Shown: piece by piece, positions 1 through 64,000 of the stretch | Numbering within the stretch: position 1 is the stretch's first letter | How the letters are laid out: every line of letters starts with the position of its first letter | NCBI RefSeq assembly: GCF_013391695.1 | Contig: NZ_JACBGH010000002.1 | Location: 186,001-250,000, forward strand | DNA: 64,000 nt | Source of the DNA: Thiomicrorhabdus cannonii | GTDB taxonomy: Bacteria; Pseudomonadota; Gammaproteobacteria; Thiomicrospirales; Thiomicrospiraceae | Direction: 5' to 3' | Program-made: the position numbers and the translations under genes | Notes under the pieces: model-generated | What the model was told of the DNA's origin: nothing | Seen by the model: the letters and a program-made list of their open reading frames with translations, nothing else | The model's database searches: none

Positions 1-268
1 CGCTATCGCGAAACGCCTGAATACCGGCCGCAATGCCGTAATGGATAAACGGATCCATTTTCTTGGTTTCTTTTGCCGGAATGTAGTCGGTCGCTTCGAA
101 GCCCTTCAGGACCCCACCGAATTTCACCGAAAAAGACTCGGTGTCAAACTTAGTCAGGTAGTCAATTCCACTTTTACCCGCCAACAGGTTGTTCCAGGTC
201 TCGCCTACATTCAATCCCACAGGTGTCAACACACCCAAACCGGTAATCACCACACGACGCTTAGTCAA
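1..268 (-). CDS. fabF: 3-oxoacyl-ACP synthase II (FabF), N-terminal part
   Basis: Beta-ketoacyl-ACP synthase II condenses malonyl-ACP with acyl-ACP in cytosolic fatty acid elongation. Only about the first 89 codons are in the window; the gene runs off the left edge. The protein begins LTKRRVVITGLG, the usual FabF opening, and continues with GFEATDYIP and KKMDPFIHYG, as in other FabF proteins. The start is a TTG at 268-266: the upstream ATG at 275 runs into a stop after four codons, and a GAGGA Shine-Dalgarno lies about 8 nt before the TTG. It follows acpP on the same strand, the normal acpP-fabF order, with a terminator-like hairpin in between. Confidence 0.93.
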   Translation of the reverse strand, partial: MTKRRVVITGLGVLTPVGLNVGETWNNLLAGKSGIDYLTKFDTESFSVKFGGVLKGFEATDYIPAKETKKMDPFIHYGIAAGIQAFRDS

Positions 269-297
269 AACGCATCCTCACAGTTGAATTTTATTTA

Positions 298-323
298 CAA
301 AAAAAGCCGTAAAAACGGCTTTT
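298..323 (-). terminator. Rho-independent terminator/attenuator after acpP
   Basis: A 9-bp stem (302-310 with 315-323, AAAAGCCGT/ACGGCTTTT) with a 4-nt loop is followed on the minus strand by a T tract. It lies between the acpP stop and the fabF start, so it probably reduces read-through from the abundant acpP message into fabF. Confidence 0.75.
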
Positions 324-347
324 CGTCCAATCCGATAGGATCAGTAA

Positions 348-587
348 TTACGCATCCAAGTTAGCTTCGATGTAAGCTTTAGCTTGTGCCAGAGTAGAGA
401 TTTTCTCTGCTTCTTCGTCTGGGATTTCGCAATCAAATTCTTCTTCCAACGCCATTACCAACTCAACAGTGTCCAGAGAATCCGCACCCAAATCATCTAC
501 GAATGATGCATCAGGAGTAACTTGATCTTCTTCTACACCCAATTGCTCAACAACAATTTTCTTTACGCGTTCTTCAATACTGCTCAT
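348..587 (-). CDS. acpP: Acyl carrier protein
   Basis: Acyl carrier protein of 79 residues carries growing acyl chains on a phosphopantetheine arm. The attachment motif [18 protein letters not shown] is present, with the modified serine in DSL. The open frame extends upstream, but the [11 protein letters not shown] start at 587 gives the standard length and has GGAG about 6 nt upstream; the upstream extension is not ACP-like. It lies between fabG and fabF, as in most gammaproteobacteria. The intergenic gap to fabG (about 150 bp) is larger than elsewhere in the cluster, which suggests an own promoter. Confidence 0.97.
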
Positions 588-646
588 GGAATTCTCCAGT
601 CTTTTTATATAAGGTTTAAAAAAAATAGGTTTTAAATAATTTGTCG

Positions 647-676
647 TATTTTCGCTCTTACCGCAGCGATTATCAA
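647..676 (-). promoter_or_regulatory. Possible sigma70 promoter for acpP
   Basis: On the minus strand a TTGATA box (676-671) is separated by 18 nt from AAAATA (652-647), about 60 nt before the acpP start codon. The -10 box is a weak match, so this is a candidate only. Confidence 0.3.
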
Positions 677-739
677 GTTTTAATCGCGTTTTTTGCGGTG
701 CGGATTTTACCCGCCCCAAACCGAGCCAAAATAGCGCTT

Positions 740-1480
740 TTAAATCATATACATGCCGCCATTCACATTCAGCGTCTGGCCGGTAATATAGGAACCACCC
801 TCGCCCGCCAGGAATGTAACCGCTTTGGCAATATCTTCCGGCTGCCCCAGACGGTTCAACGGAATCTGCGTCGTCAATGCGGCGCGCTGTTCTTCCGGCA
901 GAGCACGTGTCATATCGGTATCGATAAAGCCCGGTGCAATCGTATTGACGGTAATGTTGCGCGCGCCCACTTCACGCGCCAGGGATTTGCTGAAACCGAT
1001 AATGCCGGCTTTGGCCGCCGCATAGTTGGTCTGCCCGGCATTCCCCATCACACCCACCACCGAAGCGATATTGATGATACGTCCGCCTTTGGCTTTCATC
1101 ATGCCGCGCAAACAGGCTTTGCTCATGCGGTAAACCGAGTTCAGGTTGGTCTGGATAATATCGTCCCACTCTTCGTCTTTCATGCGCATCAACAGATTGT
1201 CACGTGTGATGCCGGCATTATTGACCAGAATGGTCGGCACACCGAACTCTTCGGTGACCTGTGCCAACACTTCGCCGATCATCTCGGCACTGGTCACATT
1301 CAGACATTTACCGGCACCTTTAGCACCCGCTTCCGCCAAATAGGCACTGATGCTTTGCGCGCCCGATTCAGACGTTGCCGTTCCGATAACGATGGCACCT
1401 TGCGCCGCTAGATCCAGCGCAATCGCCTTTCCAATTCCTCGACTCGCACCGGTAACCAATGCAACCTGTCCTGTCAACAT
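740..1480 (-). CDS. fabG: 3-oxoacyl-ACP reductase FabG
   Basis: NADPH-dependent reductase for the first reduction step of fatty acid elongation. The 246-residue protein is a classical short-chain dehydrogenase. It has the cofactor motif TGASRGIG (10-17), NNAG (87-90) and the catalytic S140, Y153 and K157, and it ends in the FabG-like [11 protein letters not shown]. The length is normal. It is flanked by fabD and acpP in the fab operon, and the gap to fabD is 42 bp. Confidence 0.97.
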
Positions 1481-1522
1481 AAGCTTATTCCTTCACTCTA
1501 TCGGTTTTTAATCGCCACTATT

Positions 1523-2446
1523 CTATAAAGTTGCCAACGCTTTTTCCAGCGTGTCATTGTCATACACGGTATGCACCGGCATCTTGCGGTCAATACGGCG
1601 GTTCAATCCCATCAGAACCTTACCAGGCCCCAACTCGTAAAGATCGGTTACGCCTTGCGCCTGCATGGTCTGTACTGTCTTAACCCATTGCACCGGACGA
1701 TACAACTGTTCAACCAACGCCTGTTTAATTTCGTCGGCATTGCTTGAAACCGCCACATTCACGTTGTGCAACACCGGAACTTGCGCATCGGCAAATGTCA
1801 TGCCGGCCAATTTGTCCGCCAATGCATCTGCGGCTGACTTCATCAAAGAACAGTGTGAAGGCACGCTGACGGCCAAAGGAACCACCTTGATCGCACCGGC
1901 ATCGGTCATAGCCTGCATCGCGGCATCCACCGCCGCTTTTTCACCGGCGATCACTACCTGGCCTGGCGAGTTGAAGTTGACCGCTTCGACAACACCATCA
2001 ACCTGTGCACAAACGGCAACCACCTGCTCATCTTCCAAGCCCAGTACTGCTGCCATGGCACCCTGTCCGGCCGGTACGGCGCTTTGCATCAAACGGCCGC
2101 GTTCCGCCACCAGTTCAATGCCTTGCGCCAAGGTCATCACGCCACTGGCCACCAACGCCGTGTACTCACCCAACGAATGCCCAGCCATATAAGCCGGCTG
2201 CCAGTCGGCTTTTGCCAACATGCTGCGGTAAACGGCAATGCCGGCCGCCAGCATCGCAGGCTGCGTCACATCCGTCCGGTTTAGTCTGCCTTCCTGATCG
2301 TTCTGAACCACATCCCACAAGTCGTAGCCCAATACCGCAGAGGCTTCGCTAAACACTTCATTGACTTGTGGATTTGCCTGAGCCAAGTCGCTCAACATGC
2401 CGACCGACTGTGAACCTTGACCCGGAAAAACAAATGCGTATGACAT
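1523..2446 (-). CDS. fabD: Malonyl-CoA:ACP transacylase FabD
   Basis: Transfers malonyl from CoA to ACP to supply two-carbon units. The 307-residue protein opens with the FPGQGSQ motif (7-13) and has the nucleophile elbow GHSLG with Ser91. The acid-base His is in VPSHC. The start MSYAFVFPGQG fits the family. It lies between fabH and fabG, with a strong hairpin upstream after fabH that may attenuate transcription entering it. Confidence 0.97.
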   Translation of the reverse strand: MSYAFVFPGQGSQSVGMLSDLAQANPQVNEVFSEASAVLGYDLWDVVQNDQEGRLNRTDVTQPAMLAAGIAVYRSMLAKADWQPAYMAGHSLGEYTALVASGVMTLAQGIELVAERGRLMQSAVPAGQGAMAAVLGLEDEQVVAVCAQVDGVVEAVNFNSPGQVVIAGEKAAVDAAMQAMTDAGAIKVVPLAVSVPSHCSLMKSAADALADKLAGMTFADAQVPVLHNVNVAVSSNADEIKQALVEQLYRPVQWVKTVQTMQAQGVTDLYELGPGKVLMGLNRRIDRKMPVHTVYDNDTLEKALATL

Positions 2447-2476
2447 AAAAAACTTCCTAACAAATTCCTAAAAACA

Positions 2477-2506
2477 CAAAGGCACGATACCTTGATCGTG
2501 CCTTTG
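2477..2506 (-). terminator. Strong hairpin between fabH and fabD
   Basis: A perfect 12-bp stem (2477-2488 with 2495-2506, CAAAGGCACGAT) with a 6-nt loop sits between the fabH stop and fabD start. On the minus strand it is followed by TGTTTTTAGG, a moderate U tract. It looks like an intrinsic terminator, but in mid-operon it probably acts as an attenuator or RNA-stability element. Confidence 0.6.
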
Positions 2507-2515
2507 TTGACAAAC

Positions 2516-3493
2516 TTAAAACTTGATGAGCGCCGAGCCCCAGGTGAATCCGCCGCCAAAGGCTTCCATTAGCACCATTTGGCCACGCTGGATACGGCCG
2601 TCACGCACAGCTTCATCCAAAGCCAGCGGCACGGACGCGCTCGAGGTATTAGCGTGCTTGTTCACCGTGACCACTGTCTGGTCATCGCGCAACTTCAGCT
2701 TTTTGGCCGTAGCGCTGATAATGCGCAAGTTGGCCTGATGCGGCACCAGCCAATCCAGGTCTTCCTGCTTGATGCCGTTGGCCTCCAGGGTTTCACCAGC
2801 GATGCGGCTCAGCGTGTTGACCGCTACCTTGAAAACCTCGTTGCCTTTCATCGCCATGGTGCGCTCCGCCAACTCGTCCGTTTGCGGCAACTTGGACGGA
2901 CCGGACGGGACATGCAACAGCTCTTCATACTGACCATCGGCATGGATATGCGTGGAGAGAATCCCCGCTTCGTGAGACGCCTCAAGAACCACCGCACCGG
3001 CACCATCGCCGAACAATACGCAGGTATTGCGGTCTTCCCAGTTGGTGATGCGCGACAGGGTCTCTGCCCCCACGACCAAGGCGCGTTTAGCCATACCGGT
3101 TTTAACAAACTGGTCGGCGACACTCAACGCATACACAAAGCCTGAACAGACCGCCTGCACGTCAAACGCCGGGCAGCCGTGAATACTCAAACGCTGCTGC
3201 AACAGGCACGCGGTACTCGGAAAAATTTTATCCGGGGTCGTCGTCGCTAATACGATAAGGTCAATGGAGTTCGGATCGATTCCAGCCATTTCAATGGCCT
3301 TGAGAGAAGCCTGTTCTGCCAAATCGCAGGTGGTTTGCCCGTCGGCGGCGATATGACGCTGCTCAATACCGGTTCTCTCGCGAATCCATTCATCACTGGT
3401 GTCGACTATCTTTTCAAGATCAAAATTAGTGAGGATTTTTTCGGGAAGATAGCCACCGGTTCCGATAATGCGACTGTAGATTTTTTGACTCAT
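2516..3493 (-). CDS. fabH: 3-oxoacyl-ACP synthase III (FabH)
   Basis: Initiates fatty acid synthesis by condensing acetyl-CoA with malonyl-ACP. The 325-residue protein carries the catalytic triad Cys116 (in AVCSGF), His252 (in PHQANLRI) and Asn282 (in KHANTS). It opens with [11 protein letters not shown] and ends [14 protein letters not shown], typical of FabH. It lies directly after plsX, as in E. coli. Confidence 0.97.
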
Positions 3494-3589
3494 AAGAAAC
3501 TGTTTCTTCTATTTCATCTGCAACACTGAGCGCATTGCAAACTTATTATGGTTCCTCGGCTGCTTTATAAAAAGCATGCCAAACCGCAC

Positions 3590-4618
3590 TCAGTCGGTCT
3601 GGCTGGAGCTCTGATGTTTAATCAGTTTGGAGACTTCAGCCGAAATCAGCGCCGGCACATTTTTAGTCACTTCCAAACGTGCTTCGGCAATCGCATGCAA
3701 AAATGAAAATTGATCAGCGCCACCATGGCTTTTAATCACAATTTTCTGCAAGCCTAAAAGCGAGGCACCATTATAACGGCGCGGATCGACTTTGTCTTTG
3801 AATGCGCGCAGAACAGGATAGGCCAACAGACCAACTAGTTTAGTCAGGAGATTCTTATTAAAGGCGTTCTTCAGGTAGAAGGAAATCATCTTGGCCACCC
3901 CTTCGCTCGCCTTGAGGGCTATATTGCCATCAAAACCGTCGCAAGCGATGACGTCGGTATTGCCTTTGTAAATATCATCCCCTTCCACATAACCGATGTA
4001 GTTGATCTGGATGCCTTGCAGAATCTGATGTGCATCCTTGATGCGCTGATGCCCCTTGATCTCCTCTTCGCCGATGTTCAACAAACCGACACGAGGTCTG
4101 GGGTTGTCATCCACCGCCTTGGCCAAGACCGATCCCATGACGGCAAACTGCGCAAGCGTTTCGCCGTCCACCCCGACGTTCGCCCCCAGATCAAGTACAT
4201 GCACATGCCCTTTCATCGTAGGCATGGACGTACAGATCGCTGGGCGGTCGATATCCGGCAGGGTTTTCAGGACAAACTTGGCCACCGCCATCAAAGCACC
4301 GGTATTCCCCGCGCTGACACAGGCGTGTGCCACATCTTCCTTGACAAGATTCAAGGCGATACGCATAGAGGATTGGCGTTTGTTACGCAAAGCCTTGGAC
4401 GGCAAGTCATCCATTTCAACGACTTGGTCGGCGTGCTCTACAGTAATGCGGGAGGCATCGTACTGATGCTTGGACAGTTCAGCATTAATCAAATCGGCTT
4501 TGCCGACAAGAATAATGTGAATATCTGAGAATTTGGACAGGGCATCCAGTGAAGCGGGGACGGTGACCGAAATACCATGGTCACCGCCCATTGCGTCTAT
4601 TGCAATATTGATACTCAA
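3590..4618 (-). CDS. plsX: Phosphate acyltransferase PlsX
   Basis: Makes acyl-phosphate from acyl-ACP for phosphatidic acid synthesis. The 342-residue protein starts with the family hallmark IDAMGGDHG and contains CVSAGNTGALMA, DLGANV and CDGFDGNIALK, all PlsX signatures. It is a soluble, membrane-associated enzyme. It lies 6 bp after rpmF and before fabH, the common rpmF-plsX-fabH arrangement linking translation and lipid synthesis. Confidence 0.97.
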   Translation of the reverse strand: MSINIAIDAMGGDHGISVTVPASLDALSKFSDIHIILVGKADLINAELSKHQYDASRITVEHADQVVEMDDLPSKALRNKRQSSMRIALNLVKEDVAHACVSAGNTGALMAVAKFVLKTLPDIDRPAICTSMPTMKGHVHVLDLGANVGVDGETLAQFAVMGSVLAKAVDDNPRPRVGLLNIGEEEIKGHQRIKDAHQILQGIQINYIGYVEGDDIYKGNTDVIACDGFDGNIALKASEGVAKMISFYLKNAFNKNLLTKLVGLLAYPVLRAFKDKVDPRRYNGASLLGLQKIVIKSHGGADQFSFLHAIAEARLEVTKNVPALISAEVSKLIKHQSSSQTD

Positions 4619-4624
4619 GACAAA

Positions 4625-4801
4625 TTAGCCTTTATCTTGAACAACTTTTTTACCTTTGTAGTAACCATCAGCCGTTACATGGTGACGACGGTGAACTTCA
4701 CCTGAAGTTGCATCAACAGTCAAAGTTGGTGCAGTCAGAGCATCGTGTGAACGACGCATGTCACGTCTTGAAGGGCTCTTACGGTTCTGTTGAACAGCCA
4801 T
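4625..4801 (-). CDS. rpmF: 50S ribosomal protein L32
   Basis: Small basic ribosomal protein of 58 residues. It begins [20 protein letters not shown], the expected L32 N-terminus, and ends [10 protein letters not shown]. The zinc-binding cysteines seen in some L32 forms are absent, so this is a Cys-minus type as in E. coli. AGGAGA lies 6-8 nt before the ATG. It sits between yceD and plsX, its usual place. Confidence 0.96.
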
Positions 4802-4825
4802 GTCTATCTCCTAATTTTTAAAAAT

Positions 4826-5371
4826 CTACTTCTTTAATCCTTGCAAGATTGCAAAGGGATTAGGCTTTTGAACGCTGCTGCTAGACGCATCAGGCTCATC
4901 GGCGATTACTGCATCATCCTCGACGGAATCTTCGGCATTTTCATACCGCATTGAACTGCCTGTCTTGACGGGTGCCAGCGGAACGCACAACAGCAGCTCC
5001 TCTTCAACCCACTCGGGAAGAGAAACTTTCTCCTCCACCAGTTCAAAGATTTCAACATCGTTTGGAATCTCGTCCACCAGCGCCGATCCTTCGACCAACA
5101 CCCCTTTGATTTCGGATTTAACCGGATAATCAAAAGTTTCCAAAGAACGCTGACATTGCAGGTTCAGACTGGTTTCCAATCTCATGACAAAGGCTGGCAA
5201 TTTCAGCGCCTTATCATAAAAAAAATCCAACTCAACGATCACTTCGCGATCATGGTCTACCACGAGCTCTTTCAGGCGCTTAAAACGCCCTTGATTGACT
5301 CGCGCCCTAATATGCTTATTATGGTTAACCAGATTAAGCGGATCGATCAATTCGGGAAGCTTTTCAAACAT
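4826..5371 (-). CDS. yceD: YceD/DUF177 family protein (23S rRNA accumulation protein)
   Basis: DUF177 protein of 181 residues, conserved next to rpmF and implicated in 23S rRNA accumulation. The family signatures visible are KLPELIDPLNL at the N-terminus, LQCQRSLE (a reduced form of the CQRC motif, with only one Cys retained) and the C-terminal QKPNPFAILQGLKK. An acidic stretch rich in D/E/S precedes the C-terminus. It heads the rpmF-plsX-fab operon and is divergent from maf. No Shine-Dalgarno is present at normal spacing; see the promoter entry. Confidence 0.9.
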   Translation of the reverse strand: MFEKLPELIDPLNLVNHNKHIRARVNQGRFKRLKELVVDHDREVIVELDFFYDKALKLPAFVMRLETSLNLQCQRSLETFDYPVKSEIKGVLVEGSALVDEIPNDVEIFELVEEKVSLPEWVEEELLLCVPLAPVKTGSSMRYENAEDSVEDDAVIADEPDASSSSVQKPNPFAILQGLKK

Positions 5372-5379
5372 AGCGGCGA

Positions 5380-5408
5380 ATCATACTCCCATCGCTTGAT
5401 TAAGTCAA
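5380..5408 (-). promoter_or_regulatory. Sigma70-type promoter heading yceD-rpmF-plsX-fab operon
   Basis: On the minus strand TTGACT (5408-5403), a 17-nt spacer and TATGAT (5385-5380) form a near-consensus promoter. The -10 box ends only 8 nt before the yceD ATG at 5371, so the predicted transcript would start at or within 1-2 nt of the start codon, giving a leaderless mRNA. Confidence 0.6.
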
Positions 5409-5532
5409 AAAAAACACGCGTTTTTTGCATTTTTTCTTTCCGGGAAGAAAAAACAGTAAATATTCTTTAAAACAAAGAGATACTCGCCATTTTCCGCAAC
5501 CGAAACTCTATATTATTGATACCGTCACAGTT

Positions 5533-6147
5533 ATGCAATCGATCCTCTCAAAAAGCCAACTTTCCCCTATCGTTTTAGGCTCCTCTTCGACGTTCCGCAA
5601 ACAGCTGCTGCAAAAACTGCAACTGCCGTTTTCGCAATTTGCACCGGACATCGATGAAACCCCACTCAAAGGCGAAACGCCGCTGGCCATGATCGAACGA
5701 TTATCGCGCCTCAAGGCCGAAGCCGTGGCCAAACGGTTTCCCGATGCCATCGTCATCGCCTCCGACCAGTGCGCCGTGTTTGACAACCAACCGATCGGCA
5801 AACCGCACACCCATGAAAACGCCGTCAAACAACTGCAACGTTTCAGCGGTCACAGCGTGCTATTTTACACCGGCCTGGCGGTTTTCGATCCCGTCGCGCA
5901 AAAATATTATCAAAGCCTCGACACCACCGAAGTCCGCTTCAGAAAACTCGAAACCGCCACCATTGAAAACTACCTGCGTGCCGAACAACCCTACAACTGC
6001 GCCGGCAGCTTTAAATCCGAAGGCCTTGGCATCACCCTGTTTGAAGGCATCAACAGCCAAGACCCTAACGCCTTGATCGGCCTGCCACTGATTGAACTCA
6101 CCGGCATTTTCAGACAAATGGGCATTATTCTGCCCTTGGCCGACTAA
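5533..6147 (+). CDS. yceF: Maf-like nucleoside triphosphate pyrophosphatase, YceF type
   Basis: House-cleaning pyrophosphatase of the Maf family; the YceF subgroup acts on 7-methyl-GTP. The 204-residue protein has the substrate loop LGSSSTFRKQLL, DETPLKGE, the SDQ motif and CAGSFKSEGLGITLF, matching E. coli YceF more than YhdE. The frame is open upstream, but the ATG at 5533 aligns with the family start. It is divergent from yceD, the same relation as in E. coli. Confidence 0.92.
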   Translation: MQSILSKSQLSPIVLGSSSTFRKQLLQKLQLPFSQFAPDIDETPLKGETPLAMIERLSRLKAEAVAKRFPDAIVIASDQCAVFDNQPIGKPHTHENAVKQLQRFSGHSVLFYTGLAVFDPVAQKYYQSLDTTEVRFRKLETATIENYLRAEQPYNCAGSFKSEGLGITLFEGINSQDPNALIGLPLIELTGIFRQMGIILPLAD

Positions 6148-6163
6148 GCGTCAGACGCCCCCG

Positions 6164-6181
6164 ACCCGGCCTGTTGAGTTA
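6164..6181 (-). repeat. Interspersed 18-bp repeat, copy 1 (17/18)
   Basis: Reverse-orientation copy of AAACTCAACAGGCCGGGT with one mismatch. It lies between the convergent yceF and HAD phosphatase genes. Confidence 0.85.
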
Positions 6182-6203
6182 TTTTGGCGCGTTTTTCTCG
6201 GAA

Positions 6204-6872
6204 TTAAACGCGCTGCACCAGCCACGCGTGCAGCTGATGCAAATTCTCAAAGGTCGCGAGCGGATTAAATACCTGCAAAGCTTCGGCCTCATGCACACCA
6301 TGCGTCAGGGCGACACGATCCATATTAATATTGTGTGCCATCTCCATGTCAAAGGTGGTATCCCCCACCATCAAGGCATGCTCCAGCTCCACCTCAAGCT
6401 CCTCGAGAATCTGCTGCAGCATCAACGGATCCGGTTTGGAAGCAGACTCCACCGGTGTGCGGGTGATGTCAAAATAAGGACCGAAACCACACTCTTTCAG
6501 CACCTCATCCAAACCGCGGCGGCTCTTGCCGGTGGCAATCGCCAGCTTGACCCCTATATTCTTCAGGCTGAACAGCATCGCTTCAGCCCCTTCAAACGAC
6601 TCCATCGCCACCTCACACTCGTGCAGAAACGACTGCGTGTAAGACTGCGCCATCGCCTGCAGCTGCGCTTCGGTGGCATCGGGATACAACCCCAGCATCG
6701 CCTTATCGAGACTCAGGCCGATAATCTGCTTGGCCTCATGCGCCGGCAATACCGGCAAACCGCAACGCTCCGCAGCGGCCTGAATCGAGGCGACAATACG
6801 CGCCTCGGAGTTCATCAAAGTGCCATCCCAATCAAAGATAACCAACCGATACTTTTTCACATTCACTTCCAA
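6204..6872 (-). CDS. HAD-superfamily phosphatase (phosphoglycolate phosphatase-like)
   Basis: Haloacid dehalogenase-type hydrolase of 222 residues. HAD motif I is FDWDGTLMNSE (about 13-23), motif II is ATGKSRRGLDE, motif III lysine is SKPDP and motif IV is MVGDTTFDMEMA. The helical cap between motifs I and II is Gph/class IA. It follows rluC by 4 bp on the same strand, a common pairing in gammaproteobacteria. The true substrate is not evident; phosphoglycolate phosphatase is only the nearest named relative. Confidence 0.88.
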   Translation of the reverse strand: MEVNVKKYRLVIFDWDGTLMNSEARIVASIQAAAERCGLPVLPAHEAKQIIGLSLDKAMLGLYPDATEAQLQAMAQSYTQSFLHECEVAMESFEGAEAMLFSLKNIGVKLAIATGKSRRGLDEVLKECGFGPYFDITRTPVESASKPDPLMLQQILEELEVELEHALMVGDTTFDMEMAHNINMDRVALTHGVHEAEALQVFNPLATFENLHQLHAWLVQRV

Positions 6873-6876
6873 TTCA

Positions 6877-7860
6877 CTATCCCTCTACCCGGCCTGTTGA
6901 GTTTTCCGACAGCACCGCAATAATTTTTTCAAAATCCGGCCACAAAGGCGCTTCAAGCAGCATCCATTGTCCGGTGACCGGATGCGTGAATCCTAAAAAC
7001 TGCGCATGCAACGCGAGGCGCTTCATCCCCAACGGACGGTAACGCTTATTGAATTCACGATCGCCGTATTTATCGTCTCCCAACAAGGCACAACCTTGCG
7101 ACAGGGCGTGCACGCGAATCTGATGGGTGCGGCCGGTTTCCAGTTTCACCGACACCAGGTCACAGCCCTTCAAATGCTGCTCCAGCGTAAAATAACTCAC
7201 CGACGGTTTGCCGTCCGCCGCCACCGACACATGCCAGCCGCCGTCCGGCAGATGCTCCTTCTTCAACGGCAAATCGACCTTATGCTTGCGCTTCGGCCAC
7301 TGCCCGGAAACGATCGCCAGATAGCGCTTCTCAAACTGATTGTCGCGAATCTGCTGCTGCAGCGCTTTTAATACGGACGCTTTTTTGGAAATCAACAGGC
7401 AACCGGAAGTATCGCGGTCGATACGGTGCACCAATTCCAGGCGCTTGGCCAGCGGACGCAACTGGCGCACTACCTCGATCAACCCCCAGTCCACACCGCC
7501 ACCGCCATGCACGGCCACGCCGGCTGGCTTGTTAATCACCATCAAATCGTTATCTTCGTACAGAATGTTTTCTTCGATACGCTGCAACTGCCCCAGAGGA
7601 ATCTCCCCCTCTGTCACCACTTTGGTCTCAGGCACCACAACCGGCGGAATACGCACCATATCGCCTTCATGGACACGATCAGACGCTTTGGCGCGCCCCT
7701 TGTTGACACGCACCTCGCCCTTGCGAATAATACGGTAAACCAAGGTCTTAGGAACTTTTCTTAGAAAGCGCATTAGAAAATTATCAAGCCGCTGCCCCTC
7801 ATCCTCCGAGGTCACTTCCACCATTTGCACCTTCGTCAAAGGCGCTTTTTGTTCTTTCAT
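6877..7860 (-). CDS. rluC: 23S rRNA pseudouridine synthase RluC
   Basis: Makes pseudouridines in 23S rRNA (positions 955, 2504 and 2580 in E. coli). The 327-residue protein has an N-terminal S4 RNA-binding domain (EGQRLDNFLMRFLRKVPKTLVYRIIRKGEVRVN pattern, about 20-52), then the RluA-type catalytic domain. That domain contains HRIDRDTSG with the catalytic Asp and GRTHQIRVH. The last codons, reading NSTGRVEG, are supplied by a copy of the interspersed repeat (6887-6904), so the extreme C-terminus is lineage-specific. It probably forms an operon with the HAD phosphatase. It is divergent from rne, as in E. coli. Confidence 0.95.
   Translation of the reverse strand: MKEQKAPLTKVQMVEVTSEDEGQRLDNFLMRFLRKVPKTLVYRIIRKGEVRVNKGRAKASDRVHEGDMVRIPPVVVPETKVVTEGEIPLGQLQRIEENILYEDNDLMVINKPAGVAVHGGGGVDWGLIEVVRQLRPLAKRLELVHRIDRDTSGCLLISKKASVLKALQQQIRDNQFEKRYLAIVSGQWPKRKHKVDLPLKKEHLPDGGWHVSVAADGKPSVSYFTLEQHLKGCDLVSVKLETGRTHQIRVHALSQGCALLGDDKYGDREFNKRYRPLGMKRLALHAQFLGFTHPVTGQWMLLEAPLWPDFEKIIAVLSENSTGRVEG
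6887..6904 (-). repeat. Interspersed 18-bp repeat, copy 2 (18/18)
   Basis: Perfect reverse-orientation copy of AAACTCAACAGGCCGGGT, inside the last codons of rluC, encoding the peptide NSTGR. Confidence 0.95.
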
Positions 7861-8652
7861 ATCTCTCTCTTACGCATTCGGAACGGCACGGATACCATCC
7901 GCAAAAACCCCGATTCAGACAGGCTGTTGATCGGGCTGTTGATTAAATGTGCATAAGTTTACCTGTTAGTGCAGAAGATGTCATTGCATGACGCCAAAAT
8001 GAGTGATATATTTGCGAGGCTTATTTTGTAAGCGATGGTTAGAGATGGCACAACTCAAAACTGTGCAAGGAATTTTACGACACCCGTTGGAATTCACTTA
8101 AGAAATTCAACGTTTTAGTAACCACATCAAAAACACATCTTACAGACGATACAGCGATTAAGTGCGCTCTCATTCGCCCATTACGGCCAAAAAAGCGCGC
8201 GGCAAAAATCAGTGGTCGCAGCTTCTTTCAACTTTAAAAGCCATAAGACGCCCAGCTGATGACACGGGACACAGTGATTTACCACGGTAGACCCCCAAAT
8301 TCCAATAGCAGAGTAACTGTTTTACCACTCTGAAAAAGGAAACTGGCTAGAGCTTGAGCAGAATAACAATAAAATGACTCAAGCTCGATAACAGTGTTGT
8401 ACAAATCAAGTTGGCCAAGCCAACCGGAAGCCGCCGGCCCTCAAGAGCCAACCGCTCGGGGAGAAACAGCGCAGGATTGATTCAAAGCTGAATCAAACAG
8501 GACGAAAACGCCCCTGACGCCAAACGCCGCCGCTCAACCGCACACAAACGACAACAATTGCCAGCCACAGGCCTACCCGCTTTATGTAAATCGCCCCGTT
8601 ACTCTGCCCGCCGTATCCTCTGGATGTTGTTTAACAACTTAAAGAGAACTGC
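7861..8652. other. Long gap between rluC and rne; probable rne 5' leader
   Basis: About 790 bp without a credible gene; the longest ATG frames I can trace are only about 10-30 codons. It contains hairpins, notably GAGCTTGAG (8350-8358) with CTCAAGCTC (8378-8386) and a GATTCA/TGAATC pair near 8480. In E. coli the rne 5' UTR is long and structured and mediates RNase E autoregulation, and this gap is in the same place. A tandem pair of GGCTGTTGAT-like units at about 7922-7942 resembles a decayed interspersed repeat. Confidence 0.5.
7984..8012 (+). promoter_or_regulatory. Candidate rne promoter
   Basis: TTGCAT (7984-7989), a 17-nt spacer and TATATT (8007-8012). The -10 is good and the -35 matches only three positions. 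If used, the rne leader would be about 630 nt. Confidence 0.35.
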
Positions 8653-11307
8653 ATGAAAAGAATGCTGATAAATGCGACTCAGCCTGAAGAGCTGCGCATT
8701 GCCCTGGTCGATGGACAGACCTTGTACGACCTAGATGTCGAAACCCCACACCACCAAAAGAAAAAGGCCAATATCTATAAAGGCCGCATCACCCGCATCG
8801 AACCCAGCCTCGAAGCCGCGTTCGTAGACTACGGCGCTGAACGCCACGGTTTCCTGCCATTCAAAGAAATCGCCGACGAATACTACCCTGACAGCAAGCC
8901 GGAATCCGGCCGCTTCACCATCAAGGATGTGCTCAAAGAAGGCCAGGAAGTCATCGTTCAGGTACAAAAAGAAGAGCGCGGCAACAAAGGTGCGGCCCTG
9001 ACTACCCAAATCACGCTGGCCGGCCCTTATACGGTGATGATGCCGAACAACCCGAAAGCCGGCGGCATTTCACGCCGCATCGAGGGTGAAGACCGCTCGG
9101 AAATCCGCGACGCACTGCGCGACCTGGACATTCCGGAAGGCATGGGCATGATTATCCGCACCGCCGGTGTCGGCAAAAGCGCCGAAGAGCTGCAATGGGG
9201 TGTGAATTACCTGATCCAGCTATGGGACGCCATCCTTAAAGCCGCCAACGACCGCCCTGCGCCATTCCTGGTTCACCAGGAATCGGATATCGTCACCTTG
9301 GCGATCCGCGACTACCTGCGTCAGGATATCGGCGAAATCCTGATCGACGACATGGACACCTTCCACCGCGCCCGCGAGTTTATCCAGCTGGTCATGCCGC
9401 AACAGGTCTACAAGGTTAAGCCCTATCAGGACAAAGTCCCTTTATTTACGCGCTACCAGATCGAATCACAGATCGAATCGGCCTATCAGCGCGAAGTGAA
9501 ACTGCCTTCAGGCGGTGCGATTGTCATCGACATCACCGAAGCCCTGACGGCGATCGACATCAACTCCAGTCGCTCGACCAAAGGCGGCGACATTGAAGAG
9601 ACCGCTTTCCACACTAACATGGAAGCGGCCTGCGAGATTGCACGCCAATTGCGCCTGCGCGACATCGGCGGCCTGGTGGTCATCGACTTTATCGACATGC
9701 ACTCCAGCAAACACCAGCGTGACGTCGAGAACAAAATCAAAGACGCGGTTAAATCCGACCGTGCGCGCGTACAGATCGGCAAGATCTCGCGCTTCGGCCT
9801 GTTGGAAATGTCGCGCCAGCGTCTGCGCCCTTCTATCGAAGAATCCACCCAGATCGTCTGCCCGCGTTGTAACGGCGTTGGCGTGATCCGTGGCGTTGAA
9901 TCGCTTGGTTTGTCCATCCTGCGCCTGCTGGAAGAAGAAGCCATGAAGGAAAACACGCGCCGCGTCACCGTACAACTGCCGGTAGACGTCGCCACTTTCC
10001 TGCTCAACGAAAAACGCGCCCAGATCACCCGCATCGAAGACCGCCACAAGCTGCACATTATGATTGTGCCTAACGAGCACCTGCAAACGCCGCAATACAG
10101 CCTGGAACGCGTGCGCAACGGCGAAGAGATGGCGCATGGCGCAAGCTACGAAATCAAAACGATGATCCTGCCGGAAGACCACTTGGTGACGGAAGCGCCA
10201 AAAGTGATCGTTCAGGAAGAACCTGCCGTCAAAAATCTGCAACCGAGCGCCCCACCGCCAAGTGCGGCCGCAGCGGTTGAAAAGAAACCGGGACTGCTGT
10301 CACGCATGTGGAAAGCCCTGGTCAGTTTTGGTGCCGGCGAAGAAGAAAAAGAGGAAGAGAAGCGTCGCGAAGACAATCGCGGTCGCCGAGACGGTCGTCG
10401 CGATGGCCGCACCAGTGGCGGACGCAATGCCAATCGCCGAGGCCGCGGGCGTCGCGGTGAAGAAGGTCAGGAAGCGCGTGCACGTCGTGGCCGCGAAACC
10501 CCGGAAGCGGTAGAAGTCGTCGAAGAAGCTAAAGAAGCGCGCGAAGCCGCCCCTGAAGCCGGCCGTCAACGCAAAGGGCGTGATCGCAGCCGCCGCGGAC
10601 GCGGACGCGAGGCCAAACCGGTAGACACTCTGGAAACCGGATTGGAAGGCGCTGAAGAAACCACTGAAGCGCGCCCCCAGGAAAAACCGCAAGCCCCTGC
10701 AAGACCGCGCAGAAACGCGGAACGCGCGGAGACGGTAGATGAAGCGGTTGAAGCGGCTGACGTGCAAACCGGCGAAAACGAAGAAGAAGCAAATGAAGGC
10801 GGTGAACGCCGTGGCGGCCAGCGCCGTCGCAGCCGTTACAACAGCCGCACCTATAATCGCCGCCGCCGTGCACCGGCCGATGCCGAAAACCTGACGGTTG
10901 ACGCTCTAATGAATGCACAAGTCGAAGAGTCGGCACAACAGCCAGCAGCGGCAACATCGGTAACATCGGCGGCTGACAGCGAAAGCGCGCCTGCAGCGGC
11001 AGCAGAACCCGCCGTGGCAAGCGTAAAAACCGCGGAAGTTTCTGAAGCGGCCCCAGCAGAGCCCGTGAGCGAAGCGAAACCGGCTGCCGATGCAGAACAG
11101 ACTGCGGTTCAAGCCACTTCCGAGGCGCAAACAGCAACGCCGGTTGAAACGGGTGAACCTGCAACCATTGCATCGGCCGAATCCGCTGAAACAACGGAAA
11201 CAAGCGCTGAAACGGCAGTTGCGGCTGAACCTGTTAAGACAGATGAGGCAGAAACCGTTAAGACGGATGAAGCGGAAACCGAGAAAGTCAAAACGCAAAA
11301 CACTTAA
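8653..11307 (+). CDS. rne: Ribonuclease E
   Basis: Endoribonuclease that starts mRNA decay and processes rRNA and tRNA; scaffold of the degradosome at the inner membrane. The 884-residue protein has an S1 domain near 35-125, the DNase-I-like catalytic core with the Mg-binding aspartates (AIDINSS and VVIDFIDM) and the Zn-link CPRCNG near residue 403. The [22 protein letters not shown] start is canonical. The C-terminal third is low-complexity: arginine-rich blocks (RNA binding), then an Ala/Glu-rich tail with two KTDEAET units. Microdomains for enolase or PNPase could not be placed. It has a long leader and a strong terminator. Confidence 0.97.
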
Positions 11308-11334
11308 AGGTTACGCGCCATCTTTCTAAAAATG

Positions 11335-11361
11335 AAAAGGCATCTTCGGATGCCTTTTTTA
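11335..11361 (+). terminator. Rho-independent terminator after rne
   Basis: Stem AAAAGGCATC/GATGCCTTTT (11335-11344 and 11349-11358) capped by a UUCG tetraloop and followed by further T residues, 28 bp after the rne stop. Confidence 0.9.
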
Positions 11362-11383
11362 TTGCCCTGAAACCACGTCTGAT

Positions 11384-11401
11384 AGCCGGCCTGTTGAGTT
11401 T
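11384..11401 (-). repeat. Interspersed 18-bp repeat, copy 3 (17/18)
   Basis: Reverse-orientation copy with one mismatch (GGCT end), between the convergent rne and tyrosine phosphatase genes. Confidence 0.85.
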
Positions 11402-11423
11402 TCAAACCGGGCAAAAAGCGCCG

Positions 11424-11909
11424 TTAGTCGATATGCTGCTTGCGGATATGGCGCAATAATCCTTCCGATGCGTCGGTGACCATGTCAAACACCAGATCAA
11501 AGCCTTGCGGACCGCCATAATAAGGGTCCGGCACTTCGGTCTGCGAAAAATTGTCGGCAAACTCCAGAAACAGACGGATTTTGTCAAAATGCTCCGGCAA
11601 CGCCAAATCCCGCAGGTTACTGTAGTTGGCCTGATCCATCGCCAGCACATAGTCATACTCGATGAAATCGCCAAAATCCACTTTGCGGGCACGCAGATCG
11701 TTCATTTCAATGCCGCGGCCACGCGCCACACTCATCGAACGGCTATCCGGCGGATTGCCCACATGATAGGCATGGGTGCCGGCCGAGTCGATTTCGATGT
11801 GCCGCTCCAACCCCTGATCGCGCACCAGCTTGCGAAACACCGCATGTGCCGTGGGTGAACGGCAAATATTGCCCATGCAGACAAACAATACCTTTACTTT
11901 TTTAGACAT
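11424..11909 (-). CDS. Low-molecular-weight protein tyrosine phosphatase
   Basis: Cytosolic phosphatase of 161 residues. The P-loop CX5R is CMGNICRS with nucleophile Cys11 and Arg17, and the general acid Asp is in VPDPYYGG near the C-terminus. Length and motifs are standard for the arsenate-reductase-like LMW-PTP family. It stands alone, convergent to rne and divergent from rluA, with no capsule genes or tyrosine kinase beside it. A Wzb-like role in exopolysaccharide control is therefore not supported by context. Confidence 0.93.
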   Translation of the reverse strand: MSKKVKVLFVCMGNICRSPTAHAVFRKLVRDQGLERHIEIDSAGTHAYHVGNPPDSRSMSVARGRGIEMNDLRARKVDFGDFIEYDYVLAMDQANYSNLRDLALPEHFDKIRLFLEFADNFSQTEVPDPYYGGPQGFDLVFDMVTDASEGLLRHIRKQHID

Positions 11910-11959
11910 AAGCCTCGTTACCTTCGATAAAATAAGGCAAACATTCTACAGGCCCGTTT

Positions 11960-12643
11960 TTGAAAATGCACCCCTCACCCATCCATTACAATCCACAGAT
12001 GCAGTTCTCCGAAGATTGGGTACTGTATGCCGATGAATTCATTATTGTCGCCAACAAGCCTTCGGGACTGCTCTCGGTGCCCGGTCGCGGCGAAGACAAA
12101 CAGGAATGCCTGATTTCCCATCTCAAAACGGTCTATCCCGACGTGCGCATCGTCCACCGCCTGGATATGGATACCAGCGGTCTGCTGGTGCTGGCGCGCG
12201 ACGCCGAAAGCCACCGCCTGCTGAGCCGCCAGTTTGAAACCCGCAAAACCTCCAAGACCTATGTAGCACAATGCGCCGGCACCCCTTCGCTTAACAGCGG
12301 CCATGTCAATCTGCCGATGATCATCGACTGGGAACGCCGTCCTTTGCAGCATGTGAACTTTCTGCATGGCAAGCACGCCCAAACGTTATGGAAACGCTTG
12401 GAGCAACATGTGGACTTTTTCAAGGTGGAGCTCACCCCCGTCACAGGACGTACCCACCAACTGCGTCTGCACATGAAAATGCTCGGCCATCCAATCCTCG
12501 GCGACACTCTCTATGCAGACGAGAAAAGCCGCGATATGCGCGCGCGTTTGATGTTGCACGCGCAGCGTCTCGGCTTTACCCACCCCATCACCCACGAACC
12601 GATGGAATTCTTCTGCCCGGACGAGTTTGAAGATTACCAATAG
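11960..12643 (+). CDS. rluA: RluA-type pseudouridine synthase (23S rRNA/tRNA)
   Basis: Pseudouridine synthase of about 225 residues without an S4 domain. The sequence has NKPSGLLSVPGR, the catalytic HRLDMDTSG, the ITGR-like VTGRTHQLRLHM and LGHPILGDTLYA, all close to E. coli RluA (23S U746 and tRNA position 32). Three in-frame ATGs (11960, 11966, 11999) are possible starts and none has a clear Shine-Dalgarno; the first is given here. It is divergent from the phosphatase gene. Confidence 0.9.
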   Translation: MKMHPSPIHYNPQMQFSEDWVLYADEFIIVANKPSGLLSVPGRGEDKQECLISHLKTVYPDVRIVHRLDMDTSGLLVLARDAESHRLLSRQFETRKTSKTYVAQCAGTPSLNSGHVNLPMIIDWERRPLQHVNFLHGKHAQTLWKRLEQHVDFFKVELTPVTGRTHQLRLHMKMLGHPILGDTLYADEKSRDMRARLMLHAQRLGFTHPITHEPMEFFCPDEFEDYQ

Positions 12644-12719
12644 CATTGCATCATCAACTGGCATATTTCATGCTTTTGGAATTTTACTCAGAATCACTTT
12701 GTGTTAAGGATAAAAAGGC

Positions 12720-13889
12720 ATGTCAAATATCGATCTAGAACAGGATGATAAAGCAACCCTTGAAATGCTCGCCATGATGGGAGAGTTGCCGAATGAAAAA
12801 GTCTCCGACGATGACGGCGAACTTGAAGTCGATGCCCTGCTGGATGCAATCAACAACGCCAGCGCCACCGAAAGTGAAACGGCATTGGAAATAGACGAGC
12901 CAAGCGTGATGGATGCGGAGGTTGGCAGCGATTATGCCTTTGAGGCCACGCAGCCCGAGGACCTGCCAAGCGAAAACGACAACCTTGACGATATTGATGC
13001 CATGCTCAACGATATCGACTCCCTCGCACAAAATGACGAAAGCGAAACGGCACTGGATCTGGATAATCTGGCGGAACCGCCGACGGCAATCGATGATGAA
13101 ATTGAAGCCTCGTTTTCTGCCGCCTCGCTTGAAGAAGACGCATTGCCAGATGCCGACGGCGAACTGGAAAACGCTATGCTGGCAGCAGAGCCTGCCCCCT
13201 CTTTCGAAGACGAACTGCCGGCAGCGGAATCGGTAGACAATCTGCTGGAAGAAGAACTCGAAGAACTTGAAGAAATCGAAGAAGAAAGCGCGCTTTCCGA
13301 CGATATCGCTATTGGAGAATCGCTGGAAGCTGTCGAAACCGGCGAATCGCTGGAAGCTGTCGAAACCGGCGAATCGCTGGAAGCGTCCCTGCCGGAAGAG
13401 GATGCCCTGAGTGAAGAAAGCCCCCTTTCCGACGAAACGCCGACGGTCGATAGCGCACTGCCGGCCTCAAACCTCATGGCTAAGGATGAAGATGACGCTG
13501 CTGAAAATGCCCGCATTGTGCAACAGGCAGCCGACACCATCGTCAATATGGAAGACGCTCTGAGCATTGATCAGGAGATTCAGAAGATCGCCGCCGAAGT
13601 TCGACTTTCCGCTCAGGAAGCCACCCGCCTGGCACTGGCAACCACACGCAAGGCGCACGAATCGGCCGAAAAAACCCAACAGGCGATCGAAGCCACCTTC
13701 GCCGCTGCCGAACGCGCTTTTGAAGCGGCCAAACAGGCAGGATACGAGCTGCAAAACGAAGGCTTGGGCGAACTGCTTTCAAGCAGCGAAATCGATGAAC
13801 AACTGGCCGCCATCCGCGAGAAGAATGCGCAGTTGAAGACGGTCAACGAAAGCATCAAAAAGCGCATCGCCGAACTGAAATCCTATTAA
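12720..13889 (+). CDS. Uncharacterised acidic protein with C-terminal helical region
   Basis: Not recognised. The 389-residue product is extremely acidic for its first 250 residues (Asp/Glu/Ser/Ala, few basic residues, likely disordered) and includes a tandem ESLEAVETG repeat near residues 200-222. The last 130 residues are Ala-, Glu- and Lys-rich and predicted helical. A stretch near 300-325 (LALATTRKAHESAEKTQQAI) resembles a stretch near 49-70 of the next protein. No signal peptide, membrane segment or catalytic motif is visible. An AAGG lies upstream of the ATG. It is 31 bp ahead of the next gene and very likely co-transcribed with it. Confidence 0.75.
   Translation: MSNIDLEQDDKATLEMLAMMGELPNEKVSDDDGELEVDALLDAINNASATESETALEIDEPSVMDAEVGSDYAFEATQPEDLPSENDNLDDIDAMLNDIDSLAQNDESETALDLDNLAEPPTAIDDEIEASFSAASLEEDALPDADGELENAMLAAEPAPSFEDELPAAESVDNLLEEELEELEEIEEESALSDDIAIGESLEAVETGESLEAVETGESLEASLPEEDALSEESPLSDETPTVDSALPASNLMAKDEDDAAENARIVQQAADTIVNMEDALSIDQEIQKIAAEVRLSAQEATRLALATTRKAHESAEKTQQAIEATFAAAERAFEAAKQAGYELQNEGLGELLSSSEIDEQLAAIREKNAQLKTVNESIKKRIAELKSY
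13317..13386 (+). repeat. In-frame 27-bp tandem repeat
   Basis: Two perfect 27-bp units (13317-13343, 13344-13370) plus a 16-bp partial third unit, encoding ESLEAVETG twice and ESLEA. Being in frame and perfect, it could expand or contract. Confidence 0.95.
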
Positions 13890-13920
13890 GAGTAGTCACA
13901 AAACACCCAAAGAGCCAGCA

Positions 13921-15162
13921 ATGAACGACGCAAACATGACGGACAGCCTGCTAGAAGAACTGGAACAGTTGGAAGCCTCATCCGAGGCTCTCGACGAACA
14001 GTTGGCGCATAACCGCAAGCAGCAGCACCAAGCCACGCAACTCAGTCCGGCAAGCACACTGGATGCCGCCACCCTGGCGCTGGAAGCGGCAAAAACGGCG
14101 CAGGAAGCCGCCACCCACAGCCAGAAAGCGGCAGAAGCCTCACTCAACCACAGCCACCGCCAGAAAGAGCAGGTCATCGAGCTCTCCGACGCCAATTACG
14201 CCTGGCGTCAGGCGGTTAAAACAGCCACTCATGAACTGCACAGCACGCAGAAACGTTTTGCGATTATGCTGGGCGTGAGTGTGTTTACCAGTCTTGCCGC
14301 CGTTTCCGCATTAGGCTGGATGCTCTATAGCATGAACAGCAAAGAGGCCCAATTTAAAGGTGAAGTGCTGGATTTGATTCAGACCGAAAATATCCTGCAC
14401 GGCAAACAGATCACCGTCAAAGTCGACGAGATTTCTTCTTTGCTGGAGTTGCTGGCGGCCGAGGTGAAAAAGATCACCCCGCAGCAGAGTGCAACCGTTG
14501 CCAGCGCCGTGATGGCCAATCCGGCAGAAATTCCGGCCAACGCACCTGCGGAACCCTCCCCGTTAGTGGACTTGCACACCGAGGCGGAAACGCCTGCTGA
14601 CGATACCCATGCCATTGCCGCAGCCGGCGGGGAGCCCACGGTGCAAACCGAAGCACACAGCGATGATCATTCTGTTGCACCTGCCTCTGACGAGATGACG
14701 TCTCCTGCACTGGCGGCGGAAACGCCGGTAGCCGCCAAGCCTGATGAGAGCGAGATCAAGGCGTTGATTGAGCAGATTCTGCAGGCGCAGCAGCAATTGC
14801 AGAGTCAAATGCATCTGCAGGCCGGCCATGCGGCCGTTACCCAAAACGGCGGCGGTTTGACTGACGCCCAGCAAAAACAGTTGAACGATATCGGCTGGTT
14901 GGTCAAAAAGCAGGCTAAATTGCTCGATGAGATCAAACATAACCTGCAAAACTTGCCGGCTCCGGTCCAATCCGGCAAAGGCAAGTCGGCCGAAAGCGCC
15001 AACTACCAGGCGATTCAAACCAGTCTTGAGGAATTGAAAGCGCAAATGGCCAATTTGAAAACGCAACAATCGGCCTTGCAGGAACAGGTGAAAGCCTTGC
15101 AGGCGCAGACCGAAAAACTCTCGGCCGCCCCCAAACCTTACAGTTACCGCATTCAGAACTGA
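13921..15162 (+). CDS. Uncharacterised coiled-coil protein with one membrane segment
   Basis: Not recognised. The 413-residue product has an N-terminal acidic/helical cytoplasmic-like region (1-110) and one hydrophobic segment at about 111-136 (FAIMLGVSVFTSLAAVSALGWML). A short helical part follows, then a Pro/Ala/Glu/Thr-rich linker (about 190-275). The C-terminus is coiled-coil with heptads rich in Gln and Leu (about 280-330 and 355-402). The segment near 49-70 (LALEAAKTAQEAATHSQKAA) resembles one in the preceding protein, suggesting the pair interact or share ancestry. No enzymatic motif is seen. The unit ends at an inverted pair of the interspersed repeat. Confidence 0.75.
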   Translation: MNDANMTDSLLEELEQLEASSEALDEQLAHNRKQQHQATQLSPASTLDAATLALEAAKTAQEAATHSQKAAEASLNHSHRQKEQVIELSDANYAWRQAVKTATHELHSTQKRFAIMLGVSVFTSLAAVSALGWMLYSMNSKEAQFKGEVLDLIQTENILHGKQITVKVDEISSLLELLAAEVKKITPQQSATVASAVMANPAEIPANAPAEPSPLVDLHTEAETPADDTHAIAAAGGEPTVQTEAHSDDHSVAPASDEMTSPALAAETPVAAKPDESEIKALIEQILQAQQQLQSQMHLQAGHAAVTQNGGGLTDAQQKQLNDIGWLVKKQAKLLDEIKHNLQNLPAPVQSGKGKSAESANYQAIQTSLEELKAQMANLKTQQSALQEQVKALQAQTEKLSAAPKPYSYRIQN

Positions 15163-15181
15163 ACGCGACAACCGCTTCCAA

Positions 15182-15199
15182 AAACTCAACAGGCCGGCT
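15182..15199 (+). repeat. Interspersed 18-bp repeat, copy 4 (17/18)
   Basis: Forward-orientation copy of AAACTCAACAGGCCGGGT, left arm of the inverted pair. Confidence 0.9.
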
Positions 15200-15205
15200 A
15201 GCAAT

Positions 15206-15223
15206 ACCCGGCCTGTTGAGTTT
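15206..15223 (-). repeat. Interspersed 18-bp repeat, copy 5 (18/18)
   Basis: Perfect reverse-orientation copy, right arm of the inverted pair. Confidence 0.95.
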
Positions 15224-15317
15224 TTGGATTGAAAAAAATCGCAGACAGCTGGCGTTTATTACAGCCCTTTACGATAATAATCGTTCACTCCTTCTTTAAA
15301 GTGCCGACATCCCGATT

Positions 15318-15674
15318 ATGTCCTTCTTAACCGTTATCACCCTGCTGCTGGTTTACCAACTCATTGGCGAATTGATTGTGCTGGAGTGGACACTCCCCAT
15401 TCCCGGCCCGGTCATCGGTATGTTGCTGCTGTTGGCGACCCTGCTGATCAAAAAACCGTTGGCCGCGCAGATGCAGGCTTCCACCCAACAAATTCTGTCG
15501 CATTTGTCGCTGCTATTCATTCCCGCCGGCGTCGGCGTGATGGTGCATCTGCCGCGCTTGCAACAGGAGTGGCTCGCCATCACCTTGGCGCTGCTGATCA
15601 GCACCGTTTTCGGTTTGCTGATCACCGCCTGGATTATGCTATTGATGATGAAACTCTTTAAGGAGCGTATATGA
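15318..15674 (+). CDS. lrgA: CidA/LrgA family holin-like membrane protein
   Basis: Small inner-membrane protein of 118 residues with four hydrophobic segments. It has the family pattern YQLIGELIV, LPIPGPVIGMLLLL and LSLLFIPAGVGVM. LrgA/CidA proteins act with LrgB/CidB, proposed as holin/antiholin-like factors or as pyruvate/glycolate carriers. The ATGA overlap (15671-15674) with the next gene indicates translational coupling. No regulator gene (lytSR-like) is adjacent. Confidence 0.92.
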   Translation: MSFLTVITLLLVYQLIGELIVLEWTLPIPGPVIGMLLLLATLLIKKPLAAQMQASTQQILSHLSLLFIPAGVGVMVHLPRLQQEWLAITLALLISTVFGLLITAWIMLLMMKLFKERI

Positions 15675-16390
15675 TCTCCCATTCGGCCATTTGGGTTTAT
15701 CTCTCCGCCAGCCCGCTCTTCGGCTTGACGCTGACCCTGCTGTGCTACCTGCTGGCCGTCAAAATCTATGAACGCGGCCGTTACAATCCGTTACTGAACC
15801 CGGTGGCGTTATCCATCGTGTTTATTATCGGCATTTTGCTGAGTGCGGACATCGCCTACCCCGCCTACTTTGCAGGCGCGCAATTTATCCACTTTTTGCT
15901 CGGCCCGGCGACTGTGGCGTTGGCGATTCCGCTGTATTATCAGCTCGGCAAGTTAAAAACCGTCTGGCTGCCGTTAACAGTCGCCTTGATTATCGGCATC
16001 AGCGTGTCCGGCATTAGCGCCTACTACATCGCCCAATGGCTCGGCGCCAGCGAACAGACCATGCTTTCGATGATCCCCAAATCGGTGACCGCGCCGATTG
16101 CGATGGGCATCAGCGAAAAAACCGGCGGCCTGCCGACCCTGACGGCGGTCTTTGTGGTGATTACCGGCGTGCTCGGCGCGGCCTTGGGCACCTGGCTATT
16201 GAAACGTTTTAAAATCGAGGACGAAGCCGTCAAAGGCGTGGCCATGGGCGTGACGGCACACGGTCTGGGCACCGCGCGCGCCTTTCAGATCAGCCCGCAG
16301 ATGGGCGCGTTTGCCGGCTTGGCGATGGCGTTGGCGGCGAGCATCTCGGCTTTTATTCTGCCGTTGGCGCTGACCTTCATTCGCGGCTAG
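15671..16390 (+). CDS. lrgB: LrgB family membrane protein
   Basis: Polytopic inner-membrane protein of 239 residues, partner of LrgA. It has the family signatures NPLLNPVALSI, LGPATVALAIPLY, PKSVTAPIAMGISE and AHGLGTARAF. Its stop codon shares the palindrome CTAG with the stop of the convergent EamA gene, so the two genes overlap by 4 bp tail to tail. Confidence 0.93.
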   Translation: MISHSAIWVYLSASPLFGLTLTLLCYLLAVKIYERGRYNPLLNPVALSIVFIIGILLSADIAYPAYFAGAQFIHFLLGPATVALAIPLYYQLGKLKTVWLPLTVALIIGISVSGISAYYIAQWLGASEQTMLSMIPKSVTAPIAMGISEKTGGLPTLTAVFVVITGVLGAALGTWLLKRFKIEDEAVKGVAMGVTAHGLGTARAFQISPQMGAFAGLAMALAASISAFILPLALTFIRG

Positions 16391-17256
16391 ACCGGTTTAC
16401 GCGTGATCAGGTAACCGCCGATAATAATCGGAATAATCCCCGCCACCTGAGAAGCCGTCGGCACCTCGTTCAATACCCAGTAAGCCAAACCCATCGTCAT
16501 CGGCGGTGAAAATGCAAACAACGCATTGACCTTGGTGATCGGCAACAGATAGATCGCCTCGACCCATAAGACCTTGGCAATAAAAAACACCAGTAATCCG
16601 GTGAGCAGCAGCCACCCGGCCTGTTGAGAAATCTGCGCCCATGTTGGCTGCGGTTCCAGCCAGATCGCCAGCACATAAATAAACGGCAAAGCGATGACCG
16701 ATCTGACCAGCAACACGGTTTCGCTCGACACCTGCGCACGCGACTTTTTCTGGTAGAAATTGGCAATCGGTGCAATCATCGCCGCAATCAACACCAAACC
16801 GTCGCCCAGACGCAGACTGTAATCGCTCTTCAACAGAACCAGCAATGCGCCAAGCGTCATCAACGCGGCACCGACAATATGCTTGAGCTGCAGACTCTCT
16901 TCGCTACGCCGCCCCAAAAACAGGTAGCTGAACAGAATCTGCAAAAACAGGATAATCGCCACATTGGTGGCGCTGGTGTATTGCAGGCCAACGAAGGTGA
17001 AGGCAAACAGCAGGGTGATAAACAGGCTCGTCATGCCCAGATTGAACCAGGCATCGCGGTTTTTGATTTCATGCCGTTTTCCACGCCACAACCACCAAGC
17101 TCCGAGGCCGAGCGCCGCAACGACCAGACTGTAAAAATAGGCATGCAGCCCGCCCAGAGCGGCGACGGTAAAAGAGGCAAAAATGGGAAACCACGCCTCA
17201 ATCAACGTCAGTCCCAGCGCATAGAATTCGCCTTTACGCTGCAAAGTCTGATTCAT
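16387..17256 (-). CDS. EamA/DMT family transporter
   Basis: Inner-membrane drug/metabolite-type exporter of 289 residues with about ten hydrophobic segments arranged as two EamA repeats. Typical signs are NVAIILFLQILFSYLFLGRR in the first half and a closing GGYLITRKPV. The ATG at 17256 is preferred; an in-frame TTG 12 codons upstream is possible. The substrate cannot be told from sequence. A degenerate copy of the interspersed repeat lies within it, encoding SQQAGW. Confidence 0.85.
   Translation of the reverse strand: MNQTLQRKGEFYALGLTLIEAWFPIFASFTVAALGGLHAYFYSLVVAALGLGAWWLWRGKRHEIKNRDAWFNLGMTSLFITLLFAFTFVGLQYTSATNVAIILFLQILFSYLFLGRRSEESLQLKHIVGAALMTLGALLVLLKSDYSLRLGDGLVLIAAMIAPIANFYQKKSRAQVSSETVLLVRSVIALPFIYVLAIWLEPQPTWAQISQQAGWLLLTGLLVFFIAKVLWVEAIYLLPITKVNALFAFSPPMTMGLAYWVLNEVPTASQVAGIIPIIIGGYLITRKPV
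16614..16631 (-). repeat. Interspersed 18-bp repeat, copy 6 (15/18, core intact)
   Basis: Reverse-orientation copy with the 15-base core ACCCGGCCTGTTGAG intact, inside the EamA transporter gene. Confidence 0.7.
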
Positions 17257-17434
17257 AAGAAAACCGCCTAGCCTCTGTCGGGAGGCTTTCAAAAATCAAT
17301 AAATGGCGCCCATTATAATGCCCGCCGTTCTTTTTAAAATGACCGTTTGATCTGCTGCATCACTTCGCGCCCCATTCGTGCAAAGCTCTCACTTATGAAT
17401 AGATAATCTTAAGTCCGCGCAAATGAATTCTATT

Positions 17435-17462
17435 TTGATTAAGGTGCCGTAAGCTTTAGACT
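17435..17462 (+). promoter_or_regulatory. Candidate promoter for the copper ATPase gene
   Basis: TTGATT (17435-17440), 16-nt spacer, TAGACT (17457-17462), 80 bp before the start codon. The spacer is not the 19-20 nt typical of MerR/CueR-controlled promoters and I see no clear CueR palindrome. Confidence 0.3.
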
Positions 17463-17542
17463 GAAAAGACCAGGCGATTGCGACCTCTTGCCGCGGTTTC
17501 CATCCTGCTTACCCTGCTTCCCCCAACCAAAGGAAGACGTGT

Positions 17543-19861
17543 ATGACTAGCCAAAATACCCCGGAAACGCTGTTTACCGACCCGGTTTGCGGGATGCAGG
17601 TTAAACCCGGCCCCTTGCATTGGCAACATGCCGGCACCACTTATTACTTTTGCAGCGACGCTTGCCTACACAAATTTAAAACAGACCCGCAAAGTTATCT
17701 CTTGCCCAGCGCGCCCGTGATATCCGCACCGATGGATGAGAAGCCGCTTTACACCTGCCCGATGCATCCGCAGATTCGCCAGAACCATCCCGGAACTTGC
17801 CCTATTTGCGGTATGGCACTGGAAGCCGTCCCCACACTTACGCCCGCCTCTGTAGAAAACAACGCCGAGCTGCATCACATGCAACGACGCTTCTGGGGCA
17901 GCGTCATACTAACCTTTCCCACCTTTATGCTGGCCATGCTGGGTATTCCTGCCGGCATGCTCCCTGATATTGGCTGGCTGTCTCCCTCGCAAATGCTGCA
18001 GTGCGTGTTAGCCACGCCTGTGGTCTGGTGGGGAGGCTGGCCGTTTTTCACGCGCGCATGGCAAAGTCTAACATCGCTCAATCTCAATATGTTTACCCTG
18101 ATTGCGCTGGGAACCGGCAGCGCCTGGGTTTACAGTGTGATTGCGCTGTTTATGCCGGAGTTATTCCCTGCCTCCATGCGCAATCAACAGGGTCATGTAG
18201 ACGTGTATTTTGAAGCAGCCGCGATGATTACCACCTTGGTATTGCTAGGGCAGGTACTGGAAATAAAGGCCCACATCAAGACACACGGAGCCATTAAACT
18301 GCTCCTTGGCATGGCCCCTAAAACCACATGGAAACTCGATCCGCAAGGTCACGAAATGGCTACACCCATTGATGAAATCATGCCGGGGGACCGTCTTAAA
18401 ATCAAACCGGGAGAAAAAATCCCCGTAGATGGCATCGTCGTCGAAGGCCGCTCTCATGTGGACGAATCGATGATAAACGGCGAACCCGTCCCCCTACTCA
18501 AACAAAAAGAGAGCCCGCTTTTTGCCGCCACGCTTAACGGCTCAGGCGTGTTAATCATGCAAGCGCAAAAAGTAGGCAAACAGACGCTATTCGCTCAAAT
18601 CATCGCTATGGTATCCCAGGCACAGTCCTCAAAGGCGCCCATTCAAAAAGTGGCCGATAAGGTATCCGCCATTTTCGTTCCCCTGGTGCTATTCATTGCG
18701 CTCATCGCCTTTTTCGGCTGGTGGCAATTTGGGCCAGAACCCAGTCTTTCCTACGCGCTGGTCGCCGGCGTGTCCGTACTCATTATTGCCTGCCCGTGTG
18801 CGCTGGGTTTGGCGACGCCGGTATCCATTACGGTTGCGCTGGGAAAAGGCGCCACGCACGGAATACTCATAAAGGACGCCGCGGCGTTGGAAACACTGGA
18901 AAAAGTCAATCTGCTGATTGTTGACAAAACTGGCACTCTGACCGAAGGACGTCCAAGCCTGATCCAGAGCATCCCCGTGAAAAACCTCTCCGCATCCGAA
19001 ATTCAACATACAGCCGCGGCACTCGCCGGCAACAGCGACCACCCCTTTTCCAAAGCCATCAGCGCTCATCCCCAAACCGATCCGGCACAACTCAAAACCG
19101 TCCAAGATTTTGAGTCCATAACCGGAAAAGGCCTAACCGGCATCATAGAGGGTAAAACTGTCGCCCTAGGAAATCCTGCCCTCATGCAACAATATGGGAT
19201 ACAGACCGCCCCGTTAGAACAACAGATGCAGGAATACACGCAAAAAGGCCATACTGTTCTCTTTCTTGCTATAGACAAGATAATCTACGGCTATCTGGTG
19301 CTCGCCGATCAGATCAAAACCGACACGCCGCAAGCCATCCGGAAAATTCAACAGGCCGGGTTAAAAATCGTCATGCTGACAGGAGATAGTGAGCCAAGCG
19401 CCAATGCAATAGCGCAGCAACTGAAACTGGACCAGGTAAAGGCCAATGTACTGCCTGGCGAAAAGGCCAAATGGGTGAGCCGCTTCCAACAACAGGGCTA
19501 TATCGTTGCCATGGCCGGGGACGGTATCAACGACGCGCCCGCACTGGCTCAGGCCAATGTAGGCATCGCGATGGGAAACGGTACGGATATCGCCAAAGAG
19601 AGTGCCGACATCACCCTGGTAAAAGGCAATCTTAACGGAATCGCTACCGCCATCCAATTAAGCCGTAGCACCATGAAAAATATCCGCCAAAACCTGTTTT
19701 TCGCATTTGCGTACAACAGTGCCGGCATTCCCGTTGCGGCGGGCGTGCTCTACCCGTTTGTAGGACTTTTGCTCTCACCCATGATAGCCGCCGCAGCCAT
19801 GAGCTTCAGCTCCGTCTCGGTGATTGCCAATGCTTTGCGGCTTGCAAAAATGAAACTTTAA
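17543..19861 (+). CDS. Copper-translocating P1B-type ATPase with YHS and heavy-metal-binding domains
   Basis: Exports Cu(I)/Ag(I) across the inner membrane using ATP. The 772-residue protein opens with a YHS domain (DPVCGMQV, then YYFCSDACLHKF, about 13-55) and a zinc-ribbon-like heavy-metal-binding motif (YTCPMHPQ...CPICGM, about 70-94), in place of classical CXXC HMA domains. Next come the A-domain (SMINGEPVP), the metal-path CPC (CPCALGLATP, residue 417), the phosphorylated DKTGT (near 461), the HP motif (SDHPFSKA) and GDGINDAPAL. AAAGGAAG is a good ribosome site. Codon choice appears less GC-biased than in neighbours (frequent CTA, ATA, AAA), a hint of transfer. No copper chaperone or regulator is adjacent. 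Confidence 0.92.
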   Translation: MTSQNTPETLFTDPVCGMQVKPGPLHWQHAGTTYYFCSDACLHKFKTDPQSYLLPSAPVISAPMDEKPLYTCPMHPQIRQNHPGTCPICGMALEAVPTLTPASVENNAELHHMQRRFWGSVILTFPTFMLAMLGIPAGMLPDIGWLSPSQMLQCVLATPVVWWGGWPFFTRAWQSLTSLNLNMFTLIALGTGSAWVYSVIALFMPELFPASMRNQQGHVDVYFEAAAMITTLVLLGQVLEIKAHIKTHGAIKLLLGMAPKTTWKLDPQGHEMATPIDEIMPGDRLKIKPGEKIPVDGIVVEGRSHVDESMINGEPVPLLKQKESPLFAATLNGSGVLIMQAQKVGKQTLFAQIIAMVSQAQSSKAPIQKVADKVSAIFVPLVLFIALIAFFGWWQFGPEPSLSYALVAGVSVLIIACPCALGLATPVSITVALGKGATHGILIKDAAALETLEKVNLLIVDKTGTLTEGRPSLIQSIPVKNLSASEIQHTAAALAGNSDHPFSKAISAHPQTDPAQLKTVQDFESITGKGLTGIIEGKTVALGNPALMQQYGIQTAPLEQQMQEYTQKGHTVLFLAIDKIIYGYLVLADQIKTDTPQAIRKIQQAGLKIVMLTGDSEPSANAIAQQLKLDQVKANVLPGEKAKWVSRFQQQGYIVAMAGDGINDAPALAQANVGIAMGNGTDIAKESADITLVKGNLNGIATAIQLSRSTMKNIRQNLFFAFAYNSAGIPVAAGVLYPFVGLLLSPMIAAAAMSFSSVSVIANALRLAKMKL
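19344..19361 (+). repeat. Interspersed 18-bp repeat, copy 7 (17/18)
   Basis: Forward-orientation copy with one mismatch inside the copper ATPase gene, encoding IQQAGL. Confidence 0.85.
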
Positions 19862-19924
19862 CCAACCATTCAATGCAGCGCACGCATTCAGGGTAAAGTT
19901 CAAAGCTAAACTTTTTCAGGACAA

Positions 19925-19974
19925 TAAAAAAGCCAGACCTCATTCACTCGTAAGTGTTTGAAAATCTGGCTTTT
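19925..19974 (-). terminator. Terminator after initiator tRNA
   Basis: Ten-bp stem AAAAGCCAGA (19928-19937) with TCTGGCTTTT (19965-19974), with an inner CACTT/AAGTG hairpin. On the minus strand a T run follows. It lies 3' of the tRNA and also downstream of the convergent ATPase gene, so it may work for both. Confidence 0.7.
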
Positions 19975-19979
19975 GAATG

Positions 19980-20056
<77 letters not shown>

Positions 20057-20153
20057 ATATTGTGACATCGAAGCGTTGTGCGTTCCGATGTGGCGTATTA
20101 TAGGGAGTCTGAGAAAATTTACAACCCTAATCGGGAAATAAATTAGAAAATGC

Positions 20154-20474
20154 TTAAGTTTTTTTGGTTTGAATGAATTTCTTAAGGTTATAACGGTAAA
20201 TAAAGCCGGGAAACGCAAAAATAGCAAACATAAAGAAGGTCACAGCGTAGAACTCCCAGCCTTGGGACTCAACGTGTCCCATGCTTTTATTTTCCAACAG
20301 ATAAGCCAAAATACCGGTCAGAATAAAATACAGTAGCCATTCTAAAAAGTTAACCAGAAACGATTTGGTTTTAACCTGAATGAACAGAAAAATACGGTTT
20401 GCAAATATCCATGGCACATTGGCCAGGATAATCGCGGTAACAAGCAATAGCCAAACTGATTGATCTAGCGTCAT
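20154..20474 (-). CDS. DUF2818 family membrane protein
   Basis: Small hydrophobic protein of 106 residues with three to four membrane segments. It opens SVWLLLVTAIILANVPWI and contains YAVTFFMFAIFAFPGFIYRY, typical of DUF2818. This family is commonly encoded directly after nuoN, mostly in betaproteobacteria, hinting at a role with complex I; its function is unknown. AGAGGA lies 7-8 nt before the ATG. A terminator separates it from nuoN, so its expression may depend on read-through. Confidence 0.85.
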   Translation of the reverse strand: MTLDQSVWLLLVTAIILANVPWIFANRIFLFIQVKTKSFLVNFLEWLLYFILTGILAYLLENKSMGHVESQGWEFYAVTFFMFAIFAFPGFIYRYNLKKFIQTKKT

Positions 20475-20493
20475 GGTTTTTTCCTCTTTATTT

Positions 20494-20519
20494 ACAAAAA
20501 AAGCCCGATAAACGGGCTT
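20494..20519 (-). terminator. Rho-independent terminator after nuoN
   Basis: Stem AAGCCCG (20501-20507) with CGGGCTT (20513-20519), 5-nt loop, followed on the minus strand by seven T residues. It marks the main end of the nuo operon. Confidence 0.85.
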
Positions 20520-20535
20520 CTTACATTATTAGCGG

Positions 20536-21981
20536 TTATTTCAAACCAATACTCTGATAACAAAGTTCGATCAACGAAGACGGCATCAAACCAAGTACCA
20601 GCAAGGCGATGGAAACGAAACTGACCGCCCAGTTCAATTGACCACTGACAGGAGCGATTGGCCCAGTTTCTTCCGGTTTATCAAAATACATGGCCTTGAC
20701 GACACGCAGATAGTAGAAGGCACTGATAACCGCTGTGATCACGGCAACAACCGCAATCCAGATAAATCCGGCTTTAACGACTTCTTCAATGACGATGACT
20801 TTGGCAAAGAACCCGATGAACGGCGGAATACCAGCCATCGAGAACATCACAATCAACATCATAAATGCCAACCATGAATTGCGGGCATTCAGACCTTTGA
20901 AGTCAGAAATCTTGTCAAATTCATTGCCAGTACGTGACAACGCGATAATCATACCGAAACCAGCAACAGCAGTAATGGCATAGACGATGATGTAGAACAT
21001 CGCGCCGGCGTAACCGTCAGGATTGGCCGCCAGTACACCCAGCAGCAAGAAACCGGCATGACCGATGCCCGAGTAGGCCAACATACGTTTTAAGTTTTCT
21101 TGGACAATGGCAACGATCGCACCAACCACCATTGAAAGTACGGAAAGAATAATGATGAGAGTCTGCCAATCGGCCACCAGTCCTGGCATCCCTTCTGCCA
21201 ACAGGCGATAGATAATCGCAAACGCAGCAATCTTGGGAGCCGTACCCAAATAAAGCGTGACTGCGGTCGGGGAACCGTGATAGACGTCAGGCGCCCACAT
21301 GTGGAACGGCACCGCACCCAGCTTGAATGCCAGACCGATGACAATAAAGACAACACCGAACGACAATACCACGGCATCAGCCTTACCAGCCTCGATGATC
21401 TTGGCAATTTCCGGGAAGGTGATCGAACCGGTGGCACCATACAGCATGGAGAACCCGTACAACAGAATGCCGGTAGCCAGCGCACCTAGAACAAAATACT
21501 TCATCGCCGATTCAATGGCGTCCGACGCATCGCGGCGCAGTGCGATCATCGCATACATCGCCAATGACATGATTTCCAAGCCTAAATACAGCGTAATGAA
21601 GTTATGGGCTGAAACCATAACGAACATACCCAAGACGCCAAACAGGCCGAGTACAAAGTACTCACCGCTAAAGAACTTCTGTTGCAACAGGTATTCTTTA
21701 GAAAACAGGAAAATCCCCAGTGAAACCAAAACAATAAAGAGTTTTAAAATGTCGGCGAAACTATCGCGCACGAAACTGCCATCAAAGGTAATCACTTGAG
21801 CCGTAGCAAAGCTGGACATAATCAGATAGGCAACCACAATCAAAGTCGCTTGCGTTGCGTAGTAAGTCGCAAATTGATAACGCTTTGACCAGAATGTATC
21901 CGCAACCAGAATAAAGGAGGTCAGTGCCAACAGCACCATTTCCGGGATTGCGGGTGCAAAAGCAGGTATTACAAAATTCAT
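20536..21981 (-). CDS. nuoN: NADH-quinone oxidoreductase subunit N
   Basis: Antiporter-like proton-pumping membrane subunit of respiratory complex I. It has 481 residues and about 14 hydrophobic segments. Visible family signatures include EIMSLAMYAMIALRR, the Lys-containing FKLGAVPFHMWAPDVYHG, and LKRMLAYSGIGHAGF. It is the last nuo gene, 22 bp after nuoM. Confidence 0.96.
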   Translation of the reverse strand: MNFVIPAFAPAIPEMVLLALTSFILVADTFWSKRYQFATYYATQATLIVVAYLIMSSFATAQVITFDGSFVRDSFADILKLFIVLVSLGIFLFSKEYLLQQKFFSGEYFVLGLFGVLGMFVMVSAHNFITLYLGLEIMSLAMYAMIALRRDASDAIESAMKYFVLGALATGILLYGFSMLYGATGSITFPEIAKIIEAGKADAVVLSFGVVFIVIGLAFKLGAVPFHMWAPDVYHGSPTAVTLYLGTAPKIAAFAIIYRLLAEGMPGLVADWQTLIIILSVLSMVVGAIVAIVQENLKRMLAYSGIGHAGFLLLGVLAANPDGYAGAMFYIIVYAITAVAGFGMIIALSRTGNEFDKISDFKGLNARNSWLAFMMLIVMFSMAGIPPFIGFFAKVIVIEEVVKAGFIWIAVVAVITAVISAFYYLRVVKAMYFDKPEETGPIAPVSGQLNWAVSFVSIALLVLGLMPSSLIELCYQSIGLK

Positions 21982-22003
21982 ACTGTTTATTCACCTATTC
22001 CAA

Positions 22004-23518
22004 TTAAAGTTTTGACGTTGTTGCTTGAACCAGCAAATGACCAACAGAAGTGTGCATCACCTCCATTAACGGCGCTGGGAACACACCTAATGCAACAACT
22101 GCAACCGCAAGCGTTGCCATGATGGCGAACTCACGCTTGTTCAAATCTTGTAGTTGTTCAACGTTTTCATTCGTTACAGGGCCAAAGAAGACGCGTTTGA
22201 CCATCCATAGCGTATAAGCGGCACCGATGATCAGCGTGAGCGCTGCGATCGTACCGAACCAGATATTTGCTTTGAATGAGCTCAGGATAACCATGAACTC
22301 ACCCACAAAACCTGAGGTACCCGGCAGGCCGACGTTGGCCATCGCAAACAACACCGCGAACATGACGAACCAAGGCATTTTGTTGACAACACCACTATAA
22401 GCTGAGATTTCACGGGTATGCATACGGTCATACAACACACCGATAGCCAAGAACATTGCACCGGAAATGAAACCGTGGGAAATCATCTGCACCATGGCGC
22501 CTTCCATACCCAGCTGCGCACCTTGCAAAGAGCCGGTTGACTCGAGGATGTCATACAACACAAACATACCCAGGGTCACAAAGCCCATGTGGGAAATAGA
22601 CGAATACGCGACCAGCTTTTTCATGTCGCTCTGAACCAAAGCGACAATACCGATATAAACGATGGCGATCAAAGACAGCAGGATGACCAACCAGTCCAAC
22701 TGCATCGACGCATCCGGCGTGATTGGCAGGCTGAAACGTACGAAACCGTAGCCCCCCATCTTCAGCATAATGGCAGCCAGCACAACAGAACCCGCTGTAG
22801 GCGCTTCAACGTGCGCGTCAGGCAACCAAGTATGAACCGGGAACATTGGAATTTTCACGGCAAATGCCAACAGGAACGCCAAGAAAATCAGGGTTTGTGC
22901 TGTCATACCTAACTGCATGGTATGCATATCCAGAATCGAGAAGCTGCCCGATTGATAATACATATACAGGAAGCTCACCAGCATGAATACCGAACCGAAG
23001 AAGGTATACAGGAAGAACTTCAAGGTCGCATAAACACGGCGCGGTCCACCCCATTTACCGATAACGATAAACATCGGGATCAACAAGGCTTCCCAGAATA
23101 CGTAGAACAGAATCGAGTCCAGGGCAACAAATACGCCCGTCATCATGCCGCCCATAATCAGGAAAGCACCCATGTATTGTTCAACACGTTCTTTAATGAC
23201 ATCCCAGGCGGAGGCAATGACCAGCACCTGTGTAAACGTGGTCAACAATACCAACGGCATCGAAAGACCATCCACACCCAGGTGATAGTAGATATTGAAC
23301 GCAGGAATCCATGAGATTTTCTCTTCAAACTGCATCGCCGCCGTGGTGGTGTCAAAACCAGTCCACAAAGGTAGCGACAAAACAAACGTAGCGAAAGCAA
23401 CGATCAGCGACAACCACTTGGCGACGGTGTCGTTATTGCGGCCTGCAAACAGCACCAATAAGCCCCCGATAATCGGCAGCCAAATCAGAGTACTTAAGAT
23501 GGGATAACTGGATAACAT
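22004..23518 (-). CDS. nuoM: NADH-quinone oxidoreductase subunit M
   Basis: Antiporter-like proton channel subunit of complex I; 504 residues. The conserved EALLIPMFIVIGKWGG carries the channel Glu, KIPMFPVHTWLPDAHVEAPTAGS the conserved Lys/His, and MKKLVAYSSISHMGFV the discontinuous helix region. Length is normal. It lies between nuoL and nuoN in the operon. Confidence 0.97.
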   Translation of the reverse strand: MLSSYPILSTLIWLPIIGGLLVLFAGRNNDTVAKWLSLIVAFATFVLSLPLWTGFDTTTAAMQFEEKISWIPAFNIYYHLGVDGLSMPLVLLTTFTQVLVIASAWDVIKERVEQYMGAFLIMGGMMTGVFVALDSILFYVFWEALLIPMFIVIGKWGGPRRVYATLKFFLYTFFGSVFMLVSFLYMYYQSGSFSILDMHTMQLGMTAQTLIFLAFLLAFAVKIPMFPVHTWLPDAHVEAPTAGSVVLAAIMLKMGGYGFVRFSLPITPDASMQLDWLVILLSLIAIVYIGIVALVQSDMKKLVAYSSISHMGFVTLGMFVLYDILESTGSLQGAQLGMEGAMVQMISHGFISGAMFLAIGVLYDRMHTREISAYSGVVNKMPWFVMFAVLFAMANVGLPGTSGFVGEFMVILSSFKANIWFGTIAALTLIIGAAYTLWMVKRVFFGPVTNENVEQLQDLNKREFAIMATLAVAVVALGVFPAPLMEVMHTSVGHLLVQATTSKL

Positions 23519-23551
23519 GTAGTCTAGTTCCTTAACTTATTATTCTTTTAT

Positions 23552-25525
23552 TTACCAAAGTACCCATACCAGCATTGCCAGTAGGCCGAAAATCATCACA
23601 AATGCATAGTGATACATATAACCGGTTTGCGTCTGGCGCAGCGATACTGCCGCATTGTAAACCGCCATAAAGGTGTTGGTAACCATACCGGTATCGATCA
23701 TCTTCTGATCAACCACACGGGTAAAGTAAGCACCCAGTTTGCGTGTACCGTTTACAAATACAATCTCGTTCAAGCGATCGAAACCGTAAGCGTTGTCCAG
23801 CATATAGTAGCCGCGTGGACACATCGCTTTCAGCTTCGCAGGCAGGTTAGGCTGCTTGATGTATAAGAACCACGCCAGGAAGACACCCGACAGCGCCAGG
23901 AAGACCGGCAACGTCATGAATGAGTGCACGATCATGTCAAACACACCGTGGTAATAGTTGTTGTAAACCGCCATCATCGTATCGTTAGCTGCCGCAACAA
24001 ATACCGCGCTGCCGAAATAGGTGCCGTTCAACATAGGTTCGATCATCGGCAAGCCCATCAGCACCGCAGGAATCGACAACAGAATCAACGGTACTGTCAC
24101 CACCCATGGCGACTCTTTCATCTGATGTGTGCGCACATACTCGCTCTCCTCACCGTGGAACACGATAAAGAACATGCGGAAGCTATAGAATGCGGTCACA
24201 AAGACGCCCGCCATTAACAACACATAGGCAAAGGTCGAACCAAAACGCTCACTCTCGTTCAAGCTCAGCAGGATGCTGTCTTTGGAGAAGAATCCTGAGA
24301 AGCCCGGGAAACCGATCAGAGCCAGAGAACCGATCAGCATTGCCGCATAGGTGATTGGCATATATTTGCGCAGGCCACCCATATCACGGATATCTTGCTT
24401 GTGGTGCATCGCGATAATCACCGAACCGGCTGCCAGGAACAACAAGGCCTTGAAGAAAGCGTGCGTCAAAACATGGAACATACCGGCAGCGTAGGCTGAA
24501 GCACCCAATGCAGCGGTCATATAACCCAGCTGCGACAGCGTCGAATAGGCCACGACGCGTTTGATGTCGTTCTGAATCAGACCCAGCAATCCCATCATAA
24601 ATGCAGTCAAAGCACCGGTAATCAATACCACGCTCAAGGCCGTTTCCGACAATTCATAAGCCGGCGACAGACGCGCCACCATGAAGATACCCGCCGTTAC
24701 CATCGTTGCGGCGTGAATCAAAGCAGAGATAGGCGTCGGACCTTCCATCGACTCCGGCAGCCACACATGCAACGGCATCTGTGCAGATTTACCCATCGCA
24801 CCAATAAACAGCAGAATCAACATCAGAGTAATCATCGACCATTCAACGCCAGGAATGATTTCAATCATCACATCACGCTGTGTCGTCAGCTGAGCAAAGA
24901 ACTCTTTGTAATCCATGGTATTGAAGTACACAAATACCATCGCGATACCGAGGATGAAACCGAAGTCACCGACACGGTTCACCAAGAAGGCTTTCAGGTT
25001 AGCCTGAATCGCTGACTCACGCTTCATATAGAAACCGATTAACAGGTAAGAAACCAAACCGACCGCTTCCCAACCGAAGAACAGTTGCAGGAAGTTATTG
25101 GCCATCACCAACGACAACATCGAGAAAGTGAACAGCGAAATATAGCTGAAGAAACGCTGATAATACGGATTATGGTGGTCGTAATCTTCATCGTGATCCA
25201 TATAACCGATGGTATAGATATGGACCATCAGGGAAACGAAGGTTACCACCAACATCATCGTCGCCGACAACTCGTCGATCATGAAACCGATTTCAAAACG
25301 GATACCGTCCGAAACCATCCAGGTATAGAGCGCCGCGTTATAGGCCTCGTGCCCGTCGATCATGAACAGCTTGAAGACGTAGAACGACAACAGCGTTGAA
25401 ATCGCCACACCGATAATGGTGGCAAAATGCGCGCCCTTGCGCCCTACCTGTCGGCCGAACAGACCGGCAATCATGGAGCCGACCAGCGGCGCCAATAGAA
25501 TTACGCTAAGAATAGTGTGCAACAT
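23552..25525 (-). CDS. nuoL: NADH-quinone oxidoreductase subunit L
   Basis: Largest antiporter-like subunit of complex I; 657 residues from the ATG at 25525. A TTG two codons earlier abuts the nuoK stop, but the ATG has AGGGG at good spacing. It has the family motifs FGWEAVGLVSYLLIGF, GKSAQMPLHVWLPESMEGPTP and VVAYSTLSQLGYM. The long C-terminal part should form the lateral helix that spans the antiporter subunits. Confidence 0.97.
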   Translation of the reverse strand: MLHTILSVILLAPLVGSMIAGLFGRQVGRKGAHFATIIGVAISTLLSFYVFKLFMIDGHEAYNAALYTWMVSDGIRFEIGFMIDELSATMMLVVTFVSLMVHIYTIGYMDHDEDYDHHNPYYQRFFSYISLFTFSMLSLVMANNFLQLFFGWEAVGLVSYLLIGFYMKRESAIQANLKAFLVNRVGDFGFILGIAMVFVYFNTMDYKEFFAQLTTQRDVMIEIIPGVEWSMITLMLILLFIGAMGKSAQMPLHVWLPESMEGPTPISALIHAATMVTAGIFMVARLSPAYELSETALSVVLITGALTAFMMGLLGLIQNDIKRVVAYSTLSQLGYMTAALGASAYAAGMFHVLTHAFFKALLFLAAGSVIIAMHHKQDIRDMGGLRKYMPITYAAMLIGSLALIGFPGFSGFFSKDSILLSLNESERFGSTFAYVLLMAGVFVTAFYSFRMFFIVFHGEESEYVRTHQMKESPWVVTVPLILLSIPAVLMGLPMIEPMLNGTYFGSAVFVAAANDTMMAVYNNYYHGVFDMIVHSFMTLPVFLALSGVFLAWFLYIKQPNLPAKLKAMCPRGYYMLDNAYGFDRLNEIVFVNGTRKLGAYFTRVVDQKMIDTGMVTNTFMAVYNAAVSLRQTQTGYMYHYAFVMIFGLLAMLVWVLW

Positions 25526-25531
25526 CAACAA

Positions 25532-25837
25532 TTACCCCTTCAGTGATCCAAGATCATCAACGTTGATGCTCTTACGATTACGGAACACAAGTACAATAAT
25601 AGCCAGACCGATGGCCGCTTCAGCCGCGGCAACCGTCAAAATAAAGAACACGAAAATCTGTCCTGTCACATCGTTGAGATAATGTGAAAAGGCCACCAGA
25701 TTGGTGTTTACGGCTAACAGGAGTAACTCGATCGACATCAACAAGATGATGATGTTCTTACGATTCAGGAAAATACCCGCCATGCTGATGGTGAATAGAA
25801 TCGCGCCAAAAATCAGATAATCCGATAATGCAATCAC
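25532..25837 (-). CDS. nuoK: NADH-quinone oxidoreductase subunit K
   Basis: Small membrane subunit of complex I (101 residues, three hydrophobic segments). The two conserved membrane glutamates are in [11 protein letters not shown] and in [12 protein letters not shown]. Its start overlaps the nuoJ stop by ATGA (25834-25837), implying coupled translation. Confidence 0.97.
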
Positions 25838-26475
25838 TTGCCTTCCTCCTCTTTTGACGCCACAGGCTTCTCAACCACCGCTTCCATCTTGACCATCGTC
25901 AAACGGTCTTTAGCGGATGTTCTATTTTGTTTATTAATATCTTGGTAAAGCACTTCTTTAGGCGCACGACGACGCAATGTCAGGGCGATGGCCGCAACGA
26001 TACCCACCAACAACAAGACCGCTGCCAATACAAACGCATAAGCGTGGGTGGTATACAAAGGCACTGCAATCGCCTTGGTGTTGCTGTAGTCGGCAGGATG
26101 CTGCACAGGGTTACCCGTTACTTCCAAACCGAAGTGCGCAGGCCCCAAAACCATATACATCATCGCGAAGGTGGCGATCGCCGCAATGGCTCCCAATGGT
26201 AAATATTTGGTGAAGCCCTCTTTCATCTGTGCCAGATTGATGTCCAGCATCATGACCACAAACAGGAACAGCACCATTACCGCGCCGACATAGACCAGAA
26301 TCAGCACCAAGCCCAAAAACTCCGCCTGTGCCATAATCCACACGCCGGCAGTCGAAATAAACGCCAGAACCAGCCACAAAGCAGCTTTAACAGGGTTCTT
26401 TACCGTAATCACCATCAATCCGGAGATTACCGCCATGGCACCTAATAAATAGAAAATAAATTGCTCAAATGTCAT
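25834..26475 (-). CDS. nuoJ: NADH-quinone oxidoreductase subunit J
   Basis: Membrane subunit of complex I; 213 residues with five hydrophobic segments. [21 protein letters not shown] and [19 protein letters not shown] match the family. The last 50 residues are charged and Lys/Glu-rich, longer than in E. coli NuoJ and likely cytoplasmic. Confidence 0.96.
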
Positions 26476-26490
26476 GGAACTTCTCTTTCG

Positions 26491-26982
26491 TTAACGATAT
26501 TTCGCATCGGCCGCACGGTCGGCTGCGATCTGTTTCTCGTGCTTATCACCAAACGCCAGCAGTTTGTCTTTGGTCATAATGTGTGGCCCGCGTTCCTGGA
26601 ACTCATATTCGAAAACACGGGTTTCAACAATCGCATCCACCGGACAGGCTTCTTCGCAGAAACCGCAGTAGATGCACTTAAACATGTCAATATCGTAACG
26701 CGTGGTACGGCGCGAGCCGTCTTCGCGTTCTTCCGAATCGATTGTGATCGCATTGGCCGGACAGACCGCCTCGCACAATTTACAGGCAATACAGCGCTCT
26801 TCGCCATTTTCGTAACGTCGCAAAGCGTGGTGACCACGGAAACGAGGCGATAATGGCGTTTTTTCTTCTGGGTAACGCACGGTAATCTTTTTCTTGAAAA
26901 GGTATTTACCGGTCAAGGCCATGCCTTTGAACAGCTCGGTCAGACCCCAGGTCTTAACTTGATGTTGAATGAATTTAACCAT
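26491..26982 (-). CDS. nuoI: NADH-quinone oxidoreductase subunit I
   Basis: Peripheral-arm subunit of complex I (163 residues) that holds two 4Fe-4S clusters, N6a and N6b. Both ferredoxin motifs are intact: [12 protein letters not shown] and [12 protein letters not shown]. It relays electrons from NuoG to the terminal cluster in NuoB. It lies 15 bp ahead of nuoJ. Confidence 0.97.
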
Positions 26983-26994
26983 GTTTACCTCGAA

Positions 26995-28056
26995 TTAATT
27001 AAACCAAGGACCGACTTTGAAGTATTGCATCGCACCGACAACAAATACCCAAACAATGGTCACAGGAATTAATACTTTCCAACCCAGACGCATCAACTGG
27101 TCATAACGGTAGCGTGGGAAAGTGGCGCGTAGCCATAAGAATACGAACAGCAGGAAACTGACTTTAAATGCCAACCAACCAAACGCCGGCACCCATGCAA
27201 ACAAGGTTTCAAGAAGAGGAATCCCCTCAAACGGCGACAACCAGCCACCCAGGAACATAATCGCCGTCATGAAGGAGATCAGAATCATCATGGCGTATTC
27301 CGCCAGCATGAACACACCGAACGTCATACCCGAATATTCAACGTGGAAACCGGCCACGATCTCGGCTTCACCTTCGACGATATCGAAAGGCGTACGGTTG
27401 GTTTCCGCCAAACCTGACAGGAAATAGACCACGAACATCGGCAACAATGGCAGCAAATACCAATGCCAGATACCGCCTTGCTGACCCTCAACGATCTCCT
27501 GCAGATTCATGCTGCCGGCAATCATCAATACCGTCACCAAGGCAAAGCCCATAGCGATTTCATAAGAGATCTTTTGTGCCGAACCACGCAACGCACCCAG
27601 GAAGGCGTACTTGGAGTTTGACGCCCAACCGGCAATGATGGTGCCGTATACCAAAATCGATGACACCGCCAATACATACAGAATACCGGCGTTGATGTCC
27701 GACACCACCACTTCAGGCGAGAACGGGATAACCGCCCAAACCGCCACCGCAGGTGCAATTGATAGTACCGGCGCCACGATGAACAGGAACTTGTTCGACT
27801 GATTCGGGAAAATCACCTCTTTGGTCATCAGCTTCAACGCATCGGCGATCGGCTGCAACCAACCGCCCGGACCGACACGGTTAGGCCCCATACGCACCTG
27901 CATATAACCGATCACCTTACGTTCCGCGTAAGTCAACCAGGCGACCGCCAGCATAATCGGCAGAATGACGGCCACCGCCTGAATCACCAACGTGATCAGA
28001 ACAGCCAGCCAGTCATACAGGAAACCAGATAAAAAAGCTTGGAGTGCATCAAACAT
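26995..28056 (-). CDS. nuoH: NADH-quinone oxidoreductase subunit H
   Basis: Membrane subunit that forms the quinone chamber with NuoB and NuoD; 353 residues, eight hydrophobic segments. Signatures are [24 protein letters not shown] and [20 protein letters not shown] with the conserved loop acids. Gap to nuoG is only 5 bp. Confidence 0.97.
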
Positions 28057-28061
28057 CTAAC

Positions 28062-30164
28062 TTATCCTTTCTTCACCCATTGTGCGTCAGGCGTTGCCTG
28101 CAATGAAGGCGCACGACGAACAATGGCATCTACCGCATAAGGCGATACCAGTGTATATTCTTCTGCGTTGTTGCTGAAATCGAACGTAACGGCATCAAAA
28201 TCAACTGAACAGGCCGGGTTATCCAGCACTTCTGCCAGTACTTGATTGCTGTGGGTTTGTTCAAAACCTTGCAGGTCAAACATATTCCCCAATACACGCA
28301 ATACTTTCCAAGCAGCCTTGGCGTCACCCTTAGGTTCAACCGCCATTTTGAACGACTGCTTCAAGCCGTTGGCATTCACGTAAGTACCCGCAGTTTCCGC
28401 AAAGGTCGCAATTGGCAGAAGCACATTGGCATAAGCACGCTGTTCGGCGCTGTCGAACGCGGTGAAATTCACCACAAAATCCGCCGCATGCATGGCTTTA
28501 AGCGCCGCTTCACCATTCGCGCAATCCAATTCAGGCTCAATACCAAAATTGATAAAGGCTTTCATGTCCCCTTTCAGCATCTCAGCGGCATTACGTCCTT
28601 TTTGTGGTAGCACATTCACCAAATGCGCGCCGACTTCGTTTGCTGCTATTGGCAGAATGTTCAAAGACGCACCCGTGGCTTTGGCAATCATCGCCGCCAG
28701 TTTCTGTAACTTGCCGTAGCTGGCGTGTTGCTGAGCGATTTGACCCAACTGGATCATTGCATTGCCAGAAGTTTTAAGAGACTCGGCGACTGCGCGCTGC
28801 GCATCAGTCACTACAACTTGTTCCAACCCGGCCTGTTGAGTTTCTCCGGCGATTTCCAAAGCGGCTTTGGCAATGCCTGCCAATTCAGTCACTAGCTTAG
28901 CTGGCGCCACCAAATGCGAAGCCAACTTATAGTTGAAATCAAACGCTTCGGGATTCACTATATGCACCTTGGCTCCCGCCATGGCCGCTTTGCGGATGCG
29001 GTGGTTCAGCAGCGGCAACTCTTTACGCAGGTAAGAACCCACCATCAAAATCGACTTGGCTTTTTCAACGGCATCCAATGCTGGCAACAACGCAGGCGTG
29101 TTGAAGCCGTGCTGATCCAGCGCAAAATCGATTTGACGCAGGCGGTGATCGATATTTTCAACGCCCAGGCCACGCGCCAGTTTCTGCAGCAACTGCAGCT
29201 CTTCAACTGTGGAGTTTGCAGACGCCAAAACACCGACTTTATCTTTGTTCGCCAGCTGGGCTTTCAAACCGTCAACCACAAAGGCCAATGCGGTTTCCCA
29301 GTCTGCCGCCTGCCACTTGCCGTTTTTCTTGATTTGCGGCTGCAGCAAACGCTCTGCTGAATTAATCCCTTCGTATGCGAAACGGTCACGGTCTGACAAC
29401 CAGACTTCGTTGATGGCTTCGTTTTCGCGCGGCACCACACGCACTACATCATTCCCTTTGCTGTGAATCAGGGTATGTGAACCGATGCTGTCATGCGCCG
29501 CAATTCCGTTGTGGGCTTTTAACTCCCAGGCACGCGCTTTGTAACGGAAAGGCTTGGAAGTCAAGGCACCCACCGGGCACAGGTCGATCATATTGCCCGA
29601 CATTTCCGAGGTAATGGATTTCTCGATATAAGTCCCGATTTCCATCCATTCACTGCGGCCGGTGGCGCCCAGCTCCATCATACCGGCCACTTCCTGGCCG
29701 AAACGTACGCAACGGGTACAGTGGATGCAGCGGGTCATATCCGTTTGGATCAACGGGCCGGCATTACGGTCGCCAACGATACGTTTGGCTTCGGTATAAC
29801 GGGAAACGTCATCGCCATAATCCATGGCCACGTCTTGCAGTTCGCACTCACCGCCTTGGTCGCAGATAGGGCAATCCAATGGGTGGTTAATGAGTAGAAA
29901 TTCCATAACGGCTTTCTGTGCCGCAATCGCTTTTGCTGATTTAGTATGCACTTTCATACCATCTGTGACTGGTGTGGCACAGGCTGGAAGCGGCTTCCAT
30001 GCACCTTCTACTTCTACCAGACACATGCGGCAGTTTGCCGCGATAGACAGTTTCTTGTGGTAACAAAAACGGGGAATTGAGATCTGCGCTTTATCGGCGA
30101 CATCAATCAGCATGTCCCCTTCCCGCGCTTCGACAACTTGTCCGTTAATTTCTACTTTTACCAT
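28062..30164 (-). CDS. nuoG: NADH-quinone oxidoreductase subunit G
   Basis: Largest peripheral subunit of complex I; 700 residues. The N-terminus holds the 2Fe-2S site (FCYHKKLSIAANCRMCLVEVEG), then H...CPICDQGGECELQD and the 4Fe-4S motif CIHCTRCVRFGQEV. The rest is a molybdopterin-oxidoreductase-like domain without molybdenum function. Two interspersed-repeat copies lie inside, encoding TQQAGL and NPACS in different frames, both in the variable C-terminal half. Confidence 0.96.
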   Translation of the reverse strand: MVKVEINGQVVEAREGDMLIDVADKAQISIPRFCYHKKLSIAANCRMCLVEVEGAWKPLPACATPVTDGMKVHTKSAKAIAAQKAVMEFLLINHPLDCPICDQGGECELQDVAMDYGDDVSRYTEAKRIVGDRNAGPLIQTDMTRCIHCTRCVRFGQEVAGMMELGATGRSEWMEIGTYIEKSITSEMSGNMIDLCPVGALTSKPFRYKARAWELKAHNGIAAHDSIGSHTLIHSKGNDVVRVVPRENEAINEVWLSDRDRFAYEGINSAERLLQPQIKKNGKWQAADWETALAFVVDGLKAQLANKDKVGVLASANSTVEELQLLQKLARGLGVENIDHRLRQIDFALDQHGFNTPALLPALDAVEKAKSILMVGSYLRKELPLLNHRIRKAAMAGAKVHIVNPEAFDFNYKLASHLVAPAKLVTELAGIAKAALEIAGETQQAGLEQVVVTDAQRAVAESLKTSGNAMIQLGQIAQQHASYGKLQKLAAMIAKATGASLNILPIAANEVGAHLVNVLPQKGRNAAEMLKGDMKAFINFGIEPELDCANGEAALKAMHAADFVVNFTAFDSAEQRAYANVLLPIATFAETAGTYVNANGLKQSFKMAVEPKGDAKAAWKVLRVLGNMFDLQGFEQTHSNQVLAEVLDNPACSVDFDAVTFDFSNNAEEYTLVSPYAVDAIVRRAPSLQATPDAQWVKKG
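28202..28219 (+). repeat. Interspersed 18-bp repeat, copy 8 (16/18)
   Basis: Forward-orientation copy inside nuoG, near its 3' end; two mismatches, with AACAGGCCGGGT intact. Confidence 0.75.
28826..28843 (-). repeat. Interspersed 18-bp repeat, copy 9 (18/18)
   Basis: Perfect reverse-orientation copy inside nuoG, encoding ETQQAG. Confidence 0.95.
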
Positions 30165-30209
30165 AACTTATAAACCTAATTAAATTTAGCACAACCGCTA
30201 AGGTTTCGA

Positions 30210-31490
30210 TTATTGACGGTCGTAGATACTGCAACCGTGGTCAATATAATGTCTGAATTCATGCTCATAGTGTTTCAGAGCACTGTCCAAAGCGATCGTC
30301 GCCGCATCTCCCAAACCGCAGATGACGTTACCCATAATCTTGCCGGTAACGCTCTTCAGGCTTTCAATATCTTCAGGACGACCTTTACCTTCGCGAATAC
30401 GCTTCACCACACGGTACAACCAACCCGTTCCTTCACGGCATGGTGTGCATTGACCACAGGACTCATCCCAGTAGAAATGGCTCAGGTTTTCAATCACCTT
30501 CACGATATCCGTCTGGTCGTCCATGATAATGACCGAACCGGCGCCCAGGAAGGAACCGGCCTTGGCGATGCCGTCATAATCCATGGTCATGCCCATGGCC
30601 TTTTCAGCCGGCAGAATCGCGGTGGAAGCACCGCCGGGAATGACGCACTTCAACTGGCGCCCTTTCCAGATTCCGCCCGCCGCTTCCAGCAAATCTTTAA
30701 ACGGCGTGCCCATGCGCACTTCAAAGTTGCCCGGCTTATTGACGTGACCCGATACGGCATAAAGTTTGGTGCCACCGGCGTTAGCCACACCTAAATCAGA
30801 GAACCATTGACCGCCTTTTGCCAGAATCATAGGAATGGAGGCCAGGGTTTCAGTATTGTTGATAGTCGTCGGCTTACCGTATAGACCATAGCTGGCCGGG
30901 AAAGGCGGCTTAAAGCGTGGCTGGCCTTTCTTGCCTTCAATCGACTCGATCAGTGCAGTCTCTTCACCGCAGATATAAGCGCCGGCACCCAAGTGCGTAT
31001 AAAGATCAAAATTGTAGCCTGAACCCAGGATGTTTTTTCCTAACAGGCCGGCTTCGCGCGCTTGTTTGACCGCGTTGTTAAAACGCTGATAAGGTTCCCA
31101 GAACTCACCGCGGATATAGTTGTATCCCGCCGTCGCACCGATTACATAACCGGCAATCATCATCCCTTCAACCAGCTGGTGCGGGTTGAAACGCATAATG
31201 TCACGGTCTTTGAAAGTACCGGGCTCGCCCTCGTCGGAATTGCACAGAATGTACTTGTCGCCCGGCGCCAAACGGTTCATGAAACTCCATTTCAAACCGG
31301 TTGGGAAACCGGCGCCGCCTCGGCCACGGATACCCGACAACTTAACTTCTTCGATAATCTCTTGTGGATCCAAATCGCCAGCCAGTACGCGTTTCCACAC
31401 TTCATAACCGCCGTTGGCCATATAGACGTCAATATCCCAAGAACGGTCTAAATGGTTTAAACGGTAACAGCATTCATTTAGGTGTAACAT
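30210..31490 (-). CDS. nuoF: NADH-quinone oxidoreductase subunit F
   Basis: NADH- and FMN-binding subunit of complex I; 426 residues. [13 protein letters not shown] forms the NADH/FMN site, [15 protein letters not shown] follows, and the N3 4Fe-4S ligands are in [11 protein letters not shown] plus a distal Cys in GNVICGLGD. The start at 31490 leaves 5 bp to nuoE; the N-terminal 25 residues are variable in the family. Confidence 0.97.
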
Positions 31491-31495
31491 TACGC

Positions 31496-31996
31496 TTACT
31501 CCAGTCCTGCAAGAATTTCGTCAATGGATTCCTTGGTCAAGTTTTCATAATATTTCTTGCCAATCTGCATCATCGGCGCGCCGCCGCACGCTCCCAGACA
31601 CTCCACTTTCTTGATGGAGAATTTGCCGTCCGGAGTGACTTCACCCACTTTGACGCCCAATTTCTCTTCTAGATACTCGATAACTTCATCCTTGCCGCGC
31701 AGCATACAGGAAATACTGTTACAGACACACAGTTTGTGCTTGCCAACCGGCTTGTGTTCGTAATTGCCGTAGAAGGTCGCTACTTCATAAACTGCAATCG
31801 GAGCCATTCCTAGATAGTCTGCGACCTCATCCATTAATTCGGTCGTCAGGTGGCCGCCGTTGACTTCCTGAACGATACGCAATGCAGGCATCACAGCCGA
31901 CTGTCTTTGATCAGCCGGATAATTGGAAATCCAACGGTCGATACGTTCCTTAACTTCGCCGGTAATCATTTTGTAGTGAGTAGCAGTTGAACTCAT
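31496..31996 (-). CDS. nuoE: NADH-quinone oxidoreductase subunit E
   Basis: Thioredoxin-like subunit with the N1a 2Fe-2S cluster; 166 residues. The four cysteines are in CVCNSISCM and [11 protein letters not shown]. Its start overlaps the nuoD stop by ATGA (31993-31996). Confidence 0.97.
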
Positions 31997-33246
31997 CGGT
32001 CAATCTCTCCAAATACGATATCTTGTGTTCCGATAATCGAAACGACGTCGGCAATCATATGACCTTTGGTCATCTCTTCCAATGCAGCCAGATGCGGAAA
32101 GCCCGGTGCGCGGACTTTCAAACGGAACGGCTTGTTGGCCCCGTCCGACACCATGTAAATGCCAAACTCCCCTTTGGGATGTTCAACGGCGGAATAGACT
32201 TCGCCGGCCGGAACCGTATACCCTTCGGTAAACAGTTTGAAGTGGTGAATCAGCGCTTCCATGTTTGACTTAGCGTCCTCGCGCGATGGCGGACAAACCT
32301 TGTGATTGTCCGACATAACCGGGCCCGGATTGGCCTTCAACCATTTAACACATTGCTTGATGATTTTGTTGGATTCGCGCATTTCCGCGACACGTACCAG
32401 GTAACGGTCGTAGGTATCACCTGTCTTACCGACCGGAATGTCAAAATCCATGCGATCGTAAACTTCATAAGGCTGTTTTTTACGCAAATCCCAAGCGATG
32501 CCCGAACCACGCAGCATCGGACCGGTAAAGCCCAACTGCAACGCGCGTTCCGGCGAAACGATACCGATATCCACGGTACGCTGCTTCCAGATACGGTTAT
32601 CGGTCAACAGGGTTTCATATTCATCCACGTAACCCGGGAATCGTTCAGTGAAAGCCTCGATAAAGTCCAACAAAGAGCCTTCACGCGTTTCGTTCAATTT
32701 GTCCAGTTTCTTGCCTGAATGCCATTTCGACTCGCTGTATTTGGCCATCGTATCCGGCAGGTCACGGTAGACCCCACCAGGACGGTAATAGGTGGCATGC
32801 ATACGCGCACCGGAAACCGCTTCATAGCAGTCCATCAAATCTTCACGCTCACGGAACGCGTACAGAAACACCGTCATGGCACCGATATCCAGCGCATGAG
32901 CCCCCAACCACATCAAGTGGTTCAGGATACGGGTGATCTCGTCAAACATCACGCGGATATATTGGGCACGCTCTGGCACTTCCAGACCCAGCATCTTTTC
33001 GATCGCCATCACGTAGGCGTGCTCGTTGGCCATCATGGATACATAGTCCAGACGATCCATATAACCGATTGACTGGTTGTAAGGTTTGAACTCGGCGAGC
33101 TTTTCCGTTCCGCGATGCAACAGACCGATATGCGGATCGGCACGTACAATCGTTTCACCATCCAACTCCAGAACCAAACGGAGTACACCGTGGGCTGAAG
33201 GGTGCTGCGGGCCAAAGTTAAGCGTATAGTTACGAATTTCAGGCAT
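31993..33246 (-). CDS. nuoD: NADH-quinone oxidoreductase subunit D
   Basis: 49-kDa subunit lining the quinone site; 417 residues from the ATG at 33246, which has GGAG about 8 nt upstream. The frame is open six codons further. [13 protein letters not shown] carries the conserved quinone-site His. NuoC and NuoD are separate genes here, unlike the fused NuoCD of E. coli. Confidence 0.97.
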
Positions 33247-33260
33247 TATTATTCTCCAAC

Positions 33261-33935
33261 TCAAGCTTCTGCCGAAGCGTCCTGACGGATTACACGTGGC
33301 ACATTGACGCGGTTTTCAATCGAAACCGGCTCATAAACAACACGCCCTTTTTCTGCGTCATAACGCATTTCAACATGACCCGTAAGAGGAAAATCTTTAC
33401 GAAGCGGATGACCGACAAAACCATAGTCAGTCAAGATTCGACGAAGGTCGGGGTGACCTTTGAATAAAATACCGTACAGATCGAACGCCTCGCGCTCGAA
33501 CCAGTTGGCAGAATTCCAGACCGGAATAACCGAATCGACAATCGGCATTTGAGTGGATTCCGGATACACCTTCACACGCAGGCGCAGGTTGTGCTTAATG
33601 GACAACAGATGATAAACCACAGCAAAACGGCGTGGCATCATGACAGCTTCATCAGACTGTTCGTCTTCTGCAAAATCGAATACCCCGCGACTAAAACCGG
33701 TGTTAGGTGCGCGCATGGTTTCCCAGTTTGCCTGCCCGTAACTCAGGTAATCCACACCACACAAGTCAACAAGCAGTTCAAATCCCAACTGATCTCTGAC
33801 GATGGTCAGCGCTTCAATAGCCGCTGATGGCTTGAGTTCAACTGTCAGCTCATCCAGGGCAACCTTTGCTGAAACCATACGGTTACCCAAAGCATCCTGA
33901 ACACGTTTTTGTAGTTCTAATACAGACTGTTTCAT
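33261..33935 (-). CDS. nuoC: NADH-quinone oxidoreductase subunit C
   Basis: 30-kDa peripheral subunit of complex I; 224 residues. The family signature [17 protein letters not shown] is present ([20 protein letters not shown]). It lies between nuoB and nuoD with short gaps. Confidence 0.97.
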
Positions 33936-33955
33936 AAGTGACTTCTTTACTCTGA

Positions 33956-34432
33956 TTAGCGCGCAATCGTGTTGGTGCGCTTGATCTTGTTCTGAAGCTG
34001 GATAATTCCATAAAGCAAGGCTTCAGCCGTAGGAGGACAACCCGGAACATAAACGTCCACCGGTACAATGCGATCGCACCCTCTTACTACCGAGTAAGAG
34101 TAGTGATAGTAGCCGCCACCATTTGCACAGGAACCCATCGAGATAACCCAGCGTGGCTCGGCCATCTGGTCGTACACCTTGCGTAGTGCCGGCGCCATTT
34201 TGTTAACCAGAGTACCGGCAACCACCATTACATCTGACTGACGCGGACTGGGGCGGAAAATAATACCGAAACGGTCAAGGTCATAACGCGATGCACCCGC
34301 GTGCATCATCTCAACCGCACAACAAGCCAAACCGAACGTCATTGGCCACAAGGAACCGGTGCGTGCCCAGTTGATCAATTTATCAGCAGAAGTGGTCACC
34401 ACCCCTTCTTTCAAAACACCTTCTATTCCCAT
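33956..34432 (-). CDS. nuoB: NADH-quinone oxidoreductase subunit B
   Basis: Carries the terminal 4Fe-4S cluster N2 that reduces quinone; 158 residues. The ligands are the adjacent cysteines in GLACCAVEM, then the Cys in [10 protein letters not shown] and in VPGCPP. The ATG at 34432 is chosen because GAAAGG lies about 9 nt upstream; it overlaps the nuoA 3' end by 10 bp. An in-frame ATG seven codons earlier is less likely. Confidence 0.97.
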
Positions 34433-34779
34433 TCCAACGCACCTTTCTTCCATTCATAGATAAAGCCAACCACCAGCAGCGACAAAAACACCGCCATCGC
34501 CAATAGGCCAAAGGTACCGACTTCGTCCAAGACCACGGCCCACGGGAAAAGGAAAGCGATTTCCAAATCAAAGATAATAAAAAGAATGGCAACTAAATAG
34601 AAACGCACGTCAAACTTCATGCGCGCATCTTCAAACGCTTCAAATCCGCACTCATAAGGCGAATTCTTCTCGGAATCGGGTCTTTGGGGACCTAACAGAT
34701 AACCAACTAAAATGGGGCCAACCCCAAAGAGCACGCCTAGTACCACAAAGACCAGGACTGGTAGATAACTTTCTAGCAT
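34423..34779 (-). CDS. nuoA: NADH-quinone oxidoreductase subunit A
   Basis: Small membrane subunit of complex I (118 residues, three hydrophobic segments). The conserved loop [14 protein letters not shown] and the [20 protein letters not shown] segment are present. The start MLESYLPVL at 34779 has AGAGG upstream; the frame stays open for 17 codons before it. First gene of the nuo operon, 64 bp after tRNA-Leu, with which it may be co-transcribed. Confidence 0.96.
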
Positions 34780-34843
34780 TGGCTTGAGACCTCTTCTAGC
34801 GTTTGACATAAATAGCCCCTGCAAATGCAAGGGCCTTGTTGTA

Positions 34844-34928
34844 TGGTGCCGATGGCCGGACTCGAACCGGCACAGCTTGCGCCACTACCACCTCAAGGTA
34901 GCGTGTATACCAATTTCACCACATCGGC
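34844..34928 (-). tRNA. tRNA-Leu (GAG)
   Basis: 85-nt class II tRNA with encoded CCA and a long variable arm. The anticodon loop is TTGAGGT in a CTACC/GGTAG stem, so the anticodon is GAG. Between secG and nuoA, its usual place in gammaproteobacteria with this order. Confidence 0.96.
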
Positions 34929-34950
34929 TTATATTTAAGAATTTTTGATT

Positions 34951-35274
34951 TTAGTTCGGAACTACCGGAGCATCGTCTGCGGATTTGTCTGCCGCATCTT
35001 GCTGAACCGCTTCTTTGGTTACACTCTGGTATCCTTTTGCTTGCTGACCACCGATATAAGCTAAGGTGATACTCGTGATAAAAAACAAGGTTGCCATAAT
35101 GGCCGTCAAGCGTGACAAAAAGGTCGCCGAACCACGACTGCCAAACATGGAGGTAGACGAACCGCCACCGCCGAAGTTAGCACCGGCATCCGCACCCTTA
35201 CCATGCTGCAACAACACCAGAACAACCAAAATCAACGCAATAAAAATATGAACTGCTAAAATTACCTGAAACAT
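34951..35274 (-). CDS. secG: Protein-export membrane protein SecG
   Basis: Small subunit of the SecYEG translocon; 107 residues with two hydrophobic segments (about 1-21 and 53-73). The motif [35 protein letters not shown] links them and is diagnostic. Two bp after tpiA and just before tRNA-Leu, the classic tpiA-secG-tRNA-Leu unit. Confidence 0.96.
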
Positions 35275-35276
35275 CT

Positions 35277-36032
35277 TCAGCCTGCTGCTTTACAAATTGC
35301 AATAAAATCATCCGCATTCAGCGAGGCACCACCAATCAAACCGCCATCAATATCCGGCTGACTGAACAATTCCGCTGCATTATCCGGCTTTACACTTCCG
35401 CCGTACTGAATAATTACCTTTTGTGCGATATCCGCGCTCAACTGCGCCAGTTTACTGCGGATAAACGCATGAACTTCTTGCGCCTGCGCCGGTGTCGCCG
35501 TTTTACCGGTACCGATTGCCCATACAGGCTCATAGGCGATGACGATCTTTTCAAACGCCACAATCCCTACTTCAGCAATCACCGCATCCAACTGTGTCGC
35601 AATCACTGTCTCCATCACACCGGATTCACGCTCTTCAAGCGTCTCGCCCACACACAGAATAGGCGTCACGCCATTTTCCAGCGCCACCTTGACCTTGCGG
35701 GCAATCTGCGCATCGGTTTCGCCATAAATGGCACGGCGCTCGGAGTGACCCAGAATAACGTACTGACAGTCAAAATCCTTCAACATGGCAACCGAATGCT
35801 CGCCGGTATAAGCACCTTGCACCGGCTCTTCAGCCATATTCTGTGCACCGACTGCAATCTTGCCTGTTGATAAAGAACGGTTTACAAAATCAATATAAAT
35901 AGCAGGTGGGCAAACTGCGATATCAACATCTCCGACTTCACCCACTTTAGCATTCAAACCTGACACCAACGTCAGAATAGAAGCCTTTGAACCATGCATT
36001 TTCCAGTTACCCGCAACAAATGCTTTTCTCAT
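35277..36032 (-). CDS. tpiA: Triosephosphate isomerase
   Basis: Interconverts dihydroxyacetone phosphate and glyceraldehyde 3-phosphate. The 251-residue TIM barrel has GNWKMHG (catalytic Lys), LGHSERR (catalytic His), [14 protein letters not shown] (catalytic Glu) and [10 protein letters not shown] good promoter lies upstream and GGAG precedes the ATG. Confidence 0.97.
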
Positions 36033-36061
36033 CTGCTATTCTCCAACACAAAATTTGGACA

Positions 36062-36090
36062 ATATTAGCGTTTTCTTTTGGGAATTACAA
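36062..36090 (-). promoter_or_regulatory. Candidate sigma70 promoter for tpiA-secG
   Basis: On the minus strand TTGTAA (36090-36085), a 17-nt spacer and TAATAT (36067-36062), about 30 nt before the tpiA start. Confidence 0.5.
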
Positions 36091-36100
36091 TATTGCAATT

Positions 36101-37429
36101 TTATGAAAATTCTGCTTGTACAACGCTTACCAAGCGTTCTGCGCAGCGTTCTACCAGTGCAAAATCCTTACCTTCCACCATGACTCTGATCAAGGGTTCA
36201 GTACCCGAAGCGCGGATTAACACCCTGCCTTCCGAGCCCAACACATCCTGCACCTCGGCAATTGTTTGCTGCAGCGGCGCATTTAAATCTAAATTGAATT
36301 TATTTTCAATACGAACATTTTTCAGCACATGCGGATATTTCTGCATGCCCTGTTTAATTTCATGCAACGACTTCTCCTGACTGACCAAAATCGCCAGCAC
36401 TTGCAGGGCAGCAACGATGCCATCCCCCGTTGTAGTTTTATGCATACATAACACATGACCGGAAGCTTCCGCACCGAACAGCCAATCGCGTTCAACCAGC
36501 GCTTCCATTACATAACGATCGCCTACCGCCGTGCGATGCAATGCAATACCGCGCTCATTCAATGCATTCTCCAACCCCAAATTACTCATCAGGGTTCCCA
36601 CAACGCCCTCAACGGGCGACTGGCAATCCAGGGTCAAAATAAAGAGAATCTCATCGCCATCAATCACTTCACCGCGATGATCCACCATCATGACGCGGTC
36701 ACCGTCACCGTCAAACGCAATGCCCAAATCAGCCTGGTGACTCAATACCGCCTCTTTGAGCGCATCAAGCGACGTGGCCCCGCAACCTAGATTGATATTG
36801 ATGCCGTTCGGCTTATCGCCAATCACCGCGACCTCAGCACCCAGCTCGGTAAATACACTGGGTGCGACATGATAGGTCGCGCCATTGGCACAATCCAAAA
36901 CAATCTTCAAACCATCCAGTTTACGCTGTGCCTGATAGGTGCTTTTGCAAAACTCGATATAACGTCCGGCGGCATCGTCGATACGCCTTGCTTTACCCAG
37001 CTTTTCGGAGGCGACCACATCTATATCCTGCTCAAAGGCCGCCTCGATGGCCAACTCCATTTCGTCGGCAATTTTGGTTCCCTGACCTGAAAAGAACTTG
37101 ATGCCATTATCATGATGCGGGTTATGGGACGCACTGATGACAATACCGCAGTCTGCGTGCAAGGTTTGCGTTAAATAGGCGATTGCCGGAGTCGGCATCG
37201 GTCCCAGCAACATCACGTCCACACCAGCAGAGATCAACCCGGCTTCCAACGCAGACTCAAACATGTAACCCGATATGCGCGTATCCTTGCCGATCATCAC
37301 GCGCTGCCCGCCGCGCTCTTTCAGCACCTTGCCGACCGCCCAACCCAATTTCAAAATCTGATCGGGACGAATCATGCCCTGACCAACGCGATTACGAATA
37401 CCATCCGTACCGAAATACTTTTTTTGCAT
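36101..37429 (-). CDS. glmM: Phosphoglucosamine mutase
   Basis: Converts glucosamine 6-phosphate to glucosamine 1-phosphate for peptidoglycan and LPS precursors. The 442-residue protein starts [10 protein letters not shown], has the phosphoserine loop [12 protein letters not shown] with Ser101, the metal loop DGDGDR and the sugar loop GEASGH-like GAEASGH. It follows folP, as in E. coli. Confidence 0.97.
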
Positions 37430-37497
37430 ACAACGTTTCTCTTAACCCTAGCGAGCGAATCCGCTAATTATAGCCGTTTTGAACCGGCAAGCACCAA

Positions 37498-37515
37498 GCT
37501 TTCAACAGGCCGGGT
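37498..37515 (+). repeat. Interspersed 18-bp repeat, copy 10 (14/18, core intact)
   Basis: Forward-orientation copy with the 14-base core TCAACAGGCCGGGT intact. It overlaps the last codons and the stop codon of folP: the TGA stop comes from the repeat's TCA on the opposite strand. Confidence 0.7.
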
Positions 37516-38347
37516 GAAGCGCATACCCCACCTTTAGAGCTTCTACGGTTTCCTTGACATCATGTACACGCAGAATCTGCGCACCGGCCAACCCCGCCTG
37601 CAAGGCTGCGACAACGCTGCCGAGCATGCGCTGCTCAACCGGCACATTACCCATCAAGGCACCAATCATCGCCTTTCGGGAAACCCCCACCAGCAAAGGC
37701 CAACGCAAATCAACAAAACGCGGCAACGCTTTGAAAAGCGTCACATTGTGTTCAAGGGTTTTGCCGAAACCGAATCCCGGATCCAAAATGATTCTGTCCG
37801 AATCCACTCCGGCCGCCACGGCCGCCGCAACGCGCGCCTGCAAAAAACCCAATACCTCTTCCACCACATCGGAATAATGCGGGGCAGACTGCATATTCAA
37901 GGGGTCGCCCTGCTTATGCATCAGGCAAACCGCCACACCCGCGTCAGCAACCACCTGTAAAGCGCCCTCAGCCTGCAAGGCGTTGACGTCATTAATCAGG
38001 TCAACCCGCATTTGACAGACTTGGTGCATCACTTCCGTTTTGTAGGTATCCACAGAAATGGCCAAATCGCTGCACTCGCGCACCCACTCAATCGCCGGCA
38101 ACACACGATCCAACTCCTCCTGCAAACTGACAAGCGCCGCACCAGGACGCGTCGATTCGCCTCCGATATCAATGACATCGGCCCCGCCAGCCACCATATA
38201 TTCAATCTGCCGCTTTACCGCGCTCTCGTTCTGAAAACACCCGCCATCGGAAAAGGAGTCGGGGGTCACATTCAAAATCCCCATGACCAACGGTAACGCA
38301 TCACGATCCATTTTGCGCTGTTCTAATAACTGAAGTAGCTTACTCAT
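37502..38347 (-). CDS. folP: Dihydropteroate synthase
   Basis: Joins p-aminobenzoate to the pterin diphosphate in folate synthesis; target of sulfonamides. The 281-residue TIM-barrel protein has MGILNVTPDSFSDGG, IDIGGESTRPGA and DPGFGFGKTLEHN. It lies between ftsH and glmM. The C-terminal LHPAC and stop are formed by an interspersed-repeat copy. Confidence 0.97.
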   Translation of the reverse strand: MSKLLQLLEQRKMDRDALPLVMGILNVTPDSFSDGGCFQNESAVKRQIEYMVAGGADVIDIGGESTRPGAALVSLQEELDRVLPAIEWVRECSDLAISVDTYKTEVMHQVCQMRVDLINDVNALQAEGALQVVADAGVAVCLMHKQGDPLNMQSAPHYSDVVEEVLGFLQARVAAAVAAGVDSDRIILDPGFGFGKTLEHNVTLFKALPRFVDLRWPLLVGVSRKAMIGALMGNVPVEQRMLGSVVAALQAGLAGAQILRVHDVKETVEALKVGYALHPAC

Positions 38348-38361
38348 CTTTTCTCCGGCAT

Positions 38362-38385
38362 AAAAAAACCCCTGTTAAGGGGTTT
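38362..38385 (-). terminator. Terminator after ftsH
   Basis: Stem AAACCCC (38366-38372) with GGGGTTT (38379-38385), 6-nt loop, followed on the minus strand by seven T residues, between the ftsH stop and folP start. Probably partial, since folP has little room for its own promoter. Confidence 0.75.
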
Positions 38386-38402
38386 AATGGAGCTATTGAA
38401 AC

Positions 38403-40364
38403 TTAGTGCAGTTTAGGCTCCCCGCTATCCGGGAGATCCTTGTCACCGCTTAAATCATCGGAAACCACTTCGTCAGATTTGTTTTCATCGGCCTGTTTTT
38501 CATCTGTTGCACCGGAAGAAGGCGTCGAACCGCTTGACCCCCAATCCTTAGGCTCTCCTGCCGGCAATCCCTGCATGATATTTTTAATCTGCTGTGCGTC
38601 AATCGTTTCATACTGCATCAAGGCTTCCGTCATAATCTCGAGCTTGTCGCGATTATCTTCAAGAAGCTGGGTGGCGCGAGCATAATTACGATCGATAATC
38701 GCGCGGATTTCCATATCAATTTCTTTCGATATTTCACCGGAAACGTTGGCATTACGCGACGTTCCCATGAACCCGCCCTTATCTTCCTCTTCGTACATCA
38801 ACGGACCCAACTTATCAGACAAGCCCCACTTGGTCACCATATTGCGCGCGATCATCGTCGCACGTTCAATATCGTTACTCGCACCGGTCGTCACGGCGTC
38901 CGGACCGTAAATCAACTCTTCCGCAATACGGCCGCCGTACAGACTCGACAACTGGCTTTCCAGCTTGCGTTTGCTGTAGCTGTAACTGTCCTCTTCAGGC
39001 AGGTACATGGTCACGCCCAATGCACGGCCTCGCGGCATGATACTGACCTTATAAACCGGATCATGTTCAGGCACCAGATAACCGACAATCGCATGGCCCG
39101 CTTCGTGATAAGCCGTCATGCGACGCTCTTTCTCACTCATCACCATACTCTTACGCTCGACCCCCATCAGGATCTTGTCTTTAGCTTTCTCAAAATCGGC
39201 CTGCGTCACCAACTTCTCGTTATTGCGCGCCGCAAACAACGCCGCCTCATTGACCAGGTTAGCCAGGTCAGCACCGGAAAAACCCGGTGTACCGCGTGCA
39301 ATCACCGCAGGGTCGACACCCTCCGCCAACGGCACCTTACGCATATGCACTTTCAAAATCTGTTCACGACCGCGAATATCCGGTAAACCGACCGTTACCT
39401 GACGGTCGAAACGGCCCGGACGCAACAACGCAGGATCAAGCACATCCGCACGGTTGGTGGCGGCAATCACAATAACGCCCTCATTGCCCTCAAACCCATC
39501 CATTTCAACCAGCATCTGGTTAAGGGTCTGTTCACGCTCGTCATTGCCGCCCCCCATGCCGGTTCCACGGCTACGGCCAACGGCATCGATCTCATCGATA
39601 AAAATAATACAGGGCGCATGCGCCTTGGCCTGCTCAAACATATCACGCACACGCGAAGCACCCACCCCCACAAACATTTCAACAAAGTCCGAACCCGAGA
39701 TGGTGAAGAACGGTACCTTGGCTTCGCCGGCAATGGCCTTGGCCAGCAACGTCTTACCTGTACCCGGAGGTCCGACCATCAAAACACCGCGCGGAATGTT
39801 CCCGCCCAGATTCTGATACTTTGAGGGATCCTTCAGGAAGTCGACAATCTCGCCCACTTCCTGCTTGGCCTCATCCGCACCGGCCACATCATCCAGCGTC
39901 ACTTTAACCTGATCACTGGTCAACATGCGCGCCTTGCTCTTGCCAAACGACATAGGCCCGCCTTTGCCGCCCATGCCGCCGCCTACGGAGCGCATAAAGA
40001 AAATCCACACGGCAATCAACAGCAGCATCGGGAACCAGGAAATAAAGATCTGCATCAAGACACTCTGCTCTTCCGGCGGATGGGCGGTGATCTTGACCTG
40101 ATTATCCAATAGGTCCCCCATCAACCCCGGATCGCCCGGATTGTAAGTCGTGAAGCTGCCGCCGCTGCTGTAAATACCGCGAATCGTCGCGCCTTCGATG
40201 ACAACCTGGCTGACCTGCCCTTTATGCACCTGATCGATAAAATCAGAATAATCCAAACGGCTTGACGCATTTTGCGACTGACTGCCGAAATGATTGAAGA
40301 GCGACATCAGCACCATCGCCACAACCGTCCAAATCAGCACATTTTTTAACATATCATTCTTCAT
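38403..40364 (-). CDS. ftsH: ATP-dependent zinc metalloprotease FtsH
   Basis: Membrane-bound AAA+ protease for quality control of membrane proteins and regulators. The 653-residue protein has an N-terminal membrane segment (about 6-26), a periplasmic domain, a second membrane segment (about 100-122), the Walker A GPPGTGKT, Walker [13 protein letters not shown], the SRH region and the zinc site HEAGH. The C-terminal tail is acidic and Ser-rich. Follows rlmE, as in E. coli. Confidence 0.97.
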
Positions 40365-40468
40365 GAGTTACCTTTTGGAATAACAACCACAATCTTTTAT
40401 TTCAAATACTTTACCATAAATTTTCATAAACTCGATTTATGAACAATTTATTTTATTAATCATTACGA

Positions 40469-41086
40469 TTACTTTTTACCACGTGCCAACAGGTAAATTT
40501 CCTTACTGCGCGGCCGGGATGCCTTGGGCTTACGGGTAATAACTTTTTGATATTTCGTCTTTAAGGTCTGCATCAGCTGCTCGTAACCTTCACCCTGGAA
40601 CACCTTCATCAACAGGTCACCACCCGGCTTTAAAACCTGATCCGCCAGTTCAACCGAAAGCTCTACCAGATACATGGCACGCGGAATATCCATGGCTTTA
40701 TTGCCACTCATATTCGGCGCCATATCCGACATAACCACATCCACATCGCGGCCGTCCAGGGCGTCCAGCAACGCCTGATAGACCTCATCGTCCTGAAAGT
40801 CACCCTGAATAAAGGTCACACCGGCAAACGGCTCAACCGGCAAAATATCCAATGCAAAGACTTCACCGCTGGCGCCGACCTTATGCGTGGTCCATTGCGA
40901 CCAGCCGCCCGGCGCAGCGCCCAAATCCACAACGCACATACCGGGCTTGAAAAGGTGATCTTTCTCATCGATTTCCTGCAGCTTATAGACTGCGCGCGAA
41001 CGCCAGCCTTCCTGCTTCGCTTTCATGACATAATGATCGTCAAAATGTTCTTTTAACCAACCGGTACTGGATTTACTTCTCGCCAT
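40469..41086 (-). CDS. rlmE: 23S rRNA 2'-O-ribose methyltransferase RlmE
   Basis: Methylates the 2'-O of U2552 in 23S rRNA. The 205-residue protein shows SRAVYKLQEIDEKD (catalytic Lys), the SAM motif VDLGAAPGGWSQ, VMSDMAPNMSG (catalytic Asp) and GGDLLMKVFQGEG (catalytic Lys). It is divergent from yhbY, the same relation as in E. coli. Confidence 0.97.
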   Translation of the reverse strand: MARSKSSTGWLKEHFDDHYVMKAKQEGWRSRAVYKLQEIDEKDHLFKPGMCVVDLGAAPGGWSQWTTHKVGASGEVFALDILPVEPFAGVTFIQGDFQDDEVYQALLDALDGRDVDVVMSDMAPNMSGNKAMDIPRAMYLVELSVELADQVLKPGGDLLMKVFQGEGYEQLMQTLKTKYQKVITRKPKASRPRSKEIYLLARGKK

Positions 41087-41146
41087 CTATTTAATTTCTA
41101 CTACAATATGTGTCATCTTTAATAATAATCACTGCTGGAATTTTCA

Positions 41147-41455
41147 ATGAGCCAACCTGAAAAACTCTCGATTAACCAAAAAAAATACCTGCGCGGTATT
41201 GCTCACGGTCTCAATCCAATCATCATTATCGGCGCCAATGGCGTAACCGAAAGCCTCATGGCGGAGCTTGACAGCACCTTAAGCCATCACGAGCTGCTTA
41301 AAATCAAAATCGCCTCTGCCGAACGCGAAGACCGTAAAGAGATGATCGATTATGTCGTTAAGGCAACCGGTGCACTCTTAGTGCAAAGCATTGGCAAAAC
41401 ATTTGTTATCTATCGCCAAAATGAAGAAACCAACGTACCACTACCTAAAAAATAA
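41147..41455 (+). CDS. yhbY: YhbY/CRS1-type RNA-binding protein
   Basis: 102-residue KH-like protein associated with pre-50S ribosomes. It has the CRM-domain pattern LSINQKKYLRGIAHGLNPIIIIGANGVTESL and a GxxG-like loop; the C-terminal FVIYRQNEE is typical. It is transcribed alone and ends at a strong hairpin. Confidence 0.94.
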   Translation: MSQPEKLSINQKKYLRGIAHGLNPIIIIGANGVTESLMAELDSTLSHHELLKIKIASAEREDRKEMIDYVVKATGALLVQSIGKTFVIYRQNEETNVPLPKK

Positions 41456-41473
41456 CCCTGCCTTTAGGAAAAC

Positions 41474-41495
41474 AAAGCCGGCAATGCCGGCTTTT
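41474..41495. terminator. Bidirectional terminator between yhbY and metZ
   Basis: Stem AAAGCCGGC (41474-41482) with GCCGGCTTT (41486-41494), 3-nt loop, T residues on the plus side and A residues on the minus side, between convergent genes. Confidence 0.8.
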
Positions 41496-41512
41496 CCATG
41501 ATCTCCAACACG

Positions 41513-42697
41513 TTATTTATTGGTCAATAATCTGTCCAAACCACGCGCCAAATCACGCTTGATATCCTCAATCGACTCCAAACCAACCGAAATACGGATC
41601 AGGTTATCCGTAATCCCAGCTTTTAGGCGGTCCTCCGGCGACACGCGTGAATGGGTCGTGGTTGCCGGGTGGGTAATAATGGTCTTCACATCCCCTAAAT
41701 TAGCGGTAATCGAAAGCATCTGAGTACTGTCAATCACCGACCACGCTTCAGGCTGACCGCCCTTTACCCTAAAAGTGACCAGGCCACCCCCTGCCGACTG
41801 CTGCTTCTGTGCTAGCGCATACTGCGGATGGCTTTCCAATCCCGGATAAAAGACCTGTTCAACCGCGGCGTGCTGTGACAGCCATTTGGCCAGTTCCAGT
41901 GCATTCTCACAGTGCGCACGCATACGCACCGGCAAGGTTTCCAAACCCTTCAGGAAAATCCAGGCGTTAAACGGACTCATCGCCGGACCCGCGGTGCGCA
42001 TAAAGCCGCGTACCGGTTCCTCAATCAACTCCGCCGAACCGACGACCGCACCGCCGATGGCACGTCCCTGCCCATCCAGAAACTTGGTGGCGGAGTGAAT
42101 CACAATATCCGCCCCCTGTTCCAAAGGACGCTGCAAAATCGGGCTGCAAAAACAGTTATCAACAATCAGCAGGCAATTATTGGCTTTGGCCAAGGTGGAC
42201 AAGGCTTCCAAATCGGCCACTTCCGTCAAAGGATTGGAAGGCGTCTCCAAAAAAAATGCTTTAGTATTGGGTTTGATCGCCTGCTGCCATTCGCCGATAT
42301 CGGTTTGGGAAACAAAGGTCACTTCCAAGCCAAACTTGGCCAGGTATTTGGTAAACAAGACCTTGGTTGTACCGAAAATACTTTGCGAAGAAACGACATG
42401 ATCACCCGCCTGGCACAACCCCATAAAGGTCGACAGGATGGCAGACATCCCCGAGGCCGTACCCACACACGACTCGCCGCCCTCCATCAGCGCCAGACGG
42501 TTTTCAAAGGTTCTGACCGTCGGGTTGGTGAAACGGGAATAGACGTTCCCCTTCTCCTGGCCGCTAAAACGCGCGGCAGCCTGTGCAGCGGAGTGATAAC
42601 GGAAACTGGACGTCGGGAAAATCGCCTCGCTATTCTCCTGCTCGGCGGTCTGCTCGTAGCCCGCGCGAACCGCAAGCGTTTCGATATCGTAATGCAT
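41513..42697 (-). CDS. metZ: O-succinylhomoserine sulfhydrylase
   Basis: PLP enzyme of methionine synthesis that adds sulfide to O-succinylhomoserine. The 394-residue protein has YSRFTNPTV, the PLP-binding DNCFCSPILQRPLEQGADIVIHSATKFLDGQ pattern with the Schiff-base Lys in SATKF, and SVGLESIEDI at the end. Placed after purF as in Pseudomonas, which supports MetZ over MetB/MetC. Confidence 0.92.
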   Translation of the reverse strand: MHYDIETLAVRAGYEQTAEQENSEAIFPTSSFRYHSAAQAAARFSGQEKGNVYSRFTNPTVRTFENRLALMEGGESCVGTASGMSAILSTFMGLCQAGDHVVSSQSIFGTTKVLFTKYLAKFGLEVTFVSQTDIGEWQQAIKPNTKAFFLETPSNPLTEVADLEALSTLAKANNCLLIVDNCFCSPILQRPLEQGADIVIHSATKFLDGQGRAIGGAVVGSAELIEEPVRGFMRTAGPAMSPFNAWIFLKGLETLPVRMRAHCENALELAKWLSQHAAVEQVFYPGLESHPQYALAQKQQSAGGGLVTFRVKGGQPEAWSVIDSTQMLSITANLGDVKTIITHPATTTHSRVSPEDRLKAGITDNLIRISVGLESIEDIKRDLARGLDRLLTNK

Positions 42698-42723
42698 GCC
42701 GTTTAATCCTTTTTTCTACGCGT

Positions 42724-44241
42724 TCAATTACCGTTATAAATACCAACGGGTTCCTGACCAGTTGCCTGTTTGGCTGATTGGGCATCGTCATTACGCGCAC
42801 TATCTATAGAAGCCAAATATTCGGGCGTAATGTCGCCTGTGACATATTCACCGCTAAAACAGGAGGTGTCGAACAGTTTGATCTGCTCGTTACCGGCACC
42901 CACCGCTTCCACCAGATCGTGCAGGTCTTGATAAATCAATTTGTCCGCACCGATAAACTCCGCTACCTCTTCAACCGTGCGGTTGCTCGCGACCAGCTCT
43001 GACGCCGACGGCATATCAATGCCGTACACATAAGGGTAACGCACCGGTGGAGCGGCAGAAGCAAAATAGACCTTATTGGCCCCGGCTTCACGTGCCATCT
43101 CAACGATCTGCCCCGACGTAGTGCCGCGCACAATAGAATCGTCGACCAACAAAACGTTTTTGCCTTCAAACTCCAGATCGATCGGGTTCAACTTCTGACG
43201 CACCGACTTCTTACGCAACGTCTGTCCCGGCATAATAAAGGTACGGCCAATATAGCGGTTTTTGATAAAACCTTCACGGTAAGGCACCCCCAGCTTGGAA
43301 GCCAATTCCAGCGCCGAGGTACGGCTGGTGTCCGGAATCGGCATCACCACGTCAATATCGTGATCCGGCCATTCGCGCAAAATCTTGTCGGCCAGCTTCT
43401 CGCCCATGCGCAGACGCGATTTGTACACGGAGATATCATCAATCATCGAATCAGGGCGTGCGAAATACACGAACTCGAAAATACACGGCGAATACTGTGG
43501 GTTTTCCGCACATTGCTGATAGAAAATCTTGCCGTCTTCGGTAATCACCACCGCCTCACCCGGCGCCAAGTCCTTTTCCAACTCAAAGCCAAGCCCGTCC
43601 AATGCCACCGACTCCGACGCGACCATATAGTCCGTTCCGGCGTCCGTCACGCGCTTACCGACCACCGCTGGACGCAGGGCGTAAGGATCGCGGAAAGCAA
43701 ACAACCCCATATTGGCGATCAGACCCACGGCCGCGTAACCGCCGCGCGCACGCTTATGCACGGCACGGATCGCGTTGAACACATCGTTATGGTCGATAAA
43801 CAGTTTCTTCTGCTGCATCAACTCGTGCGCAAACACGTTCAGCAGTACTTCCGAATCGGAATTGGTGTTCAAATGGCGCAGATCCTGACGCCAGATTTCC
43901 TGACTCAGCTGCTCGGCATTGGTCAGGTTACCGTTGTGCCCCATTGCAATGCCGTAAGGGGAGTTTACATAAAACGGCTGCGCCTCGGCACTCGAAGAGG
44001 AGCCCGCTGTCGGATAGCGGACATGCCCGATCCCCACTTTTCCGAACAGATCACGCATATGACGTGTCCGGAACACATCCTTTACCAGACCATTATCTTT
44101 GCGCTGATAGAAACGACCGTTTTCGCAGGTCACAATCCCTGCGGCATCCTGGCCGCGATGTTGCAAAATGGTTAAGGCATCATAAATTTCTTGGTTAACG
44201 GAGGCGCTACCAACAGAAACTATCCCGACTATACCGCACAT
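42724..44241 (-). CDS. purF: Amidophosphoribosyltransferase
   Basis: First committed step of purine synthesis. The 505-residue protein starts [11 protein letters not shown], so Cys2 is the glutaminase nucleophile without a propeptide. The PRPP loop is [14 protein letters not shown]. Typical context folC-dedD-cvpA-purF-metZ is kept except that cvpA is missing between dedD and purF. Confidence 0.97.
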
Positions 44242-44329
44242 AGGGTCACTCTCTTTGTAATCAATAACTGTTCAAACGAACAAAAATGCAAAATTAAAAT
44301 AACTTTGCCAAGCGATGAGTCATAAAGGG

Positions 44330-44902
44330 TTATTTTACCTGCACAACTATCGCTTGGGTATGGAATGCTTTATCTATTTTTTGTTTATCTCGCTGCGCTT
44401 CATCACGACTGGAATAAGGCCCAGTACGCACCGAATACGTCTTACTCTTAGTAAATTCCTTGATCCACACCGGATAATCCCGATCCAGACGACCCAACAA
44501 CTCGTTCGCCTCTTTAAGCTCTTTGTAAGAGGCCACCTTGACCAGCCATTGACCTTTGACGACGTTCTGCACTGAACTTGGCTTGGCGGCCGATGCGCCG
44601 CTTGCAACGACTGCGGGCGCTTTCGGCGCCGATGCCGGCGCTTGCGAAGCGACCTCGGTTACAGATCGCTTGACGGAATCCGCCTCTGGTTCGGCCGAGG
44701 CTCTGCCTTCCGCTTGTTTTACAGGCAAGACATAAGCCTGCTCAACCAGCGGCCTGTCCATCTCAACCTGCTGTGACTCGGCACCTTGCGGCTGAAAATT
44801 TACCGGATGGCTATACCATCCGGGCACAATCAGGATCAACAAGGTCAACCAGATGGCCGCACCCAGCAGCCTGTATTTGCCTACCTCATCCATCTCAACC
44901 AT
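44330..44902 (-). CDS. dedD: SPOR-domain protein (DedD-like)
   Basis: Inner-membrane cell-division protein that binds denuded peptidoglycan at the septum. The 190-residue product has a short cytoplasmic start, one membrane segment (about 11-29), a Pro/Ala-rich periplasmic linker and a C-terminal SPOR domain (about 113-189, WLVKVASYKELKEANELLGRL). It starts right after the folC stop. Confidence 0.88.
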   Translation of the reverse strand: MVEMDEVGKYRLLGAAIWLTLLILIVPGWYSHPVNFQPQGAESQQVEMDRPLVEQAYVLPVKQAEGRASAEPEADSVKRSVTEVASQAPASAPKAPAVVASGASAAKPSSVQNVVKGQWLVKVASYKELKEANELLGRLDRDYPVWIKEFTKSKTYSVRTGPYSSRDEAQRDKQKIDKAFHTQAIVVQVK

Positions 44903-46228
44903 CTAAACACATTGCGCCTGACGATGCAGCGCCTCCAAGACTTGCGAAACCGTAAAGAAAGACCCCCACACCAGCACTTTCTTGGCCGGCATGGCTAGCG
45001 CCTCTGTGACCGCCTGCTCCATTGATGTGCATTTCCCGACCTGATCCGCAGACACGTCGGCCTGCTGCATCAGTTGCTGCAATCGCTCCAGGCTGCTGGC
45101 GCGCGGTATCTGCAAATCGGCCAACATCCACTTGGCGATATAAGGCGCCAACTGTTTGACCATCGGCAGACTGTCTTTATCATTCAAAACGGAAAACAAA
45201 CTGATATAAGCCTGACGGGAATCTTCCTGCGATGCCAAATAGTCCGCCAAGGCCTGCGCCGACTGCGGATTATGAGCCACATCGACCAGCCATTGCTGCT
45301 GGCCGGATGGCGTCACGACGGTGAATTGCTGCAGCCGCCCGGGGTGTTTAACCTGCGTTAATCCACTCGCCAGACTTTGCAGCGAAACCGGCAGTTGATC
45401 ACCGATACGCGCCAACAAGGCCACCACGCCGGCGGCGTTCTGCCATTGAAACTCGCCCAGCAAAGCCGGCTGCGGAAATTCAAACGCAGCGGGCCAATCC
45501 TGCGTCAAAGCGTGCTTAAAGGTTATCAACCCGGCCTGTTGAGTTTTCTGAAAACTGAAATCCTCAGCCAACTGCCACAAGGGAACCCCCTGCGCCGAGG
45601 CAAAGGCCGCAAGCGTTGCCGGCGGATGCGGATCGGAACACACCGCCGGCTTGCCTGCACGGGTAATGCCGGCTTTTTCCAACGCAATCTGAGCACGGTC
45701 ATCGCCCAGCCAGTCGACATGATCGACATCGATGGCGGTAATCAAAGCGGCGTCGGCATCCACCAGATTCACCGCATCCAGACGCCCGCCAAGCCCCACT
45801 TCGAGCACGGCAACATCCACCTTGTGACGTTTAAAGATCAACAGTGCCGCCAAAGTGGAAAATTCGAAATAGGTCAGTTTGGTTTGGCCGCGGATCGCTT
45901 CGATCTCCACAAAAGCCTCGACGATTTCACGGTCTTCGACCGGCTGACCATTGATTTGAATGCGCTCGTTAAAACGCAGAATATGCGGGGAAGTATAGGT
46001 GCCGACCCGATAGCCTTGCGCATCGAGTACGGCAGACAGCATGGCCACACTGGAGCCTTTGCCATTGGTGCCGGCAACGCTGATCACAAACTCAGCAGGC
46101 CGGGTCACCTCAAGGCGGCGGGCGACGTCACTCACCCGCTCAAGACCCAAATCGATCTCCTGCTGGTGCATCGCCAATAAACCATCAATCCAAGCCTGCA
46201 GGCTTGAATGTTGGGAGAGTGTTTCCAT
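44903..46228 (-). CDS. folC: Folylpolyglutamate/dihydrofolate synthase
   Basis: Bifunctional enzyme that adds glutamate to folates; Mur-ligase-like fold, 441 residues. The ATP loop is VAGTNGKGSS, followed by TSPHILRFNERI and LEVGLGGRLDAVN. Located between accD and dedD as in E. coli. Two interspersed-repeat copies lie within it, encoding TQQAGL (variable region) and TRPAEF (just before the P-loop). Confidence 0.96.
   Translation of the reverse strand: METLSQHSSLQAWIDGLLAMHQQEIDLGLERVSDVARRLEVTRPAEFVISVAGTNGKGSSVAMLSAVLDAQGYRVGTYTSPHILRFNERIQINGQPVEDREIVEAFVEIEAIRGQTKLTYFEFSTLAALLIFKRHKVDVAVLEVGLGGRLDAVNLVDADAALITAIDVDHVDWLGDDRAQIALEKAGITRAGKPAVCSDPHPPATLAAFASAQGVPLWQLAEDFSFQKTQQAGLITFKHALTQDWPAAFEFPQPALLGEFQWQNAAGVVALLARIGDQLPVSLQSLASGLTQVKHPGRLQQFTVVTPSGQQQWLVDVAHNPQSAQALADYLASQEDSRQAYISLFSVLNDKDSLPMVKQLAPYIAKWMLADLQIPRASSLERLQQLMQQADVSADQVGKCTSMEQAVTEALAMPAKKVLVWGSFFTVSQVLEALHRQAQCV
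45529..45546 (-). repeat. Interspersed 18-bp repeat, copy 11 (18/18)
   Basis: Perfect reverse-orientation copy inside folC, encoding KTQQAG. Confidence 0.95.
46088..46105 (+). repeat. Interspersed 18-bp repeat, copy 12 (17/18)
   Basis: Forward-orientation copy with one mismatch (A to G) inside folC, encoding TRPAEF. Confidence 0.85.
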
Positions 46229-46263
46229 GTAGCTACTTTTATGAGATGGCTAATATCGCCCTA

Positions 46264-47118
46264 TCAGGCTGGTTTGTTCAGCAGCATCTTACACATCGAT
46301 GCCAACTCGTCACGCAATTTATGGCGATGGATAATACGGTCAATCGCGCCGTGCTCCAGCAGGAACTCACTGCGCTGGAAGCCTTCCGGCAGTTTCTCAC
46401 GCACCGTCTGCTCGATAACACGCGGACCGGCAAAACCGATTAGTGCTTTCGGTTCGGCCACGTTGATATCACCCAACATCGCAAAACTGGCAGACACACC
46501 ACCCATGGTCGGATCAGTCAACACGGAGATATAAGGCAAGCCCTTGGCGCGTAAACGACCCAACGCCGCACTGGTCTTGGCCATCTGCATCAACGAGAAC
46601 AAGGCTTCCTGCATACGCGCCCCGCCGCTGGCGGAGAAGCAGATAAACGGACAGTTGCGCTCAATCGCTTCGTTCACGGCACGCACAAACTTCTCGCCGA
46701 CAACCGAACCCATCGAACCGCCCATAAAGTTGAATTCGAACGCCGCAACCACGACTTCCAAGCCATTGATGGTACCGACCTGGGTAATCAACGCATCCTT
46801 TTCACCGGTGGCTTTCTGGGCCTGACTGATACGGTCTTTGTATTTTTTCAGATCTTTGAATTTCAACGCATCAACCGGCGAAATCGTGCCGGACAACTCC
46901 TGACCGGAATTTTCATCCAGAAAAGCGTGCAAACGCGCTCTGCCGCCCAAACGCATATGGTGTTCGCACTTCGGACACACTTCCTGATTGCGCTTCACCT
47001 CGGCACGATACAGCGTGCTTTCGCATTTAGGGCATTTGGTCCACAACCCTTCAGGCACCGAACTCTTGCGCTCGGTCACCTGCTTGATGCTTGGAAGAAT
47101 CTTTTCAAACCAGTTCAT
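46264..47118 (-). CDS. accD: Acetyl-CoA carboxylase carboxyltransferase subunit beta
   Basis: Beta subunit of the carboxyltransferase that makes malonyl-CoA. The 284-residue protein has the N-terminal zinc finger ([13 protein letters not shown]...CPKC, about 26-48) and the crotonase-like core with [22 protein letters not shown]. The ATG at 47118 with GGAG upstream is chosen; a 15-codon upstream extension overlapping the trpA end is not family-like. It follows trpA by 13 bp. Confidence 0.96.
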
Positions 47119-47131
47119 TACTTTCTCCACC

Positions 47132-47950
47132 TTATAGTGCGTCAGCGCGGTCAATCGCCGCACGGAATTCTGTCATCTTCTCACCGACTGCCAGTTCAAT
47201 CGTATACAAATCCTGATGCGCATTCGCTTCGATCAGACTGACCAAGGCCGAACCCACAATCACGGCATCGCCCAACTGGGCCATCTGGAAAGCAGCCTCG
47301 CCATCGCGGATACCGAATCCGATGCCGATCGGCAGATTGATTTTGTCTTTTAAACGGTTAATTTGCGCCGTGACATCCGCCACATCCAGTTCTTTGGAAC
47401 CGGTTACGCCCTTCAACGACACATAATAAACAAAGCCGCTGCCTTTTTCATTGACGGCCGCCAGACGGGATTGCGGCGTGGTCGGAGACACTAAAAAGAC
47501 GCGATCCAAGCCGGCATTACGCAAAGCCGGCAAGTAGCCCACGGACTCTTCCGGCGGCATATCCACCGTCAGCACCGCATCCACCCCCACCGAGCTGGCG
47601 GCGGCGGCAAACGCCTCATAGCCCATCGCCTCAATCGGATTCAAATAGCCCATCAGGATAATCGGGGTGTTACTATCCTTCTCACGGAACGCACGCACAT
47701 ACTCCAACACATCATCCAAACTGACGTTATGCTCCAGAGCACGTTCCACCGCCTTTTGAATGACCGGGCCGTCCGCCATCGGATCGGAGAAAGGCACGCC
47801 CAATTCGATCATGTCGGCGCCTTTTTCCACCAACAGATGCATCAAAGCCACCGTCGCATTCGGACGCGGGTCACCCGCCGTAATGTAAGGAATCAAAGCG
47901 GTTTTGCCAGCGGCTTTCAAACTGGCCAGTTTTTGTTGAATTCTGCTCAT
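47132..47950 (-). CDS. trpA: Tryptophan synthase alpha chain
   Basis: Cleaves indole-3-glycerol phosphate to indole. The 272-residue TIM-barrel protein has [19 protein letters not shown] (catalytic Glu), VDMPPEES (catalytic Asp) and the phosphate loop GFGIRDG. Part of trpF-trpB-trpA-accD. About 170 bp separate it from trpB, holding a CTAACC/GGTTAG hairpin (near 47998-48016) and no gene. Confidence 0.97.
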
Positions 47951-48117
47951 AATGTCTAAATTCTTTTCATCATTTTAAAAAACGACCGCAATTTATTCTA
48001 ACCGTTATGAGGTTAGCAAAATCGCGGCAAAAGCTCGGTGAAAAAAGCGCAGTTTGCTATAGCAAATGAGCATTTTTGAATCCAGCTTTTAACAAAGAGT
48101 TTGCAAACCGCAATAGG

Positions 48118-49323
48118 TTAGAATTTGAAACCTTCGATTTGGGCTATTGTATTCATATCCTTATCGCCGCGCCCCGACAGGTTGACGATAATCGTCTGAT
48201 CCTTACGCATGGTCGGCGCCAATTTGGTCGCATAAGCGATGGCATGGCTCGACTCCAGCGCCGGGATAATCCCCTCGAAACGGGTCAAATCACGGAAACC
48301 TTGCAACGCTTCCTCATCGGTAATCGCGACATAATTGACGCGGCCGATATCTTTCAACCATGCATGTTCAGGACCAACGCCCGGATAATCCAGTCCGGCG
48401 GAAATGGAGTGCGTCCCCAGAATCTGGCCGTGCTCGTCCTGCATCAAGTAAGTACGGTTGCCGTGCAACACCCCTGGCTTACCGCAGCACAACGGTGCCG
48501 CGTGCTTACCGGTTTCCAGACCGTAACCCGCCGGCTCGACACCATAGATTTGGACACTCTCATCCGGCAAAAATTTATGGAACAGACCGATGGCGTTGGA
48601 ACCTCCGCCCACGCACGCAATCAACGCGTCCGGCAGCTTGCCTTCTTTCTCCAGAATCTGTTCGCGCGCTTCCAGGCCGATAACCGCCTGGAAGTCGCGC
48701 ACCATCGCCGGATAAGGGTGCGGGCCGGCCACCGTGCCGATAATGTAGAAAGTGTCGTCGACATTCGTAACCCAGTCGCGCATCGCTTCGTTCAAGGCGT
48801 CTTTCAAGGTACGCGAACCGGATTCCACAGCGACGACGGTCGCGCCGAGCATTTTCATGCGCGCCACGTTCGGCGCCTGACGTACCACATCGTCCGCACC
48901 CATATAGACTACGCATTCCAATCCCAAACGCGCCGCGACAGTCGCACTGGCCACACCGTGCTGACCCGCACCGGTTTCGGCAATAATGCGTTTTTTGCCC
49001 AAACGTTTCGCCAGCAATGCCTGACCGATAGTATTGTTGACCTTGTGCGCACCGGTATGGTTCAGGTCTTCACGCTTCAAATAAATCTTGGCGCCGCCCA
49101 AGCTCTCGCTCCAGCGCTTTGCATAATACAAAGGCGTCGGACGTCCGACATAATCACGCAGATCATCACTGATTTCAGACAAAAACTGCGGATCGTTCTT
49201 GACGCTCTGATACTCCTGGCTGAGCTGTTCCAGCGCCGCCATGAGGGTTTCAGGTGCGAAAATACCGCCGTAAGGTCCAAAATGTCCGTGCTCGTCAGGA
49301 AACTTGGAGAAATCGATTGTCAT
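48118..49323 (-). CDS. trpB: Tryptophan synthase beta chain
   Basis: PLP enzyme that joins indole and serine. The 401-residue protein has [15 protein letters not shown] with the PLP-binding Lys, [11 protein letters not shown], and the phosphate-binding GGGSNAIG. Its start overlaps the trpF stop by ATGA (49320-49323). Confidence 0.98.
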
Positions 49324-49973
49324 TCCACTGTACTCATTACTTGTTGCATAAATAAGGTGACCTGCTGTGCAGATTTGACGCCCTTGCTCTGCTCAACGCC
49401 TCCGCTTACATCCACCGCCCAGGGCTTAACCTCAGCGATGGCTTGCGCTACATTCTGCGCCGTCAAACCGCCGGCCAACACGAGCGGTTTGGGAAAATCC
49501 TTCGGTATCCACTGCCAATTGAACTGCTCGCCGGTACCGCCCGGCACACCGGGCTTGTAGGTATCCAGCAAAAGCGCGTTCGCCGACGAATAGGTTTGTG
49601 CCAGCATCAACAGATCCGTGCTTTCCTGCATACGCACCGCCTTCATATAAGGCTTGCCGAACTGCTCGCAAAACTCCGGTGTTTCATCACCATGAAACTG
49701 GATCAAATCAATCGCCACCTGCTGCAAAACCGCCTGCACATAGTCAGCCGACGGATTCACAAACAACGCCGTTTTGGTCACAAACGCCGGCACGGCACGG
49801 GCGATTGACCCGGCCTGTTCAATTTCCACATGTCGCGGACTGGGTTCGTAAAACACCAGGCCGATCGCATCGGCACCGCTTTGCGCCACCATCAATGCAT
49901 CGGCCGGCGAGGTAATGCCGCAGATTTTAACACGTGTGCGCCGTGTTTTGACGGCGCTTGGAACTGAATTCAT
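49320..49973 (-). CDS. trpF: Phosphoribosylanthranilate isomerase
   Basis: Amadori rearrangement step in tryptophan synthesis. The 217-residue protein has [13 protein letters not shown] (catalytic Cys), [24 protein letters not shown] and DVSGGVE. Starts at 49973 or at 49985 (MAIAMNS) are both possible; the long open extension upstream is truA shadow. One interspersed-repeat copy encodes EQAGS. Confidence 0.95.
49808..49825 (-). repeat. Interspersed 18-bp repeat, copy 13 (16/18)
   Basis: Reverse-orientation copy with two mismatches inside trpF. Confidence 0.7.
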
Positions 49974-49975
49974 CG

Positions 49976-50767
49976 CTATTGCCATAGAAGTTCGTTGAGC
50001 GCCACCTGCGGAACCGCATATTCCTCGGGATAGAACGCATTCACAAAATAGAGACCGCTGGCCGGCGCCGTGACGCCCGCCTGTGTGCGGTCCTGGATCG
50101 CCATCAATTCCGCGACCCAATTCACCGGACGTTCGCCGCGACCGATCTCCATCAAAGTGCCGCTGATATTGCGCACCATGTGATGTAAAAAGGCGTTGGC
50201 GCGGATATCGATAAAGACAAAATCGCCGCGGCGACTCACCTCAATCCACTGCACTTCACGGCGTGCATGACTCGCCTGACAGGCCGCTGCACGGAATGAC
50301 GAAAAATCACGCTCGCCAATCAAGTCCTGCGCCGCCGCCTGCATCTTGTCCACATCCAGCCACTGGCTCTCCCAGGTAACCCGGTCCGCCAGAATGGCGG
50401 AATGCACCGGCCTGTTGAAAATCACATAGCGGTATTGGCGGGCAATTGCCGAAAAGCGCGCATGGAAATCGTCCGCCATTGGCGCCGCCCAACTGATACG
50501 GATATCCGCAGGCAATTTGGTATTGACGCCTTGAATCCACGCTCTAAGCGGGCGTTCTACCGCCGTTTCAAAATGGATGATCTGCCCCAATGCATGCACG
50601 CCGGTATCGGTACGTCCGGCACAATGGACTTCAACCGGCTCGTTGGCGATCTGCGTCAACGCCTGCTCGACCTGCTGCTGCACCGAGTCGCAATGCCCCT
50701 GGCGCTGCCAGCCGCAATAACGGCTGCCTTGGTATTCAACCCGCAGGGCGATACGCTGACGACTCAC
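49976..50767 (-). CDS. truA: tRNA pseudouridine(38-40) synthase TruA
   Basis: Makes pseudouridine at tRNA positions 38-40. The 263-residue protein has EYQGSRYCGWQRQ, the catalytic CAGRTDTGVHALGQ and HHMVRNISG. Placed between asd and trpF; in Pseudomonas fimV lies between asd and truA, but here only 15 bp separate them. Confidence 0.96.
   Translation of the reverse strand: MSRQRIALRVEYQGSRYCGWQRQGHCDSVQQQVEQALTQIANEPVEVHCAGRTDTGVHALGQIIHFETAVERPLRAWIQGVNTKLPADIRISWAAPMADDFHARFSAIARQYRYVIFNRPVHSAILADRVTWESQWLDVDKMQAAAQDLIGERDFSSFRAAACQASHARREVQWIEVSRRGDFVFIDIRANAFLHHMVRNISGTLMEIGRGERPVNWVAELMAIQDRTQAGVTAPASGLYFVNAFYPEEYAVPQVALNELLWQ
50405..50422 (-). repeat. Degenerate interspersed repeat, copy 14 (13/18)
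   Basis: Reverse-orientation core CCGGCCTGTTGA only, inside truA (FNRPV). It could be chance, but it matches the most constant part of the motif. Confidence 0.45.
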
Positions 50768-50782
50768 TCGTGCTCCAGTGAC

Positions 50783-51805
50783 TTACAGATATTTTGCAAT
50801 CAACAATTCGGCGATCTGCACCGTGTTGGTCGCGGCACCCTTACGGACGTTATCCGCAACCACCCACAGGTTCAAACCTTTCTCAATCGAGATGTCTTCG
50901 CGCACACGGCCAACATACACCGGGTTGGTGTCCGCCGCATCGGTTACTGCCGTTGGATAGCCGCCATCAACATGCTCGTCGATCAACACAATACCATCTG
51001 ACTTGGCCAAAAGCGCCTTGGCTTCTTCAGCCGTGATCTTTTTCTCGGTTTCGATATGCACAGCCTCGGAGTGGCCGAAGAAGACCGGTACGCGTACCGC
51101 CGTCGGGTTCACCATAATGGAATCGTCGCCCATGATCTTCTTGGTTTCCCACACCATCTTCATCTCTTCTTTGGTGTAGCCGTTATCCATAAACACGTCG
51201 ATTTGCGGAATACAGTTGAAAGCGATCTGCTTTGGATAGACATTGGTTTCAATCGGCTTCATGTTCAGCAGGTCGGCAGTCTGTTTTGCCAACTCTTCAA
51301 TGGCTTCCTTACCGGTACCGGATACCGCCTGGTAAGTCGCCACGTTGATACGCTTGATGCCCACCGCATCGTAAATCGGCTTCAACGCCACCAACATCTG
51401 AATCGTCGAGCAGTTGGGGTTGGCGATAATGCCGCGGTTGGTATAACCCGCCACCGCATCCGGGTTAACTTCTGGAACTACCAGCGGAATATCATCGTCG
51501 TAACGGAACTGAGAGGTGTTGTCGACAACCACACAGCCTGCCGCCGCCGCTTTAGGCGCGTAGATGGCAGACACGCTCGCGCCTGGCGAGAACAGGCCCA
51601 ACTGCACCTTGGAGAAATCGAAGGTTTCCAGATCCTGAACCTCGACCCAACCGCCTTTGAAAGGCAGTTTTTTACCGGCTGAACGGCTACTGGCCAATGG
51701 GTAGAGTTTGCCTACCGGAAAGTTACGCTCTTCCAATACCTTCAGAATGGTTTCGCCCACCGCACCGGTAGCGCCTACAACTGCAATGTCATACAACTTT
51801 GTCAT
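50783..51805 (-). CDS. asd: Aspartate-semialdehyde dehydrogenase
   Basis: NADPH enzyme at the branch to lysine, methionine and threonine. The 340-residue protein has VVGATGAVGETIL (cofactor loop), NPNCSTIQ with the catalytic Cys, and YQAVSGTGKEAIEEL. The ATG at 51805 is used; the frame stays open 28 codons upstream without family similarity. Confidence 0.97.
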   Translation of the reverse strand: MTKLYDIAVVGATGAVGETILKVLEERNFPVGKLYPLASSRSAGKKLPFKGGWVEVQDLETFDFSKVQLGLFSPGASVSAIYAPKAAAAGCVVVDNTSQFRYDDDIPLVVPEVNPDAVAGYTNRGIIANPNCSTIQMLVALKPIYDAVGIKRINVATYQAVSGTGKEAIEELAKQTADLLNMKPIETNVYPKQIAFNCIPQIDVFMDNGYTKEEMKMVWETKKIMGDDSIMVNPTAVRVPVFFGHSEAVHIETEKKITAEEAKALLAKSDGIVLIDEHVDGGYPTAVTDAADTNPVYVGRVREDISIEKGLNLWVVADNVRKGAATNTVQIAELLIAKYL

Positions 51806-51913
51806 ACTCTTTCTACTTCCTTTTCTGCGGGGGTTTATGCCCGCTTGATACTTGTTCGCCCCTGTCGACCCCGAAAGCAGGCTCGGCAAGAACAGGATTC
51901 GTTTAAATTAGGG

Positions 51914-52390
51914 TTACGCTTTTTCAGTCTTTTGTTCTGTTTCGACCGCCTGCGGATCGACCACCACATCCTGAATATTCACCGGTGCCGTCTGGTAGTG
52001 ACGGTCTTCGGGCAGACTGACAATCAGTCCGGCCTCGGTCAGTTCACGGCTTTCACCGATGAATTTACCGCCCGCCTCAATCGTCATCTCGCCGCTGATC
52101 AACTCGCCGATCAGCTTGCCGGTGGCCAGAATATCGATGCGTTCGCACGCCACCTTGCCTTCCAGCACGCCACTCAACACAATCGAGCGCGCTTTGACAA
52201 AGCCCTTAACCTCACCCTGCGTGCCGATAGACACGTCGTAGCCGGTTTCGATAATCCCGTCTATGCGCCCGTCGACATGCAGCGGGCCGGCTATCTGGCT
52301 GAATTCGCCGCTAAAGGCACACCCCGGAGCGATAATTGTTTTTCCACCTTCTGAACCTGATCGTTTACGGCTTGCGTTAAAGAACCCCAT
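51914..52390 (-). CDS. Bactofilin family protein
   Basis: Cytoskeletal polymer-forming protein of 158 residues with a beta-helical DUF583 core (about 20-125): GCAFSGEFSQIAGPLHVDGRIDGII and GLVKARSIVLSGVLEGKV-like repeats, flanked by charged tails. The ATG at 52390 has GGAAGGGG 6-7 nt upstream. Its first 100 bp overlap the M23 peptidase gene out of frame. Bactofilins such as H. pylori CcmA cooperate with M23 peptidases in cell shape, which is the inferred role. Confidence 0.9.
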   Translation of the reverse strand: MGFFNASRKRSGSEGGKTIIAPGCAFSGEFSQIAGPLHVDGRIDGIIETGYDVSIGTQGEVKGFVKARSIVLSGVLEGKVACERIDILATGKLIGELISGEMTIEAGGKFIGESRELTEAGLIVSLPEDRHYQTAPVNIQDVVVDPQAVETEQKTEKA

Positions 52391-53271
52391 GGCACCCCTT
52401 CCACCTGTTGGAAAATACTGTCGTAGCGTTGCAAGTCCCACTGCACAAAAGGAGCGGGGTCGAGCTTGCGCTGCACAAACGACACTTCATAATGCAGATG
52501 ATTGCCCGATGACAGGCCGGTTGAACCGATACCGCCAATCACATCACCCTTACGCACATACTGTCCGGTTTTGACATCCAAACGGCTTAAATGGCCGAAG
52601 TGGGTTTTAAAACCGTTGGCATGTGAAACGATAATCAGATTGCCGAATCCGCTATTTTTGCTGTAACCGGCAAACTCAATCACGCCATCCGCAGTGGCGA
52701 CCACATTTGCGCCCGCTTCACCGCGATAGTCGATACCGCGGTGAAACTGACGCTTCCCGGTCACCGGATGCGTACGCCAACCATAAGAACTGCTGACCCC
52801 CGCAAAATCCGCCACCGGACGGCCGTTGGGAATCATCTCCAGCATCATGCTCTTGCCAAGGGTACTGAGCTGCACCAGCTTGATGCGCTCTTCGACCGCC
52901 TTTTCCGGTTCATCGGTGCTGGTACTGGTACCGATCAGCTCCTCCAGCCCCTGCAAGGTCTGATCCAGCATTTCGGCCTGCTTGGATTTTTCTTCCAATT
53001 CGGCTTCCAGCAGGCGCTTTTCGGACGCCAGATGGATAAAGTCGCTCTTCTTGTCGTTGAGCACCTTTTCGTAATGCTGCACGGCCATCTCGTGCTTGTC
53101 TTCAATGGCCTGCGCTTCCGAACTCAAAAACCAGATGGCCGCAATCACACCTGCCCAGACAAGCACAAACACCAGCATAAGCAGCCACGCGAAACGTTTA
53201 AAAATCTGTTTAAACGAATAATCGCGTGCGCCATGCACATCGCTAATGGTAATCGTAAAATGGTTTCGCAT
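52291..53271 (-). CDS. M23 family metallopeptidase (LytM type)
   Basis: Peptidoglycan endopeptidase or activator of 326 residues. One membrane segment near 30-55 (LLMLVFVLVWAGVIAAIWFL), then a coiled-coil (about 60-125), then the LytM domain with HRGIDYRGEAG and the zinc motif HLHYEV. ATG at 53271 preferred over a TTG two codons upstream. The 3' end overlaps the bactofilin start by 100 bp, indicating coupled expression. The pair has the same architecture as csd1-ccmA of Helicobacter. Confidence 0.92.
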   Translation of the reverse strand: MRNHFTITISDVHGARDYSFKQIFKRFAWLLMLVFVLVWAGVIAAIWFLSSEAQAIEDKHEMAVQHYEKVLNDKKSDFIHLASEKRLLEAELEEKSKQAEMLDQTLQGLEELIGTSTSTDEPEKAVEERIKLVQLSTLGKSMMLEMIPNGRPVADFAGVSSSYGWRTHPVTGKRQFHRGIDYRGEAGANVVATADGVIEFAGYSKNSGFGNLIIVSHANGFKTHFGHLSRLDVKTGQYVRKGDVIGGIGSTGLSSGNHLHYEVSFVQRKLDPAPFVQWDLQRYDSIFQQVEGVPWGSLTQAVNDQVQKVEKQLSLRGVPLAANSAR

Positions 53272-53299
53272 CGACAATCAGGCAGAAACGGCCGTTCAA

Positions 53300-53317
53300 A
53301 AACTGAACAGGCCGGCT
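53300..53317 (+). repeat. Interspersed 18-bp repeat, copy 15 (16/18)
   Basis: Forward-orientation copy with two mismatches between leuB and the M23 gene. Confidence 0.75.
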
Positions 53318-53318
53318 C

Positions 53319-54398
53319 TTATAACGCCGCGACCACCGCGTCACCCATTTCGCTACAGGTCACGCGTGTCATGCCTTCCGACCAGATGTCGCCGGTACGC
53401 AGACCTTGGTCCAACACCTTGCCGACCGCATCTTCGATCTTCACCGCCAAGTCTTCGCGACCCAACGAATAACGCAACATCATCGCCGCCGACAGGATCG
53501 TCGCCAACGGGTTGGCCTTGTTTTGACCGGCGATATCCGGCGCCGAACCGTGGCTTGGCTCGTACATGCCTTTGTTGTTGGCATCCAGAGAGGCCGACGC
53601 CAACATACCGATCGAACCGGTCAACATCGAGGCTTCGTCGGACAGAATGTCACCGAACATATTGCCGGTCACCATCACGTCGAACTGCTTCGGATTCAAC
53701 ACCAACTGCATCGCCGCGTTATCGACGTACATGTGTTTGACTTCAACTTCAGGGTACTCTTTGGCCACTTCATTGACCACTTCACGCCACATCTCGGTCA
53801 CTTCCAAAACGTTGGCCTTATCCACCGAAGTCAGTTTTTTGTTACGCTTCATCGCCGCCTGGAAAGCGACATGCGCGATGCGCTTCACTTCAGACTCGGA
53901 ATAAACGTAAGTGTTGAAGCCCTGACGCTCGCCGTTTTCCAGAATACGGATACCGCGTGGCTGGCCGAAATAGATGCCGCCCGTCAATTCGCGCACAATC
54001 AGAATATCCAGACCGGCAACAATCTCAGGCTTAAGCGTTGAAGCCGACGCCAATTGCGGATACAAAAACGCCGGACGCAGGTTGGCGAACAACCCCATCT
54101 CTTTGCGCAGACGCAGCAGCCCTTTTTCCGGGCGGACGGAGATATCCAACGACTCCCACTTGTAACCGCCCACGGCACCCAACAACACGGCATCGGCCGC
54201 ATGTGCTTTATCCATGGTCGCATCGGCTAAAGGCACGCCATGCACGTCATAAGCCGCACCGCCCACCAGGTCTTCTTCCATGGTGATATCCAAACCGTCG
54301 GTTTCAACCAGCTTGTTCAATACCTTCACTGCTTCTGCAGTGATCTCAGGACCAATGCCGTCACCCGGCAAAATCAACACATGTTTTGTCATCTTCAT
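53319..54398 (-). CDS. leuB: 3-isopropylmalate dehydrogenase
   Basis: NAD-dependent oxidative decarboxylation in leucine synthesis. The 359-residue protein has [24 protein letters not shown] and the NAD-binding [18 protein letters not shown]. Alternative ATG two codons in (54392). It follows leuD, separated by a palindromic repeat element. Confidence 0.97.
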
Positions 54399-54413
54399 TC
54401 TCTTTTTCTTTTC

Positions 54414-54505
54414 ACCACGAAACTCACGAAGAGCACGAAGTGATTAGCCATTTTTCGATTTTCTTGTAAAGGATTAACCTTCGTGAACTTCGCGTTCTTC
54501 GTGGT
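54414..54505. repeat. CACGAAG-type inverted repeat element, copy A
   Basis: Arms 54414-54440 and 54479-54505 are imperfect inverted repeats (21 of 27 positions match). Each arm is three 9-bp units of the form CACGAAGNN. The 38-bp centre is AT-rich. Located within the leuD-leuB intergenic gap. Confidence 0.85.
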
Positions 54506-54521
54506 TAACTAGCATCAACGT

Positions 54522-55163
54522 TCAATTCGCAAACAACCAAGGGGCCTGCTGCTTGCGCTTGGCCTCATACGCCTTGATGTCTTCCTGATGCTGCAAAGTC
54601 AGACCGATATCGTCCAGACCGTGCAACAGGCAGTGGCGGCGGAAACTATCCACTTCAAACGCAATGGTCTCGCCGTTCGGCTTGATGATCTGCTGCGCCT
54701 GCAAATCCACAGTCAACTGATAACCTTCCGTGGCATACACTTCCTGGAACAGCGCATCGACAATCTTGTCGTCGAGAATAATCGGCAGAATGCCGTTCTT
54801 GAAGCTGTTATTGAAGAAGATATCCGCATAACTCGGGGAAATAATCACATCAAAACCGTAATCCTTCAACGCCCAAGGCGCGTGTTCACGGCTCGAACCG
54901 CAACCGAAGTTCTCGCGCGTCAGCAGAATCTTCGCACCCTGATAGCGCGGCTGATTCAACACAAAATCCTTGCGCAACGGACGGCCCGAGTTATCCGCAT
55001 CCGGCTGACCGACGTCTTCGTAACGCCATTCGTCAAACAGGTTAGGGCCAAAGCCGCTACGTTTGATCGACTTTAAAAACTGTTTCGGAATAATCGCATC
55101 CGTATCCACATTGGCACGATCCATCGGCGCAACGATGGCTGTCAACTTGACAAACTTATCCAT
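54522..55163 (-). CDS. leuD: 3-isopropylmalate dehydratase small subunit
   Basis: Small subunit of isopropylmalate isomerase; 213 residues. [21 protein letters not shown] and the swivelling-domain motif [15 protein letters not shown] are diagnostic. It lies 17 bp after leuC. Confidence 0.97.
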
Positions 55164-55180
55164 TTCTCTTCCTCCGCTGC

Positions 55181-56596
55181 TTACAGATAATCACGCACAT
55201 CAACAAAATGACCGGCTACCGCTGCGGCCGCCGCCATTTCGGGACTCACCAGGTGAGTGCGTCCGCCCGCACCTTGACGCCCCTCGAAGTTACGGTTGGA
55301 CGTTGAGGCGCAATGCTTGCCGGCAGGCAGGCGATCGGCGTTCATCGCCAGACACATTGAACAGCCGGGGTTGCGCCACTCAAAGCCAGCTTCGATGAAA
55401 ATCTTGTCCAGCCCTTCCTGCTCCGCCTGCTGCTTCACCAAACCGGAACCTGGAACGGCAATCGCCAGTTCCACCTTGTCGGAAATTTTCTTACCTTTCA
55501 GCACGCTGGCCGCGGCACGCAAATCTTCAATACGCGAGTTGGTGCATGAGCCGATAAACACATACTCCACCGGAATATCCTTGACCGGCATATCGGCTTT
55601 CAGGCCCATGTAATCCAGGGCGCGGCGAATACCGTTGGCCTTGACCGGATCGGTTTCCTTGTCCGGATTCGGCACCATGCCGTTGATATCCAATACCATC
55701 TCCGGCGAGGTTCCCCAGCTGACTTGCGGTTCGATTTTGGAACCGTCCATCTCGACCACGATGTCGAACTTGGCATCGTCATCCGAATGCAGCTCTTTCC
55801 AGGCTTCCACCGCCAAATCCCAATGCTCGCCTTTCGGCGCGAAAGGACGGCCTTTGACGTATTCAACCGTCTTATCGTCCACGCCGACCAGACCGACACG
55901 CGCACCGGCTTCAATCGCCATATTACAGACCGTCATACGGCCTTCCACCGACATGTCACGGAACACCTGACCGCCGAACTCCATCGCGCAGCCGGTTCCG
56001 CCGGCCGTACCGATTTTGCCGATAATCGCCAGCACCACATCCTTAGGCGTCACGCCGGGCTGCAGTTTGCCGTCGATTTTCACCAGCATGTTTTTCATCT
56101 TTTTCTGAATCAAACACTGGGTTGCCATCACGTGCTCCACTTCGGAGGTACCGATGCCGTGCGCCAACGCACCCAAAGCGCCGTGCGTGGCCGTGTGCGA
56201 ATCGCCGCACACTACCGTCATCCCCGGCAGCGTCGCGCCCTCTTCAGGCCCCACAACATGCACAATCCCCTGACGCGGATCGCCCATGCCGAATTCGGTA
56301 ATGCCGAACTCCTGAGCGTTCTTGCCCAACGTAATCACCTGAATACGCGACACCGGGTCTTCGATGGTTTCCGGACCGCCTTTCAATTCGGTGGTCGGCA
56401 CGTTATGGTCGCACGTGGCCAGGTTGGTCTCTACACGCCAAGGTTTGCGGTGCGCCAGGCGCAGCCCCTCGAATGCCTGTGGTGAAGTTACTTCGTGCAG
56501 CAGCTGGCGATCGATGTAAATCAAGGCCGTGCCGTCCTCTTCCTGACGCACTACATGGGCGTCCCACAACTTATCGTATAAAGTTTTTCCTGCCAT
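55181..56596 (-). CDS. leuC: 3-isopropylmalate dehydratase large subunit
   Basis: 4Fe-4S dehydratase subunit of leucine synthesis; 471 residues. Cluster ligands are the Cys in [12 protein letters not shown] and in GCSMCLAMN. It also has [14 protein letters not shown]. First gene of leuC-leuD-leuB. Confidence 0.97.
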
Positions 56597-56649
56597 TATT
56601 GCAACCCAACTTAAGTGATGTTTAACTGAAATTTAACAAATAGCTTGAA

Positions 56650-56677
56650 ATTATATCACTTCATAAACGCTTCTAAA
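56650..56677 (-). promoter_or_regulatory. Candidate sigma70 promoter for leuCDB
   Basis: On the minus strand TTTAGA (56677-56672), 16-nt spacer and a perfect TATAAT (56655-56650), about 53 nt before leuC. Confidence 0.5.
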
Positions 56678-56725
56678 GGGTAAAATACACGCAAGATTCT
56701 CCCCCAAGCAGAAAGTGCATTTGTT

Positions 56726-57367
56726 ATGAGTTATTCGGTAAAAGAGGTGTTTTATTCATTACAGGGTGAAGGCTTCCACAGCGGCCGCCCGGCGATTTTC
56801 TGCCGCCTGAGCAACTGCAACCTGTGGACCGGCCGCGAACAGGATCGCAGCGATGCCGTCTGCCAGTTCTGCGACACCGATTTTATTGGCACCGACGGGC
56901 AAAACGGCGGTCGCTTCAAGGACGCCAAAGCGCTCTGCCGGCATCTGCGCGCTTTCTGGCCTGACGCCAACATTCCGCCTTTTGTGGTGCTCACCGGCGG
57001 CGAACCGCTGCTGCAGGTCGATCAAGCCCTGATAAATGCGTTGCACCAACACGGTTTTGAAATCGCCATTGAAACCAACGGCACCAAACAGGCACCGGAC
57101 GGCATCGACTGGGTTTGCGTCAGCCCCAAAGCCGGCGCGCCTTTGCTGCTCGACCACGGCGACGAACTCAAACTGGTCTATCCGCAACCGGCATTGCTGC
57201 CGGAAAAAGTCGCGCATCTGGATTTCAAATTCTTTTATCTGCAACCGATGGCGGATGCCGACCCTGAGATCTCCGTTAACAATGTCCGTCAGGCCGTCGC
57301 ATACTGTCTGACTCACCCGCAATGGAAACTCAGCCTGCAAACGCATAAATTGCTCGGCATCGACTAA
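56726..57367 (+). CDS. queE: 7-carboxy-7-deazaguanine synthase
   Basis: Radical SAM enzyme of queuosine synthesis. The 213-residue protein has YSLQGEGFHSGRPAIF and an extended cluster motif CX14CX2C (C31, C46, C49) in place of the common CX3CX2C; this variant is known for a QueE subclass. It also has LTGGEPLLQ and ETNGT. Divergent from leuC; no queC or queD beside it. Confidence 0.93.
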   Translation: MSYSVKEVFYSLQGEGFHSGRPAIFCRLSNCNLWTGREQDRSDAVCQFCDTDFIGTDGQNGGRFKDAKALCRHLRAFWPDANIPPFVVLTGGEPLLQVDQALINALHQHGFEIAIETNGTKQAPDGIDWVCVSPKAGAPLLLDHGDELKLVYPQPALLPEKVAHLDFKFFYLQPMADADPEISVNNVRQAVAYCLTHPQWKLSLQTHKLLGID

Positions 57368-57396
57368 ATTCCAACTCGCAAAAAATCGCCTCCCAA

Positions 57397-57414
57397 AAAC
57401 TCAACAGGCCGGGT
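57397..57414 (+). repeat. Interspersed 18-bp repeat, copy 16 (18/18)
   Basis: Perfect forward copy between queE and rlmD. It ends 2 nt before the rlmD ATG, so it occupies the ribosome-binding region. Confidence 0.95.
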
Positions 57415-57416
57415 CT

Positions 57417-58652
57417 ATGAAAAATATTCAACAATTCACAATCGAAGGCATCACCCACGACGGTCGCGGCGTCGCGCGTCTTGACGGCAAAGCGGTTTTT
57501 ATCGATGGTGCCGTACCGGGCGACGTCGTCAATGCCCGTCTGGTCGAACACCAACCTAAATTCGACGTGGCGCAACTGCTCGAAATCGAACAGCCCTCGG
57601 CCGAGCGCACCGCGCCCTTCTGCGAACACTACAACACCTGCGGCGGCTGCCAGCTGCAGCACCTGACGCTGGACGCGCAACGCTACTGGAAAGCCGAAAA
57701 CTTCATTACCCGCCTGACCCAGGCGGTGGACGCCAAACAGTGTCAGATCGCCGCTCCCCTTATTGGCGCAGGACAAGCCTACCGCCGTCGCGCGCGCTTT
57801 GGCCTGGCCATTTCCAAACATGACAAACAGGCACGTCTGGGCTTCCGCCAAAAAGCCTCCAATGAACTGGTCGACATTCCCCACTGTCCGGTTCTGTCCG
57901 ATACACTCAACGCCACCTTGGCAGCACAACGGGAAGAGTGGCTATCGCAGGCCAGCCGCGCCTACAAGGAAATCACCTTGGTCGAGGCCGACAACGGCGT
58001 TTTTGTCAGCGGGGCGGTCGAACAAACCCCAGCGCCGCACATGCCGTTTTATACGCTTGACGGATTGCAACTGCGCTTTCCGAGCGACGGCTTTATTCAA
58101 GTCAATGCCGACATCAACCGCCAAATGGTCAAACAGGCGCTCGAGTGGCTGGAACTGCAACCGCAGCATCGCGTGCTGGATCTGTTCTGCGGGATCGGCA
58201 ACTTCACCCTGCCCATCGGCCGACAGGTCAAACAGGCCATCGGCGTGGAAGGCTTGGAAGAACTGGTGGCCACCGCCAACGACAACGCCAAAGACAACCA
58301 GCTGCCGCAGTGCCAGTTTTACAAGACCGATCTGTTTGACGACGTCAGCCATCAGCGGTGGTTTAAAAAACAGCGTTACGACCGCGTGCTGCTCGACCCG
58401 GGCAGACAAGGCGCCTTTGAAATCAGCAAAACGCTGCACCAGCTCAAACCGGAATTGATTGTCTATGTGTCGTGCAATGCCGCTACACTGATCCGCGACA
58501 TCAAAGAACTGGAAAAACAGGGCTACCGCCTGACGCGCGCCGGCCTGATCGACATGTTCCCGCACACCACCCATACCGAGGTGATGGTGCAGCTCAAAAA
58601 AACCAAAACAACGCAAACCGACCGCAAAAAACGTCCGGCTTTTAAGTTTTGA
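57417..58652 (+). CDS. rlmD: 23S rRNA (uracil-1939-C5)-methyltransferase RlmD
   Basis: Iron-sulfur rRNA methyltransferase; 411 residues. An N-terminal TRAM domain (about 1-58), 4Fe-4S ligands C69, C75, C78 and C157, the SAM motif LDLFCGIGNFTLP and the nucleophile Cys353 in YVSCN. The start codon directly follows an interspersed-repeat copy, whose GGCCGGG would have to serve as a weak Shine-Dalgarno. Confidence 0.96.
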   Translation: MKNIQQFTIEGITHDGRGVARLDGKAVFIDGAVPGDVVNARLVEHQPKFDVAQLLEIEQPSAERTAPFCEHYNTCGGCQLQHLTLDAQRYWKAENFITRLTQAVDAKQCQIAAPLIGAGQAYRRRARFGLAISKHDKQARLGFRQKASNELVDIPHCPVLSDTLNATLAAQREEWLSQASRAYKEITLVEADNGVFVSGAVEQTPAPHMPFYTLDGLQLRFPSDGFIQVNADINRQMVKQALEWLELQPQHRVLDLFCGIGNFTLPIGRQVKQAIGVEGLEELVATANDNAKDNQLPQCQFYKTDLFDDVSHQRWFKKQRYDRVLLDPGRQGAFEISKTLHQLKPELIVYVSCNAATLIRDIKELEKQGYRLTRAGLIDMFPHTTHTEVMVQLKKTKTTQTDRKKRPAFKF

Positions 58653-58661
58653 GCGCTGACA

Positions 58662-59456
58662 TCAATAGCGCTGAGTAACCCCGAAAAAGACTTCGAAATC
58701 CTGGCCTTGCTTATCCAAGGCCACCTTGGAACCCACATCCCACTGTCGATTCGCATCGGGTTGGTAGGTTAGCCCAAAACTGGCGTAAGGCACGTACTCT
58801 GCGGCCAGATCCCTTTCGCCGATATATTCAACATAACCGCCCACTTGCGACCCCACATCAAACCCCAGCACAGCCGTATGACTTCCCGACCAGCCCATTT
58901 CATCTTTTGACTCGTCATACAGATAATCCGCCTGCGCCTGCAAACCAACCCCAAACCCGCCCAAGTCGGACGCATAAGTCACAATAATCCCGCCCTCGGT
59001 CTTATCATTGCTCAAGGCGCCGCTGGGGATTTTCACATAAGGCAGCAGCGCCAGGGCATTTTCACCGCCAGCATTTCCCCAAAGATTGATTTTACTGCGC
59101 AACTCAAAATCGCCATGACTGCTGCGGGAATGCGTTACACCCAGCGCACTCACCTCTTCATACACATACGGGGAGACAACCAAATGCAGGTCAACCGAAT
59201 CCGTGACTCCGTATTTCAAGTTTGTGCTAAAAGCCTCATAGCTGCGAACCGTCTCACCGGATGCACGATCCTGCGCAAACCCGACAAGCGTCGTTTCAAC
59301 CTGCCAATGCCCTTTATCCACCGTTTGCGGACTTTCTGTCGCATCCGGACGGTCGGCCGCCAGCGGCCTTAACCCGTCCTGAGCATAGGACGACTGCACC
59401 CCCAACATCCCCCAAACAGCAAGCGCATTCAAACCCAATTTCGTCTTCTTATTCAT
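58662..59456 (-). CDS. Outer-membrane MetA-pathway-like protein (Phenol_MetA_deg family)
   Basis: Secreted beta-barrel-like protein, 264 residues. A Lys-rich start, hydrophobic core and QSSYAQ form a signal peptide (cleavage near residue 26). The mature part has alternating beta strands and the family opening LAADRPDATESPQTVDKGHWQVET, and ends in Tyr. The family is annotated from a phenol-degradation gene but has no proven role. It is divergent from the Mn/Fe ABC operon and shares its regulatory gap, so it may be a metal-controlled outer-membrane partner; that is inference. Confidence 0.8.
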   Translation of the reverse strand: MNKKTKLGLNALAVWGMLGVQSSYAQDGLRPLAADRPDATESPQTVDKGHWQVETTLVGFAQDRASGETVRSYEAFSTNLKYGVTDSVDLHLVVSPYVYEEVSALGVTHSRSSHGDFELRSKINLWGNAGGENALALLPYVKIPSGALSNDKTEGGIIVTYASDLGGFGVGLQAQADYLYDESKDEMGWSGSHTAVLGFDVGSQVGGYVEYIGERDLAAEYVPYASFGLTYQPDANRQWDVGSKVALDKQGQDFEVFFGVTQRY

Positions 59457-59502
59457 CAACCAAACACTCTCATTAAACAACCGAAGATTAAAAAAGCCAT
59501 AA

Positions 59503-59535
59503 CTTAGCCTTGACTAATTTTTTTATTAGACTAAG
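59503..59535. promoter_or_regulatory. Nested palindromes, candidate DtxR/MntR-type operator
   Basis: TTAG-N6-CTAA (59504-59517) and TTAG-N-CTAA (59526-59534) are nested in an outer CTTAG...CTAAG palindrome (59503-59535). It lies 47 bp before the outer-membrane gene and about 147 bp before the ABC operon, in their shared upstream gap. TTAG/CTAA half sites recall DtxR-family operators. Confidence 0.5.
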
Positions 59536-59681
59536 CTATACCTTAAAAATTCGCAACATTAATTTGCGCTCAAAGCCGACATAAGAACCGGACATTAAGC
59601 ACCTTGCCATCCATACCATTTAAGAAACGGGCTGTTGCAAGATAGAGCGCAGGCAAACTTTTTCATTTAAGATAGATATTT

Positions 59682-60659
59682 ATGAAAACACTCAAGAACC
59701 CATTAAAATCAAACGCAATAAAATCCAAGATTATTCTGCAGTTTGCTGCCGCGGTTATGCTCAGTTTTTCCTGGGTGCAGAATGCCGCAGCGCAACTCAA
59801 CGTGACCGTCACCACCGGCATGATTGCCGATCTTACCGAGAATATCGGCGGTGAAAACGTCAAGGTGACCGCGCTGATGGGCAGCGGCGTCGACCCGCAT
59901 CTTTACAAAGCCACCCAAGGCGACCTGAGACGCCTCACCCAAGCCGATCTGGTGCTCTACAACGGCCTGCATCTGGAAGGCAAGATGCAGGAGATTTTTG
60001 ACAAACTTGCCCGCAAAAAACCGGTATTCGCTATCAGCGATCGCATTGCCGAAACACGTTTGCTTCGTCACGGCGCCGTTCACGACCCGCACATCTGGTT
60101 TGACGTGCAACTGTGGATTGAAGCCGGCAAACGCATTACCGAAATTCTGGCCGAACAAGACCCCGAACACGCCAAAGCCTACCAGCAGCGCGCTCAAAAC
60201 TACCTGAACAAACTGGCTGAACTGGACAGCTGGGTACAACAGCAAATCCAGCAGATTCCGCAACAAAAACGCATCCTCATCACCGCCCACGACGCTTTCG
60301 GTTATTTCGGCAAGGCCTATGGCCTGAACGTTATGGGACTGCAAGGCATCAGCACCGCGGCGGAGTTCGGCTTGCAGGACATCAAACAACTCAAGGACGT
60401 GATTGTCGCCAACCATATCAACGCCGTCTTCGTCGAATCGAGCGTCTCGCCGCGCTTTATTGAATCGCTGGTCAAAGGCGTGGCGGCGGAAGGTCATCAG
60501 CTGCATATCGGCGGAGAGCTATACTCCGACGCCATGGGGCTGGCCGACACGCCGGAAGGCACTTACATCGGCATGGTACGCCACAATGTCAGCACCATTG
60601 TCAGCGCCCTTATTCACAGCACGCTTAAGGATCAACAGACAGCGCAAGGAAACCCATGA
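59682..60659 (+). CDS. Metal ABC transporter substrate-binding protein, Mn/Fe type
   Basis: Periplasmic cluster A-I metal-binding protein, 325 residues with a signal peptide ending NAAAQ (about 38). Predicted ligands are H73, H137, E252 and D283, the His-His-Glu-Asp set of manganese/iron binders (MntC, SitA), and there is no His-rich loop as in ZnuA. Its stop overlaps the ATPase start by ATGA. Confidence 0.9.
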
Positions 60660-61453
60660 AAAACACGCCCCTCTCGCCCGCTCCGGTTGCGGTGCGCAAT
60701 CTGAATATGCGCTATCACCACAAGCCGGTGCTCACAGATGTCAGCTTTGAGATTCCGGCCGGCAAAACCGTCGCCATTGTCGGCCCGAATGGCGCCGGCA
60801 AATCCACCCTGCTCAAGGGGATGATGGGACTGCTGCCGCTGATGGAAGGCGAAGTGCGCTTCTTTGGCGAACCCTTAGCCCAGAAGCGCCTGGTCACCGC
60901 CTATGTGCCGCAGCGCGAAGAGGTGGATTGGGATTTTCCGATCGATGTCATGGATGTGGTACTCATGGGACGCCACGGCCAGCTGCGCCTTTGGCAAAGA
61001 CCCAGCCGCGAAGACATCGCCATTGCCGAACAGGCCCTCAAAGACCTCCATATGTGGGAGTTCCGCGACCGCCAGATCAGCCAACTTTCCGGCGGACAGC
61101 AGCAGCGCGTCTTTCTGGCGCGCGCCTTGGCGCAACAGGCCAGTCTCTACCTGATGGACGAGCCTTTTGCCGGCGTGGATGTCGCCACCGAAAAAGCCAT
61201 TATCGAACTGTTCAAACAGCTTAAGGCACAGGGCAAAACCATTGTCTGCGTGCACCACGACCTCAACACCGTCGGAGAATATTTCGACTGGATTCTGTTT
61301 GTCAACGCCCGTCTGGTGGCCGCCGGCCCGGTGAAAGAAGTTCTAACGCAGGAAAACCTGCACAAAACCTATGGCGGTCGCCTGTCGCTGTTGAACGAAC
61401 TGACCGAAGCCATGTACCGCAGCCGCCTGAACCAGGCTCACGAGCACGACTGA
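60656..61453 (+). CDS. Metal ABC transporter ATP-binding protein
   Basis: Cytosolic ATPase of the Mn/Fe transporter, 265 residues. Walker [10 protein letters not shown], signature LSGGQQQRV, Walker B YLMDEP and the switch His in CVHHDL. Overlaps the upstream gene by 4 bp and is 4 bp from the next. Confidence 0.95.
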
Positions 61454-61457
61454 AACC

Positions 61458-62807
61458 ATGCAGGACTTTACCTTACTCAACCAACCCGATGTCTGGGAAC
61501 TCTGGCTCAGCTTCTGGCGCTTCGAGGACATCAACGCCCTGTGGGTGCTGATGGGCAGCTTGCTGCTCGGCATGGGCGCGGCGGTGATCGGCAGCTTCGC
61601 TTTCCTGCGCAAACGCTCTTTGATCGGTGACGCTTTGGCGCACGCCGCCCTGCCCGGTGTGATGACCGCCTTTCTGCTGTTTCACAGCCGCGACCCATGG
61701 ATTATGTTCAGCGGCGCTCTGGCAAGCAGTTTTATCGGTTTTTTCATTATCGACTGGCTACCCAAACATACCAAAATCAAACCCGATGCTGCGCTGGCGA
61801 TCACCCTCTCCTTCTTTTTCGCCCTCGGCCTGATGCTACTCTCCTATATCCAGGGGTTGGAAGTGGAAAACAAAAGCGGGCTCGATAAAATCCTCTTCGG
61901 CCAGGCCGCCGCCATGACGCAGGACGACATCCGCCTGCTGGCTTATGTCACCGTCTTTATTCTGCTCGTCGTGACCCTGTTCTTCCATAAGTTCCGTCTG
62001 ATCGCCTTTAACCGCCTCTATGCGCAAAGCCTGGGCATCAATATCGCCTTCTACGAACTGGTATTGGCCTTGCTGATTGTGATGGCGGTCGTCGTCGGAC
62101 TGCAGCTGGTGGGCGTGGTCTTGATGGCCGCCGTGCTGCTCACCCCGATGGCGGCGGCGCGCCTGTGGAGCGACAACCTCAAAACCATCCTGTTGATTGC
62201 CGGCCTGCTTGGCGCTCTGAGCGCGCTCATCAGCACGCAAATCTCCTATCTGGCGCCCGCCATGCCGACCGGCCCGTGGATGGTCGTCAGCCTTGCGATC
62301 CTCTTTGTCGCGTCACTGCTCTTTGCGCCGCAAAAGGGGCTATTGCAACGCGCCTGGCAGCAACGCCGTTTGCGTCACAAGGTCGCCGAGGAAAACCTGT
62401 TGCGCACCCTCTATAAACTGTGCGAACGCGGCGATTTCCATACGCGCTCGTTCAGTCTTGCCGAGATTCAGGCACTGCGCGCCATGCCGGTCAGCCGCCT
62501 GCAGATTCATTTGCAGCGCCTTGCCAAAAACGGCCTGGTCAGCCACTGTCCGCAAGGCTGGTGTTTGACCGACGCCGGTTTTGAACAGGCCAGTCTGCTG
62601 ACGCGCCGCCACCGTCTGTGGGAGAGTTATCTGAACGAACGCGCCGACCTCACACCCGAACAGATTCATCTGCAGGCGGAACGCATCGAACACATCCTGA
62701 CCGATGAACAGAGCCGCCAGATCGAGGCGGAACTGAGTTCAACGCAAACCGACCCGCACGGCCAACCGATTCCGGCCGCCACCGCCAAATCCGGAGACGC
62801 GAGATGA
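61458..62807 (+). CDS. Metal ABC transporter permease fused to a DtxR/MntR-like regulator
   Basis: 449 residues in two parts. Residues 1-295 are an ABC-3 type permease with about eight membrane segments (RKRSLIGDALAHAALPG motif). Residues 300-449 are a complete DtxR-family repressor: a winged helix (about 311-378, FSLAEIQALRAMPVSRLQIHLQRLAKNGLV) and a metal-binding/dimer region with H385, E389, H404, E408, E411, H412. Glu at 408, where DtxR has Cys102, is the manganese (MntR) pattern. The tail TDPHGQPIP matches DtxR. This is the YtgC-YtgR architecture of Chlamydia. It overlaps the next gene by ATGA. Confidence 0.92.
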   Translation: MQDFTLLNQPDVWELWLSFWRFEDINALWVLMGSLLLGMGAAVIGSFAFLRKRSLIGDALAHAALPGVMTAFLLFHSRDPWIMFSGALASSFIGFFIIDWLPKHTKIKPDAALAITLSFFFALGLMLLSYIQGLEVENKSGLDKILFGQAAAMTQDDIRLLAYVTVFILLVVTLFFHKFRLIAFNRLYAQSLGINIAFYELVLALLIVMAVVVGLQLVGVVLMAAVLLTPMAAARLWSDNLKTILLIAGLLGALSALISTQISYLAPAMPTGPWMVVSLAILFVASLLFAPQKGLLQRAWQQRRLRHKVAEENLLRTLYKLCERGDFHTRSFSLAEIQALRAMPVSRLQIHLQRLAKNGLVSHCPQGWCLTDAGFEQASLLTRRHRLWESYLNERADLTPEQIHLQAERIEHILTDEQSRQIEAELSSTQTDPHGQPIPAATAKSGDAR

Positions 62808-63712
62808 CGACGTTTATTCAAGACCACCTCTCAGACCTTTGGATTCTGGCGACCGCCTCTTTGGTGGCCATCTCCTGCGCGCTGGTGGGCGTATTCCTGA
62901 TTCTGCGCCGCCAGTCGCTGATGGGCGACGCCATCAGCCACTCGGTACTGCTGGGCATCGTTCTGGCCTTTATGTTGAGCGGCACCCGCGATCTGCCGGT
63001 GCTATTGGGCGGAGCCGTCCTCATCGGTCTGGTCACCGCCTGGCTCAGCGACAGCCTTCACAAGGTCGGTAATCTGCAAAAAGATGCCGGCATCGGCATT
63101 GTCTTTACGCTGTTTTTTGCCATCGGCGTGATTCTGATCTCTCTCTATGCCGGACAGATCGACCTGGACCAGGAGTGCGTGCTCTATGGTGAAATCGCGT
63201 TTGTGCCTTTCGATACCATTATCTGGGGCGACATGGAAAACGGCATTGATTTGGGGCCTCGCGCCTTCTGGAGCATCGCCATTGTGTTCGCACTGGTGCT
63301 GGCCAGCATCTGGATCGCATTCGGACGCCTGCAAACCGTATCCTTCCACCCGAGCCTGGCCGCCTCATTGGGCATCAACGTTCTATTCTGGCACTACTTT
63401 CTGATGACCCTGGTGTCGCTGACCACGGTAGCGTCGTTCGACGCCGTCGGCGCGATTCTGGTGGTCGCCCTGCTGGTGATTCCGGCGGCCAGCGCCTATC
63501 TGCTCGCCAAATCGCTCAAAAATATGCTGTGGCTGGCGGCTCTCTATGCGGAGGTGGCGGTATTGACGGGGTACGCGCTGGCAGTCTGGCTGGACAGCTC
63601 GATCTCCGCCTCGATTGCGGTCTGTGCCGGCCTACTGCTGTTTTTGACGGTCGTGGGATTGCAAATCCATAAACTGCGCCTGCAAAAGCGGGCCGTCAAA
63701 ACGCTCGCATAA
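62804..63712 (+). CDS. Metal ABC transporter permease
   Basis: Second ABC-3 family permease, 302 residues and about eight hydrophobic segments. GDAISHSVLLGIVLAF and FDAVGAILVVALLVIPAASAYLL are family motifs. Last gene of the SBP-ATPase-permease/regulator-permease operon, an order matching ytgABCRD. Confidence 0.94.
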   Translation: MTTFIQDHLSDLWILATASLVAISCALVGVFLILRRQSLMGDAISHSVLLGIVLAFMLSGTRDLPVLLGGAVLIGLVTAWLSDSLHKVGNLQKDAGIGIVFTLFFAIGVILISLYAGQIDLDQECVLYGEIAFVPFDTIIWGDMENGIDLGPRAFWSIAIVFALVLASIWIAFGRLQTVSFHPSLAASLGINVLFWHYFLMTLVSLTTVASFDAVGAILVVALLVIPAASAYLLAKSLKNMLWLAALYAEVAVLTGYALAVWLDSSISASIAVCAGLLLFLTVVGLQIHKLRLQKRAVKTLA

Positions 63713-63760
63713 AAACCGAAATAAAACCCGGGAAACCGCATTTTATGATTGATTTATTGA

Positions 63761-63930
63761 ACCACTGAGTACACGAAGAGCACGAAGACTTTGAGCATTA
63801 ATCAGTTTTCGGTGTTATTTTTACGTCCGCGCTTTAAAGCAGTTTGAAAAACATTTCAAATCGATCAGATGCATTAAGAAGATATATCAAGTTCTTAGAA
63901 AAACTTCGTACTCTTCGTGTGCTTCGTGGT
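63761..63930. repeat. CACGAAG-type inverted repeat element, copy B
   Basis: Arms 63761-63787 and 63904-63930 are inverted repeats (23 of 27 match), built of CACGAAGNN-like units and related to copy A, with a 116-bp AT-rich centre without a gene. Confidence 0.85.
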
Positions 63931-63974
63931 TTTAAATCATCATCAACCTATCCATCACAAAATATTGAACCCGA

Positions 63975-63992
63975 AAACTCAACAGGCCGGGT
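63975..63992 (+). repeat. Interspersed 18-bp repeat, copy 17 (18/18)
   Basis: Perfect forward copy at the right edge of the window. Confidence 0.95.
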
Positions 63993-64000
63993 AGGCGTCT

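Follow-up and report, generated by a model that had tools for sequence, protein, structure and literature searches.

A DtxR-type domain with fixed metal-ligand positions and an unconserved recognition helix on an ABC-3 permease of Thiomicrorhabdus cannonii

Introduction

What does a DtxR/MntR-type repressor domain do at the end of a metal transporter permease when the same genome already has a repressor of that type? The question is raised by a gene of Thiomicrorhabdus cannonii, a free-living sulfur bacterium, within a stretch of 64,000 nucleotides that we refer to as the window. In the literature we found, the permease-DtxR fusion that has been studied is chlamydial YtgCR, and the accepted view is that it yields a repressor by cleavage: cleaved YtgR has been observed, and YtgR binds to the ytg promoter and represses it (PMC5599777, PMC7755916). 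The isolated domain binds its promoter, and it has been proposed that this mode occurs widely (PMC5599777). Fusions of this kind are already known outside Chlamydia, and the present protein is one of them; according to the review PMC5599777, Thompson et al. 2012 found orthologous permease-repressor fusions, of the same architecture, in 11 phyla. In the passages of that review that deal with these fusions, neither co-occurrence with MntR nor a loss of recognition-helix conservation is mentioned. A preliminary description of the T. cannonii gene proposed that it extends the YtgR mode, with the C-terminal domain cut off the permease to repress its own operon, and we compared this proposal with other roles that the domain may have.

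Architecture of the Fused Protein and Its Operon

The fusion is a single uninterrupted open reading frame of 449 amino acids with an ATG start (61458..62807, plus strand, as are all parts of it given below). The ABC-3 permease part covers residues 28-289 (61539..62324; Pfam E 1.7e-61) and the metal-binding and dimerisation part, Fe_dep_repr_C (PF02742), covers residues 371-439 (62568..62774; E 1.9e-19, 69.9 bits against a cut-off of 27). Fe_dep_repress (PF01325), the DNA-binding model that had been expected alongside ABC-3, reached 14.5 bits on the isolated fused domain, below its cut-off of 26, so that the domain search bore out the permease and the metal-binding half of the expectation and not this part. 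In a sequence alignment to solved DtxR-family repressors, the isolated domain matched 8pvt over query residues 6-136 of 144 (E 2.1e-15). AlphaFold2 predicted a complete DtxR/MntR fold for residues 306-439 (pLDDT 84.3), with a winged helix (residues 306-370, 62373..62567) and a metal/dimer domain. In the model the last transmembrane helix (271-289) gives way to a single unbroken helix (295-324, 62340..62429) that leads from the membrane part into helix 1 of the winged helix; then come the recognition helix (345-357, 62490-62528), a two-stranded wing (361-370) and the helices of the metal domain. The same elements were obtained when the C-terminal part was modelled alone; the alignments behind these predictions (A3 and A4) were built from the window and related loci only. 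Foldseek placed the C-terminal part of the full-length predicted model on the Mn repressor DR2539 (8pvt/8pw0, TM 0.85) and on DtxR (1bi2, TM 0.88). Open reading frame, Pfam and predicted fold thus agree on a permease fused to a DtxR/MntR-type domain, as first described, and a chance fusion, frameshift or assembly error is ruled out by the presence of the fusion in 37 genomes of the family.

The gene is the third of four, in the order substrate-binding protein (59682..60659, plus strand; ZnuA/TroA type, PF01297, E 2.8e-82), ATPase (60656..61453, plus strand; PF00005, with two manganese/iron ATPases as best NCBIfam models, both below their cut-offs), fused permease, and a second ABC-3 permease of 302 amino acids that has no extra domain (62804..63712, plus strand). 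By Pfam this is a complete importer set of the Psa/Tro/Sit type, and T. cannonii resembles PsaBC, TroABCD and SitABCD in operon content as well as in the predicted permease fold (7kyp, TM 0.88). We know of no extra domain on the Psa and Sit permeases. In Treponema, TroR is encoded by a separate gene (PMC2628430). The gene order also matches chlamydial ytgABCRD, as the preliminary description had noted, and shared domain order and operon order are the first points in favour of an autorepressor, that is, a fused domain that would bind its own promoter when metal-loaded, either after proteolytic release or while still anchored in the membrane. Since the domain sits on one of two permeases, a DtxR-like dimer would need two transporters or some other partner. 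A metal riboswitch was considered and set aside, as Rfam at gathering scores found just two tRNAs in the window.

Distribution and Origin of the Fusion

A scan of genome contigs gave 50 loci, made up of Thiomicrorhabdus/Hydrogenovibrio relatives (59-96% identity), Bacteroidota and Balneolota that share the fused architecture at about 40% identity, and the two single loci L037 and L025. Among the 62 genomes of the family of the source genome, the fusion is present in 37 and a stand-alone MntR in 54; both proteins occur in 34 (source genome counted), the fusion alone in three and MntR alone in 20. Wider samples were searched with the best first-look candidates scored per genome. Calling the fusion by frame length only, we found it in at least seven of 369 Gammaproteobacteria, six of these seven with a separate match, and in at least 21 of 296 Bacteroidota (frames of 428 amino acids or more), of which at least 19 have a further DtxR match; among the matches listed for 398 Pseudomonadota, a fused-length frame was found only in the source genome.

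In a tree of the domains, a 100/99 branch separates the fused copies of Gammaproteobacteria and of Bacteroidota/Balneolota from all stand-alone MntRs, although the tree has few columns and long branches and its bootstrap had not settled. Since the fused copies share one side, a single old origin is possible, and separate fusions in each lineage were set aside. One Thiomicrospira relative (L037, 5986-7735) has the same operon with a first permease of 300 amino acids and no fused domain, and keeps a nearby MntR.

A Separate MntR and a Conserved Upstream Box

On the contig that carries the operon, at a distance of about 140 kb, the source genome encodes a separate MntR of 220 amino acids (G000:C2; L103:2599-3261), with the DNA-binding, metal and FeoA domains recognised by Pfam. 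Stand-alone copies are also found in 12 of 14 genomes with non-gammaproteobacterial loci. In seven family loci MntR lies directly 3′ of the second permease (L078, L082, L084, L088, L089, L091, L092), and in ten Balneolota loci it lies directly 5′ of the substrate-binding protein (L022, L023, L024, L028, L034, L035, L045, L048, L049, L052; in L049 the permease runs off the contig end and the fusion is not visible). Because these operons already encode a canonical repressor, a second one released from the permease is not obviously needed. Some fusion-bearing genomes gave no other MntR match, which an autorepressor would account for: G006, G021 and G038 in the family, and outside it G108 in the Gammaproteobacteria sample, G433 and G434, and G644 and G660 in the Bacteroidota sample. 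The assembly of G038 is 93% complete, and MntR may merely be missing there. In G021 (L098) the substrate-binding protein is split into two overlapping frames, the tail of the fused domain is altered and no MntR was found in the genome; this operon is possibly decaying.

At five Bacteroidota loci (L030, L032, L036, L040, L053) there are also small DtxR-like frames of 125-157 amino acids, divergent from the operon (about 3.6-4.1 kb, minus strand). They are a third DtxR-type protein at those loci; the one from L030, the sole one of the five run against Pfam, matched PF01325 clearly, with its metal domain below the cut-off.

Upstream of the T. cannonii operon we found a candidate MntR-type operator, TTAGCCTTGACTAA (59504..59517, no strand assigned), which is the only exact match to the near-palindrome TTAGYCWWGRCTAA in its own genome. 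A second, degenerate box, TTAGACTAAGCTAT, can be read 22 bp further on (59526..59539, likewise without strand), and a weaker second box stands at the same 22-bp spacing in five relatives (G049, G037, G031, G043, G034). We scored the box in 34 of the 37 fused loci, leaving out two with no substrate-binding protein gene on the contig (L087, L101) and one with too little upstream sequence (L102), against shuffles that preserve base composition only. At least 12 of 14 positions matched in 29 of the 31 loci that have both fusion and MntR, T. cannonii included; in the other two (G040, G042) the best match was 10-11 of 14, which is chance level. L037, which has the operon and MntR and lacks the fused domain, matched at all 14 positions. 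The three loci with the fusion alone reached 9-11 of 14 at best, the level of shuffles, an absence that rests on few cases since the pattern was derived from MntR-bearing loci and the three include the incomplete assembly G038 and the perhaps decaying G021. Balneolota extend the pattern: all ten loci whose operon begins with MntR have TTAGN6CTAA 5′ of it, where shuffling predicts 0.09, even though the fused recognition helices are quite different there.

The box also occurs at other metal genes. In fusion-free genomes, exact copies stand before Nramp genes, recognised by Pfam in L142 and by likeness in L143, and before mntR itself (L149). G021 has one exact copy elsewhere in its genome, upstream of an ArsP-type permease gene (L154). 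Among the 20 exact boxes inspected, nine precede Nramp (2), TonB-receptor (4), substrate-binding protein, outer-membrane or mntR genes; the remaining 11 are inside or near other genes or unclear, with no evident link to manganese uptake. The genes 3′ of exact boxes were assigned by Pfam for L142, L151, L154 and L161, by likeness judged by eye for L143, L145, L146, L155 and L159, and for L149 through blastp of the same gene (L054). Taken across loci, this pattern indicates that the box goes with stand-alone MntR and that the imported metal is most likely Mn(II). It also speaks against the fused domain as the repressor that reads the box, as do the separate MntRs in 34 of 37 genomes.

Three of the TonB-dependent receptors with a box upstream (L145, L146 and L161, in G052, G053 and G060), identified by Pfam for L161 and by likeness for the others, suggest manganese-regulated outer-membrane uptake. 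In the window, a divergent outer-membrane-type gene of the Phenol_MetA_deg family (PF13557; 58662-59480, minus strand) shares the intergenic region that holds the MntR-type box, and in G022 a protein of this family is encoded elsewhere (L151:1158-1940) with an exact box of its own. The PF13557-family protein may be an outer-membrane metal channel in the MntR regulon.

The Recognition Helix of the Fused Domain Is Not Conserved

The preliminary description had named a loss of recognition-helix residues in alignments as evidence that would tell against its proposal, and this is what the alignments gave. Across the 34 genomes that have both proteins, mean pairwise identity in the recognition helix (346-357) was 0.43 for the fused copies as opposed to 0.885 for the stand-alone MntRs, with 0.645 and 0.822 in the metal/dimer part. 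Site rates (LG+R4) gave the same picture, with residues 345-357 evolving at 2.18 times the rate of their own metal part in the fused domain and at 0.58 times in MntR. Over positions 344-357 the fused rates are above those of their own metal domain (p 6e-4) and the stand-alone rates below theirs (p 0.016), and an interaction permutation of sites put the contrast between the two at p 5e-5. By these relative rates the contrast is restricted to the recognition helix, as fused and stand-alone copies are about equal in the wing (2.54 and 2.75, respectively) and in helix 2 (1.09 and 1.31). In Balneolota (36 pairs) the recognition helix has an identity of 0.41 in fused and 0.77 in stand-alone copies, and the metal part 0.79 and 0.87; the corresponding helix values in Bacteroidota, from six pairs only, are 0.74 and 1.0.

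The fastest sites of the fusion include P344, V345, S346 and I350, with rates above 3, where the stand-alone counterparts S38, Q39, A40 and N44 have rates of 0.03-0.29. In an alignment to the B. subtilis MntR sequence, the four positions correspond to His35, Pro36, Ser37 and Lys41. Residues with these numbers lie at base edges in the cryo-EM structure of MntR (PMC11275975). Consistent with the rates, PF01325 at E 0.001 matched none of 28 fused sequences and all 46 stand-alone ones, while PF02742 matched 28/28 and 46/46. The pN/pS ratios follow the same direction: in recognition helix plus wing pN/pS was 0.40 for fused and 0.15 for stand-alone copies, and in the metal domain 0.13 and 0.09, values from 59 overlapping pairs in which pS (0.64-0.80) is near saturation, so that only the contrast counts.

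In the fused domain the recognition helix has kept a positive net charge, on average +2.2 compared with +1.1 in MntR. Given this charge and a pN/pS of 0.40 and not 1, some binding of nucleic acid or of something else may remain, and judged from the alignments constraint on the helix is relaxed, not gone. The basic helix and the complete predicted winged-helix fold fit an autorepressor, though an unconserved helix and the missing PF01325 matches do not. They might also fit a domain that binds a lineage-specific operator elsewhere and shares its metal control with MntR. Such a domain would keep the amphipathic helix pattern and positive charge that we see, its wing is no more relaxed than that of MntR relative to the metal domain, and a regulator with a single target could co-evolve fast with its site. 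Against this stands that PF01325 is not recognisable in the fused domain and that no lineage-specific site was identified in a search that covered the upstream box only, and we regard divergent specificity as very unlikely.

The Metal Ligands Are Fixed

The metal site is a different matter. Among the fused sequences of Gammaproteobacteria and Bacteroidota/Balneolota, 66 are distinct, and H385, E389, H404, E408, E411 and H412 are identical in every one of them (39 in a smaller alignment); the six residues include the four ligands H385, E408, E411 and H412 that were named at the outset at the right positions. In a HMMER alignment the six correspond to H79, E83, H98, C102, E105 and H106 of DtxR. 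To call the set MntR-type holds for the four named residues and not for the whole, since the equivalents of Asp8 and Glu11 are replaced: Asn313, at the position of MntR Asp8, is invariant in 66/66, and the Glu11 position holds Arg316 here and R or K in 66/66. The invariance of Asn313 holds in A1, A3 and one further alignment and is not seen in A2 and A4, which cover the C-terminal part only, probably owing to ragged starts there. Because Asn stands in for the Asp8 ligand, the metal affinity of the fused domain is uncertain. Compared with the stand-alone repressors DR2539, ScaR, SloR and B. subtilis MntR, the fused domain thus has the winged helix, the metal/dimer fold and six ligands that align, but it differs in being attached to a membrane protein, in its unconserved recognition helix, in Asn313 at Asp8 and in having no FeoA/SH3 domain.

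The domain could instead be a structural relic that senses no metal and now only helps the permease heterodimer to assemble or to stay stable. The continuous helix 295-324 of the AlphaFold2 model would serve as a rigid extension, and the L037 permease exists without the domain. Ligand positions that are the same in 66/66 fused sequences are not easily explained by packing, however, and a purely structural role seems quite unlikely to us.

Is the Domain Released from the Permease?

We found no cleavage feature at the junction: the linker (290-305) is variable, with a mean rate of 1.37 compared with 0.55 for the permease and no conserved cleavage motif, and the AlphaFold2 model passes from the last transmembrane helix into a single continuous helix. 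Release through an internal translation start is not favoured either, as the places of in-frame ATG, GTG or TTG codons around the junction differ across 37 loci. A Shine-Dalgarno-like word precedes such a start in two of the 37, G030 and the source gene itself; in the latter the codon is a TTG that falls within helix 1, at residue 315, which could be held in favour of a released domain in T. cannonii.

The proposal that the fusion extends the YtgR mode is therefore unsupported, with the recognition helix unconserved, a separate MntR in nearly all family genomes that have the fusion and the box conserved upstream, and the comparative evidence has weakened this reading. We consider an autorepressor unlikely, with the behaviour of chlamydial YtgR at its promoter (PMC5599777, PMC7755916) among the points that still speak for it. 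Set beside published descriptions of YtgCR, on which and not on a sequence alignment our comparison rests, the T. cannonii protein is alike in its ABC-3 permease with a C-terminal DtxR-type domain and in gene order, and unlike in that its sequence contains no WWW motif and that a canonical MntR is encoded separately in its genome, together with a conserved box whose occurrence tracks MntR.

A Putative Metal Sensor on the Transporter

The reading we prefer, and to which we give a probability of roughly one half, has MntR as the repressor of the operon and the fused domain as a sensor of cytosolic metal that acts on the transporter. The operon would encode a manganese-type ABC importer, which the separate canonical MntR would repress through the TTAG..CTAA box or boxes at 59504-59539. 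The fused domain would be an old, distinct subfamily that has kept its metal-binding and dimer residues and in which DNA-reading residues are not conserved. On the transporter it could bind Mn(II) or Fe(II) as a sensor of the cytosol, and it would lower import once the cytosol is replete with metal. For this last step we infer gating by analogy. The importers MetNI and ModABC carry C-terminal feedback domains, located on the ATPase (PMC10710835); the C2 domain of MetNI and ModC are similar in that a C-terminal cytoplasmic domain could control uptake by feedback through binding of the substrate that is transported, and different in that they are on the ATPase and of other folds, whereas here the domain is on the permease and its gating is only conjectured. 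A limited literature search found no permease-borne DtxR-type domain described as transport feedback.

A broader form of this reading is more tentative. A DtxR-type repressor domain may have become a brake that senses metal and acts on a manganese ABC permease, its recognition helix mostly unconstrained and its metal/dimer site fixed. In at least two phyla it would work alongside a separate MntR that controls the same operon, so that paralogous sensors would exert transcriptional and transport-level control. Many fusion-bearing bacteria already possess an MntR elsewhere in the genome, or often in the operon itself, and in their fused copies the DNA-reading residues are not conserved. If the sensor reading is true, a manganese importer would be under feedback control by a former transcription factor located on its permease, and it would be worth asking whether YtgR is the exception.

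Beyond the 3′ end of the operon, at 63760-63931, there is an inverted repeat rich in CACGAAG, with arms of 33 nt that are 82% complementary and 106 nt apart.
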